From Flavobacteriales bacterium (GTDB lineage: Bacteria > Bacteroidota > Bacteroidia > CAIKAF01), in assembly GCA_018401695.1 (NCBI GenBank), contig JAGYKD010000001.1, forward strand, positions 660,016 through 724,015: DNA of 64,000 bases, read 5' to 3'. Numbering within the stretch: the first letter of the stretch is position 1; every line of letters starts with the position of its first letter. The translations under genes were made by a program, and so were the position numbers. The notes under the pieces are model-generated. The model worked only from the letters and a program-made list of their open reading frames with translations, was not told the origin of the DNA and searched no databases. Shown here piece by piece: positions 1-64,000 of this stretch.

Positions 1-96
1 GACTATTGAAGTTCCCTTAACCTGCAGCAGTGCAAAACCTAAGGTGGTGGTTCCCGGGTCAATTCCCAGAATATTATATGCTTCGTCTGTGGGCAT
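1..96 (-). CDS. ruvC: Holliday junction resolvase RuvC, N-terminal part (runs off window)
   Basis: Read on the minus strand from an ATG at 96, the first 32 codons give a protein with ILGIDPGTTTLGFAL near residue 8. This is the first strand of the RuvC RNase H fold, with the first catalytic Asp in GIDPG. RuvC cuts Holliday junctions made by RuvAB during recombination repair. Only the start is inside the window, so the other catalytic acidic residues cannot be checked. The gene is divergent from the membrane protein at 116, with 19 bases between the start codons. The identification rests on the short but very typical motif. Confidence 0.85.
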   Translation of the reverse strand, partial: MPTDEAYNILGIDPGTTTLGFALLQVKGTSIV

Positions 97-115
97 TGGC
101 TAATTTAGGCGTCGA

Positions 116-1042
116 ATGAGGACTTTCAAAGATACGCTTTCCCGTTGGACGCCATGGCTTAAATGGATTTTGGCCTTGGTTTCTGTGGCTTATTTGGCGT
201 ATATGCTCAGCACTCGTCCTCTTGGCGACGTAAGGCCTGTGGCTCCGTGGTGGCTTGTTCCAGCCTTTTTGCTTTGCCCAATCAATTGGTGGTTGGAGCT
301 ATTGAAATGGCGCATGCTTTGTGGCGCAGCGGTTCGGCTTCCTCTAAAGCGTTTTATTGGTCCTTTGCTGAGTGGGGTCAGCTTGTCGGTGTTTACCCCG
401 AACCGGATTGGGGAGTTTGCCGGCAGGGTTTGGGGCCTTCCCCCCAGGTACCGCTGGTCGGCAGGTATGGCTTCGGTTATGGGTAGCTTTGCGCAACTGG
501 GTACCACCCTATTTGTTGGGGGTTTGGCTTTGGCCTATCAGACCAGTAGCTCTTTTGCGCTTACGGCTCCCTATGCATGGTGGATTGTGCTATGGTTTGG
601 TTTCCCCGTACTCCTTGCGCTTTGGCTGGCACCGGTATGGCTGCGGTATTTGCTTCGTCAATCCAAACTTAAGCTGGCCAAAAGGCTGGTGCGGGCTAGT
701 CTAAGAATCCGTCCCAAACACATGGCCCTAGCCTTGGGTTTTTCTCTACTGCGCTACCTGGTATTTACAACGCAGTTTTTGGCTTGCGTTTGGGCCTTTG
801 CACCGGAAGCGGAGCTTTGGGCCACGCTTCCTAAGCTAAGCTTGGTCTTCTTTTGGAATACGGTGATTCCGAGTCAAGCCTTTGCCGAAATTTTTACCCG
901 CGGATCGCTTTCTGTGTATTTGTTGGGTGCCGATTATGGCCTACAGGCTTCCTTGTGGTTATGGGCCATCAATTTGGCCTTGCCGGCCCTGCCTGGAGCG
1001 CTTTGGTTGTGGCGAAGTTCTACCCAAAACTCAAAGCTATGA
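116..1042 (+). CDS. Integral membrane protein, UPF0104/LPG-synthase TM-like family
   Basis: This 308-residue protein has about seven to eight hydrophobic segments and a positively charged N-terminus. The stretch around residues 85-110 (LSVFTPNRIGEFAGRVWGL) matches the 'P.R.GE..R' signature of the flippase-like domain found in the membrane part of lysylphosphatidylglycerol synthase. Family members move or modify lipids, but the substrate here is unknown. The stop codon overlaps the start of the following glycosyltransferase (ATGA at 1039-1042), so the two are probably translated together, which suggests a shared role in making a membrane lipid or glycolipid. That role is inferred from neighbourhood only. 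Confidence 0.7.
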   Translation: MRTFKDTLSRWTPWLKWILALVSVAYLAYMLSTRPLGDVRPVAPWWLVPAFLLCPINWWLELLKWRMLCGAAVRLPLKRFIGPLLSGVSLSVFTPNRIGEFAGRVWGLPPRYRWSAGMASVMGSFAQLGTTLFVGGLALAYQTSSSFALTAPYAWWIVLWFGFPVLLALWLAPVWLRYLLRQSKLKLAKRLVRASLRIRPKHMALALGFSLLRYLVFTTQFLACVWAFAPEAELWATLPKLSLVFFWNTVIPSQAFAEIFTRGSLSVYLLGADYGLQASLWLWAINLALPALPGALWLWRSSTQNSKL

Positions 1043-2079
1043 CGGCACTTGTTTTGCTGTTGGTCTGGTTGCTTTGGCTGCTCCTGCTTGGTTTTGGCCT
1101 CTACCGCTCCAAACAACGACCTAAAGGGAACAAGGAATTTGCCCTGGAAAAGCAATGTACGGTGTTGATTCCTGTGCGCGACGAGTTAACGGTCTTGCCC
1201 GCATTCCTAAGCTTTTGGAGACACCAAAGGGACATTGAACTTATTTTTATTGACGACCATTCGCAAGACAACTCAGCGGCTTGGTTAAACAAACAAGGCT
1301 TTACCTGCTTAACTAATGAAGGAAAAGGCAAAAAGGCGGCGCTCCGTACCGGTTGGAAGCACAGCCAAAGACCCTATATTCTGCATACCGATGCCGATGT
1401 ACTCTGGTCCCCGCAAGCTTGGCAACAATTAAAGGACGCTTTTGGTGCCATACCTGAACTTAGGTTTTGTAGCCTTTGGCCTCAAATTCAAGGAAAATGG
1501 GCCGATGCCCTGGATTTTTCTGCCATGGGCCTTAATGCCCAGGCCGCGTCCGGACTTGGAATTCCTTTCCTGGCTTCGGGAGCTGCCCTTTGCGTAAACC
1601 GTGCGACGGTGCAAGACCTAAGCTTTGCGCTGGGACCCAGTGAAAGCGGAGACGATGTATTTCTTTTGCATGCGGTGGTCTCCAAACATGGAACTAAATC
1701 GGTGGCCGTATACGACTGTCCGGATTTGCTTACCACCGGTAAGGAGCATTGGACGGCCATTTGGCAGCAAAGGCTTCGCTGGGTTTCCAAATCAAAACAT
1801 TATCGAAACCGGGCGGCACAGTCCATTTCCCTATGGATTTGGTTGTTTCATGCCTTGGCCCCTGGCGCAGTATGGGTGTTCAACGGATGGTGGGCTTTGT
1901 TGGGTTTTGTTGCTGCCAAAGCATGCCTGGATTTTCTCTTTTTTGGCTGGGCTAAACAGTTTTCCTTGGGAACAGTAGTTCTATCCATAGTTTATTGGTT
2001 TTACTTGCCTTGGATTCCATTGGTGGGCTGGCTGAGTAAAGGCTCTTGGCACAAAGCCAAGGCTTTTGCCGATAATTAG
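1039..2079 (+). CDS. Family 2 glycosyltransferase, membrane-anchored
   Basis: The 346-residue protein starts at the ATG that overlaps the upstream stop; a longer reading from 853 would lie inside the previous gene and is rejected. It has an N-terminal membrane anchor (residues 1-22) and a GT-A domain with TVLIPVRDE at 41-49, IDDHS at 71-75, the metal-binding TDAD at 117-120, GDDVFLL near 204-210 and QQRLRW at 243-248. That last motif is the (Q/R)xxRW signature of processive or lipid-directed family 2 enzymes. Two to three hydrophobic segments follow at the C-terminus. It probably transfers a sugar to a lipid or polysaccharide at the inner membrane; donor and acceptor are unknown. Confidence 0.85.
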   Translation: MTALVLLLVWLLWLLLLGFGLYRSKQRPKGNKEFALEKQCTVLIPVRDELTVLPAFLSFWRHQRDIELIFIDDHSQDNSAAWLNKQGFTCLTNEGKGKKAALRTGWKHSQRPYILHTDADVLWSPQAWQQLKDAFGAIPELRFCSLWPQIQGKWADALDFSAMGLNAQAASGLGIPFLASGAALCVNRATVQDLSFALGPSESGDDVFLLHAVVSKHGTKSVAVYDCPDLLTTGKEHWTAIWQQRLRWVSKSKHYRNRAAQSISLWIWLFHALAPGAVWVFNGWWALLGFVAAKACLDFLFFGWAKQFSLGTVVLSIVYWFYLPWIPLVGWLSKGSWHKAKAFADN

Positions 2080-2093
2080 CTAACATTGCAGGT

Positions 2094-3062
2094 ATGAGTC
2101 AAGGAAATCATCCGGCTATGCGCATTTTGCGCCGGTTGAGCCAAGACCCCTGGGCTTGGGCTTCGGGGCTTTGGCTGCTTTTGATGCTGGGAGTAGCCCT
2201 TGCCGGAGGGCGCTTAGGCACCGACTCTAGCCCGGACGCAGATAGGCAATGGTTAAGCAAGCGCTTGCTTCCCCCCGGAAGCCTGGTTGAGGCCACCCAA
2301 CATGTTTCGCACGACCGTTTTTCAACACCTTCTTACGCATGGGAACCCAAGCAAAACAAGGACCTCATAGAAAGCTATGGGTTGAGCCGCAGCTTTCGAT
2401 TTGTACTGGGTACCGATGCCTTAGGCCGTGATTTTTTAAGCCGTTTGGCCCTTGGTGCGCGCATTTCCTTGGGCATTGGGTGGATGTCGGTATTGGTGGC
2501 CCTTTGCACCGGACTGCTGGTGGGGAGTTTGGCAGGTTGGTTCGGCGGTTGGACAGACCGGGTCTTGAACTTTTTAACCAACCTTACCTGGTCTATACCC
2601 ACTTTATTAATGGTTATGAGCATTACCTTGGTCTTGGGCAAAGGTTTGTTTCCGGTGTTTCTGGCCGTAGGGTTATCTACTTGGGTAGAAATTGCACGCA
2701 TCACGCGGGCCGAAATCAGAAGTTTGGCGCAACTAGACTATGTAATGGCGGGCCGTTCCTTAGGTTTTTCCAATGCTCGATTGCTACTAAAGCACATGTT
2801 ACCGGCCCTTACCGGTCCTCTGTTGGTAGCTTCCACGGCCAATTTTGCCGGTGCCATTCTTATTGAAAGCGGACTTAGCTTTTTAGGCTTGGGGGTTCAG
2901 CCGCCTACGCCGACATGGGGAAGCATGATTGAGGCCCACCGCCATTATTTATTGTCGGGTAATGCCCATTTGGTTTGGCTTCCCGGACTAGCCATTGTTA
3001 CGGCAGTACTGGCATTTAACCTCTTGGGAAACAGTCTTAAAACGGCATTAAAGGAAGCCTAA
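2094..3062 (+). CDS. ABC transporter permease, OppC/DppC type
   Basis: This 322-residue protein has one N-terminal membrane helix, a soluble stretch, then five more helices. The motif GTDALGRDFLSRLALGARIS at about 101-120 is characteristic of the second permease of dipeptide/oligopeptide (and nickel) importers. The cytoplasmic EAA loop is seen as AGRSLGFSNARLLLKHMLPA, where the ATPase docks. Family knowledge places it in the inner membrane beside an OppB-like partner, two ATPases and a solute-binding protein, but none of those are adjacent. It follows the glycosyltransferase by 14 bases and may be cotranscribed. An alternative start at 2118 would shorten it by eight residues. Confidence 0.88.
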   Translation: MSQGNHPAMRILRRLSQDPWAWASGLWLLLMLGVALAGGRLGTDSSPDADRQWLSKRLLPPGSLVEATQHVSHDRFSTPSYAWEPKQNKDLIESYGLSRSFRFVLGTDALGRDFLSRLALGARISLGIGWMSVLVALCTGLLVGSLAGWFGGWTDRVLNFLTNLTWSIPTLLMVMSITLVLGKGLFPVFLAVGLSTWVEIARITRAEIRSLAQLDYVMAGRSLGFSNARLLLKHMLPALTGPLLVASTANFAGAILIESGLSFLGLGVQPPTPTWGSMIEAHRHYLLSGNAHLVWLPGLAIVTAVLAFNLLGNSLKTALKEA

Positions 3063-3096
3063 TCCCCGCTTAATCCGAATAGGTGCACTTTTAAGC

Positions 3097-3104
3097 TATT
3101 TTTG
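3097..3104 (+). promoter_or_regulatory. Bacteroidota-type -7 box
   Basis: TATTTTTG fits the TAnnTTTG consensus of the primary Bacteroidota sigma factor and lies 16 bases before the ATG at 3121. No clear -33 TTG was identified, so it is a plausible rather than certain promoter. Confidence 0.4.
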
Positions 3105-3120
3105 GTGGAAATATTTTACC

Positions 3121-3594
3121 ATGAAACGCACAATCCTTTCAAGTCTAGCGGTTTTAGGCATAGCTTTAGGCCTTTCCGGCTCAGCAGTGCACGCCCAAAC
3201 CCTTCAATTTAGTCAGGCCATTTTGCTCACTCAGTCTCAAAGTGTTCCGGCGGGAAAAGTTTGGAAAGTAACCAATATGCTGCCCTCCACACCCATCACC
3301 AGCAGCGCAGGCGGCACCAGCTCAGGCCAAAGCAGCAGCACGGAGCAAACCATTAGCGTCAACGGCAACACGGTATATTTGGGTAGTTCGCATGCTCAAT
3401 ATTCGGGGGCAATTGTTACCATTAGCGATAGAGGCGGCAGCAGCGCAGGTAACGGCACCCGCCCAATGTCGGCGGCCATGTCCAGCAGCCAAGTTTTGCT
3501 TAACGGCGCCTTGTGGTTCCCTGCGGGCACCACCCTAGCCCCGGGCAATGGGCTTTACGGAATTAGCGTTTTGGAATTTACGGTTGTTCCTTAA
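3121..3594 (+). CDS. Exported protein of unknown function, Ser/Gly-rich
   Basis: The 157-residue product begins with a clear signal peptide (MKRTILSSLAVLGIALGLSG, cleavage after VHAQ near residue 26). The mature part contains VPAGKVWKV, a low-complexity Ser/Gly/Thr stretch (about 60-80) and a C-terminal pattern of WFPAGTTL followed by ISVLEFTVVP. Similar short secreted proteins with 'VPAGKVWK' and 'EFxVVP' ends occur in Bacteroidota next to fibre-like proteins, but I know of no assigned function. There is no T9SS sorting domain, so it probably stays in the periplasm or at the outer membrane. It has its own -7 box and is convergent with nqrF. Confidence 0.7.
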   Translation: MKRTILSSLAVLGIALGLSGSAVHAQTLQFSQAILLTQSQSVPAGKVWKVTNMLPSTPITSSAGGTSSGQSSSTEQTISVNGNTVYLGSSHAQYSGAIVTISDRGGSSAGNGTRPMSAAMSSSQVLLNGALWFPAGTTLAPGNGLYGISVLEFTVVP

Positions 3595-3617
3595 ACCGCT
3601 TTGTTTTGGGGGGCTAA

Positions 3618-3756
3618 ACCGGGCTTTCGGCTATAGTCCTCGTCCAAAATAAGCAGGCTGTAGGCAGTACGGGGTCCCCTGAATGCTCAGGGGCCTCCGC
3701 CTGCCAACAGCCTGCATTATTTTGGACTCCGGGCTACCGCCTCTATCCCTGCCCCG
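3618..3756. repeat. Intergenic hairpin repeat, head-tail family
   Basis: This lies between the convergent gene at 3121 and nqrF. It starts with GGGCTTTCGGCTATAGTCCTC and ends with GGGCTACCGCCTCTATCCC. Inside, the 25-base arm TCCAAAATAAGCAGGC... pairs almost perfectly with ...GCCTGCATTATTTTGGA, so the transcript would fold into a long stem. Related heads and tails occur at 20386, 32719, 50215 and 59907. It could act as a two-way terminator, which is an inference. Confidence 0.6.
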
Positions 3757-3759
3757 GAA

Positions 3760-5058
3760 TTATCCTCCGAAGTCGTCGAAGCTTACATTCTCTTCAGGTA
3801 CGCCCCATTCGTCGCACATTTTAACCACGGCGTTGTTCATCATTGGGGGACCACAAAAATAAAATTCAATTTCTTCGGGCTCGGGATGCTTGCTTAGGTA
3901 GTGGTCAATAAAGGCTTGGTGTACAAACCCTAGGAAACCATCGCCCTCCGCATCAATGTCCTCCTTGGCTTGCCAGTTATCTTCAGGCAAAGGCTCCGAA
4001 AGAACAATGTGGAATTTAAAGTTCGGAAACTCCTTTTCAATTTTACGGAAATGGTCAATGTAAAACAGCTCACGCTTGGAACGACCACCGTACCAATACG
4101 AAACTTTGCGGTTGGTTCTAAGGGTATGGAACAAGTGAAAAATGTGGGACCGCAAAGGAGCCATGCCTGCACCACCGCCAATGTATACCATTTCTTTGTC
4201 GGTATTCTTGATAAAGAACTCGCCGTAAGGGCCGGAAATAGTAACCTTGTCGCCGGGCTTGCAACTAAACACGTAAGAGGAACAAATTCCGGGGGGTACA
4301 TCCATCCAACGGTTGTTGGCACGATCCCATGGCGGGGTAGCAATACGGATGTTGAGCATAATGATGTTTCCCTCGGCAGGATGGTTGGCCATGGAATAGG
4401 CGCGAAAAATTTCCTCTTTGCTGTCGAGCTTCAAATCCCACATATTGAATTTATCCCAATCCTCCTTGAACTTTTCAGCTCCTGCAGGGTCGTCCGGATG
4501 AGGGGCGATATCGAAATCGCTGAACTTGGTGCTGAACACCGGCACATCGATTTGAATATATCCGCCACTCTGGAAATCGAGGGTTTCGCCTTCAGGAAGA
4601 CGCACCACAAACTCCTTAATAAAGGTGGCCACATTGTAGTTGGACACGACTTCGCATTCCCATTTTTTGATGCCAAAAATTTCTTCTGGAATTTGGATGT
4701 CCATGTCTTGGCGCACCTTTACCTGGCAACCTAAACGCCAATTTTCCTGAATCTCTTTTCGAGAAAAGTAAGGCGCTTCTGTTGGCAAAATATCACCCCC
4801 GCCCGAATTCACCTGACAGCGACACATGGCGCACGTTCCACCGCCACCGCAAGCCGAAGGCAAGAATATTTTGGCATTGCTCAAGGTGGAAAGTAAGGTA
4901 CCACCTGCGGAAACCTCAATAGGCTCCTGTCCATTGATGGTTATTTTCACCGGACCCGATTGGGTCAATTTACTTTTGGCAAAGAGCAGAAGAGCCACCA
5001 ATAACAAGATGATGACCAGGAAAACCGCTACTGCCGATAAAATCAAGGTAATGTCCAT
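3760..5058 (-). CDS. nqrF: Na+-translocating NADH:quinone reductase subunit F
   Basis: The 432-residue protein is the NADH-oxidising entry subunit of Na+-NQR. Domains in order are one membrane helix (about 6-27), a 2Fe-2S ferredoxin domain with Cys70, Cys76, Cys79 ([10 protein letters not shown]) and Cys111 (RLGCQV), an FAD-binding domain with RAYSMAN, and an NAD-binding domain with [12 protein letters not shown] and YFCGPPMM. The length is slightly above the usual ~408 residues. It is the last gene of the nqrABCDEF operon, nine bases after nqrE. Electrons pass from NADH to FAD and then 2Fe-2S. All cofactor residues look intact. Confidence 0.97.
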
Positions 5059-5067
5059 AATCTTTGT

Positions 5068-5682
5068 CTAGAGTTTGATGCCACTAAAGCTTAGGAAGGC
5101 AATGCCCATAAGCCCGGTAATGATAAAAGCCATTCCTAAGCCGCGCACAGGACCCGGAATATTTGAGTACCGAATTTTTTCCCGAATGGCGGCAATAGCT
5201 ACAATAGCAATGAACCAACCTACACCGGAGCCGAGGCCAAAAACCGTGGCTTGAGCAATGTTGGCATAATCGCGTTCTTGCATAAATAAGGCTCCACCAA
5301 GAATGGAGCAATTTACCGCAATAAGAGGCAAGAAAATCCCTAAAGCCGAGTATAGAGAAGGGCTGAATTTCTCTACGGCCATCTCTACAATCTGAACCGT
5401 TGCCGCAATTACGGCAATGAACATGATGAATGATAAAAAGCTCAAGTCAATTCCGGCCATTTCGGCACCCATCCAAGACAAGGCCCCGGGCTTGAGCAAG
5501 TAGTTTTCCAAAAGGTAGTTAATAGGCACCGTAATGCCAAGTACAAACACCACAGCAAGACCTAAGCCCACCGCAGTATTTACCTTCTTAGAGACGGCCA
5601 AATAGGAGCACATCCCTAAGAAATAGGCGAAAATCATATTGTCCACAAAAATGGACTTCACAAATATGTTTACCAGTTCCAT
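5068..5682 (-). CDS. nqrE: Na+-NQR subunit E
   Basis: A 204-residue, six-helix membrane protein starting [20 protein letters not shown], typical of NqrE/RnfA. Together with NqrD it binds the intramembrane 2Fe-2S cluster; conserved Cys residues are seen at MCSYLAV (near 25) and AVNCSILGG (near 120). It lies 16 bases after nqrD and nine bases before nqrF, in the order always found in this operon. Length agrees with the family (about 200). Confidence 0.97.
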
Positions 5683-5698
5683 GCGTTCTAGCGTTTAC

Positions 5699-6379
5699 TT
5701 AGTTGGCTTCAATAAGTTTTTTGTTGCGGCTCCGTTGCACCCAAATAATGATGCCCACCAAAATCAAGGCCATGGGCGGCAAAATAAACAAGCCGTTGTT
5801 TTCGTAGCCCATGTCGTAAAACCCTTGAGGAATTAAGGAAAAGCCCAAAATGCTTCCCGATCCGAAGAACTCCCGGAAAATGGCCACAATAATCAAAATC
5901 ACCGAATAGCCTAACGCATTGCCAAAGGCATCCAGAATGGAAGGACCGGGTTTATTTGCCAAAGCAAATGCCTCTAGGCGCCCCATTACAATGCAGTTGG
6001 TAATGATAAGCCCAACAAAAACGGAGAGTTCCTTAGACACATCGTAAGCCAAAGCTTTCAGCGCTAAGTCTACCACCGTTACCAAGGCGGCAACTACCAC
6101 CAATTGTACAATAATCCGCACTCGAGAAGGCACCAAATTCCTCAACAAAGAAATGGTGGCACTTCCAAACACCATTACAAACAACACACCCATACACAAA
6201 AACAATGCGGGCTTTAGTTGCACGGTAACCGCCAGGGCCGAGCAAATGCCCAACACCTGCACGGTAATGGGATTGTCGTCGTCCAGCGGATCTGAAATAA
6301 GTTTTCTATCCTTTGCCGTAAACAAGGGCTTTGCCGGCGCCTTGGGGGCTTGTTCCTGTACAGTAGTTTCTGCGCTCAT
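5699..6379 (-). CDS. nqrD: Na+-NQR subunit D
   Basis: A 226-residue, six-helix membrane subunit homologous to NqrE in inverted topology. The cluster-binding cysteines are at GICSALAV (near 46) and ITNCIVMGR (near 130). The N-terminal ~30 residues form a hydrophilic Ala/Pro/Lys extension (QEQAPKAPAKP) that is longer than in Vibrio NqrD (about 210 residues). It sits between nqrC (18-base gap) and nqrE. Confidence 0.96.
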   Translation of the reverse strand: MSAETTVQEQAPKAPAKPLFTAKDRKLISDPLDDDNPITVQVLGICSALAVTVQLKPALFLCMGVLFVMVFGSATISLLRNLVPSRVRIIVQLVVVAALVTVVDLALKALAYDVSKELSVFVGLIITNCIVMGRLEAFALANKPGPSILDAFGNALGYSVILIIVAIFREFFGSGSILGFSLIPQGFYDMGYENNGLFILPPMALILVGIIIWVQRSRNKKLIEAN

Positions 6380-6397
6380 GGTAAGGAATATTAATCG

Positions 6398-7168
6398 TTA
6401 ATCAACCAACAAGGCTTGGCCTTGGGTTTTAAGTCCGTTTTTCTCTGCGTAGTTGGTAAAAGCTTGCAAATATTTTTGCAGCATATCGCTGACTCCATTT
6501 GAGGTAATGGTGCCTCCGGAAATCCCATCCACCACATGTTGGTATTCGGGACTGGATTGTTGCACTTTACCGGTCTTTTCCACACGGATGCCCTTAAAAC
6601 TGCCGTCCTCGCCATACAATTCTTTGGCATTGCCGCCTTTGGGACGAAATTGGCCTTCGAATATCTCGGTTTTGATTTCTGCACCCAGACCCGGCGTTTC
6701 CGATTTATGGTCAAAATTGGCATTGAATACCGTGTTCAAATCCGATTCAATGGCAATAAAGCCCCAAACCGGGCCCCAAAGGCCTGTTCCGCGCATACCC
6801 AACACATAGCGCACGGTGTCACCATTCTGAAATTTAAACATCGGAAAACGCTCTTGGTCGAGCCCTTTTTTGGCCTCTTTGGCTTGATTCAGCGTAAATG
6901 CGGTTTCGCTGCCTCCTTCTACCAATTCTCCCTCGGCGGTATACATGGCCATATCGGTAATGTATTGGTCAAACATGCTTTCGGCTTGCTCGCGGTCCAC
7001 CGATTTCCCTAAAGCAGCAGACAAAATATTCTGCCGCTTTTCTAACTCTACACTCTTCAGGTAACTTGGATTGGTCCAAGAAAACACCAGAGTGAGCAAA
7101 ACACCCACTGCCACTACCAAGATGGCAGAAAAAAGGATGGTGTAGCTGTTACTTTCTGTATTAGGCAT
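6398..7168 (-). CDS. nqrC: Na+-NQR subunit C (covalent FMN subunit)
   Basis: A 256-residue protein with one N-terminal membrane helix (about 11-30) and a periplasmic FMN-binding domain. The flavinylation motif recognised by ApbE, normally SGAT, reads SGGT here (217-220), so Thr220 is the expected site of covalent FMN with Gly in place of Ala. Other conserved parts are GLWGPVWGFIAI and ETPGLGAEI. It overlaps the end of nqrB by eight bases, consistent with translational coupling. ApbE itself is not encoded in the window. Confidence 0.96.
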   Translation of the reverse strand: MPNTESNSYTILFSAILVVAVGVLLTLVFSWTNPSYLKSVELEKRQNILSAALGKSVDREQAESMFDQYITDMAMYTAEGELVEGGSETAFTLNQAKEAKKGLDQERFPMFKFQNGDTVRYVLGMRGTGLWGPVWGFIAIESDLNTVFNANFDHKSETPGLGAEIKTEIFEGQFRPKGGNAKELYGEDGSFKGIRVEKTGKVQQSSPEYQHVVDGISGGTITSNGVSDMLQKYLQAFTNYAEKNGLKTQGQALLVD

Positions 7169-8384
7169 GGGCTAAAACTTTGGTGCGCTTAAGGCGACGT
7201 TTGATATTGGACTGAATAACGTAGTGATCAATCAAGGGGGCCATTACATTCATAAACAATATGGCCAGCATCATACCTTCCGGATAGGCAGGGTTCAAAA
7301 CCCGTATTATAACGGCAAGAACGCCTATCAAAAAACCATAAATGTATTTTCCTGTAGGCGTTTGCGAAGCCGTTACCGGATCCGTTGCCATAAATACAGC
7401 GCCAAAGGCAAAACCACCAAAAATCAAATGATAAAAAGGAGGAATGGCCAAATAAGGGTTGTCCGGGAACATGCCGGCCACCCCATTCAGCAAATATCCC
7501 ATGGCCAAACCACCGGCCACAACCGAAAGCATAATTCTCCAACTACCAATTCCTGTAGCAATTAAAATAAGCGCACCCAACAAAATACCTAGCGCACTGG
7601 TTTCACCCACAGAACCGGGTACCAAACCAATAAACCCGGCCATTAAAAAGTCGCTTAGGCTATCGTAGGCTACACCACCTAAATGGGTCACTTCGCCACC
7701 TACTTTGGCAAATTGAGCCAGGGCAGTTTCTCCGGTATATCCGTCTACCACATTGCTATTTTCTCCGGCAGCAACCAAATTACCGCTAATCCAAACCTTA
7801 TCTCCGGAAATATCTGCGGGATAAGCAAAAAACAAAAAGGCACGGGCGGTCAAGGCCACGTTCAACACGTTCATACCCGTTCCTCCAAAAACTTCCTTGC
7901 CAATAACCACAGCAAAAATTACAGCCACCGCAAGCATCCACAAGGGAAGGTCCGGTGGACAAACCAATGGAATAAGCATACCCGAAACCAAAAACCCTTC
8001 GTTGATTTGGTGCCCCTTTATTATACAAAACAAAAATTCAACCCCAAGGCCAACACCGTAGGAAACGATAATGAGCGGCAAGACCTTTAAGGCGCCGTAC
8101 AAAAAGGTATCCATAAAGGCTGCATCCTCGCCTAAAGCGCGAAAATGCTGAAATCCCACATTATACATTCCAAGCAACATGGCAGGAACCATAGCCAAAA
8201 TAACCATGGCCATGGTACGCTTCAAATCAATGGAATCCCGAATGTGTGCTCCTCTTCCCGTCGCATGACCGGGAGTAAATAAAAATGTGGCAAACCCGTC
8301 GTATAGTGGCCAATATTTGTGCAACTTACCGCCCTCCTGAAAATTGGGCTCGAGTTTGTCCATTAAATTTCTCAATGGCTTCAT
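7161..8384 (-). CDS. nqrB: Na+-NQR subunit B
   Basis: A 407-residue polytopic membrane protein with about ten helices. It carries the second covalent FMN of the pump; the expected motif SGAT is TGET here (217-220, within DGYTGETAL), so Thr220 is the likely attachment site. IGKEVFGGTGMNVLNVALTA is a typical NqrB/RnfD segment that helps form the cofactor pocket. It follows nqrA by 19 bases and overlaps nqrC by eight bases. NqrB also contributes riboflavin and quinone sites in characterised pumps. Confidence 0.97.
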   Translation of the reverse strand: MKPLRNLMDKLEPNFQEGGKLHKYWPLYDGFATFLFTPGHATGRGAHIRDSIDLKRTMAMVILAMVPAMLLGMYNVGFQHFRALGEDAAFMDTFLYGALKVLPLIIVSYGVGLGVEFLFCIIKGHQINEGFLVSGMLIPLVCPPDLPLWMLAVAVIFAVVIGKEVFGGTGMNVLNVALTARAFLFFAYPADISGDKVWISGNLVAAGENSNVVDGYTGETALAQFAKVGGEVTHLGGVAYDSLSDFLMAGFIGLVPGSVGETSALGILLGALILIATGIGSWRIMLSVVAGGLAMGYLLNGVAGMFPDNPYLAIPPFYHLIFGGFAFGAVFMATDPVTASQTPTGKYIYGFLIGVLAVIIRVLNPAYPEGMMLAILFMNVMAPLIDHYVIQSNIKRRLKRTKVLAHA

Positions 8385-8403
8385 CTATCCTCGTATAATA
8401 ATT

Positions 8404-9789
8404 TTAGTGAACAGGTTCTTTCATACTTTGCACCAACTCCCCATAAAGCAACTCATGGGCTTGACGCACCATTTGTTGACTTTCGATTTTGGAAGTGCAA
8501 ACAAACTCACACAGCGCAAAATCCTCGGGCGAAACTTCATAAATACCCAATTGCTCCTGCAATTCTATATCGCCGGTATGTATAGCTTTAAGCAGTTGCA
8601 CCGGATAAATAGCCATAGGGAATACCTTATCGTACTCGCCGGTGACTACAAAGGCGCGTTCCTCGCCGTTCTTATTGGTGGTAAGCGCATACTTCTTCCC
8701 GGGCATCAACCAAGAAAAGAAGGTTCTTGAAACACTGAACTTATTGAGACCGGGTGCCGCCCATCCGAAAAACTCTTTATGTTTCCCTTCGGCCAACACC
8801 GTTACTTGATGATGGAACATGCCCAAATATCCTTCCGGCCCTTCCTTATCGCCGGTGAGTACATTACCCGAAATATAGCGATTACCAAAGGTAGAATCCT
8901 CCAGGTTGTCCTCGGTGGCAATATGCTTGAGCTGTGCTCCAAGCACTGTGCGCATGTATTTCCCCTTTTTTACTTTAGGGCCGGCAACGGCTACCAAACG
9001 CGTTGCATCAAATTGGCCTGTGCTGCACAATTTGCCAATTAAGGCAACATCTACCGGATGCACATACCAAATAAACTCTCCTCGATTAATAGGATCAATA
9101 TGATGCGCTTGCACGGTCACTGAACCGGCAGGATGCTTTCCTGAAAACAGATGTTTTTCGACCCCTTGAGCTTCGGTAAATACCTTGTTGGTATTGAGCT
9201 TGTCGTGCAGATTCAGACGCACTTTGGCACCGGAAGCCTTAGCCAAAACCTCAAGCCCCACGGCAAAATCGTTTTCTTTCCCCTGCATAAGGAACTCTAC
9301 ATCGGCAGCCAAAGGAGCCGTATCAAAGGCACTTACAAAAACTGCCTTGGGCTTAATGTCAGGAAAGGCCACCGCGTCGTATGGCTTGGTTCGAATAAAA
9401 GCCCATGCGCCTCGGTCTCCTAAATAGCTACAAAGCTCTTCTTGGCTGGCTGCTTTCCAATCCACCACAGGAGCATCCAAATAGCGGGTTTCCTTGTCGG
9501 CCAAAATTTTTATGGCAAGCAATTTGCGTTTAGCTCCGCGTACCAGTTCTACCACCTCACCGCTTACCGGTGAAACCACTTGATATGCAGGATTATGCTT
9601 GTCCATCAAAACCGGAGTCCCGGCCAAAACCTCGTCGCCTACATTTACCAAGGCCTTTGGCCTGATACCTACAAAGTCGGTTGGTTTTATGGCCACAATC
9701 TCGGGCATTTGGCCTTGTACAATCACTTTATCGGCTTCGCCTACCAAACGAATGTCAAGCCCTTTCCGTATGTTGATGGTGTTTCCCAT
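8404..9789 (-). CDS. nqrA: Na+-NQR subunit A
   Basis: The first gene of the operon encodes a 461-residue soluble subunit starting MGNTINIRKGLDIRLVGEA, with the biotinyl/lipoyl-like N-terminal fold (VGDEVLAGTPVLMDK) and the NqrA middle and C-terminal domains (HHIDPINRGEFIWYVHPVDV, GWAAPGLNKFSVSRTF). NqrA is the cytoplasmic subunit that contributes to quinone binding. It carries no cofactor of its own. The start is supported by a promoter box 25 bases upstream and by the family N-terminus. Confidence 0.97.
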   Translation of the reverse strand: MGNTINIRKGLDIRLVGEADKVIVQGQMPEIVAIKPTDFVGIRPKALVNVGDEVLAGTPVLMDKHNPAYQVVSPVSGEVVELVRGAKRKLLAIKILADKETRYLDAPVVDWKAASQEELCSYLGDRGAWAFIRTKPYDAVAFPDIKPKAVFVSAFDTAPLAADVEFLMQGKENDFAVGLEVLAKASGAKVRLNLHDKLNTNKVFTEAQGVEKHLFSGKHPAGSVTVQAHHIDPINRGEFIWYVHPVDVALIGKLCSTGQFDATRLVAVAGPKVKKGKYMRTVLGAQLKHIATEDNLEDSTFGNRYISGNVLTGDKEGPEGYLGMFHHQVTVLAEGKHKEFFGWAAPGLNKFSVSRTFFSWLMPGKKYALTTNKNGEERAFVVTGEYDKVFPMAIYPVQLLKAIHTGDIELQEQLGIYEVSPEDFALCEFVCTSKIESQQMVRQAHELLYGELVQSMKEPVH

Positions 9790-9813
9790 GCCGGTTCACT
9801 TAATGAATGGGTG

Positions 9814-9841
9814 CAAATTTATAGAAAAACCATAACCCAAA
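9814..9841 (-). promoter_or_regulatory. Probable promoter of nqrABCDEF
   Basis: On the minus strand, TAAATTTG (9814-9821) matches TAnnTTTG and a TTTG lies at 9838-9841, 16 bases upstream, close to the Bacteroidota -33/-7 arrangement. The -7 box is 24 bases ahead of the nqrA start. Confidence 0.55.
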
Positions 9842-9911
9842 CAGGGGATGTTTCGGTTTTTCCTCAGATTGAGCTATGATATTTTTAACATGCATTTGTA
9901 TTTTGTAACAC

Positions 9912-11204
9912 ATGATTACTCCAATTGGTTCCCAAATGCGCCTTTATCTCTTGCTTTTTGCCGTTTCTTTTTCGCTAAATCTTAGCGGCCAAGAACTTAA
10001 AGACGCCGTCTTTTTACCCCATATTTTCTCTACCGAAATTCACCCGCCGGGGGAACCGCTGCTGCCTCCGGTTATTGAGCTAAACTCCAATCAGGTGCTT
10101 GAAATTGGGTTTGACGACCTCAATTTCGACAGCAAAAGCTACAGCTACCGCGTCATTCACTGCACACCGGATTGGAAGGCCTCCGACCTCAATTTCATGC
10201 AGTACATGAACGGCTTTGAAAGCTTCGAAATCCTCGACTTTGGCTTCTCCAACAGCGCCACACGGCCGTTTACGCATTATTGGTTTCGCTTTCCCAACGA
10301 CATGATGAAACCCCTTATGGGGGGCAATTATTTGGTGCAGGTGTTCCCTACCGACCATCCCGAAGTAACGGCTTTTCAACGGCGATTGCTGGTCGTAGAC
10401 CCTTCTCTAGGAATCAACGCCATGGTTCGAAGCGCCAGCTCTTCCCGCATTCGACTCACCCACCAGGAAATCGTTTTTGACCTAAACCTGGAATTTCTCA
10501 ACATACAAGACCAGCACGAAGACATTTTTGTGGCTATTCTCCAAAACGACCGCTGGGACAACGCCATCATGGACCTCAAACCACGCTACGCCGAAGCCAA
10601 TGTACTGCACTACGACCACGTAAACGGCGACAACGCCTTCCCGGGCGGCAACCAATACCGCCTGCTGGATTTAAAATCCCTCATGGTTATGCGCGACCCC
10701 GTAATGGCTTTTCAAACCATCGATGGACAATTCCATGCACGGCTCCGGCCCGAACTGCCTCGTGTGCAACGCGCCTACTCAGACCAACCCGACATCAACG
10801 GCGCATGCATTTACCATTTGCAAGAAAACTACACCCAAACCATGGACGAAGACTATATTCAAGTCCATTTTTTGCTCGACGCAGGGCAACGCTACCCGGA
10901 TGGCGAAGTGTACCTTATCGGTGCCCTAAGCAACGGCCAACTCGACGACCGCTTTCGCCTGCGGTTTGACGAAGCAAACAACATATATTACCTGTCTGTT
11001 CCCATGAAACAAGGCTTGTACAATTATATGTATGGCTTCAAAGCAAATGGCAGCAGCAACGCCGACCTCAGCCCCATCGAAGGCAGCCACTCCGAAACCG
11101 AAAACAAGTACACCATTTTGGTTTACGTGCGCGGCGTTGGAGACATCGCCCACCGACTGGTTGGCTATACCGAGCTCAATTCCCGCACCGACAGGGACCG
11201 TTAA
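9912..11204 (+). CDS. T9SS plug-type protein, DUF5103
   Basis: A 430-residue exported protein. A signal peptide is seen as MRLYLLLFAVSFSLNLSG, so translation may begin at the inner ATG at 9936 rather than 9912. The mature sequence shows DUF5103 hallmarks: YSYRVIHCTPDWKASDLN (around 76-93), 'YMNGFE', 'THYWFRFPND' and 'GGNYLVQVFP'. DUF5103 proteins include the Plug that closes the SprA translocon of the type IX secretion system from the periplasmic side. The gene is divergent from nqrA and stands alone. It supports an active T9SS, consistent with the sorting domains elsewhere in the window. The C-terminal half contains a starch-binding-like beta-sandwich pattern (VYLIGALSNGQL). Confidence 0.85.
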   Translation: MITPIGSQMRLYLLLFAVSFSLNLSGQELKDAVFLPHIFSTEIHPPGEPLLPPVIELNSNQVLEIGFDDLNFDSKSYSYRVIHCTPDWKASDLNFMQYMNGFESFEILDFGFSNSATRPFTHYWFRFPNDMMKPLMGGNYLVQVFPTDHPEVTAFQRRLLVVDPSLGINAMVRSASSSRIRLTHQEIVFDLNLEFLNIQDQHEDIFVAILQNDRWDNAIMDLKPRYAEANVLHYDHVNGDNAFPGGNQYRLLDLKSLMVMRDPVMAFQTIDGQFHARLRPELPRVQRAYSDQPDINGACIYHLQENYTQTMDEDYIQVHFLLDAGQRYPDGEVYLIGALSNGQLDDRFRLRFDEANNIYYLSVPMKQGLYNYMYGFKANGSSNADLSPIEGSHSETENKYTILVYVRGVGDIAHRLVGYTELNSRTDRDR

Positions 11205-11287
11205 AAGCATAGCATTCGTAGGATTTGGGCCTTTGCTTCGTAGGCAATGCACCTATTCTATCCGGCCACCGGGTTCGGCCTTCCTTG

Positions 11288-11371
11288 CCCATGCGCCTAT
11301 TGGGTGGCCGCACAGGGTCTTGCTTAGGCAAGCCATGTCCGGCTCCCCAATAGACGCGCATGGGCTTCGGA
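11288..11371. repeat. Long inverted repeat between convergent genes
   Basis: The arm CCCATGCGCCTATTGGG at 11288 pairs with CCCCAATAGACGCGCATGGG ending near 11371. It lies in the 237-base gap between the DUF5103 gene and guaD, which converge here. It probably ends transcription from both sides; no U-tract is present. Confidence 0.5.
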
Positions 11372-11441
11372 GGGTCCTCTCTTAGGGCCGGGAGGCTCCA
11401 TTTCCTAAATCCATTATCCTAAGCCTTGACTTAGAAAATTG

Positions 11442-11915
11442 TCAATATTCTATTTTGTCCTCCTTTGCCACCCAAGCGTCGAACACCAGTTTTGCTTCTT
11501 TTGCCAAAAGGGGCTCCAAGGGCATGCTGCGTTTGGGCAGAGGCAATTGCAATTCTTCATAAATAAAGGAATCGTCAAAGCCAATGGCAGCGGCATCTGC
11601 TTTGCTGTTGCCGTAGTATACCTTGTCGGGGCGCGCCCAATAGAGTGCTCCAAGGCACATGGGGCAGGGTTCACAGCTGGTATAGACCGTGCAGCCGCTG
11701 AGTTGAAAACTCCCTAAATGGGCACAAGCATCTCGAATAGCGCTTACCTCGGCATGGGCGGTAGGGTCCTTGGAAGAGGTAACTTTATTCCAGCCCCGTC
11801 CAACGATTTCGCCGTCTTTTACCACTACGCAGCCAAAAGGACCACCAAGGCCCTGTTCCATATATTCACGGGAGAGGCGAATGGCCTCCCGCATAAATGC
11901 TTCATGAGTATTCAT
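11442..11915 (-). CDS. guaD: Guanine deaminase (cytidine-deaminase fold)
   Basis: The 157-residue protein aligns end to end with the short, zinc-dependent guanine deaminase of Bacillus type. The zinc and catalytic motif is PTAHAEVSAI (His54, Glu56) and EPCPMC (Cys84, Cys87). Residues typical of GuaD rather than TadA are GGPFGCVVVKDG, the segment FDDSFIYEEL and the C-terminal KEDKIEY, whose end closes over the neighbouring active site in the domain-swapped dimer. It converts guanine to xanthine in purine salvage. It is monocistronic. Confidence 0.9.
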   Translation of the reverse strand: MNTHEAFMREAIRLSREYMEQGLGGPFGCVVVKDGEIVGRGWNKVTSSKDPTAHAEVSAIRDACAHLGSFQLSGCTVYTSCEPCPMCLGALYWARPDKVYYGNSKADAAAIGFDDSFIYEELQLPLPKRSMPLEPLLAKEAKLVFDAWVAKEDKIEY

Positions 11916-11968
11916 GGAACAAAAATACGGAAGTCTATAACTAGCAACGGCTAAGTTTTTGGCACAAA

Positions 11969-12322
11969 TTAGAGCCGGCCTTTATCAAGGGTAAAGTAAC
12001 CCATTCCTTGTTTGTTGTCTGCAAAAAGACCAATTTTAGGGTAAATAAACACCATTGTTTCTTCATCTACCCGGGTCATTTGATCCGGATATATGTAGAT
12101 TTTCTTGTATTGTTTATAATCCAATCCCGTTTGGGCAGACATCTCTCCATTGGGCATAATGTTTACCACTTTATGAAAACCTTTGGCAATATTACCAACG
12201 GTGGCCTTTCCAGCCATGATTTTCTTAAGGTCTTTGGAATCGGAGGAGAAAAAGAATGAAATTGTACCGTCTTTGTGGAGCATGGAGCTGTAGCCCCTGC
12301 TGTGGTAAAAATTGGCCCCCAC
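11969..12322 (-). pseudogene. C-terminal gene remnant of unknown family
   Basis: The 117-codon reading frame starts with GTG directly after an in-frame TAA (12325-12327), and lacks a natural N-terminus. The end reads as a normal globular protein (KKIYIYPDQMTR, MGYFTLDKGRL), so this looks like the 3' part of a longer gene whose 5' part has been lost next to the hairpin element at 12445. It could also be a small intact protein with a GTG start. The family was not recognised. Confidence 0.4.
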
Positions 12323-12444
12323 CCTTTAAATTAAATGCTAAACCATTGCAAAACCGCTATTGAAAAAGGTAAAAATCTACGGCAGTTTGCAAAAGCCAAC
12401 GGGTTGGAAGAAACAAGCGCCCCGGCGCAGTTGTAAAGCCCGGA

Positions 12445-12529
12445 CGCTTTGGCCCTAGGCAGGCTTGGCGAGCGGAGGCCCAAATTCTTTTGGGACCCCG
12501 TACCGCTTAGCCTGCCTTGGGCCAAAGCG
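12445..12529. repeat. Intergenic hairpin element
   Basis: CGCTTTGGCCCTAGGCAGGC (12445-12464) is matched by its near-perfect inverted copy ending at 12529, with an inner stem GGCCCAAATTC/TTTTGGGA. The rest of the gap 12323-12629 holds no gene; the element separates the remnant at 11969 from the end of the giant gene and may act as terminator for the latter. Confidence 0.5.
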
Positions 12530-12629
12530 GAGGACTTGGAAACGGAGACGGATAAGGCGCCCAAAACTCAAATAAAAAAACAAAGCCCGTTCCCGAAGGA
12601 ACAGGCCCTGCCAACCAGAGGTTGCGTGC

Positions 12630-15600
12630 TCAGTTTTTCAGCAAGCGCATGTGCTGCTGAATGCCTTCCATGTTGAGTTGTAGCACATACATGCCGGCGG
12701 GTAATTGTTCCAGTCCCTGAATTTGGTCGTGGGCTTCGCCTTGCAAAAGGATTTGACCACTCAAATTCATAAGGATGAACTCGCCTTTGAACCCGGGAAT
12801 AAAGGCCTGATTTTGTATAGGATTAGGATACACTTGCCAGTGGTTGCCCTCTTGACCCGCTCCTTGCAAGGTTCGAATTTCGGAGTATTCCCATGCGCCA
12901 TCCAAATCCAGTTGACGGATTCTGTAATAGTTCATATTCAACTCTGGATTTACATGAACAAACTGGTAATCAAGCTCTACAGAGGAGAATCCGGCCGATT
13001 GGGTTTCGCCCAGCAAATTCCAGGTTTGCAAATCTGTACTGTGCCAAATTTCAAAGTGGCTGGTATTGATTTCGGAGAGCGTGGACCATTGAAGCAAGCC
13101 TTGCTGTCCCATCCACGCTGCGGTGAACTCTCCCCAAACCAAAGGAAGAGGGGTAATTGGGCCCGGATCTCTCCAGTCGCGGTCTCCACCGGGCGCTTGG
13201 TTGTCGGGGAAGCTAAGGGGGGTAGCACCGTTGAGGGGGTTGTTTCCCGGGTCCGTACTGCGCACAATGGCATCGTAGACATCGTCTAAGCCGTCGCCGT
13301 CCGTATCTACTCCGGACCAATAGGGTTCAGCGCCGTCTAACACTCCATTGGCATTGGTATCCCAGCCTTCCAAATCGTCGAAGATACCGTCGTTGTCGGA
13401 GTCAAAGTCAATGTAGTCTGGGATGGAGCCTGGGCCATCTGTATTTACCGGAGCAATGCCATTGTTGGGATCTCCGCCAAACTCTGCGTCGTCGTTGTCG
13501 AAGGCATCGTCTATGCCGTCGCCGTCGGCGTCAGCTCCCGCAGGAGGAATAAAGCCGGCGGTAGATTGGCCTTCAATCATGTCGGGAATGCCGTCGTTGT
13601 CGGAATCGATGTCCAAATAATTGAGGTTGGCATCGCCATTGGCTCCTGCGGTATTTTGATCGGTGTTTAGAGGATCGGGGAAGGAACCGCCTGCCACCCC
13701 ATCAAAGTCATCGCTCCACCCATTGGCTTTGGACCCTGCGGTGGGGGCACCGTCCACAATGCCATCGTAGTTGGAGTCGGCAAAGTTGTTTTCTCTTGCA
13801 TCCAAAATACCGTCGTTGTCGGAATCTAAGTCTTGGCTGTTTAAGAAACCATCTAAGTCAAAGTCGCCTCGGGTGTAATCGTCAGGGATACCATCGGAAT
13901 CGCCATCCGTACCTGAAATTACCGTTGCACCGGCTGTATTTTCTGCTACTCCGTCGTTACCTACATCTCCATCAACGGCATCGGCTAATCCATCGTTGTC
14001 GGAATCGGCGGTAACATCCATCATGCCGTTGTTGTCCGTATCGGTACCCCCCACTTCCAGAATATCCGGGTATCCATCGTTGTCGCTATCCAAATCTTGC
14101 GTATTTGGGATACCGTCGTTGTCGGAATCGGGGAAGGTTATTGCGTCCCCGCCGTCGTTGGCATCGTAGGTATCGTGCAAGCCGTCGTTGTCGCCGTCAG
14201 AGAAAGCACCATCCACAATGCCATCGCCATTGGTATCTACTCCTCGAGCTTCAATAAGGTCGGTAATGCCGTCGTTATCGCTGTCGAGGTCGTTCTCGCT
14301 GCGCAGGTTATCCCCATCGCCGTCACCGCGGGCAAAGCTTTCCGGTTGTCCGTCCACCGTAGTTCCATCGCTGCCGGTAAGCCGGGCGGCAATTGTTGTG
14401 TTTTCGGCCGTATTGTCGTTGCCAATATCGGAGTCTTTGGAATCGTCCAAGCCGTCATTATCGGTATCGGCAGTTGCATCTAATAGGCCATCGTTATTGG
14501 CGTCCAGGCCACCGGCTTCCAGGACATCAGGAATGCCGTCGTTGTCGGAGTCTAAGTCCAGTGCGTCAATGATTCCATCGCCATCGAAGTCGGTTTGAGG
14601 CAAAGCAAATCCACCGTCGTTTACATCGTAGAGATTATGCCATCCATTCGCATCGGTATCGGCAAAAGCTCCATCTACAAGACCATTGCCGTCGGTATCG
14701 ATTCCGCCGTATTCAATAAGGTCGGGAATACCATCGCCGTCGGAATCCAAGGAACGAGCGTTGGGAATGTTGTCGCCGTCGGTATCGGTATTTGGTATGG
14801 CTGTTCCGCCGTCGTTTGCGTCGTAGGTATTGTGCAGACCGTCGTTGTCTCCATCGAGGAAAGCTCCATCCACGATACCGTTGTTGTCGGCATCTGTGCC
14901 ACCGGCTTCCACGATGTCTTGCACGCCGTCGTTGTCGGCATCCAAGTCGCGGAAATTAAATAGGAGGTCTTGGTCGAGGTCGCCACGAGTAAGGCTGTTG
15001 GGCAAGCCGTCGCTGTCGGTATCAGTACCGGTAAGGATAAGTGCGGCAGCGGTGTTTTCAGCTACACCATCGTTTCCAACGTCTCCGTCCACGGCGTCGT
15101 CGAATCCGTCGTTGTCGGTATCTGCGGTGGGATCTTGAATGCCGTCGTCGTCGGCGTCTGTTCCGCCGGATTCAAGGACATCAGTGATTCCATCGTTGTC
15201 GGAATCCAGGTCGAGGAAATCGCTGAGGCCATCTCCATCGAAATCGATAGGAACCAAGTGATTGCCACCGTTGTTGGCGTCGTAGGTGTCGTGCAGGCCG
15301 TCGTTGTCGGTATCCACGAAAGCACCATCTACGGTTCCGTCGCCGTCGGTATCCACGCCACCTGCTTCTGCCAAATCTGCAAGGCCATCGCCGTCGGAGT
15401 CTTTGTCGTAAGGATTGGGCAATAGGTCTCCATCGGGATCACCGCTGGCGTAGCTGTTGGGTTGGCCGTCGGAATCGGTATCGGTTCCAGTAGTGAAGAG
15501 GGGCACCAAGGGCTGTTCAAGGGTACCGTTTCCATCGGCATCCGGGTCCACCGAGTTGTCGAGGCCGTCGTTGTCGGTATCTCCTGTTGGGTCTTGAATG

Positions 15601-18600
15601 CCGTCTTGGTTGGCATCGATACCACCCGCTTCTGTTACGTCGGTGATGCCGTCGTTATCGGAATCCAAATCTCTGGTGTTTGGAATTCCATCGCCATCGG
15701 AATCCAAGTTCAAAATGGCGTCCCCTCCATCGTCTGGGTCGTAGGTATCGTGAAGTCCATCGGAATCTCCATCGGTGAAGGCGCCATCGACGGTACCATT
15801 GCCGTCGGTATCCACGCCACCGGCTTCGATGATGTCTGGAATTCCGTCACCGTCGGTGTCGAGGTCGTTTTCATCGGGCAAACCATCGCCGTCTGTGTCG
15901 CCTCTGGTGTAGGTATCCGGGGCACCGTCTACGGTAGTGCCATCGCCACCGGTTAAGCGTAAGGCCAAAGAAGTATTTTCTGCGGTATTGTCGTTGCCAA
16001 TATCGGAATCCACGGAATCGTCCAAGCCGTCGTTATCGGTGTCGGCAGTGGCATCGAGTCGACCGTCGTTGTTGGCGTCGGTGCCGCCAGCCTCAATTAC
16101 ATCGGGAATGCCGTCGTTGTCGGAATCGATGTCCAACGCATCCCGAATGCCGTCGCCGTCGGTATCGGGATCCGAAATGGTAAACCCTCCGTTGTTGGGG
16201 TCATAAAAATCGTGCCAACCGTCGGTGTCGGTATCGGTGAATGGGCCATCGACCATACCGTTTCCGTCGGTATCGATGCCGTCCATTTCAATGATGTCGG
16301 GAATACCATCGCCGTCGGAATCCAAGGAGTATGCATCGGGAATGCCGTCGCCATCGGTATCGGTATTTGGGATAGCTGTTCCACCGTTGTCTGCGTCGTA
16401 GGTATCGTGGAGGCCGTCGTTGTCGGTATCTGTAAATGGTCCATCGGCCACGCCGTTGTTGTCGGCGTCCACCCCACCTGCTTCCAAGATGTCCTGTTTG
16501 CCGTCGTTGTCGGAGTCTAAATCAATAAAGTTTGGGTAGTTATCTCCATCCACATCTCCCCGAGTTATGGAGTTTGGACGCCCGTCCGAGTCGGTGTCGG
16601 TTCCCGTAAGGACTAAAGCTCCGGCGGTATTTTCGGCTACTCCATCGTTTCCTACGTCTCCGTCGACGGCGTCGTCCAAACCATCTCTATCGCTGTCGGC
16701 GGTTTGGTCTTGACGACCGTCGTTATCGGCATCGGTTCCACCGGCTTCAATAACGTCAGGGATGCCGTCGTTGTCCGAATCGAGGTCTTCAAAATTGTAA
16801 ATTCCATCGCCGTCGGAATCTAAGAAAGGGATGTCGTTGCCGCCATTGTCGGTATCGTAGGTATCGTGCAAACCATCGCCATCGCCATCGGCAAAAGGGC
16901 CGTCCACCCGGCCATCGCCGTCGGTATCCACGCCCCCGGCTTCCACAATATCGGGGATGCCATCGTTGTCGGTGTCAAGGTCAAAGAAATCGGGAATGCT
17001 GTCTTGATCGGCATCTAAAACCGGGTTAATGGCATCGCAGTAACCGTCGAGATTAGCATCTACGCAAGATGCATGAACAACGCCCGGATCGCGTGCATCG
17101 ATGTAATTTGGAATTCCGTCGCCGTCTTCGTCACCGGAAGGATCCAAGGGGTTGACGCCATCCGTCAAGATACCGGCAAGGCAAGAAAAGTCAGTAGCAG
17201 AAGGTCCGCAGATTTCTATGTAATCAGGAATTCCATCGTTGTCGTCGTCGATATCATCGGGGTTGTATATTCCGTCTCCGTCGTTGTCGAAGTAGTTCAC
17301 GCAGGAAATGTCTGGTTCGTGGGGCAGGAATTCCATAACTGCCGTACCCGCAATGGTTGGATTGATTGCCTTTGAAACAATATAGCGCCTTGTAGCCGGA
17401 ATGGTGTACGTGAGTTCGTTTGGAAAGGCCACTTCCACAAAATACAGGCTGTTGTTGCCGTTGGGCAAACCAAAGTGCAAAGTGGCGTCGTTTTGGCTTC
17501 CGTGTCCTGAACCTCCATCCACGCTTTGACGGGGGCCAATGATGTTGCCTGAACAATCCTTCAATACGGCAGTTGCACCAATGTATGGGCGATTGTTTCC
17601 ACCGGTCATTAAATTGGGACGAATTTCGGAGATATCAACTTCGATGTAGTTTTTGCTGGCAAATGGAGTGGCTCCATTGTACAGGTTATTTATCCAAAGC
17701 TTATTGGCCGCTCCATCTATGTTTACATAAATATCCAAATCGCCGTCGCCGTCTACGTCGGCCATGGCACAGCCCTCGCCGTTGCCATTGTTTACCCCGG
17801 AGGCTACAAAGCTGTAATTATTAAAATCAAAGGTGCTGCCGGTATTTGGTCCTGCCACAGGGTCGTTCAATTGGTTAATGAACATAAAGCTGGATGCGCC
17901 GTCGGTGAAGAACAGGTCAATGTCGCCGTCGTTGTCAATATCACCGCCGGTTACACCGTCCACGCCGGTATTGGTTCTAAAACTGGCATCAAAGGCGGTG
18001 GTCATATCGGTCCAGGTGCGGTCGCCGTTGTTTCGGTAAATGCGGTTGCCGGGTGCCGATGTCCAAACAATGTCCAAATCGCCGTCGTTGTCGAGGTCGT
18101 AGAGGCCAATGCCGCCTTTATCGCTGTTACTGGCGTCTTCCAGGTTGGTGGCAAAACCAAAGCTGGTTCCGGTATTGTAGTACACATCGTCTCCATCGTG
18201 TTTACGCGCCACAATATCTACCCAACCGTCGTTGTCCATATCGCCCACCGCAGAATAGTCGCCATCGGTGGCGGATTGGGCTAAGCCATAGCAGGGGTCT
18301 CCACAACCGGTGGTAATGATGGTAAAATGGGTGGCCGGGGTAACGGCAACCAAGGCTCCTGTGGTATGGTTGATGCGGTTGTTTCTCAACAGATCGATAC
18401 CATAGTCGTGGTTTTCAATCATGATATCCAGGTCTCCGTCGCCATCGAAGTCAATAGCACCTAGGCCTTCGATGTTGTTGGTTCCAATATTGATAATGCC
18501 ACCGGAGGCCCTAACGGTAATAGGAGTAGTCCCCCCTGCTCCATCTCCAAAGGTAGGACCGGGGTTACTGAGCCAAATTTGAATTTTATCGGAACCTCCG

Positions 18601-18965
18601 GATTGCCCTAAGGAACGCGCAAAATCTTTGCGCCCATCGTTATTAAAGTCGGCCCACACCGCTTGGCGCTCCATAGTTTGGCTTAATAACCCATTTGCAA
18701 CAGTGGTGGTTACATCGGTAAAAGAACCTCCATCATTTCTGTACACTCTGGAGTCGCCTGTTCCATTGCTTGTGTTTACAAAAAGGTCGGGATCACCGTC
18801 GTTGTCGTAATCGCCAAAGGCCACGCCTCCATCTTTGCCTCCACCTAAATCCACGTTCCATGCAGGAGCACTGTCGTCAAATTGATTGGTGGTTTGGGCC
18901 CAATTAAGGGTGGTTAAGGAAAGGAAAGATAAGGCATAGAGCCAACGCATCTGAAATCGTTGCAT
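12630..18965 (-). CDS. Giant secreted T9SS cargo: FG-GAP, ASPIC/UnbV, calcium-binding repeats
   Basis: The start is placed at 18965 (MQRFQMRWLYALSFLSLTTL, a signal peptide ending NWAQ), giving 2111 residues; an upstream in-frame extension to 19133 has no signal-peptide logic. Domains in order: FG-GAP/VCBS repeats with DxDxDGxxD loops (about 25-440), an ASPIC/UnbV-like part (VDGGSGHGSQND near 480), about 1300 residues of thrombospondin-type-3-like calcium repeats (DSDNDGIPDVIEAGG and variants), a fibronectin-like segment (LPLVWGEFTAAW) and a type A T9SS sorting domain (YPNPIQNQAFIPGF ... MRLLKN). It is expected to pass through SprA and be attached to, or released from, the cell surface. The repeats are very acidic and probably rigid only when calcium is bound. 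It likely serves as adhesin or surface stalk; the ligand is unknown. Confidence 0.9.
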   Translation of the reverse strand: MQRFQMRWLYALSFLSLTTLNWAQTTNQFDDSAPAWNVDLGGGKDGGVAFGDYDNDGDPDLFVNTSNGTGDSRVYRNDGGSFTDVTTTVANGLLSQTMERQAVWADFNNDGRKDFARSLGQSGGSDKIQIWLSNPGPTFGDGAGGTTPITVRASGGIINIGTNNIEGLGAIDFDGDGDLDIMIENHDYGIDLLRNNRINHTTGALVAVTPATHFTIITTGCGDPCYGLAQSATDGDYSAVGDMDNDGWVDIVARKHDGDDVYYNTGTSFGFATNLEDASNSDKGGIGLYDLDNDGDLDIVWTSAPGNRIYRNNGDRTWTDMTTAFDASFRTNTGVDGVTGGDIDNDGDIDLFFTDGASSFMFINQLNDPVAGPNTGSTFDFNNYSFVASGVNNGNGEGCAMADVDGDGDLDIYVNIDGAANKLWINNLYNGATPFASKNYIEVDISEIRPNLMTGGNNRPYIGATAVLKDCSGNIIGPRQSVDGGSGHGSQNDATLHFGLPNGNNSLYFVEVAFPNELTYTIPATRRYIVSKAINPTIAGTAVMEFLPHEPDISCVNYFDNDGDGIYNPDDIDDDNDGIPDYIEICGPSATDFSCLAGILTDGVNPLDPSGDEDGDGIPNYIDARDPGVVHASCVDANLDGYCDAINPVLDADQDSIPDFFDLDTDNDGIPDIVEAGGVDTDGDGRVDGPFADGDGDGLHDTYDTDNGGNDIPFLDSDGDGIYNFEDLDSDNDGIPDVIEAGGTDADNDGRQDQTADSDRDGLDDAVDGDVGNDGVAENTAGALVLTGTDTDSDGRPNSITRGDVDGDNYPNFIDLDSDNDGKQDILEAGGVDADNNGVADGPFTDTDNDGLHDTYDADNGGTAIPNTDTDGDGIPDAYSLDSDGDGIPDIIEMDGIDTDGNGMVDGPFTDTDTDGWHDFYDPNNGGFTISDPDTDGDGIRDALDIDSDNDGIPDVIEAGGTDANNDGRLDATADTDNDGLDDSVDSDIGNDNTAENTSLALRLTGGDGTTVDGAPDTYTRGDTDGDGLPDENDLDTDGDGIPDIIEAGGVDTDGNGTVDGAFTDGDSDGLHDTYDPDDGGDAILNLDSDGDGIPNTRDLDSDNDGITDVTEAGGIDANQDGIQDPTGDTDNDGLDNSVDPDADGNGTLEQPLVPLFTTGTDTDSDGQPNSYASGDPDGDLLPNPYDKDSDGDGLADLAEAGGVDTDGDGTVDGAFVDTDNDGLHDTYDANNGGNHLVPIDFDGDGLSDFLDLDSDNDGITDVLESGGTDADDDGIQDPTADTDNDGFDDAVDGDVGNDGVAENTAAALILTGTDTDSDGLPNSLTRGDLDQDLLFNFRDLDADNDGVQDIVEAGGTDADNNGIVDGAFLDGDNDGLHNTYDANDGGTAIPNTDTDGDNIPNARSLDSDGDGIPDLIEYGGIDTDGNGLVDGAFADTDANGWHNLYDVNDGGFALPQTDFDGDGIIDALDLDSDNDGIPDVLEAGGLDANNDGLLDATADTDNDGLDDSKDSDIGNDNTAENTTIAARLTGSDGTTVDGQPESFARGDGDGDNLRSENDLDSDNDGITDLIEARGVDTNGDGIVDGAFSDGDNDGLHDTYDANDGGDAITFPDSDNDGIPNTQDLDSDNDGYPDILEVGGTDTDNNGMMDVTADSDNDGLADAVDGDVGNDGVAENTAGATVISGTDGDSDGIPDDYTRGDFDLDGFLNSQDLDSDNDGILDARENNFADSNYDGIVDGAPTAGSKANGWSDDFDGVAGGSFPDPLNTDQNTAGANGDANLNYLDIDSDNDGIPDMIEGQSTAGFIPPAGADADGDGIDDAFDNDDAEFGGDPNNGIAPVNTDGPGSIPDYIDFDSDNDGIFDDLEGWDTNANGVLDGAEPYWSGVDTDGDGLDDVYDAIVRSTDPGNNPLNGATPLSFPDNQAPGGDRDWRDPGPITPLPLVWGEFTAAWMGQQGLLQWSTLSEINTSHFEIWHSTDLQTWNLLGETQSAGFSSVELDYQFVHVNPELNMNYYRIRQLDLDGAWEYSEIRTLQGAGQEGNHWQVYPNPIQNQAFIPGFKGEFILMNLSGQILLQGEAHDQIQGLEQLPAGMYVLQLNMEGIQQHMRLLKN
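13265..17310 (-). repeat. Coding repeat array, nested calcium-binding units
   Basis: Short Asp/Gly repeats are grouped into larger blocks. The block marker GNDGVAENT occurs at about 16621-16660, 15049-15086 and 13931-13970, and a second marker GNDNTAENT at about 15979-16010 and 14398-14432. The first two blocks are in register over some 370 residues, and the first carries about 150 extra residues. This shows duplication of large blocks after the short repeats had formed. Confidence 0.8.
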
Positions 18966-19052
18966 AACTATTTGGGTTCTAGGCCGCCGAGCGAGAAATA
19001 TCTTTTTGGGATAGCACGCATCCTCACTCTTCGGGTTGGTTTTATTCTGACC

Positions 19053-19060
19053 CAAATATA
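19053..19060 (-). promoter_or_regulatory. Possible -7 box of the giant cargo gene
   Basis: TATATTTG on the minus strand matches TAnnTTTG and lies 87 bases before the chosen ATG at 18965, leaving a leader of about 80 bases. A -33 TTTG was not clear. Confidence 0.35.
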
Positions 19061-19165
19061 TCCCTGCAATTGTGCGATGATAAACCTTTGATGTTTTACG
19101 TTTGGAAATTATTTCCATTTTTTGGAAAAACATCCAAGGGGCGCAGCATTAAAGGCATCCCATCC

Positions 19166-19690
19166 TTAATCTTTTAAAATTCGACGGTATTGAATCCGTC
19201 CATTTTGCTCTAATTCCAAAATATAAACATCTTTTGGCCCTTGAGAAAGGTTTAAGGTCGGGGCTGTTTGTCCAAATCTTATGGCTTTTCCCCTCAATTC
19301 CAACACCTTAAAGCCTCTAAAAAAGTCAGGGGGTTGGGCCACCTGAATTACCCGATTGGGATAAATGCCCCCAGGCTAGCCTCCGCATTTCCTTCGGAAC
19401 TAAGGCCTCTGATTTCCGAAAAATCAAAAGCTCCATCGGCATTAGGATCTGCAGGAGTGTTGCCAAGCACTAAACGGTCGAACAAGTTGCTCCACCTCTT
19501 GGCTTTAGCACCGGCTGTTAGCGCCCCCACCATGGTGGCATTGATCCCCATCATCGAATTCATTTTTGCGCCCATCTAGCATTTCATCATTGCCGCTGTC
19601 TAAGTCGGCCCTATTCAAAATACCATCTAAGGCAAAACCTCTGCTTACATAGCCTTCCTGCCCGTCGTCATGAATGGCAAAAGACATGCC
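19166..19690 (-). pseudogene. Decayed T9SS cargo gene, C-terminal remnant
   Basis: Three pieces in different frames resemble the end of the giant protein just downstream. First GYVSRGFALDGILNRADLD (about 19590-19660) matches its YTRGDFDLDGFLNSQDLD. After a frameshift near 19550, GALTAGAKAKRWSNLFD matches GAPTAGSKANGWSDDFD. After a stop near 19345, a sorting-domain end remains: GFKVLELRGKAIRFGQ to YRRILKD with stop at 19166-19168. The frameshift, the stop and the missing 5' end mark it as a dead paralogue. It lies immediately upstream of the intact gene. Confidence 0.75.
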
Positions 19691-19708
19691 TTTGCAGATA
19701 CACCCGCC

Positions 19709-19839
19709 CCGGACCGCACGGTTACCCCGCAAAGGGGGGCAAGGTCTAAAGCCACCCGGGTAGGAGCGGCGCGCACGCAAGCTCCCTGCACGGGTTTGGC
19801 TGAAGCCTTGCCCCCCTGCGGAGTAAAAGTAAGGACCGG
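19709..19839. repeat. Intergenic repeat, CCGGACCGCACGG family
   Basis: It begins CCGGACCGCACGG and ends GTAAGGACCGG, with GC-rich inverted segments inside (CCCCGCAAAGGGGGGCAAGG against CCTTGCCCCCCTGCGG). The same borders occur at 35217 and 38618 inside the paralogue array. Confidence 0.6.
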
Positions 19840-20024
19840 AATAGGCGGCCCAAAAAATGCTGACCAAAATTCCTTCCTAAAAGCAGCTCATAAATAAGTA
19901 GCTAAGATTTCCCCGGTATTTGTCCTTTGTTTAATGCCGGAACTCCCTTTGAATTCTACATAAGCTCTTGTACAATTATTTCATATTTCTTGGTTTAACC
20001 GACCTCCCACCGGAAAAACCATGT

Positions 20025-20323
20025 AAGAAATCCGCGACAGCATTCACCTGCGCGATAGCTGCTGCCCCACGCTGTTCGTGCCCAACACCTTTACCCCCAA
20101 CGGCGACGGCGACAACGAAATTTTCCGAGCTTAGGGCAGAGGCATCAAATCCTACACTTTGCGCATATTCAACCGCTGGGGCGATGAAATTTTCACCAGC
20201 AACAAGCGGGAACACGGCGGGGACGGCAGGCACCTCAACCAAAAAGTGCCGGCAGGCATTTACAATTATCGCATTGAATATCAAGTAGAAAGTCCTTTCC
20301 CTTCGACGACAGCCCCCTTCTAG
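20025..20323 (+). pseudogene. Remnant of a gliding-type (type B) T9SS sorting domain
   Basis: On the plus strand the frame reads LFVPNTFTPNGDGDNEIFRA, an in-frame TAG, then GIKSYTLRIFNRWGDEIF and VPAGIYNYRIEYQ, ending at TAG 20321-20323. This is the gliding motility-associated C-terminal (CHU_C) domain, interrupted by a stop and without the rest of its gene. The upstream part was not found between 19840 and 20025. A terminator follows, so the original gene ended here. Confidence 0.75.
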
Positions 20324-20355
20324 GCAAAGGGAAGCTGATTTGGTACTTCGATTAA

Positions 20356-20386
20356 AACCCCTCCACGTGTTGGGGTGATTTTTTTT
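20356..20386 (+). terminator. Rho-independent terminator of the dead cargo gene
   Basis: AACCCC and GGGGT arms are followed by a run of eight T after the stem. It matches the end of the pseudogene at 20323. Confidence 0.55.
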
Positions 20387-20529
20387 GGGCGCCCGGGCGG
20401 GTCCTCCGTGCTAGTCCTCGGCTTTAGCCCACGTACAGCTAAGCCTCCGGTTGCTGCGCAAAGCTACGCATCCTCGGCTAAGCTGCACGGGGCCAAAGCC
20501 TCCGGGCTATTCCTTCGGCCCCTGGCGCA
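20386..20529. repeat. Intergenic hairpin repeat, head-tail family
   Basis: Head GTCCTCCGTGCTAGTCCTCG and tail GGGCTATTCCTTCGGCCCC flank an inner inverted pair (CGGCTTTAGCCC... / ...GGGGCCAAAGCC; CGTACAGCTAAGC / GCTAAGCTGCACGG). It belongs with the elements at 3618 and 32719. Confidence 0.55.
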
Positions 20530-20637
20530 AAAATTACTTTTTATTAATTTTCAATTTTTGTATTCTTGTTAAATTATATTCAAATTAGTGATTATTCTAA
20601 AGTTCATTCTTTAGTTTCAATATCTCTAAATATAGCC

Positions 20638-21954
20638 ATGGAAAAGTACAAAGTATATACCCTCTCCAATTTTCGAAAAATTCCTCAAGTGCAAACCTAT
20701 TTATCTGCCGATGAGCAATTCGACATTGAGGTAGTGGGTTCGGTACTTCCATTTAAAGTCAACAATTATGTAGTGGAGCAACTTATCGATTGGGAAAAAG
20801 TACCCAACGACCCTATGTTCCGGCTTACATTTCCTCAAAAAGAAATGCTAAGCAAAGCGCATTACAAGCTCATAGCCGAAGCCTTGCGCCAAGAAGTAGG
20901 TAAAGTGGAGTTAAAAAAAATAGCGGACCGAATTCGCTTGCAATTGAATCCACACCCTGCCGGCCAACAAGAGCAAAACGTACCCGAAATAGATGGCATA
21001 AAGCTCACCGGTGTGCAGCATAAATACGACCAAACGGCCTTGTTTTTTCCACAACACGGCCAAACCTGTCATGCCTATTGTACCTTTTGTTTTCGTTGGC
21101 CCCAGTTTGTGGGCATGGACGAACTCAAGTTTGCTATGCAAGAAACCGAGCTTTTGGTAAAATACCTCAATCGCCACCCCGAAATCACCGATGTTTTGTT
21201 TACCGGAGGCGACCCCATGATAATGACGGCCAAAAGGTTGCGCATGTACATTGAGCCGCTGCTCCATGGCAAAGTCCCCAATTTGAGACACATACGCATT
21301 GGTACTAAGGCCCTAGGCTATTGGCCCTACCGCTTTTTAACGGATAAGGATGCCGAGGATGTTTTGGAATTGTTCAAAGAAGTCCGGGATTCCGGAATCC
21401 ACTTGGCCTTTATGGCACATTTCAATCACCCGGCGGAGTTGCGCACCCCTGCGGTTCAGGAGGCCATAGCCAAAATCAAATCTACCGGAGCAGAGATTCG
21501 CACCCAATCGCCCATTATGGCTGGCATCAACGACAGTGCAGAGGCTTGGAAAGAAATGTGGCAACTGCAAGTAAAGCACGGATGCATACCTTATTATATG
21601 TTCTTGGCTAGAGACACAGGAGCCCAAGACTACTTTGCCGTGCCTTTGATAAGGGCTTGGGAAATTTTCCAAAAAGCCTACCAAGGGGTAAGCGGCATTT
21701 GCCGGACCGTTAGAGGCCCAAGCATGTCGGCGGGCCCCGGCAAAGTGCAAATCCTAGGGCCTGCTTCCGTCGCCGGAGAAAAAGTGATTGTCCTAAGGTT
21801 CATTCAAGGAAGAAATGCCCAATGGGTGCACCGTCCTTTCTTTGCAAAATACGACGAAAAAGCCATTTGGCTCGACGATTTAAAGCCAGCCTTTGGGGAG
21901 CCTTGCTTCTTTTTTGAAAAAGAAAAGCAACAGGCCGCTTTCCAATCCAATTAA
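20638..21954 (+). CDS. KamA-family radical SAM protein (lysine 2,3-aminomutase-like)
   Basis: The start at 20638 (MEKYKVYTLSNFRKIPQV) is preferred; the upstream 24 codons have no protein-like composition. The 438-residue product carries the radical SAM cluster motif C-x3-C-x2-C at Cys144, Cys148 and Cys151 (TCHAYCTFC), followed by a TIM-barrel with LFTGGDPMIM as the SAM-binding GGDP motif. The family includes PLP-dependent lysine and glutamate 2,3-aminomutases. The C-terminal half (GISGICRTVRGPSMSAGPGK) resembles the KamA-like subgroup annotated in Bacteroidota, whose substrate is unproven. It stands alone. A true aminomutase should have the PLP lysine, which I cannot place with confidence. 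Confidence 0.8.
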   Translation: MEKYKVYTLSNFRKIPQVQTYLSADEQFDIEVVGSVLPFKVNNYVVEQLIDWEKVPNDPMFRLTFPQKEMLSKAHYKLIAEALRQEVGKVELKKIADRIRLQLNPHPAGQQEQNVPEIDGIKLTGVQHKYDQTALFFPQHGQTCHAYCTFCFRWPQFVGMDELKFAMQETELLVKYLNRHPEITDVLFTGGDPMIMTAKRLRMYIEPLLHGKVPNLRHIRIGTKALGYWPYRFLTDKDAEDVLELFKEVRDSGIHLAFMAHFNHPAELRTPAVQEAIAKIKSTGAEIRTQSPIMAGINDSAEAWKEMWQLQVKHGCIPYYMFLARDTGAQDYFAVPLIRAWEIFQKAYQGVSGICRTVRGPSMSAGPGKVQILGPASVAGEKVIVLRFIQGRNAQWVHRPFFAKYDEKAIWLDDLKPAFGEPCFFFEKEKQQAAFQSN

Positions 21955-22069
21955 ACCCTCTCAAAAACGCTGACTTAAGGGGGCTTGGCTAAATTTTGAC
22001 AGGAATTTTGTGAACAAAAGGGCTTTTTTCTTACAAATCACTATTTTTACTAAAGAAAATGAAGTCCTT

Positions 22070-23785
22070 ATGAAAAAACTATGTACCCTGATTTTTGGGT
22101 CGCTTACGCTCGGCCTAAGTGCTCAAACGCAACAACTCTTCTTTGAAGATTTTGCCAATGCGTTCAACAACGATATGGTATTGAATTCAACCTCCGTAAA
22201 TTCAACCAATGCCGGGGACAATACCTGGACTGTAAACAATGTATACAGTGGTGGTAACGTCAGTATTTTTTGTTTCCAACCCATTACAGTGCCGATTTCC
22301 GCAACCCCGGCACAACCCGGAGGCATTACCAACCCCAACGGCAACTATTTGCACCTAAGCTCCCTGGATGGTTTCAATTCCGGGGTAAGCAACGCACATT
22401 ACCGCGCAGCCGACGGCTTGTGCACTTTCTCTCAAAACTACTTTACCCACATGTCGGTCGATGTAAACACTTCCGGCCAAACCGGTGTTAGTTTGAGCTT
22501 TTGGTGGCTTTGCGCAGGCAGCCCCAACGAAGCTTTTGGTGAGCTGTATTACTCTACCAATGGCGGCAACACCTGGACGCAGTACCCCAACTTTACCATG
22601 GTTGGACAAAGCAACTGGACTCAAACTACCCTTACCAACTCTATATTTGACAACCGCGCTCAGCTGCGTTTCGGATGGCGTTTTGTAAACAACCAATCCA
22701 CCGGAGGTAGCGACCCTGCCCTTGCTATCGACGACATCGAAATCACCGGTCCATTGGTTGTGCCCGGAATCACCACCGGCGACCCGGCTTCGGCTACCCT
22801 GTGCTCCGGTCAGTCCATTACAGTTCCATTTACCCTTGTAAATGGCCCAATGAACGCCAACAACACCTTTAGCTTGGAAATGTCCGACGCCAACGGCAAC
22901 TTCTCCGGAAACGTAATTGGTACGCTCAATGCTACCACCGGCAGCAGCATCACCGGCACCCTGCCCAATATGACCCCGGGTTCCGGTTATCTTTTCCGTG
23001 TAAATGCCAGTGACCCGCAAACTACAGGCACTGCCAACGGAACTCCCTCTTCTGTTCCTGCAGCCCTGAACTTGAGCTTTACGCATACCATTGACGAACT
23101 GGACGTGGAGGTAACCAATACCTCAGGTTCTAGCCCTAACGCTACTTGGCTATTTTGCCCAAGCGACTATGTGCCAGCCGGCGGACAACCCTACACGCAC
23201 ACGTTTCCCTCCAGCGGATCCTATTGCGTTTGTCTCAAAGCAGACAATGGTTGCGTAGCAGATAGCGTTTGCGAAACGGTAGACCTCTGTGGCGACGTAG
23301 ATGCTGATGTAAACCTTACCGTAGACGGTCCCGACGTAACGGTGCCGGACAGCATTGAGGGTGCCGACTCTGTAGTGGTAGACTTTGGTAGCGGCAATGT
23401 GGTTACCAACCCTACCTTACCTTATGTACACACCTATACTTCGCTTGGGCCTAAAACGGTATGTATTTATGCCTACAACGACTGTGGAAATGCCGACACT
23501 ACCTGCATCGACGTTACCATTAGCTCCTTGCAAGGTATTAGCGATGCCAGTCAGCATTTCAACATATTCCCCAATCCAAGCCACGACCAAGTGCGGATCG
23601 AAGGATTGCCGATACAGGGTTGGGAACTATTTAGTCTCACCGGACAACAGATTGGAACCGCAACGTTCGATATCGCCCAAACCGAGAGCACCATTTCTGT
23701 TCAAAATCTAGCCGCAGGCACCTATCTCCTGCTGCTCAAGGGGGAAAAACAACAGTGGTACAGCCGCATATCGGTGGTGCACTAA
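22070..23785 (+). CDS. Secreted T9SS cargo protein, type A sorting domain
   Basis: A signal peptide MKKLCTLIFGSLTLGLSAQ supports the start at 22070 rather than the GTG at 22010; the product has 571 residues. The N-terminal 220 residues form a jelly-roll-like adhesion domain typical of MAM-type cargo (SLSFWWLCAGSPNEAFGELY, AIDDIEITGP). Ig/fibronectin-like segments follow (CSGQSITVPFTLVNGP) and a PKD-like part. The end, FNIFPNPSHDQVRIEGL to YLLLLKGEKQQWYSRISVVH, is a T9SS type A sorting domain. It is probably surface-displayed. A strong terminator follows at 23804. Confidence 0.85.
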   Translation: MKKLCTLIFGSLTLGLSAQTQQLFFEDFANAFNNDMVLNSTSVNSTNAGDNTWTVNNVYSGGNVSIFCFQPITVPISATPAQPGGITNPNGNYLHLSSLDGFNSGVSNAHYRAADGLCTFSQNYFTHMSVDVNTSGQTGVSLSFWWLCAGSPNEAFGELYYSTNGGNTWTQYPNFTMVGQSNWTQTTLTNSIFDNRAQLRFGWRFVNNQSTGGSDPALAIDDIEITGPLVVPGITTGDPASATLCSGQSITVPFTLVNGPMNANNTFSLEMSDANGNFSGNVIGTLNATTGSSITGTLPNMTPGSGYLFRVNASDPQTTGTANGTPSSVPAALNLSFTHTIDELDVEVTNTSGSSPNATWLFCPSDYVPAGGQPYTHTFPSSGSYCVCLKADNGCVADSVCETVDLCGDVDADVNLTVDGPDVTVPDSIEGADSVVVDFGSGNVVTNPTLPYVHTYTSLGPKTVCIYAYNDCGNADTTCIDVTISSLQGISDASQHFNIFPNPSHDQVRIEGLPIQGWELFSLTGQQIGTATFDIAQTESTISVQNLAAGTYLLLLKGEKQQWYSRISVVH

Positions 23786-23803
23786 AAATAACCATGAACT
23801 ACT

Positions 23804-23838
23804 CAAAAAAGGCCGACTTCGATTCGGCCTTTTTTTTT
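23804..23838 (+). terminator. Rho-independent terminator
   Basis: AAAAAAGGCCGA and TCGGCCTTTTTTTTT form a tight stem-loop with a loop of about six bases, 18 bases after the stop of the cargo gene. Confidence 0.9.
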
Positions 23839-23930
23839 CGTCTAGTTTAAATAGGGTAAACGTTCTCAACCTGCATACCAAAACGGGGCCGAGCTGCGTT
23901 CTATAAAAGCATCCTCCAATAACTCCACTT

Positions 23931-24044
23931 ATGTTTTTGCGAATTGCCCTTTTGGTCCTCCTTGTTGCATTGCTTTCCGGCTGCTCCTCCACCTACAAAT
24001 GCAACGGTCAACGCGCCACGCCCACGCCTATGGGGCGGATGTAG
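23931..24044 (+). CDS. Very small lipoprotein (37 residues)
   Basis: The frame encodes MFLRIALLVLLVALLSGCSS followed by TYKCNGQRATPTPMGRM. LLSGC is a good signal peptidase II lipobox with Cys18, so the mature lipoprotein would have 20 residues. It lies between a terminator and the MITE-like element, and has its own ATG after a 90-base leader. Tiny lipoproteins of this style (basic, Pro/Thr-rich tail) are common in Bacteroidota and usually have no known role. It is easily missed because of its size. Confidence 0.6.
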   Translation: MFLRIALLVLLVALLSGCSSTYKCNGQRATPTPMGRM

Positions 24045-24147
24045 GGTCTTGGTTTTGTGTGACAAATAGCTTCATCCATTGCTTTTTTTGTACAAAGAGG
24101 CATAAAGCACGCAGTGGATTCTAATTTTAGATCTTTAAATCCATTGT

Positions 24148-24240
24148 GAGACCGTTGACGCGTTGTGTTTTCAAGACCTAGTTCCTGACCGCAGCGTCAG
24201 GGCAGGATCGCCGCCAGAATAGTAGCGCGTCAACGGTCTC
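24148..24240. mobile_element. MITE-like element, copy 1 (93 bp)
   Basis: The ends GAGACCGTTGACGCG and CGCGTCAACGGTCTC are perfect inverted repeats of 15 bases. ATTGT flanks both sides as a possible target duplication. The centre contains CCTGACCGCAGCGTCAGG, itself palindromic. Copies 2 and 3 are at 56563 and 49911. There is no coding capacity. Confidence 0.65.
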
Positions 24241-24401
24241 ATTGTGCTTTGGAACTCTATGAATGTCGACTTTAACATGCGGACCGAATCGCCGGCACAA
24301 CGCTTTTCCAAAAAGCATCGATAAAGACCCGGAGCAGGCGCGAGAGCTTCGAGGTAGCGCAACCATGAACGTCCACAACGGCAAGTCATCAACAGCCTCA
24401 A

Positions 24402-25538
24402 TTAGTGAGCCAGCAACAAGCTGTCCGCATTTGTCCCACAAGAGTTGCTCACTTGCCATTCTAGAATATAAGGCTCGCCTACATCGCCTGCAAAGGAACT
24501 GGTCGCAAGGGAAGGGCTTCCCAATTGCCCATTTAAACCCGAAAGTATGGACCAACTTCCATTGCCTACTTGGGGAGTATTTGCTGCTAAGTTTAATTGG
24601 TACCGGCTGCCACAACGAATAAGAATGTTATCCAAACGGTGAAAATCATTAAGACCTCCACAATACCCGGTGAACCCCCATTTCCAGCTGCGTTTATTTG
24701 CAGCTGCCCATGCAGCAGGTAAAGCTACAGGCCCTAAGACCAAGGCGTTATTCACGTAAACCCCCGTTAAGCCTAAGGCATCAAGTTCTATTTTTACTTG
24801 TACTGTTTGGTTACGCCAGGTAAAAGGCTGAGAAAACCCAAGCTCAACGTTGTTGTAGCTAACACTAATGCGATTGCAATAACTTGAGTTGTTGTACGAA
24901 CAAAATTTAATGATTAAAGACTGGCTGACAGGATTGTTGTTAAGTATATTAAGTACTTCTAGGGAGTCTCCAAAAACTACATTATGCCCATCAGCACCAC
25001 TGCCTCCACCATGAAACATATCGAAAAATAGTTCGTAGCGTTCTGAACTTGCCGATGGAGTTGGGTGCTCCAAAAACACACTACCCCAAGTAGCAGACTG
25101 GTTGGGCGTTAGCTGAAGTAGGCCCCCCGTAACTATGGCTGTTCCGGCCATACTGACATTGGAAGGCACTTGATTGTTATTAAAATCTGCTTGAAATGTA
25201 GTATCCCATTGTGTTATTTGGGGCACCGTAGGAGTACCAACAAGCGCTGTGCTCGGCTGAGGTTGGCACGTTCCGCAAACTTCTGACCAAAAGCTACCGG
25301 TAAAATAGTTCAGGCATTGGCTTTGGGTATTAAATATCATTAAACCGACAGCCGGCTGCACAATGGAATCGCGCTGAGCTGTGGTTAACCTAGGTGGTAA
25401 AAACCCCCTGTTTTGAGTACGCAACTCTAATAATGCAGAGGTGTCGGGATGCGCCGGAGACAAGCCGCCAATCAGCACGCCCTGAGCCTGGACAAAACCA
25501 AATAAACCGAGTAAATAGAAAGTAAAAACCTTAACCAT
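24402..25538 (-). CDS. Secreted protein with stalk-type N-terminal module, possibly C-terminally truncated
   Basis: The 378-residue product has a signal peptide (MVKVFTFYLLGLFGFVQAQ) and then the module QGVLIGG...DTSALLEL...RGFLPPRLTTAQRDSI...GLMIFNT, related to the N-terminus of the eight paralogues at 33-40 kb. A LamG/jelly-roll-like domain follows (YELFFDMFHGGGSGADGHNV, VQVKIELDALGLTGVYVNN). The end reads LEWQVSNSCGTNADSLLLAH, an Ig/PKD-like strand that stops abruptly; in relatives this strand continues to further domains. The MITE-like copy lies 160 bases downstream, so shortening at this site is plausible. No sorting domain remains. Confidence 0.75.
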   Translation of the reverse strand: MVKVFTFYLLGLFGFVQAQGVLIGGLSPAHPDTSALLELRTQNRGFLPPRLTTAQRDSIVQPAVGLMIFNTQSQCLNYFTGSFWSEVCGTCQPQPSTALVGTPTVPQITQWDTTFQADFNNNQVPSNVSMAGTAIVTGGLLQLTPNQSATWGSVFLEHPTPSASSERYELFFDMFHGGGSGADGHNVVFGDSLEVLNILNNNPVSQSLIIKFCSYNNSSYCNRISVSYNNVELGFSQPFTWRNQTVQVKIELDALGLTGVYVNNALVLGPVALPAAWAAANKRSWKWGFTGYCGGLNDFHRLDNILIRCGSRYQLNLAANTPQVGNGSWSILSGLNGQLGSPSLATSSFAGDVGEPYILEWQVSNSCGTNADSLLLAH

Positions 25539-25940
25539 ACCGTCTAATTTTCAAATAAAAATAGAAAAATGCTTTGGACAGAACATTACTCCTGCCCTTT
25601 TTTGAGCAAGCATCCCTTAAACATGGATATTCCTGTCGCGCCCATCGCATTAAGGTTTAGATTACAAGCATTTTAGGTGTGGCCCCTACCGGGCAATAGG
25701 CAAAAATAAATTTTTCCACGGAGCTTAAGCGCCAGGAGGGAGGCGGCTACCGGCCGCAGGGGGGCATGCTTTTCCGGCTTGGCTTTTGGCGGCGGCGCTT
25801 TAGCAAGCCCCCAAAAGCCAACAAACAGACTTCTAAAAACCGAAACTTAAGTACACCGGGCAATCCTGCATTCAGCGCTTAGCCGGAAAGCATGCGCCCC
25901 AAGGCCAGTAATAGCCGGACTCCGTTAAGGCGCCCAAAAA
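25539..25940. other. Gene-free stretch with GC-rich inverted repeats
   Basis: The 402 bases contain no supported gene. Between about 25735 and 25930 there are long inverted segments (GCATGCTTTTCCGGCT against AGCCGGAAAGCATGC; GGCTTTTGGCGG against CCCAAAAGCC), similar in style to the other hairpin spacers. It may terminate the minus-strand thioesterase-divergent neighbour or the gene at 24402 region, but nothing more specific is visible. Confidence 0.5.
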
Positions 25941-26444
25941 CTACTCTTCCAAATCGGAAAGCGAATCCTCCAGGATACGGTCGTCTTCCAACACCACTTG
26001 GCTTCCAAACTCTTTCTCCAAATCGCCGTCCAATTGGTCGTCCGAGATGCCTGCGTCGCTGCCTTCGTCTTCGGTAAACTTCATATCGTCGGGCACTTGG
26101 CCTTTGTTGGCTTCAATGGAGGCAAAGGCCAGTCGACGCGCGCGTCGGCTGTGAGCAATGGCCCGTTTGTCCATGCCACGGCGGAGCAAGGAAATGGCAA
26201 AACGCTGATGGGAAACCGCCTTGGCCAGGTTTCCTGTTTTGTTTTGATTCGCTATCAACTGCTTTTTTGCATAATGAATGGTGGCGTTGGTGCGCCGTAA
26301 CACGCGCTTTGCCCGGGCGCGCTCGCTTTGTGTCATTTCACTGCGGCGGTCTTTCACCCTTTCTCTTCGGGGATTGCGTTGGGCATGCATGGAACTTGCC
26401 AGAAGCAGCAAAATCAAAACGCTGAAGATAAAACGAGTATGCAT
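25941..26444 (-). CDS. Exported charged protein of unknown function
   Basis: A signal peptide MHTRFIFSVLILLLLASSMHAQ sets the start at 26444, giving 167 residues; a longer frame to 26627 overlaps the divergent thioesterase and is rejected. The mature protein has a very basic, helical first half (RNPRRERVKDRRSEM, RARRLAFASIEAN) and a very acidic tail (EDEGSDAGISDDQLDGDLEK). No family was recognised. The strong charge split suggests binding to an acidic partner or self-interaction. It is divergent from the thioesterase with 54 bases between starts. Confidence 0.6.
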   Translation of the reverse strand: MHTRFIFSVLILLLLASSMHAQRNPRRERVKDRRSEMTQSERARAKRVLRRTNATIHYAKKQLIANQNKTGNLAKAVSHQRFAISLLRRGMDKRAIAHSRRARRLAFASIEANKGQVPDDMKFTEDEGSDAGISDDQLDGDLEKEFGSQVVLEDDRILEDSLSDLEE

Positions 26445-26498
26445 AGCAACCTTTTTACAAAAATTAAACAAAAACTTTGCCAAAGGCCAAATCGCAGC

Positions 26499-26936
26499 AT
26501 GTATTTTTGGGGCATGCATCCGGGAGTTGAAAAATACAAAGCGTTCGAAGGACAGTACATCGACACGGCGCCTTCGGCGGTAAGCAATTGGTTGCGCGGC
26601 AAAATCATAGAGGTACGTGAGACCCACCTAAGCTTAGGTTTTGAGGTTAGGAAAGAAATGACCAATCCCGCCGGGTTGTTGCACGGAGGCATGATTGCCA
26701 CCATGATGGACGATACGATTGGCATGCATTTGTTTGTATTGGGCATTGAGCCCTTTCATGTAAGCGTGAACATGCATATCGACTACCTGGGCACCGCTTG
26801 CTTGGGCGAAGAAGTTCGGGTAACCGCAAAAATTGTGCGCAAAGGGTCGCGGATATTGAATGCTTCGTGCGAAGTTAAGGGCATTACCGGCAATTTACTT
26901 GCCTCGGGCACGGTGAATTTGATACCGGTAGGCTAA
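26499..26936 (+). CDS. PaaI-type hotdog-fold thioesterase
   Basis: The 145-residue protein (alternative start at 26514) has NPAGLLHGGMIATMMDDTIG in the centre, the PaaI/YbgC-like hotdog signature in which the HGG loop and the acidic residue on the long helix form the acyl-CoA site. Further parts are VNMHIDYLGTACLGEEVRV and LASGTVNLIPV, typical strands of the fold. It hydrolyses an acyl-CoA thioester; substrate unknown. It is convergent with the membrane protein at 26941, with four bases between stops. Confidence 0.85.
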   Translation: MYFWGMHPGVEKYKAFEGQYIDTAPSAVSNWLRGKIIEVRETHLSLGFEVRKEMTNPAGLLHGGMIATMMDDTIGMHLFVLGIEPFHVSVNMHIDYLGTACLGEEVRVTAKIVRKGSRILNASCEVKGITGNLLASGTVNLIPVG

Positions 26937-26940
26937 GGAC

Positions 26941-27357
26941 TTAGGACTGCTTTTTTTCCTCGGATGCACTATCCTTATCCATGGCTTTTCTATACCAGCG
27001 CAAAGCGTACATTTCGTAGGCCGTAAATACTAAATAGCTGAAGAAAAAAAGCGTAACAAAAGCAAGGTCAATACCTGCGGTTAAGAAGTGAACGACACCC
27101 AAAAACGCCAAATAAGCAAGCATTTTAACGCCCATGGCAGTAATAAAACTAGTTTGGAATTTGCGTGGGTCGCCGCTCATGCTGCGCACAAGGAGACTGT
27201 GACTAAGTCCAGTAATAAAGTAAAAAGCGGGAACAATAAGGAATTTGCTATCAACGGCACCTTCAATACCCAATGCATTACGAACTACAAAGTAAAGGGC
27301 AACCAAAAGGACGGCAATTAGGGTGAGTCCCAAGAAATATTTTGATTTAGCCTGCAT
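26941..27357 (-). CDS. Four-helix membrane protein downstream of atpZ
   Basis: The protein (138 residues from the ATG at 27357, 145 if started at 27378) has four hydrophobic segments and a charged tail (DKDSASEEKKQS). It lies 46 bases after atpZ. In many Bacteroidota a similar protein sits between atpZ and atpB as the head of the F-type ATP synthase locus, so it may be an AtpI-like assembly factor; sequence alone does not prove this. Here no atpB follows, because the opposite-strand thioesterase is next. Confidence 0.6.
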   Translation of the reverse strand: MQAKSKYFLGLTLIAVLLVALYFVVRNALGIEGAVDSKFLIVPAFYFITGLSHSLLVRSMSGDPRKFQTSFITAMGVKMLAYLAFLGVVHFLTAGIDLAFVTLFFFSYLVFTAYEMYALRWYRKAMDKDSASEEKKQS

Positions 27358-27403
27358 AAATTTTTGGTAAAGATACAATTTGCTTGGGGCTTGGCTTCTT
27401 GCT

Positions 27404-27619
27404 TTATTTACGAAGCACTTTTTTCAGGACCAAGCCAATGGCAAGCAAGACCCCCAGCATAGCCAATGCAGGGCTAATCCAGTTGGAACCATTGGCCTCA
27501 TCGAGTTTAGAGCCGCCCCAGGTGGCTAAAGCAATGGTGGCCAGCATTTGAAACCCCAATCCCGACCATTCGATTACTTGATGGCGGTTTTTTCGTTTTT
27601 TGTTGGAATCAGGAGGCAT
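27404..27619 (-). CDS. atpZ: AtpZ/AtpI-family small membrane protein
   Basis: From the ATG at 27619 the product has 71 residues: a basic N-terminus (MPPDSNKKRKNRHQ), then two helices separated by LDEANGSNWISP. GLGFQMLATIALATWGGSKL matches the 'G.g.q.......G...G..LD' pattern of AtpZ, a small partner of the F0 sector thought to help ion uptake or assembly. The start lies 11 bases inside the end of the bactofilin gene, so translation is coupled. An upstream start at 27667 would overlap bactofilin more and is less likely. Confidence 0.8.
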   Translation of the reverse strand: MPPDSNKKRKNRHQVIEWSGLGFQMLATIALATWGGSKLDEANGSNWISPALAMLGVLLAIGLVLKKVLRK

Positions 27620-27968
27620 GTTTGGTTTGCATGGTACAAGAGCCCTCAAAAGTGGCACCGGACTCAATGGAAAGGGCTTGTGTTTGAATGCTCCCTTCGA
27701 GCTTGGCCGAGCTGCGAAGCATCACCATTTCTTTGGCGATTACATCACCGGTAATTTGCCCATATACATCCAATTGCTGGCACAAAACATTACCCTCAAC
27801 AGCGCCTTCGGGTCCTATTACTACTTTGCCATCGCAGTGCAAGTCGCCCGTCATTTGTCCATCCAACCGAATACTTTCGGTGGCGTGAACACTCCCTTCA
27901 ATTTTGGTGCCGGGGTTGATTTGATTGTGCGTTCCGGCATCGGACACATGTTTCTCTCGACGGGCCAT
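27609..27968 (-). CDS. Bactofilin (polymer-forming cytoskeletal protein)
   Basis: The 119-residue protein is a bactofilin: after a short tail (MARREKHVSDAGTHNQ) it has INPGTKIEGSVHATESIRLD and a run of short beta-helix turns with G-x-v/i patterns (GDLHCDGKVVIGPEGAVEGN, ITGDVIAKEMVML, LEGSIQTQALSI). Bactofilins form filaments at the inner membrane and act in cell shape or in positioning complexes. The gene lies three bases after porW/sprE, hinting at a link between the secretion machinery and the cytoskeleton; this is inference. Confidence 0.92.
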   Translation of the reverse strand: MARREKHVSDAGTHNQINPGTKIEGSVHATESIRLDGQMTGDLHCDGKVVIGPEGAVEGNVLCQQLDVYGQITGDVIAKEMVMLRSSAKLEGSIQTQALSIESGATFEGSCTMQTKHAS

Positions 27969-27971
27969 AAG

Positions 27972-30548
27972 TCATTTGTAATTTTGTTGAACCCACTCCG
28001 CATAGCCGTCTATATCTCTTGTGCGAAACAAAAGACCCAGGTTGTTAATAGAGGCCGGAACCAAAATAGGTTGGGCACCTCCTTCTTCCATTCCTTTTTC
28101 CAGCACTTTTTGCTTTTGCAAGGCCTGAATATAATTCATGGCATCGGTGGCGTTGGTAAACCTGCGGATATTAAGCAGTTGGTTTTCTTTTCCGAGTAAG
28201 GTATTGGAAACGCTCAGTCGTTTGGATTTGTAGGAAGCCTCATTAAAATTGCTCAACGCCCCCTTAAGTGCTTCCGGATTAAAGCCGGGGTCTTGCACAA
28301 TAACTACCACCATGTGTTCCACTTCGGGCGTATACTTAAAGGGGTATTCTTTTTTAGGGGCCAGGCTGTCCCCTTGGGCTTGGGCAGTATCTTTCCGTGC
28401 CGGTTTGGGCGCTTCCACACCGAGTTTTTCCAAAAGTCGGGTAGCGGTTTCAGCGGATTCGGTCTCCGGATTATCGTTCACTACGGCTTTTAAAGCTTCG
28501 ATTAGGCCTTGTTGAGCTACGCTATCGGAGAAGTCTTTGGTTAGAGCAGCCAAGAGTTGAAAGCGGTGTTTTAGGGTGCTTTTGGGGTAATCGCGTAGCC
28601 CGGTGGCGGCCAAATTGTAGGCCTGGGCGCGGTTTTCGGACACAAATGCAGCATACGCTCGGTTATAGAGAGGTTCGGCAGCATCGGCCTGTTGGTCTTT
28701 TTCGTTTAGGTAATTGGGATTATTGAGGATTCCGGCATACTCGCTGTTGGGGTATTGCTCGGTTATTAGTTTACGGTAATAATCGGCCTTTGAAATGTCT
28801 TTTTGTTCGGTGTAGTTTAAGTAGAGGTAATAAAAGGCCAATGGGAAATGTTTGCTGGTGTCGGTTCTACGCTCCAATTCCAAAAAAGCCTCATTGCTCC
28901 GGGGCAAATCTTCAATTTTGTCTTTATACACCACCCCAAGCGCAAAAAGGGCATCGTAAATCAGGTGTTTACTGGCATTTCGTGCTGAGTCAGAGGTAGG
29001 GATTTCGGCGAGGTAGGTTTCGGGTAAATACCTGGGGTTTTCGGCTTGTCCGTCTTGGCCTTCGTTGCCCTCTGCAAAGCCATTGCTCAGTGCCGCACTT
29101 CGCCTCCAGTTGTCTTCCAAAGGTCGATTTCCCCAGACTTTTTGGAATTCCTGCGCTCCAAAACTTTTGGCCTGAGCATTTACAAAATACCATTGACCGC
29201 CATCGGCACCGCCTCCACCGCCTCCAACTTGCAGGGCTTGCTGCTCCAAAAGGCGCTTGGCTTCTTCGTCTTGCTCCCTCAAGTCCAAAATATAATTGTC
29301 TAACCAAATGGCCAAGTCGTTCTCAGACATGCTTCCCAGTTGGAGCAAGGAGTCTTGCAAAGCCACCGTGCGCATGTTGTTGACTACTTCGGTTAGGTTA
29401 TCGCGTAGGCGCAGAATTTCGTCGTAGCGGGGATGGTCTTTAGAGATCAAGCTTGCCGTGGAGTCGTAATAGGCTTGAGCCGGCTCATAGGCTTGCACTT
29501 CTAAGTTAAGTTCGGCAAGCAGCAAAAAAGAGGAGGCTTTCTGCACTTGATTGTTGGTGCTTTCTTTTATGGAGGCCTGCAGGTGCTCTATAGCGTCCTC
29601 TTTTTTATTCTCGTTTAGGTCAAGTAAGGCCAGGGCATAATAAATTTGGTCGCGGTATTCGATGTTTTTGTCGTCCCGGAGCATTTTTTTAAACATGGCC
29701 CGGAGATCGGAAGCGTTGTTATTGCCGGCATTTTTAGCCATTCGAATACGGGCCTGAAACTCCATGGCATATTCCGGACGTAAGTCTAGGCAATCGTTGA
29801 ATGCGCGGTACGCTTCTTCGGGTCTTTCCAGGGCATCGTATAATTGACCTTTAATGAAGGTATATCTGGCCCGCACCCTTTTGCGTTTTTCGGCTTTTAT
29901 GGCTAGGTCCAATACATCCAAAGCTTCGTCGAATCGTTTTTGCAGAATAAAATACTCTGCTTCGGCGGCGTGAAAGTCGGCCTTTAGTTCTTCGGTAAGC
30001 ATGCCTTTGCGCACCTGACGCATGGCTGCGGAGGCTTCGGCAAATTCATTTTCTTGATTGTAGACCCTAAGCAGCCATATTTTGGCTTCTTCTTTGGTGA
30101 GTTCGTCCTCGCTCTCAGTGGCTACGTATCGAAACTGGCCTGCAGCCAAAAAAAACTCCTTTTTAAAAAAATTGGCCTTGCCCATCAGCAAATAGCAGTT
30201 GTCAATCCAACTATTGTGCTGCTGTCCATTGATCAGCATGGAGTGCTTTTTGATCATTTTGCCGGATTTTTCAATGGCTCTTTCAGCATTGGTGTTGATA
30301 TCGGACCAGCCGTCGGAATGTCCTATATCGAACACCGGCAAAATATCGGCGTAGTTATCGGTGCGGCTTTTGCGTAAATCCAAAACACCCTCCTTCATGG
30401 CTTCTTTGCCGTTGAAATAGCCGTTGTAGCGGGTATTTAGCCGGTGCCAAAAGCGGTTGAGCGGTTTGTTTTTGCGCGTAGAACATCCCACCCAGCTCAT
30501 GCCAAGCAGGAGTAAAAGGCCAAACGCTATGATGGAACGCGTATTCAT
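27972..30548 (-). CDS. porW: T9SS/gliding TPR lipoprotein PorW/SprE
   Basis: The chosen start at 30548 gives 858 residues with a lipoprotein signal (IAFGLLLLLGMSWVGCS, lipobox WVGC near residue 20). The sequence right after Cys, STRKNKPLNRFWHRLNTRYN followed by GYFNGKEAM and DNYADILPVF, is the conserved head of SprE/PorW. A long stretch of TPR helices covers most of the rest. SprE/PorW is an outer-membrane lipoprotein needed for type IX secretion and gliding, linking the PorK/N ring to the translocon. It heads the run porW-bactofilin-atpZ, with a small gene upstream. Confidence 0.88.
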   Translation of the reverse strand: MNTRSIIAFGLLLLLGMSWVGCSTRKNKPLNRFWHRLNTRYNGYFNGKEAMKEGVLDLRKSRTDNYADILPVFDIGHSDGWSDINTNAERAIEKSGKMIKKHSMLINGQQHNSWIDNCYLLMGKANFFKKEFFLAAGQFRYVATESEDELTKEEAKIWLLRVYNQENEFAEASAAMRQVRKGMLTEELKADFHAAEAEYFILQKRFDEALDVLDLAIKAEKRKRVRARYTFIKGQLYDALERPEEAYRAFNDCLDLRPEYAMEFQARIRMAKNAGNNNASDLRAMFKKMLRDDKNIEYRDQIYYALALLDLNENKKEDAIEHLQASIKESTNNQVQKASSFLLLAELNLEVQAYEPAQAYYDSTASLISKDHPRYDEILRLRDNLTEVVNNMRTVALQDSLLQLGSMSENDLAIWLDNYILDLREQDEEAKRLLEQQALQVGGGGGGADGGQWYFVNAQAKSFGAQEFQKVWGNRPLEDNWRRSAALSNGFAEGNEGQDGQAENPRYLPETYLAEIPTSDSARNASKHLIYDALFALGVVYKDKIEDLPRSNEAFLELERRTDTSKHFPLAFYYLYLNYTEQKDISKADYYRKLITEQYPNSEYAGILNNPNYLNEKDQQADAAEPLYNRAYAAFVSENRAQAYNLAATGLRDYPKSTLKHRFQLLAALTKDFSDSVAQQGLIEALKAVVNDNPETESAETATRLLEKLGVEAPKPARKDTAQAQGDSLAPKKEYPFKYTPEVEHMVVVIVQDPGFNPEALKGALSNFNEASYKSKRLSVSNTLLGKENQLLNIRRFTNATDAMNYIQALQKQKVLEKGMEEGGAQPILVPASINNLGLLFRTRDIDGYAEWVQQNYK

Positions 30549-30574
30549 TCTCCGCACAAAGTTAGCATAACCCC

Positions 30575-30781
30575 TCAGTCTCCTTCTGCCTCCGTGCAAC
30601 CATCTTGTAAGGCTTCGTCTGAAAACTCCGCCCAACTGAATTTAGGGTCTTCGGGTATGGCTTCGAAGCTGTCAGAACAAATAACCCCGTTGGGGTAACC
30701 TTCTATATCGGTGCAGTAGATGCATTCGGGACTTCCGCAGGCAAAACCAAGACAGGCCAATACCGGTACAATTTGTTTCAT
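30575..30781 (-). CDS. Small cysteine-containing exported protein, unrecognised
   Basis: The 68-residue product has a short hydrophobic start (MKQIVPVLACLGFACGSPEC) and an acidic, Cys-containing remainder (IYCTDIEGYPNGVICSDSFE). VLAC could be a lipobox, but the N-region before it is only nine residues. It lies 26 bases upstream of porW on the same strand and could be the first gene of that operon. It may be a small lipoprotein; no family recognised. Confidence 0.5.
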   Translation of the reverse strand: MKQIVPVLACLGFACGSPECIYCTDIEGYPNGVICSDSFEAIPEDPKFSWAEFSDEALQDGCTEAEGD

Positions 30782-30814
30782 GGTCGGTTAACGCAAGCTT
30801 TAGGCTCATATTGT

Positions 30815-30866
30815 AAGCAACCCGCTTGCACAAAGTAACATTGGCTTTGCACAAGCGGGTTTGCTT
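30815..30866 (-). terminator. Hairpin after the cargo gene at 30883
   Basis: AAGCAACCCGCTTG and CAAGCGGGTTTGCTT pair over about 14 bases. It lies just after the stop at 30883 in the minus direction. No long U-tract follows. Confidence 0.5.
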
Positions 30867-30882
30867 CAAGGTTTTTAAAAAA

Positions 30883-31629
30883 TCAGGGGTTAACCAATAA
30901 GCGGCGGGTAGCCAAAACGCCTTGTTGGTTTTTGATGCTGTAAAAATACATGCCGGACCGGAGGCCTTTCACATCTATGGTGAGGGTACCCTTTCCTGAT
31001 TCCAGATTCCATGTACGCACTAAGGCACCGCTCAAATCGTAAAGTGCCAACTCTGCGTCGCCATTCACTTCAAAATCTACCCGGGTAGTGTTGCGTGCAG
31101 GATTGGGATACGGTTGACTCAACTGAGCGGCAGAACCGCCCACTTCTTGTATGCTGGAGGTACCACCTGAAACATCAAAAATCACATTTACGTAAATGGA
31201 GTCGTTGGTGTTTAGGGCATCAAAGAACACATATTGTATGGTAAAAATACCGTTGGTGCCCCCGGGGAAAAAGTAAGCATAAAAGCTGCTGTCGGTCTCG
31301 CCCGCTGCTATATCAATGGTGTCTGTTGCTTGATTGGTTACCGGAGCATAGCATTGAATAGACCAGCAAAACTGGTTCTCCGAAGTTTGTGGCACATTAA
31401 TCATGCGGCGTTTTACCAAAGTCCTAACCGAAGAAGCGCTGTTGTTGGTCAAAAAACCTTGCCACTTAATCGGCTCATCGTTTGGGAAAGTTATGGTAGC
31501 ATCGCCGCTTTTGGTCACCGCGCTGTTGGTATAGTTGCTGCCGCCTTTGTCGGCCAGAGTAAAACTGGATTGTGCGCTGAGCATTGCCACTGAACTAATA
31601 GCCAAGAACAAAGTAAATAATGATTTCAT
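30883..31629 (-). CDS. Secreted T9SS cargo protein
   Basis: The 248-residue protein has a signal peptide (MKSLFTLFLAISSVAMLSAQ), one beta-sandwich domain of about 130 residues containing two Cys (NQFCWSIQCYAP) and a type A sorting domain: LSQPYPNPARNTTRVDFEV, ALYDLSGALVRTW, LRSGMYFYSIKN and VLATRRLLVNP. The central domain resembles soluble surface beta-sandwich proteins; the 'PGGTNGIFTIQYVFFD' segment suggests an Ig-like fold. The role at the cell surface is unknown. Confidence 0.85.
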   Translation of the reverse strand: MKSLFTLFLAISSVAMLSAQSSFTLADKGGSNYTNSAVTKSGDATITFPNDEPIKWQGFLTNNSASSVRTLVKRRMINVPQTSENQFCWSIQCYAPVTNQATDTIDIAAGETDSSFYAYFFPGGTNGIFTIQYVFFDALNTNDSIYVNVIFDVSGGTSSIQEVGGSAAQLSQPYPNPARNTTRVDFEVNGDAELALYDLSGALVRTWNLESGKGTLTIDVKGLRSGMYFYSIKNQQGVLATRRLLVNP

Positions 31630-31749
31630 CTAACGTTATTTTCACCAAAAATACAACCAAAAAGTCAGTCCTGCAAGCCTTGTCAATTCACCGTTTTTCC
31701 TCCCATTTCCGGAGCAAATCATTTAGGCGTTTAAAAAATTAAATTTGTG

Positions 31750-31757
31750 TACTTTTG
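31750..31757 (+). promoter_or_regulatory. -7 box of the solute-binding protein gene
   Basis: TACTTTTG is a perfect TAnnTTTG, followed by CA as often seen near the start of transcription. It lies 23 bases before the ATG at 31781. Confidence 0.6.
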
Positions 31758-31780
31758 CAGCACACCTAAACCCAAGTGGT

Positions 31781-32641
31781 ATGCAACGCATCCTTTTACT
31801 GGTTGTCTTATTTTTCAGCACCTTACAGCTCAGCGCTCAAGTGCGTCTTAGCCAAAAACCTGCCGATGGACGCATGGAGCCCATGGCTCTTACCGTTCAC
31901 TATTTGGCCAGACCTCCGCTGGCTTCTCCCCAAAACGATGAACTCAATGCCATGCCCACAGGTTTGGAAGCAGAGATTTTTAACGAGTTCTACCAATGGA
32001 TGCGCAACTCCAAAAGAATTCCGGTACAAGTTACCTGGAAAGGTCATGTAGAATTCGAGGAGTTTTACAACGCCGTTAAAGAAGCCGACCCCTTTACCCT
32101 TGGATTCGGAAACGTTACCATTACCGAAGGTCGTAAAAAAGAATTGGACTTTTCTCCGCCTTACCTCAACAATGTAAGCGTCCTCGTCACCAATGGCAAT
32201 GTACCCACCGTGCACGACACCGCCGATATCCGCAAGTACCTCAAAGGCCTGAATGGCGTGTCTACCGCCGGATCCGTACATGCCAAATACATGGACATTT
32301 TGCGCACCTCCTACTTGCCAAACCTAAAGGTGGAATTCGTGTCCGACCAAAACAATATCCCCCGCAAAGTGCTTCGCGGCGATGGATACTTTGGCTATGT
32401 CGACATCATCACGTATTGGCGCTACATTAAAGATGCCCGCAGCGGATACTTAAAAATCCACCGTTTCTTGAATCGCGGCAACGAACACCTAGGCTTTATT
32501 ATGCCAAAAGACGCCGAAATCCAAAGCTACATCAACGAATTCTTCGAAAGCGGCTTCGGCTTTACCAGCACCAAACGCTACCACGACATTCTTGAAAAAT
32601 ACCTCGGCTACGAAGTCATCAGCACGGTGGCCATTCGATAA
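31781..32641 (+). CDS. Periplasmic solute-binding-like protein (SBP family 3)
   Basis: From the ATG at 31781 the product has 286 residues with a signal peptide (MQRILLLVVLFFSTLQLSAQ). It has the two-lobe pattern of family 3 binding proteins: TGLEAEIFNEFYQWM, FGNVTITEGRKKELDFSPPY (the 'it.eR...fdfs.py' signature), STAGSVHAKYM and a closing C-terminal helix. Such proteins bind amino acids or serve as sensors. No transporter genes are adjacent, so it may feed an unlinked ABC system or act as a lytic-transglycosylase-like or signalling protein. A promoter precedes it and a terminator follows. Confidence 0.8.
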   Translation: MQRILLLVVLFFSTLQLSAQVRLSQKPADGRMEPMALTVHYLARPPLASPQNDELNAMPTGLEAEIFNEFYQWMRNSKRIPVQVTWKGHVEFEEFYNAVKEADPFTLGFGNVTITEGRKKELDFSPPYLNNVSVLVTNGNVPTVHDTADIRKYLKGLNGVSTAGSVHAKYMDILRTSYLPNLKVEFVSDQNNIPRKVLRGDGYFGYVDIITYWRYIKDARSGYLKIHRFLNRGNEHLGFIMPKDAEIQSYINEFFESGFGFTSTKRYHDILEKYLGYEVISTVAIR

Positions 32642-32686
32642 AATTCTTTCGGCCTTACTTACATAGGCCTTTTGCTAAATCCTTGA

Positions 32687-32718
32687 AAACCCCTATACCT
32701 TTATAGGGGTTTCTTTTT
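32687..32718 (+). terminator. Rho-independent terminator
   Basis: AACCCCTATA and TATAGGGGTT pair with a CCTT loop, followed by TCTTTTT. It lies 45 bases after the solute-binding gene. Confidence 0.9.
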
Positions 32719-32863
32719 GGGGGCCGCCGGGCTGTCCCCTTTAGCTTCCTTGGGCAGTGCACAGAGGCCTAAGGCATCCGGGGTCCCTCCTAAGGTCGGG
32801 CCTCCGTTGCCTAAGGCCCCTGGCGCTGCCCTTCGGAAGGCTACCGGCTCCATCCCTGCCCCG
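32719..32863. repeat. Intergenic hairpin repeat, head-tail family
   Basis: Head GCCGGGCTGTCCCCTTTAGC, tail GGCTACCGGCTCCATCCCTG. Inside, CCTTGGGCAGTGC and AGAGGCCTAAGGCATCCGG pair with CCGTTGCCTAAGGCCCCTGG and GCGCTGCCC. It directly precedes the paralogue array. Confidence 0.6.
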
Positions 32864-32932
32864 TGAAAGATCGCTTACTTTATTTTTCCATTACCCAAAA
32901 GAAAAAACAACGCCAAAAATGACCAAAAAGGC

Positions 32933-32940
32933 TACTTTTG
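32933..32940 (+). promoter_or_regulatory. -7 box ahead of the paralogue array
   Basis: TACTTTTG matches TAnnTTTG, 28 bases before the ATG of the first array gene. It probably drives at least the first two overlapping genes. Confidence 0.55.
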
Positions 32941-32968
32941 AAAGGCCGGTTATTAAACTTCTGCACCT

Positions 32969-33715
32969 ATGCCTGTTTCTCTTTGTATCGTTTTAAGCTT
33001 TCTTTTCTCATTGGTTTTCGCAACCGCCCGGTCCCAAGGAGTTAAAATTTCCTCAACACCCGGCAACCCCGATCCCTCCGCCGTTCTGGATGCCGAAGCC
33101 ACCGATAAAGGCGTCCTGGTGCCGCGCGTAGATTTGCAAAATGCGACCGACGGACAAACCGTGAGCAATCCGGCCACCGGATTAATGGTCTTCAATACCG
33201 GACAAACACTGGCTCCGGCAGGCTTTTATTACAATACCGGAACCCCACAAAACCCCACTTGGGCGCTAATGCTGCCGAATCCTGCCAATACCGACCTGGA
33301 CATGGGCAATTTCAATATTGTGCATTTGGCCCCGCCGGTGAATCCCAACGATGCAGTGAACAAGGATTATGTAGATCAGGCCGTGGTGAGCGGAAGCGGA
33401 GGAGGAGCTTGTGCTTGCCCCACGATGATAAGTGATATGAGCAGCAGCCTTTATACCTTAATTCAAGCCTTGGACTATTGCAGAAACCTTACCGAAGGAG
33501 GCCACAACGACTGGAGATTACCCACCATGGAAGAGGTAATTCGATTGAGAGGATTGGGTGGGGTAAATATTTCCAATTCAAATGCCCCCGAATGGTGCTG
33601 GGCAATGGCTACCGGAGGAGGCTCCACCCTTCCTTTTACAAGATATCGATTCATTGATTTTGCCCAAAGCGGGATTAGTAGTACATCAACAAGCCAAGTA
33701 AGATGCGTACGTTAA
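32969..33715 (+). CDS. Array paralogue 1: stalk plus DUF1566/Lcl-type tip
   Basis: The 248-residue exported protein has a signal peptide (MPVSLCIVLSFLFSLVFATA), then the array's constant region (about 25-145): QGVKISSTPGNPDPSAVLDA, GVLVPRVDLQNATDG, ATGLMVFNTGQ, GFYYNTGTPQNPTWALM and APPVNPNDAVNKDYVDQAV. The last is a phage-tail-fibre-like trimer motif. After a Gly/Ser linker comes a variable domain of about 100 residues: ALDYCRNLTEGGHNDWRLPT and the end VRCVR, which is the DUF1566/Lcl C-terminal pattern. Its tip is closest to paralogue 5 (CxCPTM start, LRGLGG). It overlaps the next gene by 13 bases. No sorting domain or membrane anchor is visible. Confidence 0.85.
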   Translation: MPVSLCIVLSFLFSLVFATARSQGVKISSTPGNPDPSAVLDAEATDKGVLVPRVDLQNATDGQTVSNPATGLMVFNTGQTLAPAGFYYNTGTPQNPTWALMLPNPANTDLDMGNFNIVHLAPPVNPNDAVNKDYVDQAVVSGSGGGACACPTMISDMSSSLYTLIQALDYCRNLTEGGHNDWRLPTMEEVIRLRGLGGVNISNSNAPEWCWAMATGGGSTLPFTRYRFIDFAQSGISSTSTSQVRCVR

Positions 33716-34434
33716 GTGTATTTATTGGATTAAGTCTTTCGGCCGTCCTTTCAGCCCAAGGCGTAAAAATCTCCGCCAACCCCGGCAACCCGGATCCCTC
33801 CGCCGTTCTGGATGCCGAAGCCACCGATAAAGGCGTGCTGGTGCCGCGGGTGGATTTGCAAAATGCTACCGACGGCCAAACCGTAAGCAATCCGGCCACC
33901 GGGCTAATGGTCTTCAATACCGGACAGAATCTGGCTCCTGCTGGGTTTTATTACAATGCAGGAACCCCGCAAAACCCTACTTGGGCGCTGATGTTGCCCA
34001 ATCCTGCCAACACCGATTTGGACATGGGCAATTTTAATATAGTAAACCTAGCTCCGCCGGTGAATCCCAACGATGCGGTGAACAAGGATTATGTGGATCA
34101 GGCCGTAGTGAGTGGCAGTGGGGGCGGAAGCAACAACTACCCAAGCCAAATAACCGACCAGAGAGGGCCGGCCAACCTTGGAACTGCTATTCGGGACTGC
34201 AATGGATTAAACCAGGGCGGGCATAACGATTGGTATTTACCCAATATGGACGAATTGCTTTATGTTTTGTCCAAAGGTGGCGTTAGCGTTCCCAATGCCA
34301 GCGATGCCCAATACCACTGGACCCGCACCCCTTCGAATGTGAGCAATGGACAATATTACTGCTACTATCTGCTTAATGGAGATATGACCGACTTTGCCGG
34401 AAGCAGTTCCATGTACTACCGTTGCGTACGCTAA
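33703..34434 (+). CDS. Array paralogue 2: stalk plus DUF1566/Lcl-type tip
   Basis: The 243-residue protein begins inside paralogue 1: the ATG lies in the codons for its final RCVR. The signal peptide is MRTLSVFIGLSLSAVLSAQ. The constant region is nearly the same as in paralogue 1 (GVKISANPGNPDPSAVLDA at its start). The tip has IRDCNGLNQGGHNDWYLPNM, ELLYVLSKGGVSVPN and ends YYRCVR. The two Cys of the tip (in DCNGL and RCVR) are kept in all eight genes and could form a disulphide. This tip has no close partner in the array, whereas its signal peptide resembles that of paralogue 6. Confidence 0.85.
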   Translation: MRTLSVFIGLSLSAVLSAQGVKISANPGNPDPSAVLDAEATDKGVLVPRVDLQNATDGQTVSNPATGLMVFNTGQNLAPAGFYYNAGTPQNPTWALMLPNPANTDLDMGNFNIVNLAPPVNPNDAVNKDYVDQAVVSGSGGGSNNYPSQITDQRGPANLGTAIRDCNGLNQGGHNDWYLPNMDELLYVLSKGGVSVPNASDAQYHWTRTPSNVSNGQYYCYYLLNGDMTDFAGSSSMYYRCVR

Positions 34435-34466
34435 TTGCCTTCTTTCTAAAACATAACATGCATGCT

Positions 34467-35207
34467 ATGAAGCAAAAGCTCTTATTTCTTTTCCTTAGCC
34501 TACTTCAAGGCACAACCCTCTTGGGTCAAGGAGTTAAAATTTCCTCAACTCCCGGCAACCCGGATCCCTCCGCCGTGCTGGATGCCGAAGCCACCGACAA
34601 AGGCGTATTGGTGCCGAGGGTGGATTTGCAAAATGCGACCGACGGACAAACCGTAAGCAGCCCAGCCACGGGTTTGATGGTCTTCAATACCGGACAAACA
34701 CTGGCTCCTGCAGGCTTTTATTACAATGTCGGAACTCCACAAAACCCTACCTGGGCCTTAATGCTGCCCAATCCTGCCAATACCGACTTGGACATGGGCA
34801 ATTTCAATATTGTACACTTAGCCCCGCCGGTGAATCCCAACGATGCGGTGAACAAGGATTATGTAGATCAGGCCGTGGTGAGCGGAAGCGGAAGTGGAAG
34901 TACGCCCAATGTAAGCATGCTTTCCAACGAATCACAAAGCTCCACCACCTTGGGAAATGCGGCCAGAGCCTGCGCCAACTTAACGGAAAGCGGGCACAGC
35001 GATTGGTTTTTACCCTCTATGGACGAGTTGATGTACCTCTTGAGCTACGACGCCGGAAACATAAGCCAAAACAATTCGCCCAATTTTCTTTGGACACGCA
35101 CTGCTTCCGGAACTTCCGGAAACCGAAGCTTGGCTGTCCGTCTTTCCGACGGATATATGGTTTCTGAGTATGGCTACAATAGTGAGTATTACCGATGTGT
35201 ACGATGA
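34467..35207 (+). CDS. Array paralogue 3: stalk plus DUF1566/Lcl-type tip
   Basis: The start is set at 34467 (MKQKLLFLFLSLLQGTTLLG, 246 residues); 34458 is possible. An in-frame TTG at 34422 reads LRTLIAFF and overlaps paralogue 2 exactly like the ATG overlaps elsewhere, probably a vestige of the older start. The constant region is followed by a tip starting SMLSNESQSSTTLGNAARAC and GHSDWFLPSMDELMYLLSY, SPNFLWTRTAS, ending YYRCVR. This tip is very similar to that of paralogue 6. Downstream lies the CCGGACCGCACGG element, as it does after paralogue 6. Confidence 0.85.
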   Translation: MKQKLLFLFLSLLQGTTLLGQGVKISSTPGNPDPSAVLDAEATDKGVLVPRVDLQNATDGQTVSSPATGLMVFNTGQTLAPAGFYYNVGTPQNPTWALMLPNPANTDLDMGNFNIVHLAPPVNPNDAVNKDYVDQAVVSGSGSGSTPNVSMLSNESQSSTTLGNAARACANLTESGHSDWFLPSMDELMYLLSYDAGNISQNNSPNFLWTRTASGTSGNRSLAVRLSDGYMVSEYGYNSEYYRCVR

Positions 35208-35216
35208 ACCCGGCCC

Positions 35217-35346
35217 CCGGACCGCACGGAAACCCCGGAGGCCCCAAGGCTTGTCCTGCCGTGCAGGGGGTTTTTGGAGCTTTGCGGAAAACAACCGCCT
35301 GCCGGCAGGGCTGCCTTGGGGCTGAGGAGTTGCAGTAAGGGCCGGG
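35217..35346. repeat. Intergenic repeat, CCGGACCGCACGG family (array copy 1)
   Basis: Nearly identical over about 130 bases to 38618-38746. Inside are inverted segments such as CCTGCCGTGCAGG and CCGCCTGCCGGCAGG. It joins paralogues 3 and 4. Confidence 0.7.
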
Positions 35347-35376
35347 AAAGGGCCCCAAAGAAGAAAACAATAAACC

Positions 35377-36123
35377 ATGAATAGAATTTTTTGCCTTTTA
35401 ATTTCAACTTTGGGTTTTGTCACTTTATCGGCCCAAGGCGTCAAAATCTCCTCCAATCCCGGCAACCCGGACCCATCTGCGGTCTTAGATGCCGAAGCCA
35501 CCGACAAAGGCGTCCTGGTGCCGCGGGTGGATTTGCAAAATGCGACCGACGGACAAACCGTAAGCAGCCCTGCCACGGGCCTAATGGTCTTCAATACCGG
35601 TCAAAGCCTCGCTCCGGAAGGTTTTTATTACAATGCCGGAACCCCGCAAAACCCCACGTGGGCGCTGATGCTGCCCAATCCCGCCAATGCCGACTTGGAC
35701 ATGGGCAATTTCAATATTGTACACTTAGCTCCGCCGGTGAATCCCAACGATGCGGTGAACAAGGATTATGTAGATCAGGCCGTGGTGAGTGGCAGTGGGG
35801 GCAGTGGCGGAGGTTTTTCCGTGCAAGAGGTAAGCCAGCGTTCGCCCAATCAAGTGCTGAATTTTGCGGAGGCGGCGCGGTATTGCCGCAATTTGACCGA
35901 GGGCGGCCATAGCGATTGGTACATGCCCAGCTACGATGAAATTGTGTACGCATTATCCTCAAGTGGCGTTCCCTTTCCCAGCAACAGCGACCCGAGCTAC
36001 TTTTGGTTGCGAAACCGATCGGACGATATGTTGACAGAGCATAGCATCATTCGCTTGAATGACGGGGTTTTAAGCCGAAGCACCGGCAGCAGCGGCAATT
36101 GGTATGCACGTTGCATTCGCTAA
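35377..36123 (+). CDS. Array paralogue 4: stalk plus DUF1566/Lcl-type tip
   Basis: The 248-residue protein has a signal peptide (MNRIFCLLISTLGFVTLSAQ) and the constant region with the small changes SLAPEGFYY and PANADLDMGN. The tip reads EVSQRSPNQVLNFAEAARYC, RNLTEGGHSDWYMPSYDEIV, SSGVPFPSNSDPSYFW and ends YARCIR. Its closest partner is paralogue 8 (VSQES, YALS). The opposite-strand methyltransferase ends only three bases after its stop, so the first half of the array is bounded here. Confidence 0.85.
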   Translation: MNRIFCLLISTLGFVTLSAQGVKISSNPGNPDPSAVLDAEATDKGVLVPRVDLQNATDGQTVSSPATGLMVFNTGQSLAPEGFYYNAGTPQNPTWALMLPNPANADLDMGNFNIVHLAPPVNPNDAVNKDYVDQAVVSGSGGSGGGFSVQEVSQRSPNQVLNFAEAARYCRNLTEGGHSDWYMPSYDEIVYALSSSGVPFPSNSDPSYFWLRNRSDDMLTEHSIIRLNDGVLSRSTGSSGNWYARCIR

Positions 36124-36126
36124 GGG

Positions 36127-36750
36127 CTATTTCGGCAAGAACTGAAACAGCGCATAATTGAACTTCTGCACAGAGCCGGAAGGAGTGGTATGGTCTATCC
36201 GCTCTTCCTTAAGGAGCGCGAATTCAGTACCCAAAAAGGACTGCATGTCTTGCGTGCTGTATTGGCAAATTTCAAGCCCGGAGCACTTGAGCGGTCCGTC
36301 GGGAGCGAAGGTGGCCAAAAGAAGATAACCCTTCGGCTTAAGGCTTTGTTTTAAAGAGCTCAAGTAGGCATGTTGCTCCTTTTCGTGGGTAAGAAAATGA
36401 AATACGGCACGGTCGTGCCAGACATCAACGGGCGGTAAGTTTGGCAAGCTAGCCGCATCAGCACAGAGGTAGTTTACAGAAGGAGATGCCTGACGCTTTT
36501 GTGCTTTGTCAAGCGCTTCTTGCGCTATGTCAAGCGCTGAAATATGGGTATAGCCCTTTTGCAGCAGAGCATCTATCAAATAACTTTCGCCGCAGCCCAT
36601 GTCTAAAATGTGGGCGTCTTTGGCCAAAGCTAAGGCATGAATCCAAGTAATGGAGGGCTCAGGGGACTTTTGGTGCCAGCTTACCTGACCCCAAGACTTT
36701 TCGGCATATACTTTTTCCCAATGCGCTCGGGTTTGATTTTTGCTGTTCAT
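36127..36750 (-). CDS. Class I SAM-dependent methyltransferase
   Basis: The 207-residue protein has motif I as ILDMGCGESYLIDALL (about 48-63), the acidic residue after strand 2 in ISALDIAQEALDKA, and DVWHDRAVFHFL as motif post-II. The N-terminal HWEKVYAEKSWGQVSWHQ is typical of the small-molecule type (TPMT/trans-aconitate-like). The substrate is unknown. It interrupts the paralogue array on the opposite strand and is unrelated to it; codon use looks ordinary. It could be an old insertion or the edge of a duplicated block. Confidence 0.85.
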   Translation of the reverse strand: MNSKNQTRAHWEKVYAEKSWGQVSWHQKSPEPSITWIHALALAKDAHILDMGCGESYLIDALLQKGYTHISALDIAQEALDKAQKRQASPSVNYLCADAASLPNLPPVDVWHDRAVFHFLTHEKEQHAYLSSLKQSLKPKGYLLLATFAPDGPLKCSGLEICQYSTQDMQSFLGTEFALLKEERIDHTTPSGSVQKFNYALFQFLPK

Positions 36751-37160
36751 ATAACAAAAGTACTACGCAATAAAGGAAGCATAAGTGTCCAAGGCCACCA
36801 AGCCAAGGTTTCGAAAAACTTAACTCAAGGATGTTGGGTTTTTAAGGAATAAGCGGTTCTAGGGCAAAGACGCCAAAGGCTTTGGACGGTGTTTTTGGGT
36901 GGCACGCAAAGACGCTATGGCGCTAAGGGCTTTTGACTGCGTAATCGCTTCTGAGCTAAGGCCTTTCCGCGGCAAAACCTCTGCGTCTTCGCGGCTTTGC
37001 GTGCCCATTTTTCCGCCCTAAAACTGTTCCGTCTTGAAAACGCTCGCCGCCCCACACGACCATCCAAAGTTTAGAAAAGCTTAATCTAAGGATGTTTGAT
37101 TTGGCCGTCTTTAAGTCTCCCTTAGCGCAAGGAGTTTCGTAATTTGGTCAAAAATACCCC
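36751..37160. other. Gene-free stretch with repeated spacer sequence
   Basis: No gene is supported in these 410 bases. Segments such as AAGCTTAATCTAAGGATGTT (37077-37096) recur near 36819 and near 39680-39700, and CTTTGCGTGCC-type sequence around 36995 recurs near 39606. The stretch therefore shares an origin with the spacer before paralogue 8. Confidence 0.5.
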
Positions 37161-37889
37161 ATGAAAAAAACGATTTGGTTGCTGGCCTTAGGCTTTTGTA
37201 GTCCTTTCCTTCAAGGTCAAGGCGTAAAAATCTCCTCCAATCCCGGCAATCCGGATCCCTCCGCCGTGCTGGATGCCGAAGCCACCGATAAAGGCGTATT
37301 GGTGCCTCGCGTAGATTTGCAAAACGCCACCGACGGACAAACCGTAAGCAGCCCAGCCACGGGTTTGATGGTCTTCAATACCGGACAGAATCTGGCTCCC
37401 GCAGGCTTTTATTACAATGCAGGAACCCCGCAAAACCCCACTTGGGCGCTGATGCTGCCCAATCCTGCCAATACCGACCTGGACATGGGCAATTTCAATA
37501 TTGTACACTTAGCTCCGCCGGTGAATCCCAACGATGCGGCGAACAAGGATTATGTAGATCAGGCCGTGGTGAGCGGCAGTGGAGGAGGCGGAGCTTGTCC
37601 TTGTCCAACCATGTTCAGCGATTTAAGCGCCAACACCTACGACTATGCGCAGGCATTGGATTATTGCAGAACACTAAACGAAGGAGGCCACAGCGACTGG
37701 AGGTTGCCCGATTTTACCGAGGTAACCAAATTAAGGGGACAAGGGGGTATAAACATTCCCAACTTAAATGGCGATTATACCTGGGCGATTAGCTCTTCGG
37801 GTTCGGGACATTTGGGATATCGAATGTCGGACATGGCTGTTGGCTCAGGAAATGCAGGAACCTTAAGAAAAGTAAGATGCGTACGATAA
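37161..37889 (+). CDS. Array paralogue 5: stalk plus DUF1566/Lcl-type tip
   Basis: The 242-residue protein has a signal peptide (MKKTIWLLALGFCSPFLQGQ), then the constant region (with NPNDAANKDYVDQAV, a one-residue change). The tip has CPCPTMFSDLSANTYDYAQA, LDYCRTLNEGGHSDWRLPDF, KLRGQGGINIPN and ends KVRCVR, closely resembling paralogue 1. Like paralogue 1, it overlaps the following gene by 13 bases. It starts the second half of the array. Confidence 0.85.
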   Translation: MKKTIWLLALGFCSPFLQGQGVKISSNPGNPDPSAVLDAEATDKGVLVPRVDLQNATDGQTVSSPATGLMVFNTGQNLAPAGFYYNAGTPQNPTWALMLPNPANTDLDMGNFNIVHLAPPVNPNDAANKDYVDQAVVSGSGGGGACPCPTMFSDLSANTYDYAQALDYCRTLNEGGHSDWRLPDFTEVTKLRGQGGINIPNLNGDYTWAISSSGSGHLGYRMSDMAVGSGNAGTLRKVRCVR

Positions 37890-38608
37890 GTTTACTATTA
37901 GGACTAAGCTTTGCCGGTGTTTTATCGGCCCAAGGCGTAAAAATTTCTTCTACACCCGGCAATCCGGACCCTTCGGCGGTGCTGGATGCCGAAGCCACCG
38001 ACAAAGGCGTATTGGTGCCACGGGTAGATTTGCAAAACGCCACGGACGGGCAAACCGTGAGTAATCCTGCTACAGGCTTGATGGTCTTCAATACCGGGCA
38101 AAGCTTAGCACCAGCAGGATTTTATTACAATGCCGGAACGCCGCAAAATCCTACTTGGGCATTGATGTTGCCGAACCCTGCCAATACCGACTTGGACATG
38201 GGCAATTTCAATATCGTGAATTTGGCCCCGCCGGTAAATGCCAACGATGCGGTGAATAAGGATTATGTGGATCAGGCCGTGGTGAGTGGTAGCGGTGGAA
38301 GTTCTCCGTCGGTGACGATGTTGTCGAATGAATCGCAGTCTACGGCCAATCATGCAAATGCTGCCAGAGCCTGTTCCAATTTAAGCGAAGGCGGGCATAC
38401 CGATTGGTTTTTGCCTTCGGTGGATGAGTTGGTGTATTTGTTGAGTTTTGATGCCGGTGGTATTTCTCAAAACAATTCCCCAAATTTCCTTTGGACAAGA
38501 ACTCCTACCGGAAGCAGCACAAGTTCCTTTCATATTTACCGCTTTTTGGATGGTTCAATGGCAGGAAATTCGGGTAGTAATTTGAACTTTTTTAGATGTG
38601 TACGATAA
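37877..38608 (+). CDS. Array paralogue 6: apparent recombinant of paralogues 2 and 3
   Basis: The 243-residue protein starts inside the RCVR codons of paralogue 5. Its signal peptide MRTISLLLGLSFAGVLSAQ resembles that of paralogue 2 (MRTLSVFIGLSLSAVLSAQ), while its tip (TMLSNESQSTANHANAARAC, GHTDWFLPSVDELVYLLSF, ISQNNSPNFLWTRTPTG) and the downstream spacer match paralogue 3. The crossover would fall in the nearly invariant middle region. One small variation is PPVNANDAVNKDYVDQAV. It ends FFRCVR. Confidence 0.85.
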   Translation: MRTISLLLGLSFAGVLSAQGVKISSTPGNPDPSAVLDAEATDKGVLVPRVDLQNATDGQTVSNPATGLMVFNTGQSLAPAGFYYNAGTPQNPTWALMLPNPANTDLDMGNFNIVNLAPPVNANDAVNKDYVDQAVVSGSGGSSPSVTMLSNESQSTANHANAARACSNLSEGGHTDWFLPSVDELVYLLSFDAGGISQNNSPNFLWTRTPTGSSTSSFHIYRFLDGSMAGNSGSNLNFFRCVR

Positions 38609-38617
38609 ACCCGGCCC

Positions 38618-38746
38618 CCGGACCGCACGAAAACCCCGGAAGCACCAAGGCCTGCCCTGCCGTGCAGGGGGTTTTTGGAGCTTTGCGGAAAACAACCGCC
38701 TGCCGGCAGGGCTGCCTTGGGGCTGAGGAGTTGCAGTAAGGGCCGG
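38618..38746. repeat. Intergenic repeat, CCGGACCGCACGG family (array copy 2)
   Basis: Near-identical to the spacer at 35217-35346, with the same borders and inner palindromes. It joins paralogues 6 and 7. Confidence 0.7.
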
Positions 38747-38783
38747 AATAGGGCCCCAAAACCTAAAATTGAAAATTTATACC

Positions 38784-39530
38784 ATGAAAATAATTTCCCT
38801 CGCTTTAATTTCTACTCTAGGTGTTTCTGCCGCATTTGCCCAGGGCGTAAAAATCTCCTCCACACCGGGCAATCCGGATCCGTCGGCGGTGCTGGACGCC
38901 GATGCCACCGACAAGGGCGTCCTGGTGCCTCGCGTAGATTTGCAAAACGCCACCGACGGACAAACCGTAAGCAATCCCGCCACCGGGTTGATGGTATTCA
39001 ATACCGGACAAAACTTAGCTCCGGCAGGTTTTTATTACAATGCCGGAACCCCGCAAAACCCCACTTGGGCGCTGATGCTGCCCAATCCTGCCAATACCGA
39101 TTTGGACATGGGCAATTTCAATATTGTACACTTAGCCCCGCCGGTGAATCCCAACGATGCGGTGAACAAGGATTATGTGGATCAGGCCGTGGTGAGCGGC
39201 AGTGGAGGCGGTGGCTCTTGTGCTTGCCCCTCCGAAATGAGCTCGGAAAGCGCTCCCATGAATTTTGGGGCGGCTATTGCCCATTGCAGAAACTTAAACG
39301 AAGGTGGACATACCGACTGGAGGCTCCCAACCTTGGAAGAAATCATCAAACTTGCCAGCGATGGCTCCGTGAATGTGCCCGGTGGCTTTTCCAGTAATTT
39401 TTTATGGTCCATTTCTACCAACCCTTACTATTCTTCCGGCTACTACTACATGATAAATTTGTCCAACGGATCCACAGGCACAAATTCTACATCTACCTCA
39501 AACTTGAGAAGTGTGCGTTGTATTCGTTAA
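38784..39530 (+). CDS. Array paralogue 7: stalk plus DUF1566/Lcl-type tip
   Basis: The start at 38784 gives 248 residues with signal peptide MKIISLALISTLGVSAAFAQ, almost the same as in paralogue 8, and an upstream TTG frame is rejected. The constant region has one change (VLDADATDKG). The tip reads CACPSEMSSESAPMNFGAAI, AHCRNLNEGGHTDWRLPTLE, IIKLASDGSVNVPGG and ends SVRCIR. About 60 bases upstream of the start, through the signal peptide, are the same as in paralogue 8, so these two 5' ends arose by recent duplication even though their tips differ. Confidence 0.85.
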   Translation: MKIISLALISTLGVSAAFAQGVKISSTPGNPDPSAVLDADATDKGVLVPRVDLQNATDGQTVSNPATGLMVFNTGQNLAPAGFYYNAGTPQNPTWALMLPNPANTDLDMGNFNIVHLAPPVNPNDAVNKDYVDQAVVSGSGGGGSCACPSEMSSESAPMNFGAAIAHCRNLNEGGHTDWRLPTLEEIIKLASDGSVNVPGGFSSNFLWSISTNPYYSSGYYYMINLSNGSTGTNSTSTSNLRSVRCIR

Positions 39531-39755
39531 GCCCTGATCTTCAGACAAAGGGTGAGCCATTTTTGTAGACGGCCCAAAGGACTTTTGAGGGCGTTTTCGG
39601 ATTTGCGTGCCAATTATTCCGCGCTAAAGCCTTTTCGCCTTTGCGCCCATCTCCACTCGAAAAGGCCACCCAAATTTTAGATAAGCTTAACCATAGGATG
39701 TTTGGTTCGGCCGTTGTTAATAGGGCCCCAAAACCTAAAATTGAAAATTTATACC

Positions 39756-40496
39756 ATGAAAATAATTTCCCTCGCTTTAATTTCTACTCTAGGTATTTCT
39801 TCCGCATTTGCCCAGGGCGTAAAAATCTCCTCCACACCGGGCAATCCGGATCCGTCGGCGGTGCTGGACGCCGAAGCCACCGATAAAGGCGTATTGGTGC
39901 CGCGCGTAGATTTGCAAAACGCCACCGACGGACAAACCGTAAGCAATCCCGCCACCGGGTTGATGGTATTCAATACCGGACAAAACTTAGCTCCGGCAGG
40001 TTTTTATTACAATGCCGGAACCCCGCAAAACCCCACTTGGGCGCTGATGCTGCCCAATCCTGCCAATACGGACTTGGACATGGGCAATTTCAATATTGTA
40101 CACTTAGCTCCTCCGGTGAATCCCAACGATGCGGTGAACAAGGATTATGTAGATCAGGCCGTGGTGAGCGGCAGTGGGGGAAGCGGCATGCCGAATCAAG
40201 TGAGCCAAGAATCGGTCAACGGCATGACTTATGGAGATGCGCTCAGGTACTGCAAAGCACTTAACGAGGCCGGCCACACCGATTGGTACCTACCTAGTAT
40301 TGAAGAATTAAGCTATGCACTTTCTTTGGGTTCCGGGCCGCCGGTGAGCAACCCAAGCTCGAGCAACAGCCTCTGGACCAGGTCGGTAGCCCAACAAAAT
40401 GGCTGGTCGCATCGGCAATTGGCTTTTGAAATTGGTACAGGCTATTATCAGGTAGCAACGCCAAATACGCAGTATTGGGTACGTTGCGTACGCTAA
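39756..40496 (+). CDS. Array paralogue 8: stalk plus DUF1566/Lcl-type tip
   Basis: The start at 39756 gives 246 residues; longer readings from 39702 extend into the duplicated spacer. Signal peptide MKIISLALISTLGISSAFAQ. The constant region is followed by a tip with NQVSQESVNGMTYGDALRYC, KALNEAGHTDWYLPSIEELS and YALSLGSGPPVSNPSSSNSL, ending YWVRCVR, nearest to paralogue 4. It is the last gene of the array. The 453 bases after it hold no supported gene. Confidence 0.85.
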   Translation: MKIISLALISTLGISSAFAQGVKISSTPGNPDPSAVLDAEATDKGVLVPRVDLQNATDGQTVSNPATGLMVFNTGQNLAPAGFYYNAGTPQNPTWALMLPNPANTDLDMGNFNIVHLAPPVNPNDAVNKDYVDQAVVSGSGGSGMPNQVSQESVNGMTYGDALRYCKALNEAGHTDWYLPSIEELSYALSLGSGPPVSNPSSSNSLWTRSVAQQNGWSHRQLAFEIGTGYYQVATPNTQYWVRCVR

Positions 40497-40949
40497 AAAG
40501 AACTTATGCCCAAGGGCAAGGGTTCGGATTTTTGGGCCCTGTTTCATAGGAAAAGTAAGCTCCGTATTGGCTTCCGCTGCAGTCTCGCCACGTGCAAGGC
40601 TCGGTCTGCCATCCAATGCCCCGGTGTTCCGCAAAGCTCCACACGGCCCATCGGGGCATACCGGCCCTGCACATGGCGGGGCCTTCCGCTCAAGCCGGGG
40701 GCGATTTTAATAAGGTCTTGGATACTAAAAGATATGGGGAGCATTGCGTTGAAGCAGAGGAAATTGCTCTTTGGGAGCTTGAATGCAAAAACCCATCGAT
40801 TGTTGCCCAGGCTATATGCCGTGGTGGCAAGCCGGCTAAGGCTGTACACCGGCATGCAAAGGCGAAAAAAGCAGTTTCGTAGTGTTAAGGAAAGCAAAGC
40901 CTGTTGAACCTTTCGGGTTGGGGGCTGTTTTTTCAACAAATACATACCC
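40497..40949. other. Gene-free stretch with hairpins after the array
   Basis: The stretch contains a GC-rich inverted pair (ATGCCCCGGTGT near 40616 against ACACGGCCCATCGGGGCAT near 40650). Readings of 96-178 codons on either strand are not protein-like. A basic frame around 40700-40907 (LKQRKLLFGSLNAKTHRLLP) might be a decayed coding remnant, but this is weak. Confidence 0.4.
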
Positions 40950-41369
40950 ATGCCCCGCATACTTGTAACCCGCAAAGAACATTTCAACGCAGCCCATAAA
41001 ATGTTTCGACCCGATTGGCCCAAAGAAAAAAACGAAGCTGTTTTTGGGAAGTGTGCCAACGAAAACTGGCATGGACACAATTACGACCTGTTTGTAACGG
41101 TGGAAGGAACTCCGCATCCCGATACCGGATATGTAATTGACTTAAAAGACCTTTCGAAGCTATTGAAGGAAAAAGTGGTGGAGCGTTTAGACCACAAAAA
41201 CATCAATATAGACGTGCCCTTTATGCAGGGTATATTGGCCAGCACGGAGCATTTGGCCTTGGCCATTTGGGATCAAATTGAGTCGGAGATTCCCAAAATG
41301 GGCGACTGCCGTTTGCATAGTTTAAAGCTGTACGAAACCGAGCGCAACTTTGTGGAGTTAAGGGCCTAA
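40950..41369 (+). CDS. queD: 6-carboxytetrahydropterin synthase / PTPS family (QueD)
   Basis: The 139-residue protein has the zinc ligands His16 (HFNAAH), His41 and His43 (WHGHNY), the catalytic Cys35 in GKCANENWHGH, and the Asp81-His82 pair in RLDHKNIN. YETERNF near the C-terminus carries the pterin-binding Glu. QueD makes 6-carboxytetrahydropterin on the way to queuosine; some Bacteroidota members could instead act in tetrahydropterin synthesis. No other queuosine genes are adjacent. The stop codon overlaps the convergent gene by 12 bases. Confidence 0.9.
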   Translation: MPRILVTRKEHFNAAHKMFRPDWPKEKNEAVFGKCANENWHGHNYDLFVTVEGTPHPDTGYVIDLKDLSKLLKEKVVERLDHKNINIDVPFMQGILASTEHLALAIWDQIESEIPKMGDCRLHSLKLYETERNFVELRA

Positions 41370-41876
41370 ATTATTGGCCGGGATAGCTTTTCCCAGCAAT
41401 TGATTCACCGGAATCGGGCCAAACAGGCTGGAGTCGTGCATATGGCTTTGGCTGGCCGAAACAAGCACCATGCCCTCGGGCAGTACGCCTTTGAATTGAC
41501 GGACGTATAAGCGCACCATGCCTTGTCGGTTGGGAGGAATGCGCAAAGGCTTACCGTAGGGGTCGAGCACCGGCTTATGGTTGACCCACCACATGCCACC
41601 GAGGGAGTCTTTTACGTCGAAAGAGTCTCCGGGCACAGCAATAATGCGTTTAAGCATGGGCGGTTTGTTGTTTTTGCCGATTTGGAATACCACAAAATCA
41701 CCGGCAATGGGTGGATGGCATTGATAATACTTGTGTAGGAGCAGGAGGCTATCGCCGGGGTTTGCCCAGCCCTTCATGGATTGACCTTGGAGAGTGACCC
41801 ATTGTTTGCGGGTGATGCAATTTTGGGCATGGGTTGTGAGGGAAGAAAGGAGGAAAAGCAGGAGGAGTTGTGGCAT
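41358..41876 (-). CDS. Signal peptidase I-like protein (S26) with a cleavable signal peptide
   Basis: The 172-residue protein has a signal peptide (MPQLLLLFLLSSLTTHAQ) in place of the usual membrane anchors. The S26 signatures are kept: GQSMKGWANPGD with the nucleophile Ser33, GDFVVFQIG, LKRIIAVPGD with the general base Lys76, and the end SHMHDSSLFGPIPVNQLLGKA, close to the 'DSR.fGpV' box. It should be a soluble or loosely held periplasmic protease of TraF/LepB type. Cargo is unknown. It is not near lepB or a conjugation locus. Confidence 0.8.
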   Translation of the reverse strand: MPQLLLLFLLSSLTTHAQNCITRKQWVTLQGQSMKGWANPGDSLLLLHKYYQCHPPIAGDFVVFQIGKNNKPPMLKRIIAVPGDSFDVKDSLGGMWWVNHKPVLDPYGKPLRIPPNRQGMVRLYVRQFKGVLPEGMVLVSASQSHMHDSSLFGPIPVNQLLGKAIPANNLGP

Positions 41877-41943
41877 GGGTAAATTTAGGGAGATTGGGGG
41901 GAAGGGGAAAAATGACTAAGTTCATTTTATCAATTTTAACCCC

Positions 41944-44900
41944 ATGGAAGAAGGTTTATACGAAGCATTGATTACAAAGCTGCTTACAGAAAAGCTACAA
42001 GGCCTTGACAATCAAAAATTTGCTTACCATACAGAAGAGATTGAGGTAGGAGAAGCCGCCTTAGTATTATCAAGACATATATCGAGAGTGCTGCATTTTG
42101 CCTTGAGCGGAATACATGGAAAAGAGGCATTAAAAAAACAAATAAAGCTTGCCAACCAAGTAATTGAGCATTTGGAACTCATTTTAAACAGGAGTGATTT
42201 AAATATACATGAAGATTTAATAGAGGGAGAAGGAAAATTGTTGATGGGGGTGTTTTCGAAATTAAACCTCCCCTTGGGAACGGTTGAATCCTATATAAAT
42301 CAGATACGGCCAAGTACACAGCTCAGCCAAAGCGAGCTATTTACGGGAGGTGCGCAAAAACAACTGAGCTTAGCCAGCGAGCTGAGAAAAGAAATAGTTT
42401 CGTCCAACCGCATAGACCTTCTGGTGTCTTTTATAAAGTGGCAAGGTTTGATTGTATTGGATGCAGCATTTGAAGATTTTTTTGAAAGGGGAGGGAAGCT
42501 AAGGGTCATAACCACCACCTATATGGGCGCCTCTGATGCTAAAGCTATTGAAAAACTTTCGGGCTTTCCCAATACAGAGGTGCGCGTTTCTTACAACCAT
42601 AATCAAGAGCGTCTTCATGCAAAAGCATACCTCTTTTACAGAAATTCAGGCTTTCACACGGCCTATATTGGATCGTCCAATTTTTCGAGGTCTGCATTAA
42701 CCGATGGTTTGGAATGGAATGTAAAGCTTACCACCCAAGAAGTACCTCATATATTAGATAAGTTCAAAAAATCATTCGAAAGCTATTGGGCGTCTTCAGC
42801 TTTCGAGCCCTATGATGGCCAGCGCAGCACAGACAAAGAAAAGCTCCGCAAAAGCCTAAGTCTGTCTAAGGTAAGCAGCCCAACAGAAGGGCCGAACTTG
42901 GCCTTATTTGATATAGAGCCTCGGCATTTTCAGCAAGAGATTTTAGAAAAGCTAGAGGTAGAGCGCAAGGTACATGGACATTACAAAAATTTGGTTGTAG
43001 CGGCCACCGGGACCGGCAAAACGGTAATAGGAGCCTTTGATTTTAAGCGGCTTCAAAAGGAAAAAAAAGATGCCAAGCTGTTATTTATAGCCCACAGAAA
43101 AGAAATTTTGCTTCGCTCCAGGGCTACATTTTGCGGGGTTTTAAAGAACCAAAACTTTGGAGACTTATGGGTAGATGGTCAACGGCCACAGTATTTCAAG
43201 CATGTATTTGCCTCCGTACAAAGCCTAAGCCATGCTTGGGAGTCGTGGCCATACCCTTCGGACTATTTTGACATGGTGATTATTGATGAAGTGCATCACT
43301 TACGCGCCAGCAGTTACAGGCCCATTCTTGATCGGCTTAATCCACAAATCCTGCTCGGTTTAACAGCCACACCGGAACGCATGGATGGAGGAGATATTGT
43401 CGCTGATTTTGGCCACAGAATAGCCGCTGAAATTCGCCTTCCTGAGGCATTAAATCAGCAACTCCTAACCCCATTTCACTATTTTGGAGTTTCGGACAGC
43501 ATCGATTTGAGTCAAGTACGATGGGAAAGGGGGGCCTATCAAATTCAAGATTTAGAGCACCTTTATACTGGCAACCATCAGCGAGTAGCCGAAATTCTTA
43601 AAGCCTTAAAGCGTTACACATTAGACATTTCTATGGTCCGATGTTTGGGATTTTGTGCAACCATTTCTCATGCAGACTTTATGGCTGCTTCCTTTAAGAA
43701 AGCCGGGTTAAAGGCTGAAGCCTTGCATTCAAAAACAAAGAAATCCAATGAGGGGCTATATGATCAATTGCGCACAGGCAAAATTAACTATTTGTTCTCT
43801 GTAGATATGTTGAATGAAGGAGTAGACATCCCAGAAGCAGATACACTATTGTTTCTTCGCCCAACCGAAAGTATTACGGTGTTTTTACAGCAATTAGGAC
43901 GTGGCCTAAGGCTTTCAGAAGGAAAGCAAGCCGTTACCGTACTTGACTTCGTGGGAAATGCCCGTCCGGAATACGATTTTTCACGAAAATTCCGTGCGCT
44001 AACCGGTCGGTTTAGCGGAAGCTTGACGAAAGAGGTGGAAGGAAATTTCCCCCATGCGCCTGTAGGCTGCCATATAGTGCTGGAGCGGAAAGCCAAAGAA
44101 GTGATTCTAAGCAATATTAAAAGAGCATTACGTACCAACAAAAAGGGCCTTTTGCAAAAAATTAGAGCGTATACTCAAGACACCGGCACAAACCCTCCCT
44201 TAAGTATCTTTTTAAAAAACTATCCGGTTCCCCTAGAATCTATTTACAAGCATGACCTTTGGCTAAATTTGGTAAGAGAGGCCAACCAACAACCAAGGAA
44301 TCCCCAACCCATAACGGATTTAGCAAAAAAAGCGGCATTTAACAAATGGCTTTCGGGTTCATCGTACAGCTACTTCTTGTTCATCCGAGAAATGGCTGAG
44401 AGAAAATTCCACTGGCCAAAGGCAGCCATGACAAGCAACGAACAGCGTATGGCTTTAATGCTTCATCATGACCTAAGAACTGAGTGTGCTAACTTCAAAA
44501 ATGTGGAAGAAAGCCTCTTGCCCTTTGGAAAAGATGCTGATTTATGTAAGGAAGTAGAAGAGCTAATGAAGCTTCTGATAGACCAAGTAAAAAGTCCCGA
44601 AATAGACAACCCGCTCCCCTATGAACAACCTCTAAAAGTGCATGGCCGCTATACTAGAGAACAAATATTGACGGCCTTTGGATTTCAATCCCTCAATACC
44701 AAACGACCGAGCCAAAGTGGAGTGGAATATAATCCAGGCTTAAATACAGAGTTATTATTTGTAAACCTTGAAAAAACAGAAAGGCACTTTTCTCCAAGTA
44801 CGATGTATGAGGATTATGCCATTTCAGATACCTTGTTTCATTGGCAGTCTCAAAATAGCGCACGGCCCGAAGTTGGTATGGGTCTGAGTTACGTTCAACA

Positions 44901-45102
44901 ATCCAAACTTAAAAAACACATCTTGCTGTTTGTACGCGAACAACCCAAAACTGAATTTGGTCAAACCCAAGGATTTGTTTTTTTGGGTCGTGTCTTTTAC
45001 CGAAGTCATGAAGGCCGCAAACCAATGAATATTATTTGGGAACTGGAAACCCCCATTCCTGCCTTTCTTAGAAGCGATTCAAAAAAATTGGCTTTGGGTT
45101 AA
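41944..45102 (+). CDS. PLD-helicase-DUF3427 protein, probable defence protein
   Basis: The 1052-residue protein combines three parts. An N-terminal phospholipase D-like nuclease domain has LHAKAYLFY (His225, Lys227) and GSSNFSRSAL (243-252). A superfamily II helicase follows, with Walker A ATGTGKT (354-360), DEVHH (448-452), LTATPER (473-479) and QQLGRGLR. A long C-terminal region matches the DUF3427 pattern (GYTR-like HGRYTREQILTAFGF, VEYNPGLNTELLFVNL, YEDYAISDTLFHWQSQN). This architecture is known as a single-gene type found in bacterial defence islands and is thought to restrict foreign DNA. Only one HKD motif is visible, so the nuclease may act as a dimer. The flanking genes are ordinary housekeeping ones. 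Confidence 0.9.
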   Translation: MEEGLYEALITKLLTEKLQGLDNQKFAYHTEEIEVGEAALVLSRHISRVLHFALSGIHGKEALKKQIKLANQVIEHLELILNRSDLNIHEDLIEGEGKLLMGVFSKLNLPLGTVESYINQIRPSTQLSQSELFTGGAQKQLSLASELRKEIVSSNRIDLLVSFIKWQGLIVLDAAFEDFFERGGKLRVITTTYMGASDAKAIEKLSGFPNTEVRVSYNHNQERLHAKAYLFYRNSGFHTAYIGSSNFSRSALTDGLEWNVKLTTQEVPHILDKFKKSFESYWASSAFEPYDGQRSTDKEKLRKSLSLSKVSSPTEGPNLALFDIEPRHFQQEILEKLEVERKVHGHYKNLVVAATGTGKTVIGAFDFKRLQKEKKDAKLLFIAHRKEILLRSRATFCGVLKNQNFGDLWVDGQRPQYFKHVFASVQSLSHAWESWPYPSDYFDMVIIDEVHHLRASSYRPILDRLNPQILLGLTATPERMDGGDIVADFGHRIAAEIRLPEALNQQLLTPFHYFGVSDSIDLSQVRWERGAYQIQDLEHLYTGNHQRVAEILKALKRYTLDISMVRCLGFCATISHADFMAASFKKAGLKAEALHSKTKKSNEGLYDQLRTGKINYLFSVDMLNEGVDIPEADTLLFLRPTESITVFLQQLGRGLRLSEGKQAVTVLDFVGNARPEYDFSRKFRALTGRFSGSLTKEVEGNFPHAPVGCHIVLERKAKEVILSNIKRALRTNKKGLLQKIRAYTQDTGTNPPLSIFLKNYPVPLESIYKHDLWLNLVREANQQPRNPQPITDLAKKAAFNKWLSGSSYSYFLFIREMAERKFHWPKAAMTSNEQRMALMLHHDLRTECANFKNVEESLLPFGKDADLCKEVEELMKLLIDQVKSPEIDNPLPYEQPLKVHGRYTREQILTAFGFQSLNTKRPSQSGVEYNPGLNTELLFVNLEKTERHFSPSTMYEDYAISDTLFHWQSQNSARPEVGMGLSYVQQSKLKKHILLFVREQPKTEFGQTQGFVFLGRVFYRSHEGRKPMNIIWELETPIPAFLRSDSKKLALG

Positions 45103-45138
45103 GCGCTTTGAAACCTCTACACCTCCCATGCGCCTCAC

Positions 45139-45429
45139 CTATTCCTCCTCAAACTCCACAACAAACCTATATCCACACCTGAAATCCATGCATTGATGGA
45201 CTTGAGATAGGCAGGTTTCGTTCCATATATCCGTTGTTGCGCTGCCAAAATAGGTCGTAACTTCCATCTTTGACCTGTGGGTTTCACTCAATATATCTGT
45301 TCTTGCGCCACACAAGGGACAGGTAGTCGGCTGTTCTGAAGGTAAGTATACCAGCCATTCTTCCGCTTCTTTTGGACCGCTTGGATGCATTTTTAGCTTG
45401 TTTGTCTTACTAAGATAGATATTCCGCAT
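45139..45429 (-). CDS. Small CxxC zinc-binding-like protein
   Basis: The 96-residue frame (or 83 residues from the ATG at 45390) contains CPLCGARTD and QCMDFRCGYRFVVEFEEE, two pairs of Cys suited to bind zinc. WLVYLPSEQPTTCPLCG suggests a short zinc ribbon. It is convergent with the helicase gene (36-base gap). No family recognised; an intact role is likely because the frame has protein-like composition throughout. Confidence 0.55.
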   Translation of the reverse strand: MRNIYLSKTNKLKMHPSGPKEAEEWLVYLPSEQPTTCPLCGARTDILSETHRSKMEVTTYFGSATTDIWNETCLSQVHQCMDFRCGYRFVVEFEEE

Positions 45430-45729
45430 TTTTCATTCCATCCCATCCCAAAAAAACACGGTACACCATAAAATTGCCCCCCGGGGCCCAAGGAGGGCCG
45501 CCCGATGCCCGACACCTGTTTTGCTTGGAGCGAGGAGGCCCGACCAAAGGAGGGACCCCGCAGCCCTTAGCAAAATGGTGGAGGGCAAGGGCGACCGACA
45601 AAAGCCCCGGATTTGGAGCCTTATTCTTTTTTCGGAGCCTGGGCCCAAAATGGTATTTCCCCAATAAAATCCGGTATAAATCCTCATGCATTCGGCAATT
45701 ATTTCGATATTTCCGTAAAATTACTCCCC
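45430..45729. other. Gene-free spacer with GC-rich hairpin element
   Basis: Between 45475 and 45640 lie inverted GC-rich segments (GGGCCCAAGGAGGGCC; CCGATGCCCGACACC against GGGCGACCGAC) similar in style to the dispersed hairpin spacers. There is no supported gene. Short readings across it are not protein-like. Confidence 0.45.
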
Positions 45730-45900
45730 ATGAAAATGCCTGTTTTTTTTCTTGCAACATTTGCTTCCCTTGCGCTACTTTATTCCTGCAAATCTTCTGA
45801 CGTAGTCAAAAGCCATTCGGTGCGTTATACCGAACAAGACAGCGAAGCTTCCTTCAGTCAGGGATTTACGCCCGCCGACAGCACCCAAACTTCCGAGTAA
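45730..45900 (+). CDS. Small lipoprotein (56 residues)
   Basis: Starting at 45730, MKMPVFFLATFASLALLYSC ends in a good lipobox (LLYSC), followed by a short polar tail (KSSDVVKSHSVRYTEQ, SQGFTPADSTQTSE). The mature lipoprotein has about 37 residues and no recognisable domain. It is convergent with gluQ, nine bases between stops. A role is unknown; it could be an outer-membrane spacer or lipoprotein fragment, though the frame is intact. Confidence 0.65.
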   Translation: MKMPVFFLATFASLALLYSCKSSDVVKSHSVRYTEQDSEASFSQGFTPADSTQTSE

Positions 45901-45909
45901 AGGTCAGCC

Positions 45910-46776
45910 TTATCCCTTCGACGCCCTCAGCGCAGCTTCTAGCTCAGTGCCCGCTTCCTGCTCCAATTGATTCAACGCCCTGCGGCTTAAATCCATTGGG
46001 CCCTGCGTGCTGCTCGACTTACTGAGTTTCTCCCCACGGGAATTCAAACGCAAAGGATGGTGCCAGCAGCGCAGCCCTGCATAGGCCTTCGCCCCCATCT
46101 GCTCGGCCAACCAATACTGAAAACCGCTGGAAGGCCTTAAGTCTTCACCTCTAACCACTGCTTCCACCTCAAAATGCAGATCATCTACTATAGATGCGAG
46201 TTGATAGGCAGGTTTTCCCTCCCGGTTGCGAAGAATGGGATCGCCCTCCGGCAAGGCTGCCTGGTAATCCACCTGTTGACCACTTAAGTCCAAGCGGCGA
46301 ATGCCGGCCGATTTCGGAACGGCCATCCGCCGGTGACGGTCCGACCCATCCAAAGCCAAACCCAGATTTCGGCAACTGCCCGGATAGGCATTTCCTTGCG
46401 ATTTCCAATCTTTCCGCGAACAGGTGCAGGCATAAAGCTTTGGCTTCAACGCTTCCAAAGCTTCCAAATACAGGGGCATTCGATGCCTTTGGCTCCACTC
46501 TGCCTCAAACACTTCCGGCCCGGAAGGCCCTTCGTCCGGTTGCATGCCCAATGCCTCCAACTGCCTAAAAATATCGGCAAGAAATTCCGGACGAAAGCGG
46601 GACCGGTCCAAATCGTCTATCCGCAACAGGAGTTTTCCTCCCAGAGCCTCGCAAAAGGCACGAGTGAGCAAAAAGTTGTACAAATTTCCCTGATGCAGAT
46701 ACCCGCTGGGGGTCGGCGCCAAGCGAAATTTTAGCCCTTTTTGAGGCTGCCCACCATGTTGGCCGGCACCACCCAT
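45910..46776 (-). CDS. gluQ: Glutamyl-Q tRNA(Asp) synthetase
   Basis: The 288-residue protein is the catalytic half of a class Ic synthetase. [15 protein letters not shown] contains the HIGH-type motif as HQGN (28-31); KLSKS (250-254) is the KMSKS loop. Zinc ligands are seen in CTC (117, 119) and YPGSC (131-135). There is no anticodon-binding domain, as in YadB/GluQ. It attaches glutamate to queuosine in the anticodon of tRNA-Asp. The start at 46776 overlaps the end of fumC by 46 bases; no later ATG precedes the HIGH motif. queD lies about 5 kb away, not in the same operon. Confidence 0.9.
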
Positions 46777-48134
46777 GCGTCAAATTGTTCGTTGGTCAAA
46801 TAGTCCAGGGCCAAAGCGGCTTCACGCAAGGTGGAACCTTCTTTGTGGGCCTTCTTGGCAATGGCCGCTGCCTTTTCGTAGCCAATATGCGGGTTGAGTG
46901 CGGTTACCAACATCAAACTGTTCTCTAAATTCTTTTGGATGTTGGCCAAATTGGGTTCAATGCCCGAGGCACAATGCGCATCGAAGCTGCGGCAAGCATC
47001 GCCAATAAGCCGGGCAGATTGCAACACATTGGCGGCTATCATGGGTTTAAAAACGTTCAACTCAAAGTGTCCGGTAGCGCCTCCTATGCTTACCGCCGTA
47101 TCGTTGCCAATTACTTGCGCACAAACCATAGTGAGCGCCTCGGGCTGGGTGGGATTCACTTTGCCGGGCATAATGGAGGAACCGGGTTCGTTTTCCGGAA
47201 TTAAAATTTCGCCAATGCCGCAACGTGGGCCGGAAGCCAGCATGCGCACATCGTTTCCGATTTTCATCAAAGAAACTGCCGCCCGCTTGAGGGCGCCGCT
47301 CAATTCTACCATGGCGTCGTGGGCAGCCAAAGCCTCGAACTTGTTGGGCGCAGTGACAAAAGGCAAGCCTGTAAATTCGGCAATATAGGCCGCCACCTTT
47401 TCGGCATAGCCTTCCGGCGTATTCAGCCCTGTGCCGACGGCAGTTCCCCCCAAGGCCAATTCGCTTACCCCTTTCAAGGCCGATTTTAGCGCCGCCATGC
47501 TGTTGTCCAATTGTTGCACATATCCGCTAAACTCTTGACCCAAAGTAAGTGGAGTTGCGTCCATGAAGTGGGTACGACCAATCTTCACCACCTCCATAAA
47601 AGTCTGAGATTTAGCGTGCAGGGTATCCCGGAGTTGTTGCATACCGGGCAAAGTTCCCTCCACCACCGCTTTGTAAGCTGCAATATGCATGGCGGTAGGG
47701 AAAGTATCGTTGGAAGATTGGCTCTTGTTTACATCGTCGTTGGGGTGCAGGCTTTTTTGCGCGTCGCCAAGACTTCCTCCCTGTAGCACATGACCGCGAT
47801 TGGCCACCACTTCGTTTACGTTCATATTGCTTTGAGTCCCTGACCCGGTTTGCCAAATAACCAAGGGAAACTGATTGTCGAGTTTGCCTTCCAGAATTTC
47901 ACCACACACTTGAGCAATGGCATCGCGTTTGGAGGCATCGAGCACGCCAAGTTCAGCATTGGCAAAGGCCGCGGCTTTTTTCAAATAAGCAAAGGCATGC
48001 ACAATTTCGATAGGCATGGAAGCCTCAGGCCCGATTTTAAAATTATTGCGCGAGCGTTCGGTTTGTGCGCCCCAATAAGCTTCGGCAGGCACGTTTACCT
48101 CGCCCATGGTATCTTTTTCGATGCGGTACTCCAT
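46731..48134 (-). CDS. fumC: Class II fumarate hydratase
   Basis: Starting at 48134 ([20 protein letters not shown]), the product has 467 residues, the standard length. The fumarase signature [13 protein letters not shown] is present, with the catalytic Ser loop, the [14 protein letters not shown] region and [11 protein letters not shown]. It interconverts fumarate and malate in the citric acid cycle. A longer reading to 48296 covers the repeat at 48186 and is rejected. Its end overlaps gluQ. Confidence 0.96.
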
Positions 48135-48154
48135 GACAAAAAATTTTGAACAAA

Positions 48155-48229
48155 AGTAAGGAAATAAGGGGGAAGGAAGGTGTTTCCGCGTAACCGGCCA
48201 TCCGCTGTAGTTGCCTTGCCCAAAGGGCA
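48155..48229. repeat. Partial copy of the spacer repeat at 50184
   Basis: About 75 bases (AGGAAATAAGGGGGAAGG to GTAGTTGCCTTGCCCAAAGG) match 50184-50258 with few differences. It includes the head of the hairpin family but not the tail. Confidence 0.65.
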
Positions 48230-48318
48230 TAGCGGTCAAATGGCCTGAAGGAAGGGCATAATCGCAGGACGGTAAAAACCGAGAATAAAACTCCAACTGC
48301 TGTGGAAAAACTCAGCTG

Positions 48319-49185
48319 CTAATGGGGTATTTTTTTATGTCCCGGCTCCCAAATGAGCCTTACAAAAGCACTAAGCCCTTGATTTTCGGACCAAACCGGA
48401 ACACCTGCCACAATGCCCACCAAGAGGTTTTCTGCCAAACCCAAACGCATTTGGGGCCGTATAACTAAGTCAAAATCCCCGGGTTCATAGCTTTTGTTCC
48501 ATTCTACGCCTATAAAGTTCCGCGTTCCGGGAATCATGTAATGAAAACTGCTGTGCATTTCGTATGTCCAATGCCAAGAAGCGTTCCTAAAGTTTTGCTC
48601 AAAGGAAGGGCCTGTATAGATTAGACTATGGAAATTCCTACCCCACCTTTTGGCAGCAATCAAAAAGGGGTTGTAGATATTTCCTACAAAAACCGGATTT
48701 CCAAAAGACTTGAAATCCGAAAGCATCAATTCATTAATGTAGCCTAATGCCATGGAAGTAGCCTTGGCTTCGTTAACCATAAAAGACCACTGGATTGCTG
48801 TTTTTAGACCATTCAAACGACTGGAGGGAATTGAGTCGGGGCTGCTTTCCGAGCTTGGCGCATAAAAGGTAAAGGGCAATTCAACCTCTAAACCCAAACG
48901 GTCTACAGGAGCCCATTCGTACTCGATGAGAGCCTCATAGCTGTCTGCGCTTCGCTTGTCGCTTAGACCCAAACCCAGGTTCCACTCTTTCTCCCCTTTT
49001 CGAGCCCCCAAATCGCGTATGAGGTCAATGTACAACGGTTCGGCATGGAGCACTTTATCGGGGCTTAAACGATCCTCTACCTGATATATATACAAGCTGT
49101 CTTTAGCAGCATCCGAAGTTGGATTTTGACCAAGGAATGTGCCGCTTGTTCCTGCCAGAAACAAAACAAATGAAAGTAAACGCAT
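48319..49185 (-). CDS. Probable outer-membrane beta-barrel protein (HAEP family)
   Basis: From the ATG at 49185 the protein has 288 residues and a signal peptide (MRLLSFVLFLAGTSGTFLGQ). The segment KVLHAEPLYIDLIRDLGARK followed by GEKEWNLG is a conserved feature of a Bacteroidota outer-membrane protein family. The rest alternates aromatic beta-strand patterns (LIEYEWAPVDRLGLEVELPF, RNFIGVEWNKSYEPGDFDL). Related proteins are often near metal or copper-oxidase genes, but none is here. Function unproven; perhaps a channel or transporter. Confidence 0.65.
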   Translation of the reverse strand: MRLLSFVLFLAGTSGTFLGQNPTSDAAKDSLYIYQVEDRLSPDKVLHAEPLYIDLIRDLGARKGEKEWNLGLGLSDKRSADSYEALIEYEWAPVDRLGLEVELPFTFYAPSSESSPDSIPSSRLNGLKTAIQWSFMVNEAKATSMALGYINELMLSDFKSFGNPVFVGNIYNPFLIAAKRWGRNFHSLIYTGPSFEQNFRNASWHWTYEMHSSFHYMIPGTRNFIGVEWNKSYEPGDFDLVIRPQMRLGLAENLLVGIVAGVPVWSENQGLSAFVRLIWEPGHKKIPH

Positions 49186-49424
49186 ACTAAAAAATTGGGT
49201 TTTTGGATTTTGTAAACCGTGGCCTGTGGCCGCGGCCAAAAGGACTAATAGTAATAGCCTTTGCTTGCAAGAACAAACACTCTCGTAAGCATTGCTAAAA
49301 CAGGGTCAATAGGGTACAAAACCTATGTTCCGAACCTCAAACCTTCCAAAAACGGAATGCTTATGCCCAAATGAGCTTAAAAGGAAAAAAACTTTTAGGG
49401 CCCCAAATCAACCATGCCAATGAT

Positions 49425-49811
49425 TTAGGCCTTAGGTGGAGGGGGGTCTACTTCTTTCAAATCGGAGGAAACCACAGGAACACAAAAAGGGAACCTCCGA
49501 TCGCCTATAAAGCTTAAATGTTGATTAGGCGCTTTCCCGCACTCTTGCGCAAAATTCCAATACTTAAGATTCTGTTGCTTTTGCTTTTTATTCCGGTTTT
49601 GCTTGTCGTCAAACTCTTGAATAGCGTCTTCGAAGCCCAGCCCCTGCTCAACAAACCATTCTACCATACTTTCCTGGTCATTATATGCCAAGTTCTCTTT
49701 GCTTCCCGGAGCCTCGGGCGATGGAGTGTCTATAGAAAGGTTAATCAACAGCACGGCTATAAAGCCCCAAAAGGGCCTTGTGAACCTAGACGTACCCATT
49801 TTCCTAAGCAT
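49425..49811 (-). CDS. Small hypothetical protein with N-terminal membrane segment
   Basis: The 128-residue frame begins MLRKMGTSRFTRPFWGFIAV (a signal anchor or secretion signal, with alternative start at 49799), then a hydrophilic, acidic/basic part (GFEDAIQEFDDKQNRNKKQK) and ends in DLKEVDPPPPKA. No family recognised. The composition is protein-like and the frame is intact, but support is limited to that. Confidence 0.45.
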   Translation of the reverse strand: MLRKMGTSRFTRPFWGFIAVLLINLSIDTPSPEAPGSKENLAYNDQESMVEWFVEQGLGFEDAIQEFDDKQNRNKKQKQQNLKYWNFAQECGKAPNQHLSFIGDRRFPFCVPVVSSDLKEVDPPPPKA

Positions 49812-49910
49812 ATGGACAAAGGTACAATGGTTGGGGATAATTTGCTACAACAATTAAAAAGAAAACAAGCCCTTGATTGAACTTGGGGCCAATAAGTAAC
49901 AGCCCCTAAT

Positions 49911-50105
49911 GAGATCGTTTACGGGAGACTATTCTGGCGGCATACCTGCCCTGACCATGGCGTCAGGGTTTGCATTACGGCCAAATCTCAAGTATTTTAT
50001 CCTGACCGCAGCGTCAGGGGGCTTTCAATTTGTCCGTGCCTTAATCTGCACCGACGCTGAGGTCGGCATCTAAAGACCTTGAAAACGCCTCCCGTCAACG
50101 GTCTC
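49911..50105. mobile_element. MITE-like element, copy 3 (195 bp)
   Basis: Ends are GAGATCGTTTACGGGAG and CTCCCGTCAACGGTCTC, flanked by TAAT on both sides as a possible target duplication. It lies in the opposite orientation to copies 1 and 2 (CTTGAAAACGC near the right end). It carries several CCTGACC...GCGTCAGG modules. Confidence 0.6.
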
Positions 50106-50214
50106 TAATAGGCCTAGGCAGGCTTCTGAGCCTTGGCCACAGAATCTTTTTGAATTATACCATGGCTACAAAAATTTGGACAAATTAAGGAAATAAGGGG
50201 GAAGGATGGTGTTG

Positions 50215-50360
50215 CCGCGTAACCGGCCATCCGCTGTAGTTGCCTTGCCCAAAGGGCCTCAGCCAAGCTTTTGTTGGGGCTCGCCTGTAGGCTCCGCCCA
50301 GCAAAAGCAGGCTTCGGCCCCTTTGGTCATCGGCAAGCTGCCGCTGCTGTCCGGCGCGGG
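50215..50360. repeat. Intergenic hairpin repeat, head-tail family
   Basis: Head CCGCGTAACCGGCCATCCGC, tail CCGCTGCTGTCCGGCGCGGG. It closely matches 59907-60051, including the inner pair GCTCGCCTGTAGGCTCCGCC. Confidence 0.65.
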
Positions 50361-50400
50361 GTGAGAACGTGTATGCTTCATGATTGAGAAACGGGGGCTT

Positions 50401-50545
50401 CCCGAGAGACGGAGGCATCCCGAGAGACGGAGGCATCCTGAGAGACGGAGGCATCCCGAGAGACGGGAGGCATCCCGAGAGACGGGAGGCATCCCGTCTT
50501 TACTTCATCTCCGAGAGACGGAGGGCAACCCGTCTTTACCTCATC
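50401..50545 (+). repeat. Short tandem repeat of 18-19 bases
   Basis: CCCGAGAGACGGAGGCAT and close variants stand in five consecutive copies (50401-50492), followed by alternating CCCGTCTTTACTTCATCT and GAGAGACGG units to 50545. It sits just before the glycosyltransferase gene at 50571. Confidence 0.7.
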
Positions 50546-50570
50546 TTTCATCATTGCCTATATTCGCTTT

Positions 50571-52652
50571 ATGGTATGCACCATCCAAGACCGGAGAAAA
50601 TTTCTTTCCAACAAAAGTGTGCTTTGGGCGCTGGGTGCGCTGCTTTTGGTGCTGCATCACCGCTTGGCTTGGCTCGGCCCTTTTGGCTACGACGACCTGC
50701 AATATGCGCTGCATGCCAAAGCTTTGCTTTCGGGTCATTGGGACTTTACCGATCAGTTTGCCCATCGTTTGGCAGTTATTGTACCTACCGCACTTTGCAT
50801 TGCTGTTTTTGGCTCTGGAGACCTGGCCATGTCCCTTCCGGCGCTTATGGCCGCGCTCGTTTTGATTTGGTTGGTGCTGGATATTCTTCGCCCACACGGT
50901 TGGTTTGCCATGGCCATGGGTTTGTTGCTGGTTTTTGGCGCCAAATGGATGCTCTTTTATTCGGACAAAAGCATGCCGGACCTTTGGGTTGCCTTGGGTT
51001 TGCTTGGGGCTTTTCACCAACTGCACAAGCAACGTTTTGGTAAGGCCAGGAAAGCCAAAACCTCGGCGCTGATCTTTGCCCTTTGGTTGACCCTGGCCTT
51101 TTTGGCCAAAGGCACAGTACTATTGTTCATTCCCATCTTCCTCGGAATTTTTGTTTCCGATGTCCTTCACAAGCGCCAGCTTCTTTTTTGGTTTTGGCTT
51201 GGATTATGGCTTAGCCTATCTGCATTGGTTTACTTATCGGCTATGCAGCTTATTGCAGGAAATGTTCTTATTCGTTTTGAGGCCCTTAGCTCCAACAGCT
51301 ACCTCAACGCTTGCAGTTACGACCAACAACCCCTTAAGTTTTTGTATCGAAGAGTCACCATAGGTTGGCTTGAAATGGCCTGGTCCTCCGTGCTATTAAC
51401 GGCAGCTTTAGGTTTGTTGCCCTTGCTTGCCGGCCACTGGCCCTCCAAATGGTTCAAGTCCAAAGATCCACTGGGCTTTTGGGGCTACAGTGCTGCTTTG
51501 GGCTTGGCTTCTGCCAACTTCATGAGTATTTCGTATAGCTCATACGTTCCGCTCTGTTTGGACCCCAGGCATTATTTGTGGCTGCTGCCCCTAATGGCCA
51601 TTCCTGCCGCTTTGTGGCTGGAACAAGCAATTGGGGAGAAAAAACAACTGGGCTGGGCCCTACTTTTTACAAGCCTTTTGCTGTGGTGGGGCGGACCCGA
51701 CAACAATTTAGCCTGGCCCTACATTTGGCCTTTGTTTATAGCTTTGGTGGCACGCATTTTCTTTGTGGCACTGCCGGTTAAACTTGTGTACCTAACCGTG
51801 CTATGTGCTTTTTTATGGAATCAATATTCCACCGATTGGCATTATGCCCGAAAAACCCGATTTCGCGCTCAACAACAATGGGTTAAGGAAGCTCTGGCAC
51901 ATACTCCTCCCGGAACGGTGTTGGTTAGTAATGAGGTTCAAGCCCGGCTATTTACTTATTATGGCTACCCTTCACAAAGCAGCTGGTACAGTTACGCCGA
52001 GTGGGACAGCCTGAATCGGCCTTCACCAAGAGGTATATTGTTTTTGAATCCCCACACAAGGGGCTTATCCGGAAGCTATGAAAAGGCCTTGCCTTGGTTT
52101 GCGCGCTTCCCTTCGCAGGCTGGCCGTTTGATGGCCGAAAACCCTTCCTTAAGCCTCAGCCTTTGGGAGCTTGAGGCTTGGCCGCTTCCTGAAAAAGACG
52201 GCGAATTGCTTTTCGAAAGTCTGCAAGATTTTGAAACGGAACAGCCTTCTTGGTCGCACAAACCCTTGCAAATAAGAAACGAAAAGGCCCACAGTGGTCA
52301 ATATGCGTCCTGGTTTACAGAGTTTTCTTCGGGCTATTCCGTGAGGCTGGACAGCCAGACTTTAGGTAATAGGCAATTGGTAGTGGAAGCCCGAATGTGG
52401 CTGCTCAGTGAAGATAGTACCAAAGCCCAGCTGGTGTTTAGTTTAGACCAAGGGGCGGAGGCCTTAGCCTACGAAAGCTTGGCCCTTCAACCCTTCCTTA
52501 AAACCTTTGGCCATTGGTGGCCGGTACGCTACCAATGGCCGGTACCTAAGGAAGCTAAATCGGGCACCACCCTTAAAGCATACGTCTACAACCCCGATTC
52601 GCTTGGTGTTTGGATCGACGACCTTCAAATAAAAGGCTGGGTATTGCAGTAG
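50571..52652 (+). CDS. GT39/ArnT-like membrane glycosyltransferase
   Basis: The 693-residue protein has an N-terminal membrane part with about ten to twelve helices, starting with GPFGYDDLQYALHAKALLSG, which resembles the catalytic Asp loop of GT39/PMT/ArnT enzymes (GYDExxY). The second part (about 430-693) is a soluble beta-rich domain with TPPGTVLVSNEVQARL and a C-terminal carbohydrate-binding-like sandwich (LVVEARMWLLSEDSTKAQLV). These enzymes move a sugar from a polyprenyl carrier to an outer acceptor. Acceptor and sugar are unknown. The next gene follows after 76 bases with its own promoter. Confidence 0.75.
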   Translation: MVCTIQDRRKFLSNKSVLWALGALLLVLHHRLAWLGPFGYDDLQYALHAKALLSGHWDFTDQFAHRLAVIVPTALCIAVFGSGDLAMSLPALMAALVLIWLVLDILRPHGWFAMAMGLLLVFGAKWMLFYSDKSMPDLWVALGLLGAFHQLHKQRFGKARKAKTSALIFALWLTLAFLAKGTVLLFIPIFLGIFVSDVLHKRQLLFWFWLGLWLSLSALVYLSAMQLIAGNVLIRFEALSSNSYLNACSYDQQPLKFLYRRVTIGWLEMAWSSVLLTAALGLLPLLAGHWPSKWFKSKDPLGFWGYSAALGLASANFMSISYSSYVPLCLDPRHYLWLLPLMAIPAALWLEQAIGEKKQLGWALLFTSLLLWWGGPDNNLAWPYIWPLFIALVARIFFVALPVKLVYLTVLCAFLWNQYSTDWHYARKTRFRAQQQWVKEALAHTPPGTVLVSNEVQARLFTYYGYPSQSSWYSYAEWDSLNRPSPRGILFLNPHTRGLSGSYEKALPWFARFPSQAGRLMAENPSLSLSLWELEAWPLPEKDGELLFESLQDFETEQPSWSHKPLQIRNEKAHSGQYASWFTEFSSGYSVRLDSQTLGNRQLVVEARMWLLSEDSTKAQLVFSLDQGAEALAYESLALQPFLKTFGHWWPVRYQWPVPKEAKSGTTLKAYVYNPDSLGVWIDDLQIKGWVLQ

Positions 52653-52693
52653 TCTATGTAACAAAAGTCGCATAGGGTCTCGTATACCCCTTG

Positions 52694-52701
52694 TACATTT
52701 G
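52694..52701 (+). promoter_or_regulatory. -7 box of the MBL-rhodanese gene
   Basis: TACATTTG matches TAnnTTTG and lies 27 bases before the ATG at 52729. Confidence 0.55.
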
Positions 52702-52728
52702 TATTAGAAATTAAAAACACCACATACC

Positions 52729-54141
52729 ATGAATGTAGAACAAATCTATACCGGCTGCTTAGCACATGCCGCATACTATTTAGAAAGCAATGGAGAAGCT
52801 GCTGTTTTTGATCCTTTGCGCGAAGTGGGACCCTACATGGAACGCGCAGCAAAAAACGGTGCCAAAATCAAATACGTGTTCGAAACGCATTTCCATGCCG
52901 ATTTTGTTTCCGGACACCTTGACCTGGCCAAAAAAACCGGCGCAGACATTGTATATGGCCCCAACGCAAAACCCGCCTTTGAGGCCATCATTGCAGAAGA
53001 CGGACAAGAGTTTAAGGTGGGAGACTACACGGTTAAAACCATCCACACCCCCGGTCACACCATGGAAAGTACCACCTATTTGCTTATCGATGAAAACGGC
53101 AAAGAACATGGAATAATCACCGGTGACACCTTATTTATTGGCGATGTTGGCCGCCCCGACCTTGCTCAGCACGTGGTTTCGGATTTGACCGAAGAAAAAT
53201 TAGCAAGCCATTTGTTTGATTCTTTGCGGAATAAAATCATGCCTCTGAGCGATGACTTGATTGTCTATCCCAATCACGGCGCAGGTTCTGCTTGCGGCAA
53301 AATGATGAGCAAAGAAACTACCGACACCCTAGGCAATCAGAAAAAAACCAACTACGCCCTTCGTGCCGACATGACCAAAGAGGAGTTCATGAAGGAGTTG
53401 TTGACCGGCTTAACTGCCCCTCCGGCCTATTTCCCCAAAAATGTGCTTATGAACATCAGGGGATACGACAGCCTGGACGATGTAATGGCCCGTGGCAACC
53501 AGGCGCTTAGTCCTGAGGCTTTTGAGGCTGCAGCCAACGAAACTCAAGCCTTGATGCTCGACACCCGTGATGCCGAAGTCTTCGCAAAAGGCTTTATCCC
53601 AAACAGCATAAACATTGGCTTAGACGGCAACTTTGCCATGTGGATAGGCGAAATGATTCCGGACATCAAACAGCCCATTTTGCTCATTACCGACGAAGGA
53701 AGAGAAGAAGAAGCCATTATTCGTCTTTCTAGAGTAGGCTACGACCATACCATTGGGTTCCTCAAAGGCGGGTTTAAGGCCTGGGAAGCCTCCGGAAACG
53801 AGGTAGATAGTTTGGAGCGTATGAATGCTTCTGAGCTGGAAGCCCACATAGGCCAACAACCGATGGTTATTGATGTGCGCAAAAAAAGCGAGTACGACTC
53901 TGAGCATGTATTGGAGGCCATCAATATTCCTTTAAACCAGTTAAACCAACACTTGGCTGAGATTCCCAAAGACAAGCCTTTTGTGTTGCATTGTGCCGGC
54001 GGGTACCGAAGCATGATTGCGGCTTCTATGCTTAAACAAAGGGGCTGGGAAAACTTCAAGGATGTTCGTGGAGGCTTTGGAGCCATCAAAGAAACCAAAG
54101 TTCCGGTGAGCGATTACGTGTGCCCAAGCACCTTGTTATAA
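52729..54141 (+). CDS. MBL-fold hydrolase fused to two rhodanese domains (persulfide dioxygenase-like)
   Basis: The 470-residue protein begins with a metallo-beta-lactamase domain: THFHADFVSGH (His54, His56, Asp58), HTPGH (His110) and TGDTLFIGDVGRPDL (Asp133), which is the persulfide dioxygenase (ETHE1-like) pattern. Two rhodanese domains follow. The first (about 265-365) has DTRDAEVFAKGFIPNSINI but lacks the catalytic Cys (ITDEGREEEA). The second has HCAGGYRS with Cys422. It probably oxidises persulfides and handles sulfane sulfur. A promoter precedes and a strong terminator follows. Confidence 0.9.
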   Translation: MNVEQIYTGCLAHAAYYLESNGEAAVFDPLREVGPYMERAAKNGAKIKYVFETHFHADFVSGHLDLAKKTGADIVYGPNAKPAFEAIIAEDGQEFKVGDYTVKTIHTPGHTMESTTYLLIDENGKEHGIITGDTLFIGDVGRPDLAQHVVSDLTEEKLASHLFDSLRNKIMPLSDDLIVYPNHGAGSACGKMMSKETTDTLGNQKKTNYALRADMTKEEFMKELLTGLTAPPAYFPKNVLMNIRGYDSLDDVMARGNQALSPEAFEAAANETQALMLDTRDAEVFAKGFIPNSINIGLDGNFAMWIGEMIPDIKQPILLITDEGREEEAIIRLSRVGYDHTIGFLKGGFKAWEASGNEVDSLERMNASELEAHIGQQPMVIDVRKKSEYDSEHVLEAINIPLNQLNQHLAEIPKDKPFVLHCAGGYRSMIAASMLKQRGWENFKDVRGGFGAIKETKVPVSDYVCPSTLL

Positions 54142-54161
54142 GCAAATCATTCATTCTACAA

Positions 54162-54202
54162 CCAAGGCTCGGAGATTGCTCTCCGGGCCTTGGTGCTTTT
54201 TA
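54162..54202 (+). terminator. Rho-independent terminator
   Basis: CCAAGGCTCGGAGA and TCTCCGGGCCTTGG pair around a short loop and are followed by TGCTTTTT, 20 bases after the stop of the MBL-rhodanese gene. Confidence 0.9.
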
Positions 54203-54339
54203 TACTCCACAAACCTGCCATAAGCAAAGCACACAAGGTGCGCTCTCGTCAAAAAAACGCAGGAATCTTGCACCAAGAGCAAGAAGCCGTCCAAACAAGG
54301 CCTGATTTTACTACCTTGGGCTAAACAAACTCAACGCGT

Positions 54340-54816
54340 ATGCAAAAAACCGCCGGCATAGTTAGCCTATGTTGCTTGTGCCTTTGCTCTCTATCGGTTG
54401 CCGCCCAAAGCTCTGTACACACCACCGGAAGCAATGCTCAGGGTGCTGCAGGTTCTGTCAGCTGGACTATTGGTCAAGTGTTTTATCAAAACTCCGAGGA
54501 CAGCAATGGGTGGTCAAGCCACGAAGGGGTTCAGCAACCTTGGGAATTTTTTCCCATGAACCAGTCCTTAATCCAAGCGGGCAGTTACCGCCTTTATCCC
54601 AATCCCGGCCACAATGTGTTAAATTGGGAATTGGAAAGTGAACCCGGAGCGCCCATTTCCTTTACCATTATTGACGCTTCAGGGCGGTTAGTTTACCAGG
54701 GAAAGGCAACCGAAAAAGTCACCCAAATTCCGGTAAGCCAATGGGCACCAGGAAGCTATTTTTTGCACTGGAGCATAGACGGGCAATCCTTAACTACAAA
54801 ACTTTTAAAGCATTAA
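54340..54816 (+). CDS. Small secreted T9SS cargo protein
   Basis: The 158-residue product has a signal peptide (MQKTAGIVSLCCLCLCSLSV, cleavage after AAQ). A short mature part GSVSWTIGQVFYQN ... GVQQPWEF is typical of tiny cargo seen upstream of fibre-like genes. The rest is a type A sorting domain (LYPNPGHNVLNWELE, IIDASGRLVYQGKATEKVTQ, PGSYFLHWSIDGQSLTTKLL). With only about 50 residues besides the sorting domain, it may act as a surface partner of the next gene, which starts 13 bases later. Confidence 0.8.
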   Translation: MQKTAGIVSLCCLCLCSLSVAAQSSVHTTGSNAQGAAGSVSWTIGQVFYQNSEDSNGWSSHEGVQQPWEFFPMNQSLIQAGSYRLYPNPGHNVLNWELESEPGAPISFTIIDASGRLVYQGKATEKVTQIPVSQWAPGSYFLHWSIDGQSLTTKLLKH

Positions 54817-54828
54817 ATCATAATTCTC

Positions 54829-56265
54829 ATGCGCATACTTTTTACCGCTCTAGCCCTGTTACTTGCTAGCCAAATTTGGGCCCAAGCACCGCAGAAATTT
54901 TCCTATCAAGCCGTAGTTCGCAACCCTGCAAATGCCTTAGTTGTGAGCAGCCCGGTTGGCCTAAACATCAAAATAAGGCAAGGAAGTGCTACGGGTACCG
55001 TTGTATACGAAGAAAGCCATAGCCTCACCAGCAACAACAACGGCTTAGTTACTGCCGAAATTGGAGGTGGCAACGTGGTTTCCGGCACCATGGCAGGCAT
55101 TGACTGGTCTAGCGGCCCATACTACATTGAAGCAGCCACAGACCCTCAAGGAGGCACCAACTACAGCCTCGCCAGCAGCACCGAACTTCTTAGCGTTCCC
55201 TACGCTCTGTACGCAGCAGAAGCAGCAAACAGTGGGGGCGGAGGAAGCCCTATAAGTGCAGGAGTTGGACTAAGCTTAAACGGCAGCGTTATGGACGCCC
55301 AAACCACAAGCCCTCTTTGGAATGCCAACGCCCTTCAATCCGGTCCGGTAGCTGCCGCAGCACCTTCCGTAAACGATGTATTGACTTGGAATGGGTCCTC
55401 TTGGATCCCTGCAGCTCCCTCCGGTAGCGGTGGTGGAGGCACCAATATCAATTGCTCCACCAGTTCCAACACCAACTATACCGTTCGAGGAACCGGAAAC
55501 GGCGGTTGGGAATGCACCAACGCTATTTGGGTTACCAGCACCGATCGAGTAGGTATTGGAACTACATCGCCCTCTTCTTCCTACGATTTAAACATTGGAA
55601 CCGGTGGTTTATTGATAGATGGAAGCAGTACCACTTCCAACATTCAAGGTCGACTTAGAATTGGCTCTACTTCCAGCACCAGCTATGAGCTGCAAGTGGA
55701 TGGAGAAGGCTACTTCACCTCTCGGCTAAGAATTGGAACCACAAGCACTCCTGCAACCGGGGGAATTTATGCCAACGGTGCTGTTGAAACCAACAACCGC
55801 TTTATTCAAAACAGCAGCACCAGTGGATCAGGAACCCCCATGATTCGCACATCTTCAGGAGAGCTGCGGCCACAATCCTCTACCATGCATGTTAAAACCA
55901 ATATTCAACCCTTGAGGTTTAGTAAAGAGCAATTGTTTGCCCTTCGCCCGGTTAGGTACAACCTCAAGCCCGCACTTGGCGGAGAAGAAGAAGTGGGCTT
56001 AATAGCAGAACAAGTAGCTGAAACCATGCCGGAACTGGTAATTTACGGCCCCGAAAGAACTTGGCAAGGAGACTCCGGCATTCCTGCTACCGACAAAAAC
56101 GGAAAAGAATTAGTTAACCCGGACAAAATAGTTCCGTACTCCGTGCACTACGATCGGTTGGCGGTTTATCTTCTCGACTTAGTAAAAGAACAAGACCAAT
56201 ACATTCAACAGATGGAACAGCATCTAAAATCTTTGGAACAACGACTTGAAAAACTGGAGAACTGA
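54829..56265 (+). CDS. Tail-fibre-like protein with S74 chaperone domain
   Basis: The 478-residue protein has a signal peptide (MRILFTALALLLASQIWAQ), an N-terminal beta domain (APQKFSYQAVVRNPANALVV to LLSVPYALYAAEAAN) common in Bacteroidota fibres, a Gly/Ser-rich middle with trimer-like VGIGTTSPSSSYDL repeats, and a C-terminal S74 region (TMHVKTNIQPLRFSKEQL, GLIAEQVAETMPELV). The end is a coiled coil (QYIQQMEQHLKSLEQRLEKL). S74 domains fold trimeric fibres and are then cut off by a Ser/Lys pair; here Ser-x-x-x-x-Lys is plausible (STMHVK). It is cotranscribed with the small cargo gene. Confidence 0.85.
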   Translation: MRILFTALALLLASQIWAQAPQKFSYQAVVRNPANALVVSSPVGLNIKIRQGSATGTVVYEESHSLTSNNNGLVTAEIGGGNVVSGTMAGIDWSSGPYYIEAATDPQGGTNYSLASSTELLSVPYALYAAEAANSGGGGSPISAGVGLSLNGSVMDAQTTSPLWNANALQSGPVAAAAPSVNDVLTWNGSSWIPAAPSGSGGGGTNINCSTSSNTNYTVRGTGNGGWECTNAIWVTSTDRVGIGTTSPSSSYDLNIGTGGLLIDGSSTTSNIQGRLRIGSTSSTSYELQVDGEGYFTSRLRIGTTSTPATGGIYANGAVETNNRFIQNSSTSGSGTPMIRTSSGELRPQSSTMHVKTNIQPLRFSKEQLFALRPVRYNLKPALGGEEEVGLIAEQVAETMPELVIYGPERTWQGDSGIPATDKNGKELVNPDKIVPYSVHYDRLAVYLLDLVKEQDQYIQQMEQHLKSLEQRLEKLEN

Positions 56266-56288
56266 CAAAAAAGACAACCGTCCACCTA

Positions 56289-56320
56289 TAAAAAGCCCCT
56301 GTTAAAGGGGCTTTTAGGTT
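56289..56320 (+). terminator. Rho-independent terminator
   Basis: AAAAGCCCCT and AGGGGCTTTT pair around GTTAA and are followed by AGGTTTT. It ends the fibre operon, 24 bases after the stop. Confidence 0.85.
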
Positions 56321-56562
56321 TTATCTCGGGGGATAATAAAGGCTCAAACACTTCCAAAATGTCCAATATAAACGCCCTTAATAAAGGCCTTAATCGAGAC
56401 TAATCCCTATAAAACAAACCGTTAAGGGCGGCTTTTAGCTTAATAAAAGTCCCCAAAAACTCTTCATCAACCATAAAGCCTGTTTGACCGCCTGATCCGT
56501 TAAAAGAAGTCCATTCCTGACCGTTTATGTTCCCACACCGTCAAAGGCATCCTAGGTATACA

Positions 56563-56682
56563 GAGACTGTTGACGCGTTGTGTTTTCAAGTTTATAACCC
56601 TGACCGAAGCGTCAGGGACCTAGTTCTTGGCCGAAGCGTCAGGACAGAATCGCCGCTAGAATAGCAACGTTTCAACGGTCTC
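56563..56682. mobile_element. MITE-like element, copy 2 (120 bp)
   Basis: Ends GAGACTGTTGACGCG and AACGTTTCAACGGTCTC are inverted with some mismatches. The left end continues TTGTGTTTTCAAG as in copy 1. It has two CCTGACCGAAGCGTCAGG-type modules against one in copy 1. The rest of the gap 56321-56807 has no gene. Confidence 0.65.
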
Positions 56683-56807
56683 ACATTGCTTTTGCTATAA
56701 TACATTAGCCTCCAAAATGCCTTGCATTCATGGCTACCAAATATTTTCCTTAGTCACAAAACCAAACCAAACACCGAGATCTTGGGTGACCACCCTAAGC
56801 CTTCAAA

Positions 56808-58379
56808 TCAATAGGAAAGAATTATCTGACCATCGCCGGAACGTGTACCTCCACTCATAGAAGCATTGCTCAAATTCCCCGTCCAGGAAGATCCGCCGCC
56901 GCCCCCGGCATTAGAATTGGCCCCGCCGGAAGATCCGCCACCTCCATAATAACCTCCGCCGCCTCCGGCAGAACCGGTTGCCCCACCAGCGTTTCCTCCC
57001 AAACCAAGCTGTCCATTTGTTCCTGGCCCATAGCCCGGATTGGTTCCGCCTTGGCCTCCGGAATTAAAACCACCGCCGCCACCGCCGCCGCCGTTATTCC
57101 CACCATTGCCGACACCACCCTGTCCTCCATTTATACCTCCGGGAAAACCGCCAACCCCGGGACCTTGATTGTTCGCTCCTGTACCCCCTTCGCCTCCGCA
57201 ATAATTGGCACCGCAACTGCCTCCTCCTCCGTCTCCTCCATTGGCGTTTCCGTTGCTAGCCCCTGCTCCACCTCCGCCTGCTGCTACAATTACTCGATCC
57301 CCTAAACTTGTGCCATTCAAACGCAGGTCTGAGGCACCTCCCCCGCTGCCGCCACCACTATTGCCCGTTCCACCCCCATTAAAGCCATTCCTACCACCTA
57401 CGTATAAGTGAAGCACATCGCCGGGGCTAACCGAAAGAACTCCCGTTGCATAACCTCCCCTTCCCGGTTGGCTGCCGGAACTGCTGTTGGCTCCTTCAGC
57501 TCCCCAAGCCTGAACAGTAACTGAACACACCCCCGATGGAACTGTCCAACTAACGGAACCGTTCGAAAAGTTGTAGGTAGAACTTTGGTTTTGCGCCGAA
57601 CAGTTGACTACCTGTACGTTTTGAACTACAGTGTCCGCACAACCATTCCCACTGGCAATCAACTGCACGGAAAAGCTACCTGTTCCTGACCAGGTTACGC
57701 TAGGGCTTTGTGCCACCGAACTTGCCGGAGTTCCATTCTGAAAAGTCCATTGGTAGCTCCAGCCACTAGATGATGCAGTAAATTGGACAGGAACATTGGG
57801 CGAGCCGCTGCTCGGGTTAACACTAAATCCGGCACTGGGTTGCCCAATAGAAACGGAAAGCGATGCCCCTGACGAGCTTCCACAAAAATTATCCGCCTGC
57901 ACCGTAACTTGTCCCGGGTTCGAGCCTATGCTCACTACAATGCTGTCCGTACCCTGGCCCGACAATAGGGTGCTTCCTTGCGGCACACTCCAGGTATAAC
58001 CTGTTGCTCCTTGTACCGGACTTACGGTATAGCTGGCAGATAGTCCCGAACACACCGTTGCCGGGCCTTGTGGAGCTTGAGGCGTAGACGGGGGCGCTTG
58101 GCAGTCGCAAGCCACGGCCGCCCAACCGGAGGCAAAATATGCCTCAAAGCATTGATTATCCGTATTGAAAATGAGCAAGCCCTGTGCCGGCTGAGCTATG
58201 GCGTTTCTTTGAGCCGTTCCCATCCGGTTCACCAAAAATCCTCGGGTAGTATCTTGCAGTTCTAAAGTAGCCGAAGGGTCCGGCTGACCCGCATTCGGGC
58301 TAATAAGCACGCCTTGGGCCTCTGATTTTATGCCACAAAAAAGAACAAACAAAAAGAATATTGAACGCATAGGCTTCAT
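56808..58379 (-). CDS. Secreted PKD and glycine-rich (ALK-like) protein with stalk-type N-terminus
   Basis: The start is set at 58379 (MKPMRSIFFLFVLFCGIKSE, cleavage after AQ), giving 523 residues. The N-terminal module QGVLISPNAGQPDPSATLEL, RGFLVNRMGTAQRNAIAQPA and GLLIFNTDNQC is shared with the gene at 24402 and with the eight array paralogues. PKD/Ig-like domains follow (GPATVCSGLSASYTVSPVQG, NVPVQFTASSSGWSYQWTFQ). The last ~220 residues are very glycine-rich after VSWTVPSGVCSVTVQAWGAE, the pattern of the ALK-type Gly-rich fold. No sorting domain is visible, so it may be secreted by another route or anchored by partners. Confidence 0.8.
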   Translation of the reverse strand: MKPMRSIFFLFVLFCGIKSEAQGVLISPNAGQPDPSATLELQDTTRGFLVNRMGTAQRNAIAQPAQGLLIFNTDNQCFEAYFASGWAAVACDCQAPPSTPQAPQGPATVCSGLSASYTVSPVQGATGYTWSVPQGSTLLSGQGTDSIVVSIGSNPGQVTVQADNFCGSSSGASLSVSIGQPSAGFSVNPSSGSPNVPVQFTASSSGWSYQWTFQNGTPASSVAQSPSVTWSGTGSFSVQLIASGNGCADTVVQNVQVVNCSAQNQSSTYNFSNGSVSWTVPSGVCSVTVQAWGAEGANSSSGSQPGRGGYATGVLSVSPGDVLHLYVGGRNGFNGGGTGNSGGGSGGGASDLRLNGTSLGDRVIVAAGGGGAGASNGNANGGDGGGGSCGANYCGGEGGTGANNQGPGVGGFPGGINGGQGGVGNGGNNGGGGGGGGFNSGGQGGTNPGYGPGTNGQLGLGGNAGGATGSAGGGGGYYGGGGSSGGANSNAGGGGGSSWTGNLSNASMSGGTRSGDGQIILSY

Positions 58380-58461
58380 AATACATAGCATTTAATCAAG
58401 ACAGGTTTAGGTGTCCTTTAAAAATAATACCACAAAGTACCAAAACAAGGGCTTCATCAGA

Positions 58462-59865
58462 TTAGTTTTCCGCTTTTAACCTTCGCGAAATCAAATGCAA
58501 TCGCCAACCCAACAGCACCAAGCCCAAAAACCCAAGGCAAGGTACAGCATAAGACCATGCGGCACTTCCACTTAAATCTCCTAAGACACCTTGCACCACC
58601 GGCAAAACAGCTCCGCCCAAAATCATAATCACCAACAAGCCAGCCCCTTGATTTGTGTATTGGCCTAAACCCTTAAGGGCAAGTGCAAAAATACAAGGCC
58701 ATAAAACGGCACAGGCCAAGCCTCCGGCCACAGCCGCCAAAGCCCCAATAATTCCCGGAACCAGCATGGTTACCAACATGCAAGCAAAACCGGCCATGCT
58801 CATCGCCATTAGGGTAGCAGCCGGTCGCTCTCTCCCCAACAAATAAGGCAAAAGTAAAACCACCGGTATATATAAGCCAAAAGATAACATCAACGGTAGT
58901 CGGTCTACTTCAAAACCAAGCACAAGCTGTACTGCCAGAACCAAGCCAAAAGCCAAAAAGGGCGCCAACAAGCGCATGAGACCGGCTAGCCCAGCCGGCA
59001 AACCAAGAACCGCTACTGAACCCATCCAGCGCCCCATCATTAAAGAACCCCAGTAAAGGGCAATATAGGGCGTCGCCTCCTGGGTTGACCAACCCATTTC
59101 TCGCTCCAAATAATCTGCCAAATTCGCCGGAATGGTAACCTCCGTACCCACGTATAGAAATATGGCCACCATCCCTAAAATCAGTTGAGGAAACTGCAAA
59201 GCGCCCAAGCGGGCAGGCATTTCCACATCGTCGCGCTTGACCCGCGGAAGCTTAAACCAAGAAAAAAATAAGGCCAAACAGGCAAAAAGTATGGCCACCA
59301 CTGCATAGGTATTGCCTAAGCGGTCGAATGAAAGTATAGGTGTGTCCACAGAAACAACACCAAAAACGGCCAAATTCACAACCAAAGGGCCTATGGTGGT
59401 TCCCAAAGAATTCAAAGCTCCTGCCAAATTTATCCGCTGAGCCTCGAACTTGGCCGGACCCATTGCCATAACATACGGATTGGCAGCAATTTGCAGCAAA
59501 CTAAAACCCAATCCCATACAAAACAAACCCAACAACAATAAAGCATAGGCATGCATACGTGATGCAGGAAAAAACAAAAAAGCTCCCGCTGCCGCCATAA
59601 ACAAGCCCAGCATCAACCCCTTCCTATACCCAATACGCTCCAAGGGATCCCCTGCCCGAAGCGATACCACAAAATAACTCAACCCTCCCAAGCCATAAGC
59701 CATATAAAAGGCCAAATCTACAAACTGAGCCTGCGTTTGACTCAGCGCAAACAAATCCTTGCACACGGGAATAAGCACCGCATTGGCTGCCGCTATAAAG
59801 CCCCAACAAAAAAAGAGACTAACCATTACCGTCAGTCCGAGCCCTTGATTTTTTTGCCTTTCCAT
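58462..59865 (-). CDS. FHS-family sugar:H+ symporter (FucP/GluP-like MFS)
   Basis: The 467-residue protein has twelve predicted helices. VMVSLFFCWGFIAAANAVLI is the conserved start of fucose/glucose/galactose permeases, with LLQIAANPYVMAMGP and RINLAGALNSLGTTIGPLV as typical FHS motifs. RIGYRKGLMLGL is the MFS loop 2-3 signature. It imports a sugar with protons, probably fucose or a hexose; the exact sugar cannot be read. There is no catabolic operon next to it. Confidence 0.88.
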   Translation of the reverse strand: MERQKNQGLGLTVMVSLFFCWGFIAAANAVLIPVCKDLFALSQTQAQFVDLAFYMAYGLGGLSYFVVSLRAGDPLERIGYRKGLMLGLFMAAAGAFLFFPASRMHAYALLLLGLFCMGLGFSLLQIAANPYVMAMGPAKFEAQRINLAGALNSLGTTIGPLVVNLAVFGVVSVDTPILSFDRLGNTYAVVAILFACLALFFSWFKLPRVKRDDVEMPARLGALQFPQLILGMVAIFLYVGTEVTIPANLADYLEREMGWSTQEATPYIALYWGSLMMGRWMGSVAVLGLPAGLAGLMRLLAPFLAFGLVLAVQLVLGFEVDRLPLMLSFGLYIPVVLLLPYLLGRERPAATLMAMSMAGFACMLVTMLVPGIIGALAAVAGGLACAVLWPCIFALALKGLGQYTNQGAGLLVIMILGGAVLPVVQGVLGDLSGSAAWSYAVPCLGFLGLVLLGWRLHLISRRLKAEN

Positions 59866-59906
59866 GGGACTAAATTACACCTCTGTTCGGTATTTCCTTT
59901 TTTTTG

Positions 59907-60051
59907 CCGCGTATCCGGCCATGCGCTTGTAGTTGCCTCACCCCAAGGGCTTCAGCTTGGGCAGGGGAGGGGCTCGCCTAAGGCTCCGCCATCCCCTGCC
60001 CGGCTTCAGACCCTTGCGGTTTCGACAAGCTACCGCTGCTGTCCGGCGCGG
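59907..60051. repeat. Intergenic hairpin repeat, head-tail family
   Basis: CCGCGTATCCGGCCATGCGC at the left, TACCGCTGCTGTCCGGCGCGG at the right, with inner inverted GGGGAGGGGCT / AGGCTCCGCCATCCCC. The remaining 200 bases to 60257 are AT-rich and hold no gene. Confidence 0.65.
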
Positions 60052-60256
60052 TTAAGCATTGTGTAAGCTATATCCAATATGCTCCACTCCGTTTTGAAAT
60101 TTCCACTCTTTTGTCAAGCAAGACCGAATTCCTTAAAATACAACCCAAATTCTATATCACAATACCAAAAGTTACTTAATAGGCCTTTTTGGTTTTTTAT
60201 GTTGAATTAATCACTACTTTCACGGGTGATAAATTTAAGCCGAAACTGGCCATTTC

Positions 60257-60841
60257 ATGAAAAAAATTCTCTGTCAAATTGAATTCCTAGATAGCCGAAG
60301 GGCCTTCATTCAGCGACTCTTCCGCTATGCCTGCTTGTCTCAAAAAGACACCAAAACAACAAAAAAATCTTGGGCACCTCAACAATACGTCTACTATTTG
60401 GTGCAGTTGGAACACCATATGCTCCAAAATATCCGCACATCCCTAGACTTTTGCGACCACTGCCCAAAGCCAAGCCTGCAAAGGTGGTGGAAACATAAAC
60501 TTCGTTTGACAAAAATTCGGCTAGGTATTTTGCCTAAACTTTTTCCCGAAATAGTAAGCCCTCCACCCCTTACCTCTCCCGAAGCCGCTTTGGCTCAATG
60601 GAAAAATATCCGTGCCAAAACCTGGGATTACCTGGAAGACCTCCCAGATTATGCCGCTGGTTGTACCGTCCTTTTTCACCCTAAATATGGCCAAATTACC
60701 CTCCAAGAGTGGGTAGACTTGCTTTCCGCTCACGTTCGCCTCGTAGAGGATAAATTGGTTGCCATTACCCACCGGAAAGAAAAACGCCTAAAAAACCTCC
60801 CCAACAATAAACCCCTCCTTTTCTACAAAGACATCTCCTAG
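60257..60841 (+). CDS. DinB-like four-helix protein, unassigned
   Basis: The 194-residue protein resembles the DinB/YfiT superfamily: WAPQQYVYYLVQLEHHMLQN near the N-terminus and TVLFHPKYGQITLQEWVDLL followed by SAHVRLVEDKL at the end, matching the 'hp.fG.lt..ew...l..H..rH..Q' box. The terminal metal-binding His is replaced (HVRLVEDKL), so metal binding may be lost. DinB-like proteins transfer thiols or have unknown roles. The predicted role is uncertain. It precedes the SulP gene by 98 bases, which has its own promoter. Confidence 0.6.
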   Translation: MKKILCQIEFLDSRRAFIQRLFRYACLSQKDTKTTKKSWAPQQYVYYLVQLEHHMLQNIRTSLDFCDHCPKPSLQRWWKHKLRLTKIRLGILPKLFPEIVSPPPLTSPEAALAQWKNIRAKTWDYLEDLPDYAAGCTVLFHPKYGQITLQEWVDLLSAHVRLVEDKLVAITHRKEKRLKNLPNNKPLLFYKDIS

Positions 60842-60878
60842 AAAATCAGCCCTTTTTAGAAGCTTTCTGCTCCTCTAC

Positions 60879-60908
60879 TTTGTTTGTTCACCCATGTGCA
60901 TACCTTTG
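60879..60908 (+). promoter_or_regulatory. Bacteroidota-type promoter of the SulP gene
   Basis: TTTG (60879-60882), an 18-base spacer and TACCTTTG (60901-60908) form a full -33/-7 pair, 31 bases before the ATG at 60940. It is the best promoter match noted in the window. Confidence 0.7.
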
Positions 60909-60939
60909 CCACCTTAAGGTGAAAAACTAATGACATGGC

Positions 60940-62469
60940 ATGAAGCAGGTCCTCGGATTATTCGACTTTAAACAACCCATAAATTACCGAACCGAGGTCC
61001 TTTCCGGGCTCACCGTTGCCTTGGCTTTGGTCCCCGAAGCAGTCGCCTTTGCTCTAATTGCTGGCCTCGACCCGTTGGTTGGTTTATATGCCGCCTGCGT
61101 CATGGGCTTTGTCACTTCTTTACTCGGAGGAAGACCCGGAATGATTAGCGGTGCCACAGGAGCCATTGCAGTGGTAATTGCTCCCCTGGCCAAAGACCAC
61201 GGGGTGGAGTTTGTGTATGCCGCTATTCTTTTAGCCGGAGCTTTACAGCTCGCTGCCGGCTTACTCCGTTTGGGAAAATTCATCAGATTGGTTCCCCACC
61301 CCGTAATCTTTGGGTTTGTCAATGGATTGGCCATCATTATTTTTACTTCCCAACTCGACCAATTTAAAGATAGCTCAGGAAACTGGATGCAAGGAAGCTC
61401 TCTTTACATTTTTGTAGCACTGGTTTTGTTGGCCATGCTCGTTATTTGGGGCCTCCCAAAAATCACCCGACAAATCCCCGCCTCCCTCACTTCCATTTTG
61501 TTGGTCTTTGGCTTAGTCGCCGCTTTTGGCCTAGACACACGGACAGTTGGCGACCTCGCATCCATCAAAGGCAGCTTCCCGCCATTTCATCTCCCCAAAA
61601 TTACCTGGTCCCTGCAAACGCTAAATATCATTTTTCCTTACGCTGCGGTAGTAGCTGCAGTAGGGCTCATAGAAAGTTTACTCACCCTCAATATCATCGA
61701 CGAAATCACAGGAACTCGGGGAAAAAGCAATAAAGAAGCCGCTGCCCAAGGATTGGCGAACATGCTCTCCGGCATTTTCTCTGGTATGGGAGGATGCGCC
61801 ATGATTGGACAAAGTCTTATCAATATTTCAAACGGTGCTCGGGCACGACTTTCCGGATTAATTGCTTCCATTATGCTCCTTATTTTCGTAATGTACGGCG
61901 CATCTGTCATCGAAAAAGTACCCATGGCGGCTCTAACAGGTCTCATGATTATGGTTGCCGTAGGCACCTTCGAATGGGCCAGCCTCAAAACCTTTAGGCG
62001 CATGCCCAAATCCGATATTTTTGTAATGGTTTTGGTAACGGTCGTAACAGCCATTCTACACAACTTGGCTTTGGCAGTACTGGCAGGTGTCATTATCTCT
62101 GCTCTTGTTTTTGCCTGGGACAATGCCACGCGCATTCGCGCCAGAAAACATATGGACCAAAACGGGGTAAAATACTACGCCTTGTATGGCCCATTATTTT
62201 TTGGCTCCGTGGCCGCTTTTCAAGAAAAGTTTGACATAGAAGGCGACCCCCAGGAAGTGGTTATTGATTTTGCCGAAAGTAGAATCGTGGACATGTCCGC
62301 CATTGATGCGCTTAACAAAATCACCAAACGCTATGCCGATGCCGACAAACGGGTGCGCTTAAAACACCTTAGTGAAGATTGCCGTAAGCTCCTTACCAAT
62401 GCTTCTGCCATTATCGATGTAAATGTAATGGAAGACCCAAGCTACAAGGTGGTTACAGACAAACTTTAA
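60940..62469 (+). CDS. SulP-family anion transporter with STAS domain
   Basis: The 509-residue protein has the SulP membrane core: LTVALALVPEAVAFALIAGL, GLYAACVMGFVTSLLGGRPG, GATGAIAVV and the late GMGGCAMIGQSLINI, with about twelve to fourteen segments. A C-terminal STAS domain (about 415-509) has EVVIDFAESRIVDMSAIDAL, which carries the Ser site of anti-sigma-antagonist-like folds. SulP proteins transport sulfate, bicarbonate or dicarboxylates; the substrate cannot be assigned. In a marine organism bicarbonate or sulfate is plausible. The gene is followed convergently by the large PKD gene at 48 bases. Confidence 0.9.
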   Translation: MKQVLGLFDFKQPINYRTEVLSGLTVALALVPEAVAFALIAGLDPLVGLYAACVMGFVTSLLGGRPGMISGATGAIAVVIAPLAKDHGVEFVYAAILLAGALQLAAGLLRLGKFIRLVPHPVIFGFVNGLAIIIFTSQLDQFKDSSGNWMQGSSLYIFVALVLLAMLVIWGLPKITRQIPASLTSILLVFGLVAAFGLDTRTVGDLASIKGSFPPFHLPKITWSLQTLNIIFPYAAVVAAVGLIESLLTLNIIDEITGTRGKSNKEAAAQGLANMLSGIFSGMGGCAMIGQSLINISNGARARLSGLIASIMLLIFVMYGASVIEKVPMAALTGLMIMVAVGTFEWASLKTFRRMPKSDIFVMVLVTVVTAILHNLALAVLAGVIISALVFAWDNATRIRARKHMDQNGVKYYALYGPLFFGSVAAFQEKFDIEGDPQEVVIDFAESRIVDMSAIDALNKITKRYADADKRVRLKHLSEDCRKLLTNASAIIDVNVMEDPSYKVVTDKL

Positions 62470-62516
62470 GGCTTTCTTGGCCTTCATTAATTATCCATTA
62501 AAGACTCCCTAAAAAG

Positions 62517-64000
62517 CTAGTTCGACAAGGAGCTCCCTTGACTAGGCAACAACAATACCATGCCACGGTAACTCTTAAATCGACCAAACACATTGGTCAA
62601 GTCTACGGCATAAACATAGCTGCCCTGAGGACATAAAGCCCCTTGATACGTGCCGTCCCAACCTTCGCTCAAGTCGGTGGTTTCAAACAGCAACTCTCCC
62701 CAACGATTAAAAACCCTCAAAGTGTAGCTATCAATGCCAATCCCATAGCCCTTAAAAAATTCGTTGATACCATCCCCATTGGGGCTTAGTGTGTTGGGTA
62801 CATAAAACGAAAATTCCGGCAACACTCGAACCGGTATGGTGGCCGTATCGTTGCAACCGAATTCATTGGTCGCTACAACATAAGCCAGGTAGGTTCCCGA
62901 AGTATCGTAGCTGTGTGCCACCGAGGGTGGGCAAAGGTTTAGCTCAATTCCATCTCCAAATCCATAGATGCAAGAAATATTATCTACCGACTCATTGAAA
63001 AACGTGAAATTAGGCTCAAATACCGATTGCTCCTCGGGGCTAACCGATATCCCCGCCTGCGGAATGGGATAAACGGTAATGGGAATACTGGCCCGTAACG
63101 TATCTCGGCAGCCGGTTTGAGAAATCATAGTGAATTCAGCCTGCCAGGTACCCTCTTGATACACCACCTGACCTTGGGCCGTTTGGGAGGTGGTGCCATT
63201 TCCAAAATCCCAAAAATAAGTCAACTGATTATTGTTCGGATTAATTATGGGCTGAAAGTTGATAAGCAAAGGCGTACATCCGGCCTCTGCCGGCGGTAAA
63301 TCCAATGTGGGATGACCGGTCACCTGAACCACCGCACTAACCGAATCTATACATCCCTCGTATTCTGCAGAAAGCCGAATTGTGTAGGCTCCGGGCGAAT
63401 TATAGCTCACCGTTCCGGGTGGGTTTTGATTACTGCTTGCCGGACTCGCTCCCTGAAAATTCCACGAAAAATTGGTCCCCGATGGTAAATTGCCCGAAGC
63501 CAATGGCTGAAGCTCCGCGTTATCTATACACAAGGCCGGAAAAGACAAAGGCGATAAATTCACCGGATCCTTTATTACCAATGTTTGGGTGCTGGTGTCC
63601 GCACAAAAATATCCCGGATTACTTATCAATTGTATTACATAATTGCCGACACCCGGATAGGTGTAGCTTGGGTTTTGGGCACTACTGGTATCATTGATTT
63701 GGCTCAGATCCCCAAAATCCCAAAAATAACTACTGGCATTTATGGAATTATTCTGAAATGGAATGGGCACCGGGCCACAAATCTCCAAAGAGCCATCCGG
63801 CGCTTGCTGAACCGGAATATTCAAATCAAAATCCGACACCGTATTTACCTGACAATTGGTAATGTTGAACTGAAAGTCTCGTTGATGGGTCCCCAACAAC
63901 TGACCGTTCCTATACTCTTTTACACAAACCCCAACCACATACTGCCCAATTTGATTTGGAACCGCCGTTAAAAGTCCACTGATTGGATCAATTTGAATGG
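62517..64000 (-). CDS. Large PKD-domain protein with gliding-type (type B) T9SS sorting domain, 3' part
   Basis: The frame is open to the right edge of the window, so only the C-terminal ~494 residues are present. At the left of the protein, LTAVPNQIGQYVVGVCVKEY and HQRDFQFNITNCQV form the element that precedes PKD arrays in such proteins. Several PKD domains follow (SYFWDFGDLSQINDTSSAQN, NFSWNFQGASPAS, TYFWDFGNGTTS). The end is a CHU_C/type B sorting domain: VPNTLSPNGDGINEFFKGYG, SYTLRVFNRWGELLFET, GSYVYAVDLTNVFGR. It is exported by the T9SS and placed at the cell surface. The full length is probably well above 1000 residues. Confidence 0.9.
   Translation of the reverse strand, partial: IQIDPISGLLTAVPNQIGQYVVGVCVKEYRNGQLLGTHQRDFQFNITNCQVNTVSDFDLNIPVQQAPDGSLEICGPVPIPFQNNSINASSYFWDFGDLSQINDTSSAQNPSYTYPGVGNYVIQLISNPGYFCADTSTQTLVIKDPVNLSPLSFPALCIDNAELQPLASGNLPSGTNFSWNFQGASPASSNQNPPGTVSYNSPGAYTIRLSAEYEGCIDSVSAVVQVTGHPTLDLPPAEAGCTPLLINFQPIINPNNNQLTYFWDFGNGTTSQTAQGQVVYQEGTWQAEFTMISQTGCRDTLRASIPITVYPIPQAGISVSPEEQSVFEPNFTFFNESVDNISCIYGFGDGIELNLCPPSVAHSYDTSGTYLAYVVATNEFGCNDTATIPVRVLPEFSFYVPNTLSPNGDGINEFFKGYGIGIDSYTLRVFNRWGELLFETTDLSEGWDGTYQGALCPQGSYVYAVDLTNVFGRFKSYRGMVLLLPSQGSSLSN

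Follow-up and report, generated by a model that had tools for sequence, protein, structure and literature searches.

How do eight neighboring genes come to encode proteins that are nearly alike over one part and very different over another? The window, by which we mean the whole 64,000-nucleotide stretch of the Flavobacteriales genome analyzed here, holds such a set at positions 32969 to 40496. The first-pass annotation had described it as a tandem array of proteins with a constant stalk and exchangeable tips and had suggested that recombination generates the tip diversity. We found that the array is real: eight open reading frames, all on the plus strand, share a stalk and carry divergent tips, and a direct-repeat search recovered the same 300-nt unit eight times. 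The features, in window positions, are as follows.

32969..33715, plus strand: g1, with a leader, the constant stalk and an Lcl_C-type tip; 248 aa; likely ATG start at 32969
33703..34434, plus strand: g2, with leader, stalk and tip; 243 aa; likely ATG start at 33703
34467..35207, plus strand: g3, with leader, stalk and tip; 246 aa; likely ATG start at 34467; tip orthologous to the B6 tip of the relative G002
35205..35359, plus strand: copy 1 of an intergenic repeat of about 152 bp, GC-rich and containing a terminator-like hairpin; after g3
35377..36123, plus strand: g4, with leader, stalk and tip; 248 aa; likely ATG start at 35377
36127..36750, minus strand: a methyltransferase gene that interrupts the array between g4 and g5
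37161..37889, plus strand: g5, with leader, stalk and tip; 242 aa; likely ATG start at 37161; upstream region and leader orthologous to G002 B6, tip to B3
37877..38608, plus strand: g6, with leader, stalk and tip; 243 aa; likely ATG start at 37877; leader and tip both match G002 B4
38606..38760, plus strand: copy 2 of the GC-rich repeat, 95% identical; after g6
38784..39530, plus strand: g7, with leader, stalk and tip; 248 aa; likely ATG start at 38784; tip modeled, with the fold of the Lcl C-terminal domain
38841..39203, plus strand: constant stalk DNA of g7 (GVKIS...VSGSG), 363 nt, an example of the eight stalk copies
39756..40496, plus strand: g8, with leader, stalk and tip; 246 aa; likely ATG start at 39756

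Genes g1 and g2 share 13 nt at their junction, as do g5 and g6, and in both pairs the downstream gene starts within the codons for the conserved RCVR end of the upstream one. The methyltransferase gene has no counterpart in the stretches around the G002 array. Elsewhere in the genome, the GC-rich repeat gave short partial matches only. Counts of sigma-70 promoter patterns were near chance, and so were those of the Bacteroidota-type pattern, which was absent upstream of the array genes.

The proteins follow one plan. A leader precedes the common stalk, which is made up of an N-terminal head and a DAVNKDYVD segment, and a Gly/Ser linker then leads to an Lcl-type tip. The stalk has 121 residues and is common to g1 to g8, and the Gly/Ser linker joins it to the tip in all eight. 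Identity along the eight genes is not uniform. In the protein alignment it is 0.90 to 1.00 across columns 31 to 140 and 0.12 to 0.49 over most of the tip, with higher values at the GGHxDWxLP block. The stalk had been called almost invariant in both protein and DNA. This holds for the protein, with 95 to 99% identity within the genome, but not for the DNA, where nucleotide identity within the genome is 0.83 to 0.97 (mean, 0.88) and third bases at four-fold codons of g1 to g8 agree at 0.64. The signal-peptide-like leaders (signal peptides were judged by eye) vary among the array genes too. Thus, the constant stalk is flanked by two variable parts.

Stalk residues 105 to 139 or so, the DAVNKDYVD segment, match phage tail-fiber families in PHROGs, with a phrog_2710 match in 38/38 array members, and they also match the solved tail fibers 8vbx, 23sh and 8es4. 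We rejected a phage origin of the proteins, as a viral scan found the short DAVNKDYVD segment only. The first 60 or so stalk residues, the head, occur at 52 places in the 3.0-Mb genome. Some 40 further proteins of this genome carry the head (for example, within 24402-25538 and 56808-58391); in those that we read out, the C-terminal parts differ and look Gly-rich or fibrinogen-like by eye. The head may be a module of general use in display or assembly. In this genome, an Lcl-type tip follows the full stalk in g1 to g8 and in one distant single gene (C1:520720) and nowhere else. We also observed tandem head-bearing proteins, with no match to an Lcl-type tip, in Flavobacterium sp. MC2016-06 (L079, 9980-17922), and genes with only a DAxNKDYVD linker and an Lcl-type tip in the Crocinitomicaceae MAG SJ145 (L073, L074 and L076). 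No type IX secretion (T9SS) tail was found on the array proteins, though that domain has 70 matches in the genome.

The tips have about 100 residues and are 25 to 62% identical among g1 to g8. All eight match Pfam PF07603, Lcl_C (DUF1566), at E values of 1e-5 to 3e-11, five of them above and three below the curated cut-off of 34.9 bits. When the PDB was searched by sequence with the tip profile, Lcl came up at an E value of 0.17 only. Therefore, a fold search was needed. We modeled g7 with AlphaFold2, using an alignment of the 38 array proteins from the genus as input. The tip was predicted with a pLDDT of about 84 to 97, and the stalk was unfolded in this monomer prediction (pLDDT of about 32 to 41). 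Foldseek against the PDB placed first 8q4e, the C-terminal domain of Legionella Lcl (probability, 1.00; E 5e-4) and ranked C-type lectins next, and the best viral matches of the tip model were phage DUF1566 proteins. These matches bear out the earlier assignment of the tips to a DUF1566/Lcl-type, C-type-lectin-like domain.

Across the 38 proteins, Cys168, Asp178, Trp179, Trp208 and the final Arg-Cys-x-Arg are invariant (g7 numbering). The His of GGH, part of a tip motif first listed as kept, varies in relatives, where GGF occurs. The tip varies most in its C-terminal half (mean entropy of 2.27 versus 1.59 bits). In the HMMER alignment, a weak one (E 0.17), this half aligns with the stretch of Lcl that carries the glycosaminoglycan-binding lysines; the lysines were placed by their distance from the last aligned Arg, and the mapping leans on the fold match. 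These lysines are reported to bind glycosaminoglycans in Lcl (PMC11162425).

We found arrays in five other species of the same genus, with one genome compared per species. Genes are labeled A for the source genome G000 (A1 to A8 are g1 to g8), B for G002, C for G003, D for G001, E for G004 and F for G005. There are at least 7 genes in B, 15 in C, 12 in D, at least 2 in E and at least 1 in F; the assemblies are drafts, several of the relatives' arrays are cut by contig ends and assembly errors within arrays are possible. Chance is excluded, since five other species have genes of this architecture. Outside the genus, the stalk was found in 0/54 genomes at an E value of 1e-20, and members of the family have 0 to 1 Lcl_C matches; no comparable array was found in the rest of the family. 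Array size and order differ between species, as a comparison of single genomes shows, and tips have been gained and lost between them. One array gene of species C, C12 (L055, 13659-14621), carries a longer DUF1566-type tip in place of the short array type. The public records of the relatives are named as uncultured Flavobacteriales, Bacteroidia or Bacteroidetes MAGs, and some isolate names suggest lakes as the source. In the literature, of which the papers searched were an incomplete set, we found no description of such an array.

The flanking genes are identical in kind for the A and B arrays. The upstream flank of the D array is common to C, whose upstream flank is also common to E, and the downstream flank of D is common to F. 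The A and B flanking genes had no match in the stretches around the arrays of C to F. Thus, the array appears to occupy a different genomic place in A and B than in the other clade.

The two parts of the protein have different histories. In the stalk tree, all stalks of A and B form one clade against those of C to F (support, 100/100). The tip tree rejects A and B as one clade (AU p 0.00043), also without the long branches A2 and A4 (p 0.00012) and with A2, A4 and the linker removed (p 5e-6), and requires at least three changes. The tip lineages predate the split of the two species clades. The stalks evolve in concert and the tips group by older lineage.

It could be argued that the genes are ordinary paralogues that arose by birth and death, with purifying selection on the protein alone keeping the stalks alike while the tips diverged, all without recombination. 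The very low dN/dS of the stalk (0.03 to 0.07) fits that account, as does the substantial divergence at its synonymous sites (dS of 0.5 to 1.0). However, selection on the protein does not keep synonymous bases alike. We compared third bases within each genome, only at four-fold codons encoding the same amino acid. Identity in the stalk was 0.64 in A, 0.62 in B, 0.54 in C and 0.68 in D, and in the tip it was 0.38, 0.27, 0.41 and 0.37, with chance at 0.28 to 0.37; the stalk thus exceeded both tip and chance in 4/4 species tested. Synonymous sites are saturated between tip paralogues but not between stalks. Nor does this account predict stalks that coalesce within clades when the tip lineages are older than the clade split, or the re-pairing of leaders with tips described below, which is not expected without recombination. 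We therefore regard selection without recombination as improbable.

The homogenization of stalks is slow, since stalks differ about as much within A (median dS, 0.66) as between A and B (0.74). The stalk DNA is only partly homogenized. PHI-type recombination tests on stalks were significant in B (p 0.015), D (p 0.01) and C plus D (p <0.001) and not significant in A (p 0.80), C (p 0.16) and A plus B (p 0.21). Four-gamete conflicts occur in 55 to 65% of stalk site pairs in A and B, of which a part may be homoplasy.

Between species, leaders have been re-paired with different tips. The 60 upstream bases and leader of B6 match A5 (0.88 and 0.92), and its tip and downstream region match A3 (0.88, 0.85 and 0.97). 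Likewise, B2 has an A2-type leader with an A7-type tip, D4 has the C5 leader with the C3 tip, and in B3 the A5 tip follows a leader that has no counterpart, with a collinear block that begins at the A5 stalk and ends at the A7 stalk. E1 and C1 agree in the upstream region and all through the stalk but not beyond it, although the block with the shared upstream flank is 92% identical. In each chimeric case the switch point lies inside the stalk. A tip and the leader of the next gene remain linked in A5/B3, A6/B4, C4/D3 and C8/D7. Thus, the unit that moves is the tip with the intergenic stretch and the next leader, bounded by stalks.

We asked whether recombination also made the tips different. 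Tips that are orthologous between species have a dN of 0.01 to 0.14 and a dS of 0.3 to 2.7 and are therefore under purifying selection. The idea of diversity by recombination thus stands in part: leader-tip pairs are reshuffled within the stalk, but the tip sequences are old and saturated, and no diversification enzyme was found in the searches described next. Recombination appears to homogenize the stalks and to re-pair leaders with tips; the tips themselves diverged long ago.

The same data speak to programmed diversification, in which a diversity-generating retroelement (DGR), a shufflon-like invertase or silent cassettes would change the tips within a strain and give binding or antigenic variation. 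Among the Pfam domains found in DGR target genes, DUF1566 is reported to be the commonest (PMC6642488), a constant part with exchangeable C-terminal tips resembles PilV shufflons, and at array position 1 the leader is conserved and the tips differ between C and E. However, we found no DGR-type reverse transcriptase in the six genomes: RVT_1 gave one match each in A and B, with motifs (QGPAAS and QGSPTSP) that are not of DGR type by eye, and none in the four other relatives. When the tips of g1, g2, g7 and g8 were searched in their own genome for a template repeat, they returned only the array, one distant paralogue and short chance matches, with no second copy of any of the four. The orthologous tips lack hypermutation, all array genes lie on one strand, and a scan of ten proteins from the array and its surroundings showed no recombinase. 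Synonymous conservation in the stalk is uneven with no sharp peak, which argues against a specific recombination site there. A dedicated diversification system is thus very unlikely. As for the two reverse transcriptase genes, the one in the source genome (G000:C1:876500-882500, L064) lies beside membrane and nucleotidyltransferase-like open reading frames and the one in G002 (G002:C13, L100) is retron-like; both are possible defense loci.

We consider it probable that the locus encodes, in tandem, a repertoire of secreted, fiber-like and probably trimeric proteins particular to this genus, which homologous recombination slowly homogenizes and reshuffles. Homologous recombination between the stalk repeats of 363 to 369 bp, through unequal crossing-over and gene conversion, would produce both the homogenization and the re-pairing of leaders with tips. 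The re-pairing would stay in frame because the stalks are collinear. The proteins probably form trimeric fibers and would act outside the cell, where the C-type-lectin-like tip most likely binds a surface glycan or protein, and the repertoire would be kept because different tips bind different targets. The most likely function is that of a set of secreted adhesin-like fibers with different lectin-like tips.

The tips could instead be assembly interfaces, with the array encoding coexpressed subunits of one hetero-oligomeric surface structure. Intergenic spacing in the C and D arrays is operon-like, at 6 to 22 nt, and the Lcl_C domain also trimerizes (PMC11162425). However, the better-covered species have 8 to 15 genes, with tips gained and lost, unlike a fixed complex, and the tip varies most where it aligns with the ligand-binding stretch of Lcl. 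We give the single-structure reading little credence. A more speculative and rather doubtful reading gives the stalk the role of an in-frame recombination scaffold: crossing-over within a population would put tips behind other leaders or transcription units and so switch the displayed lectin without a dedicated recombinase.

The array offers a clear natural case, in uncultured aquatic bacteria, in which old, divergent lectin-like tips are kept while their carrier is homogenized and re-paired. Its signature, in which carriers group by clade, tips group by lineage and the switches fall within the carrier, can be tested directly by long-read sequencing. The tips, as small domains, are readily available for assays of binding. 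The uncharacterized head, so frequent in the genome, is now linked to lectin-like proteins.

Several known systems resemble the array in part. Polymorphic toxins (PMC3482391) also exchange their C-terminal ends by recombination behind a conserved N-terminal carrier, but here the ends are lectin-like rather than toxins and no immunity genes lie between the units. The PilV shufflon of IncI plasmids (PMC5430464) likewise joins a constant N-terminal part to alternative C-terminal adhesin tips; in the array, no invertase or inverted tip cassettes were found, and the units are whole genes with their own leaders on one strand. DGR targets with DUF1566 (PMC6642488) share the variable ends of C-type-lectin fold and sometimes comprise several target open reading frames, whereas the searches above found neither a DGR reverse transcriptase nor a template repeat, and the variation in the array is old and not hypermutation. 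Closest in the tip is Legionella Lcl (8q4e; PMC11162425), in which an extended stalk likewise ends in a C-terminal Lcl_C domain with a C-type-lectin-like fold; Lcl is extracellular, as the array proteins are presumed to be. The stalk of Lcl is collagen-like, whereas that of the array consists of the head and the tail-fiber-like segment, with no collagen-like repeat in any of the eight sequences. Cys168 and Cys246 are invariant in the array proteins, and the C-terminal domain of Lcl is without disulfides. Unlike Lcl, the array genes stand in tandem and carry divergent tips.
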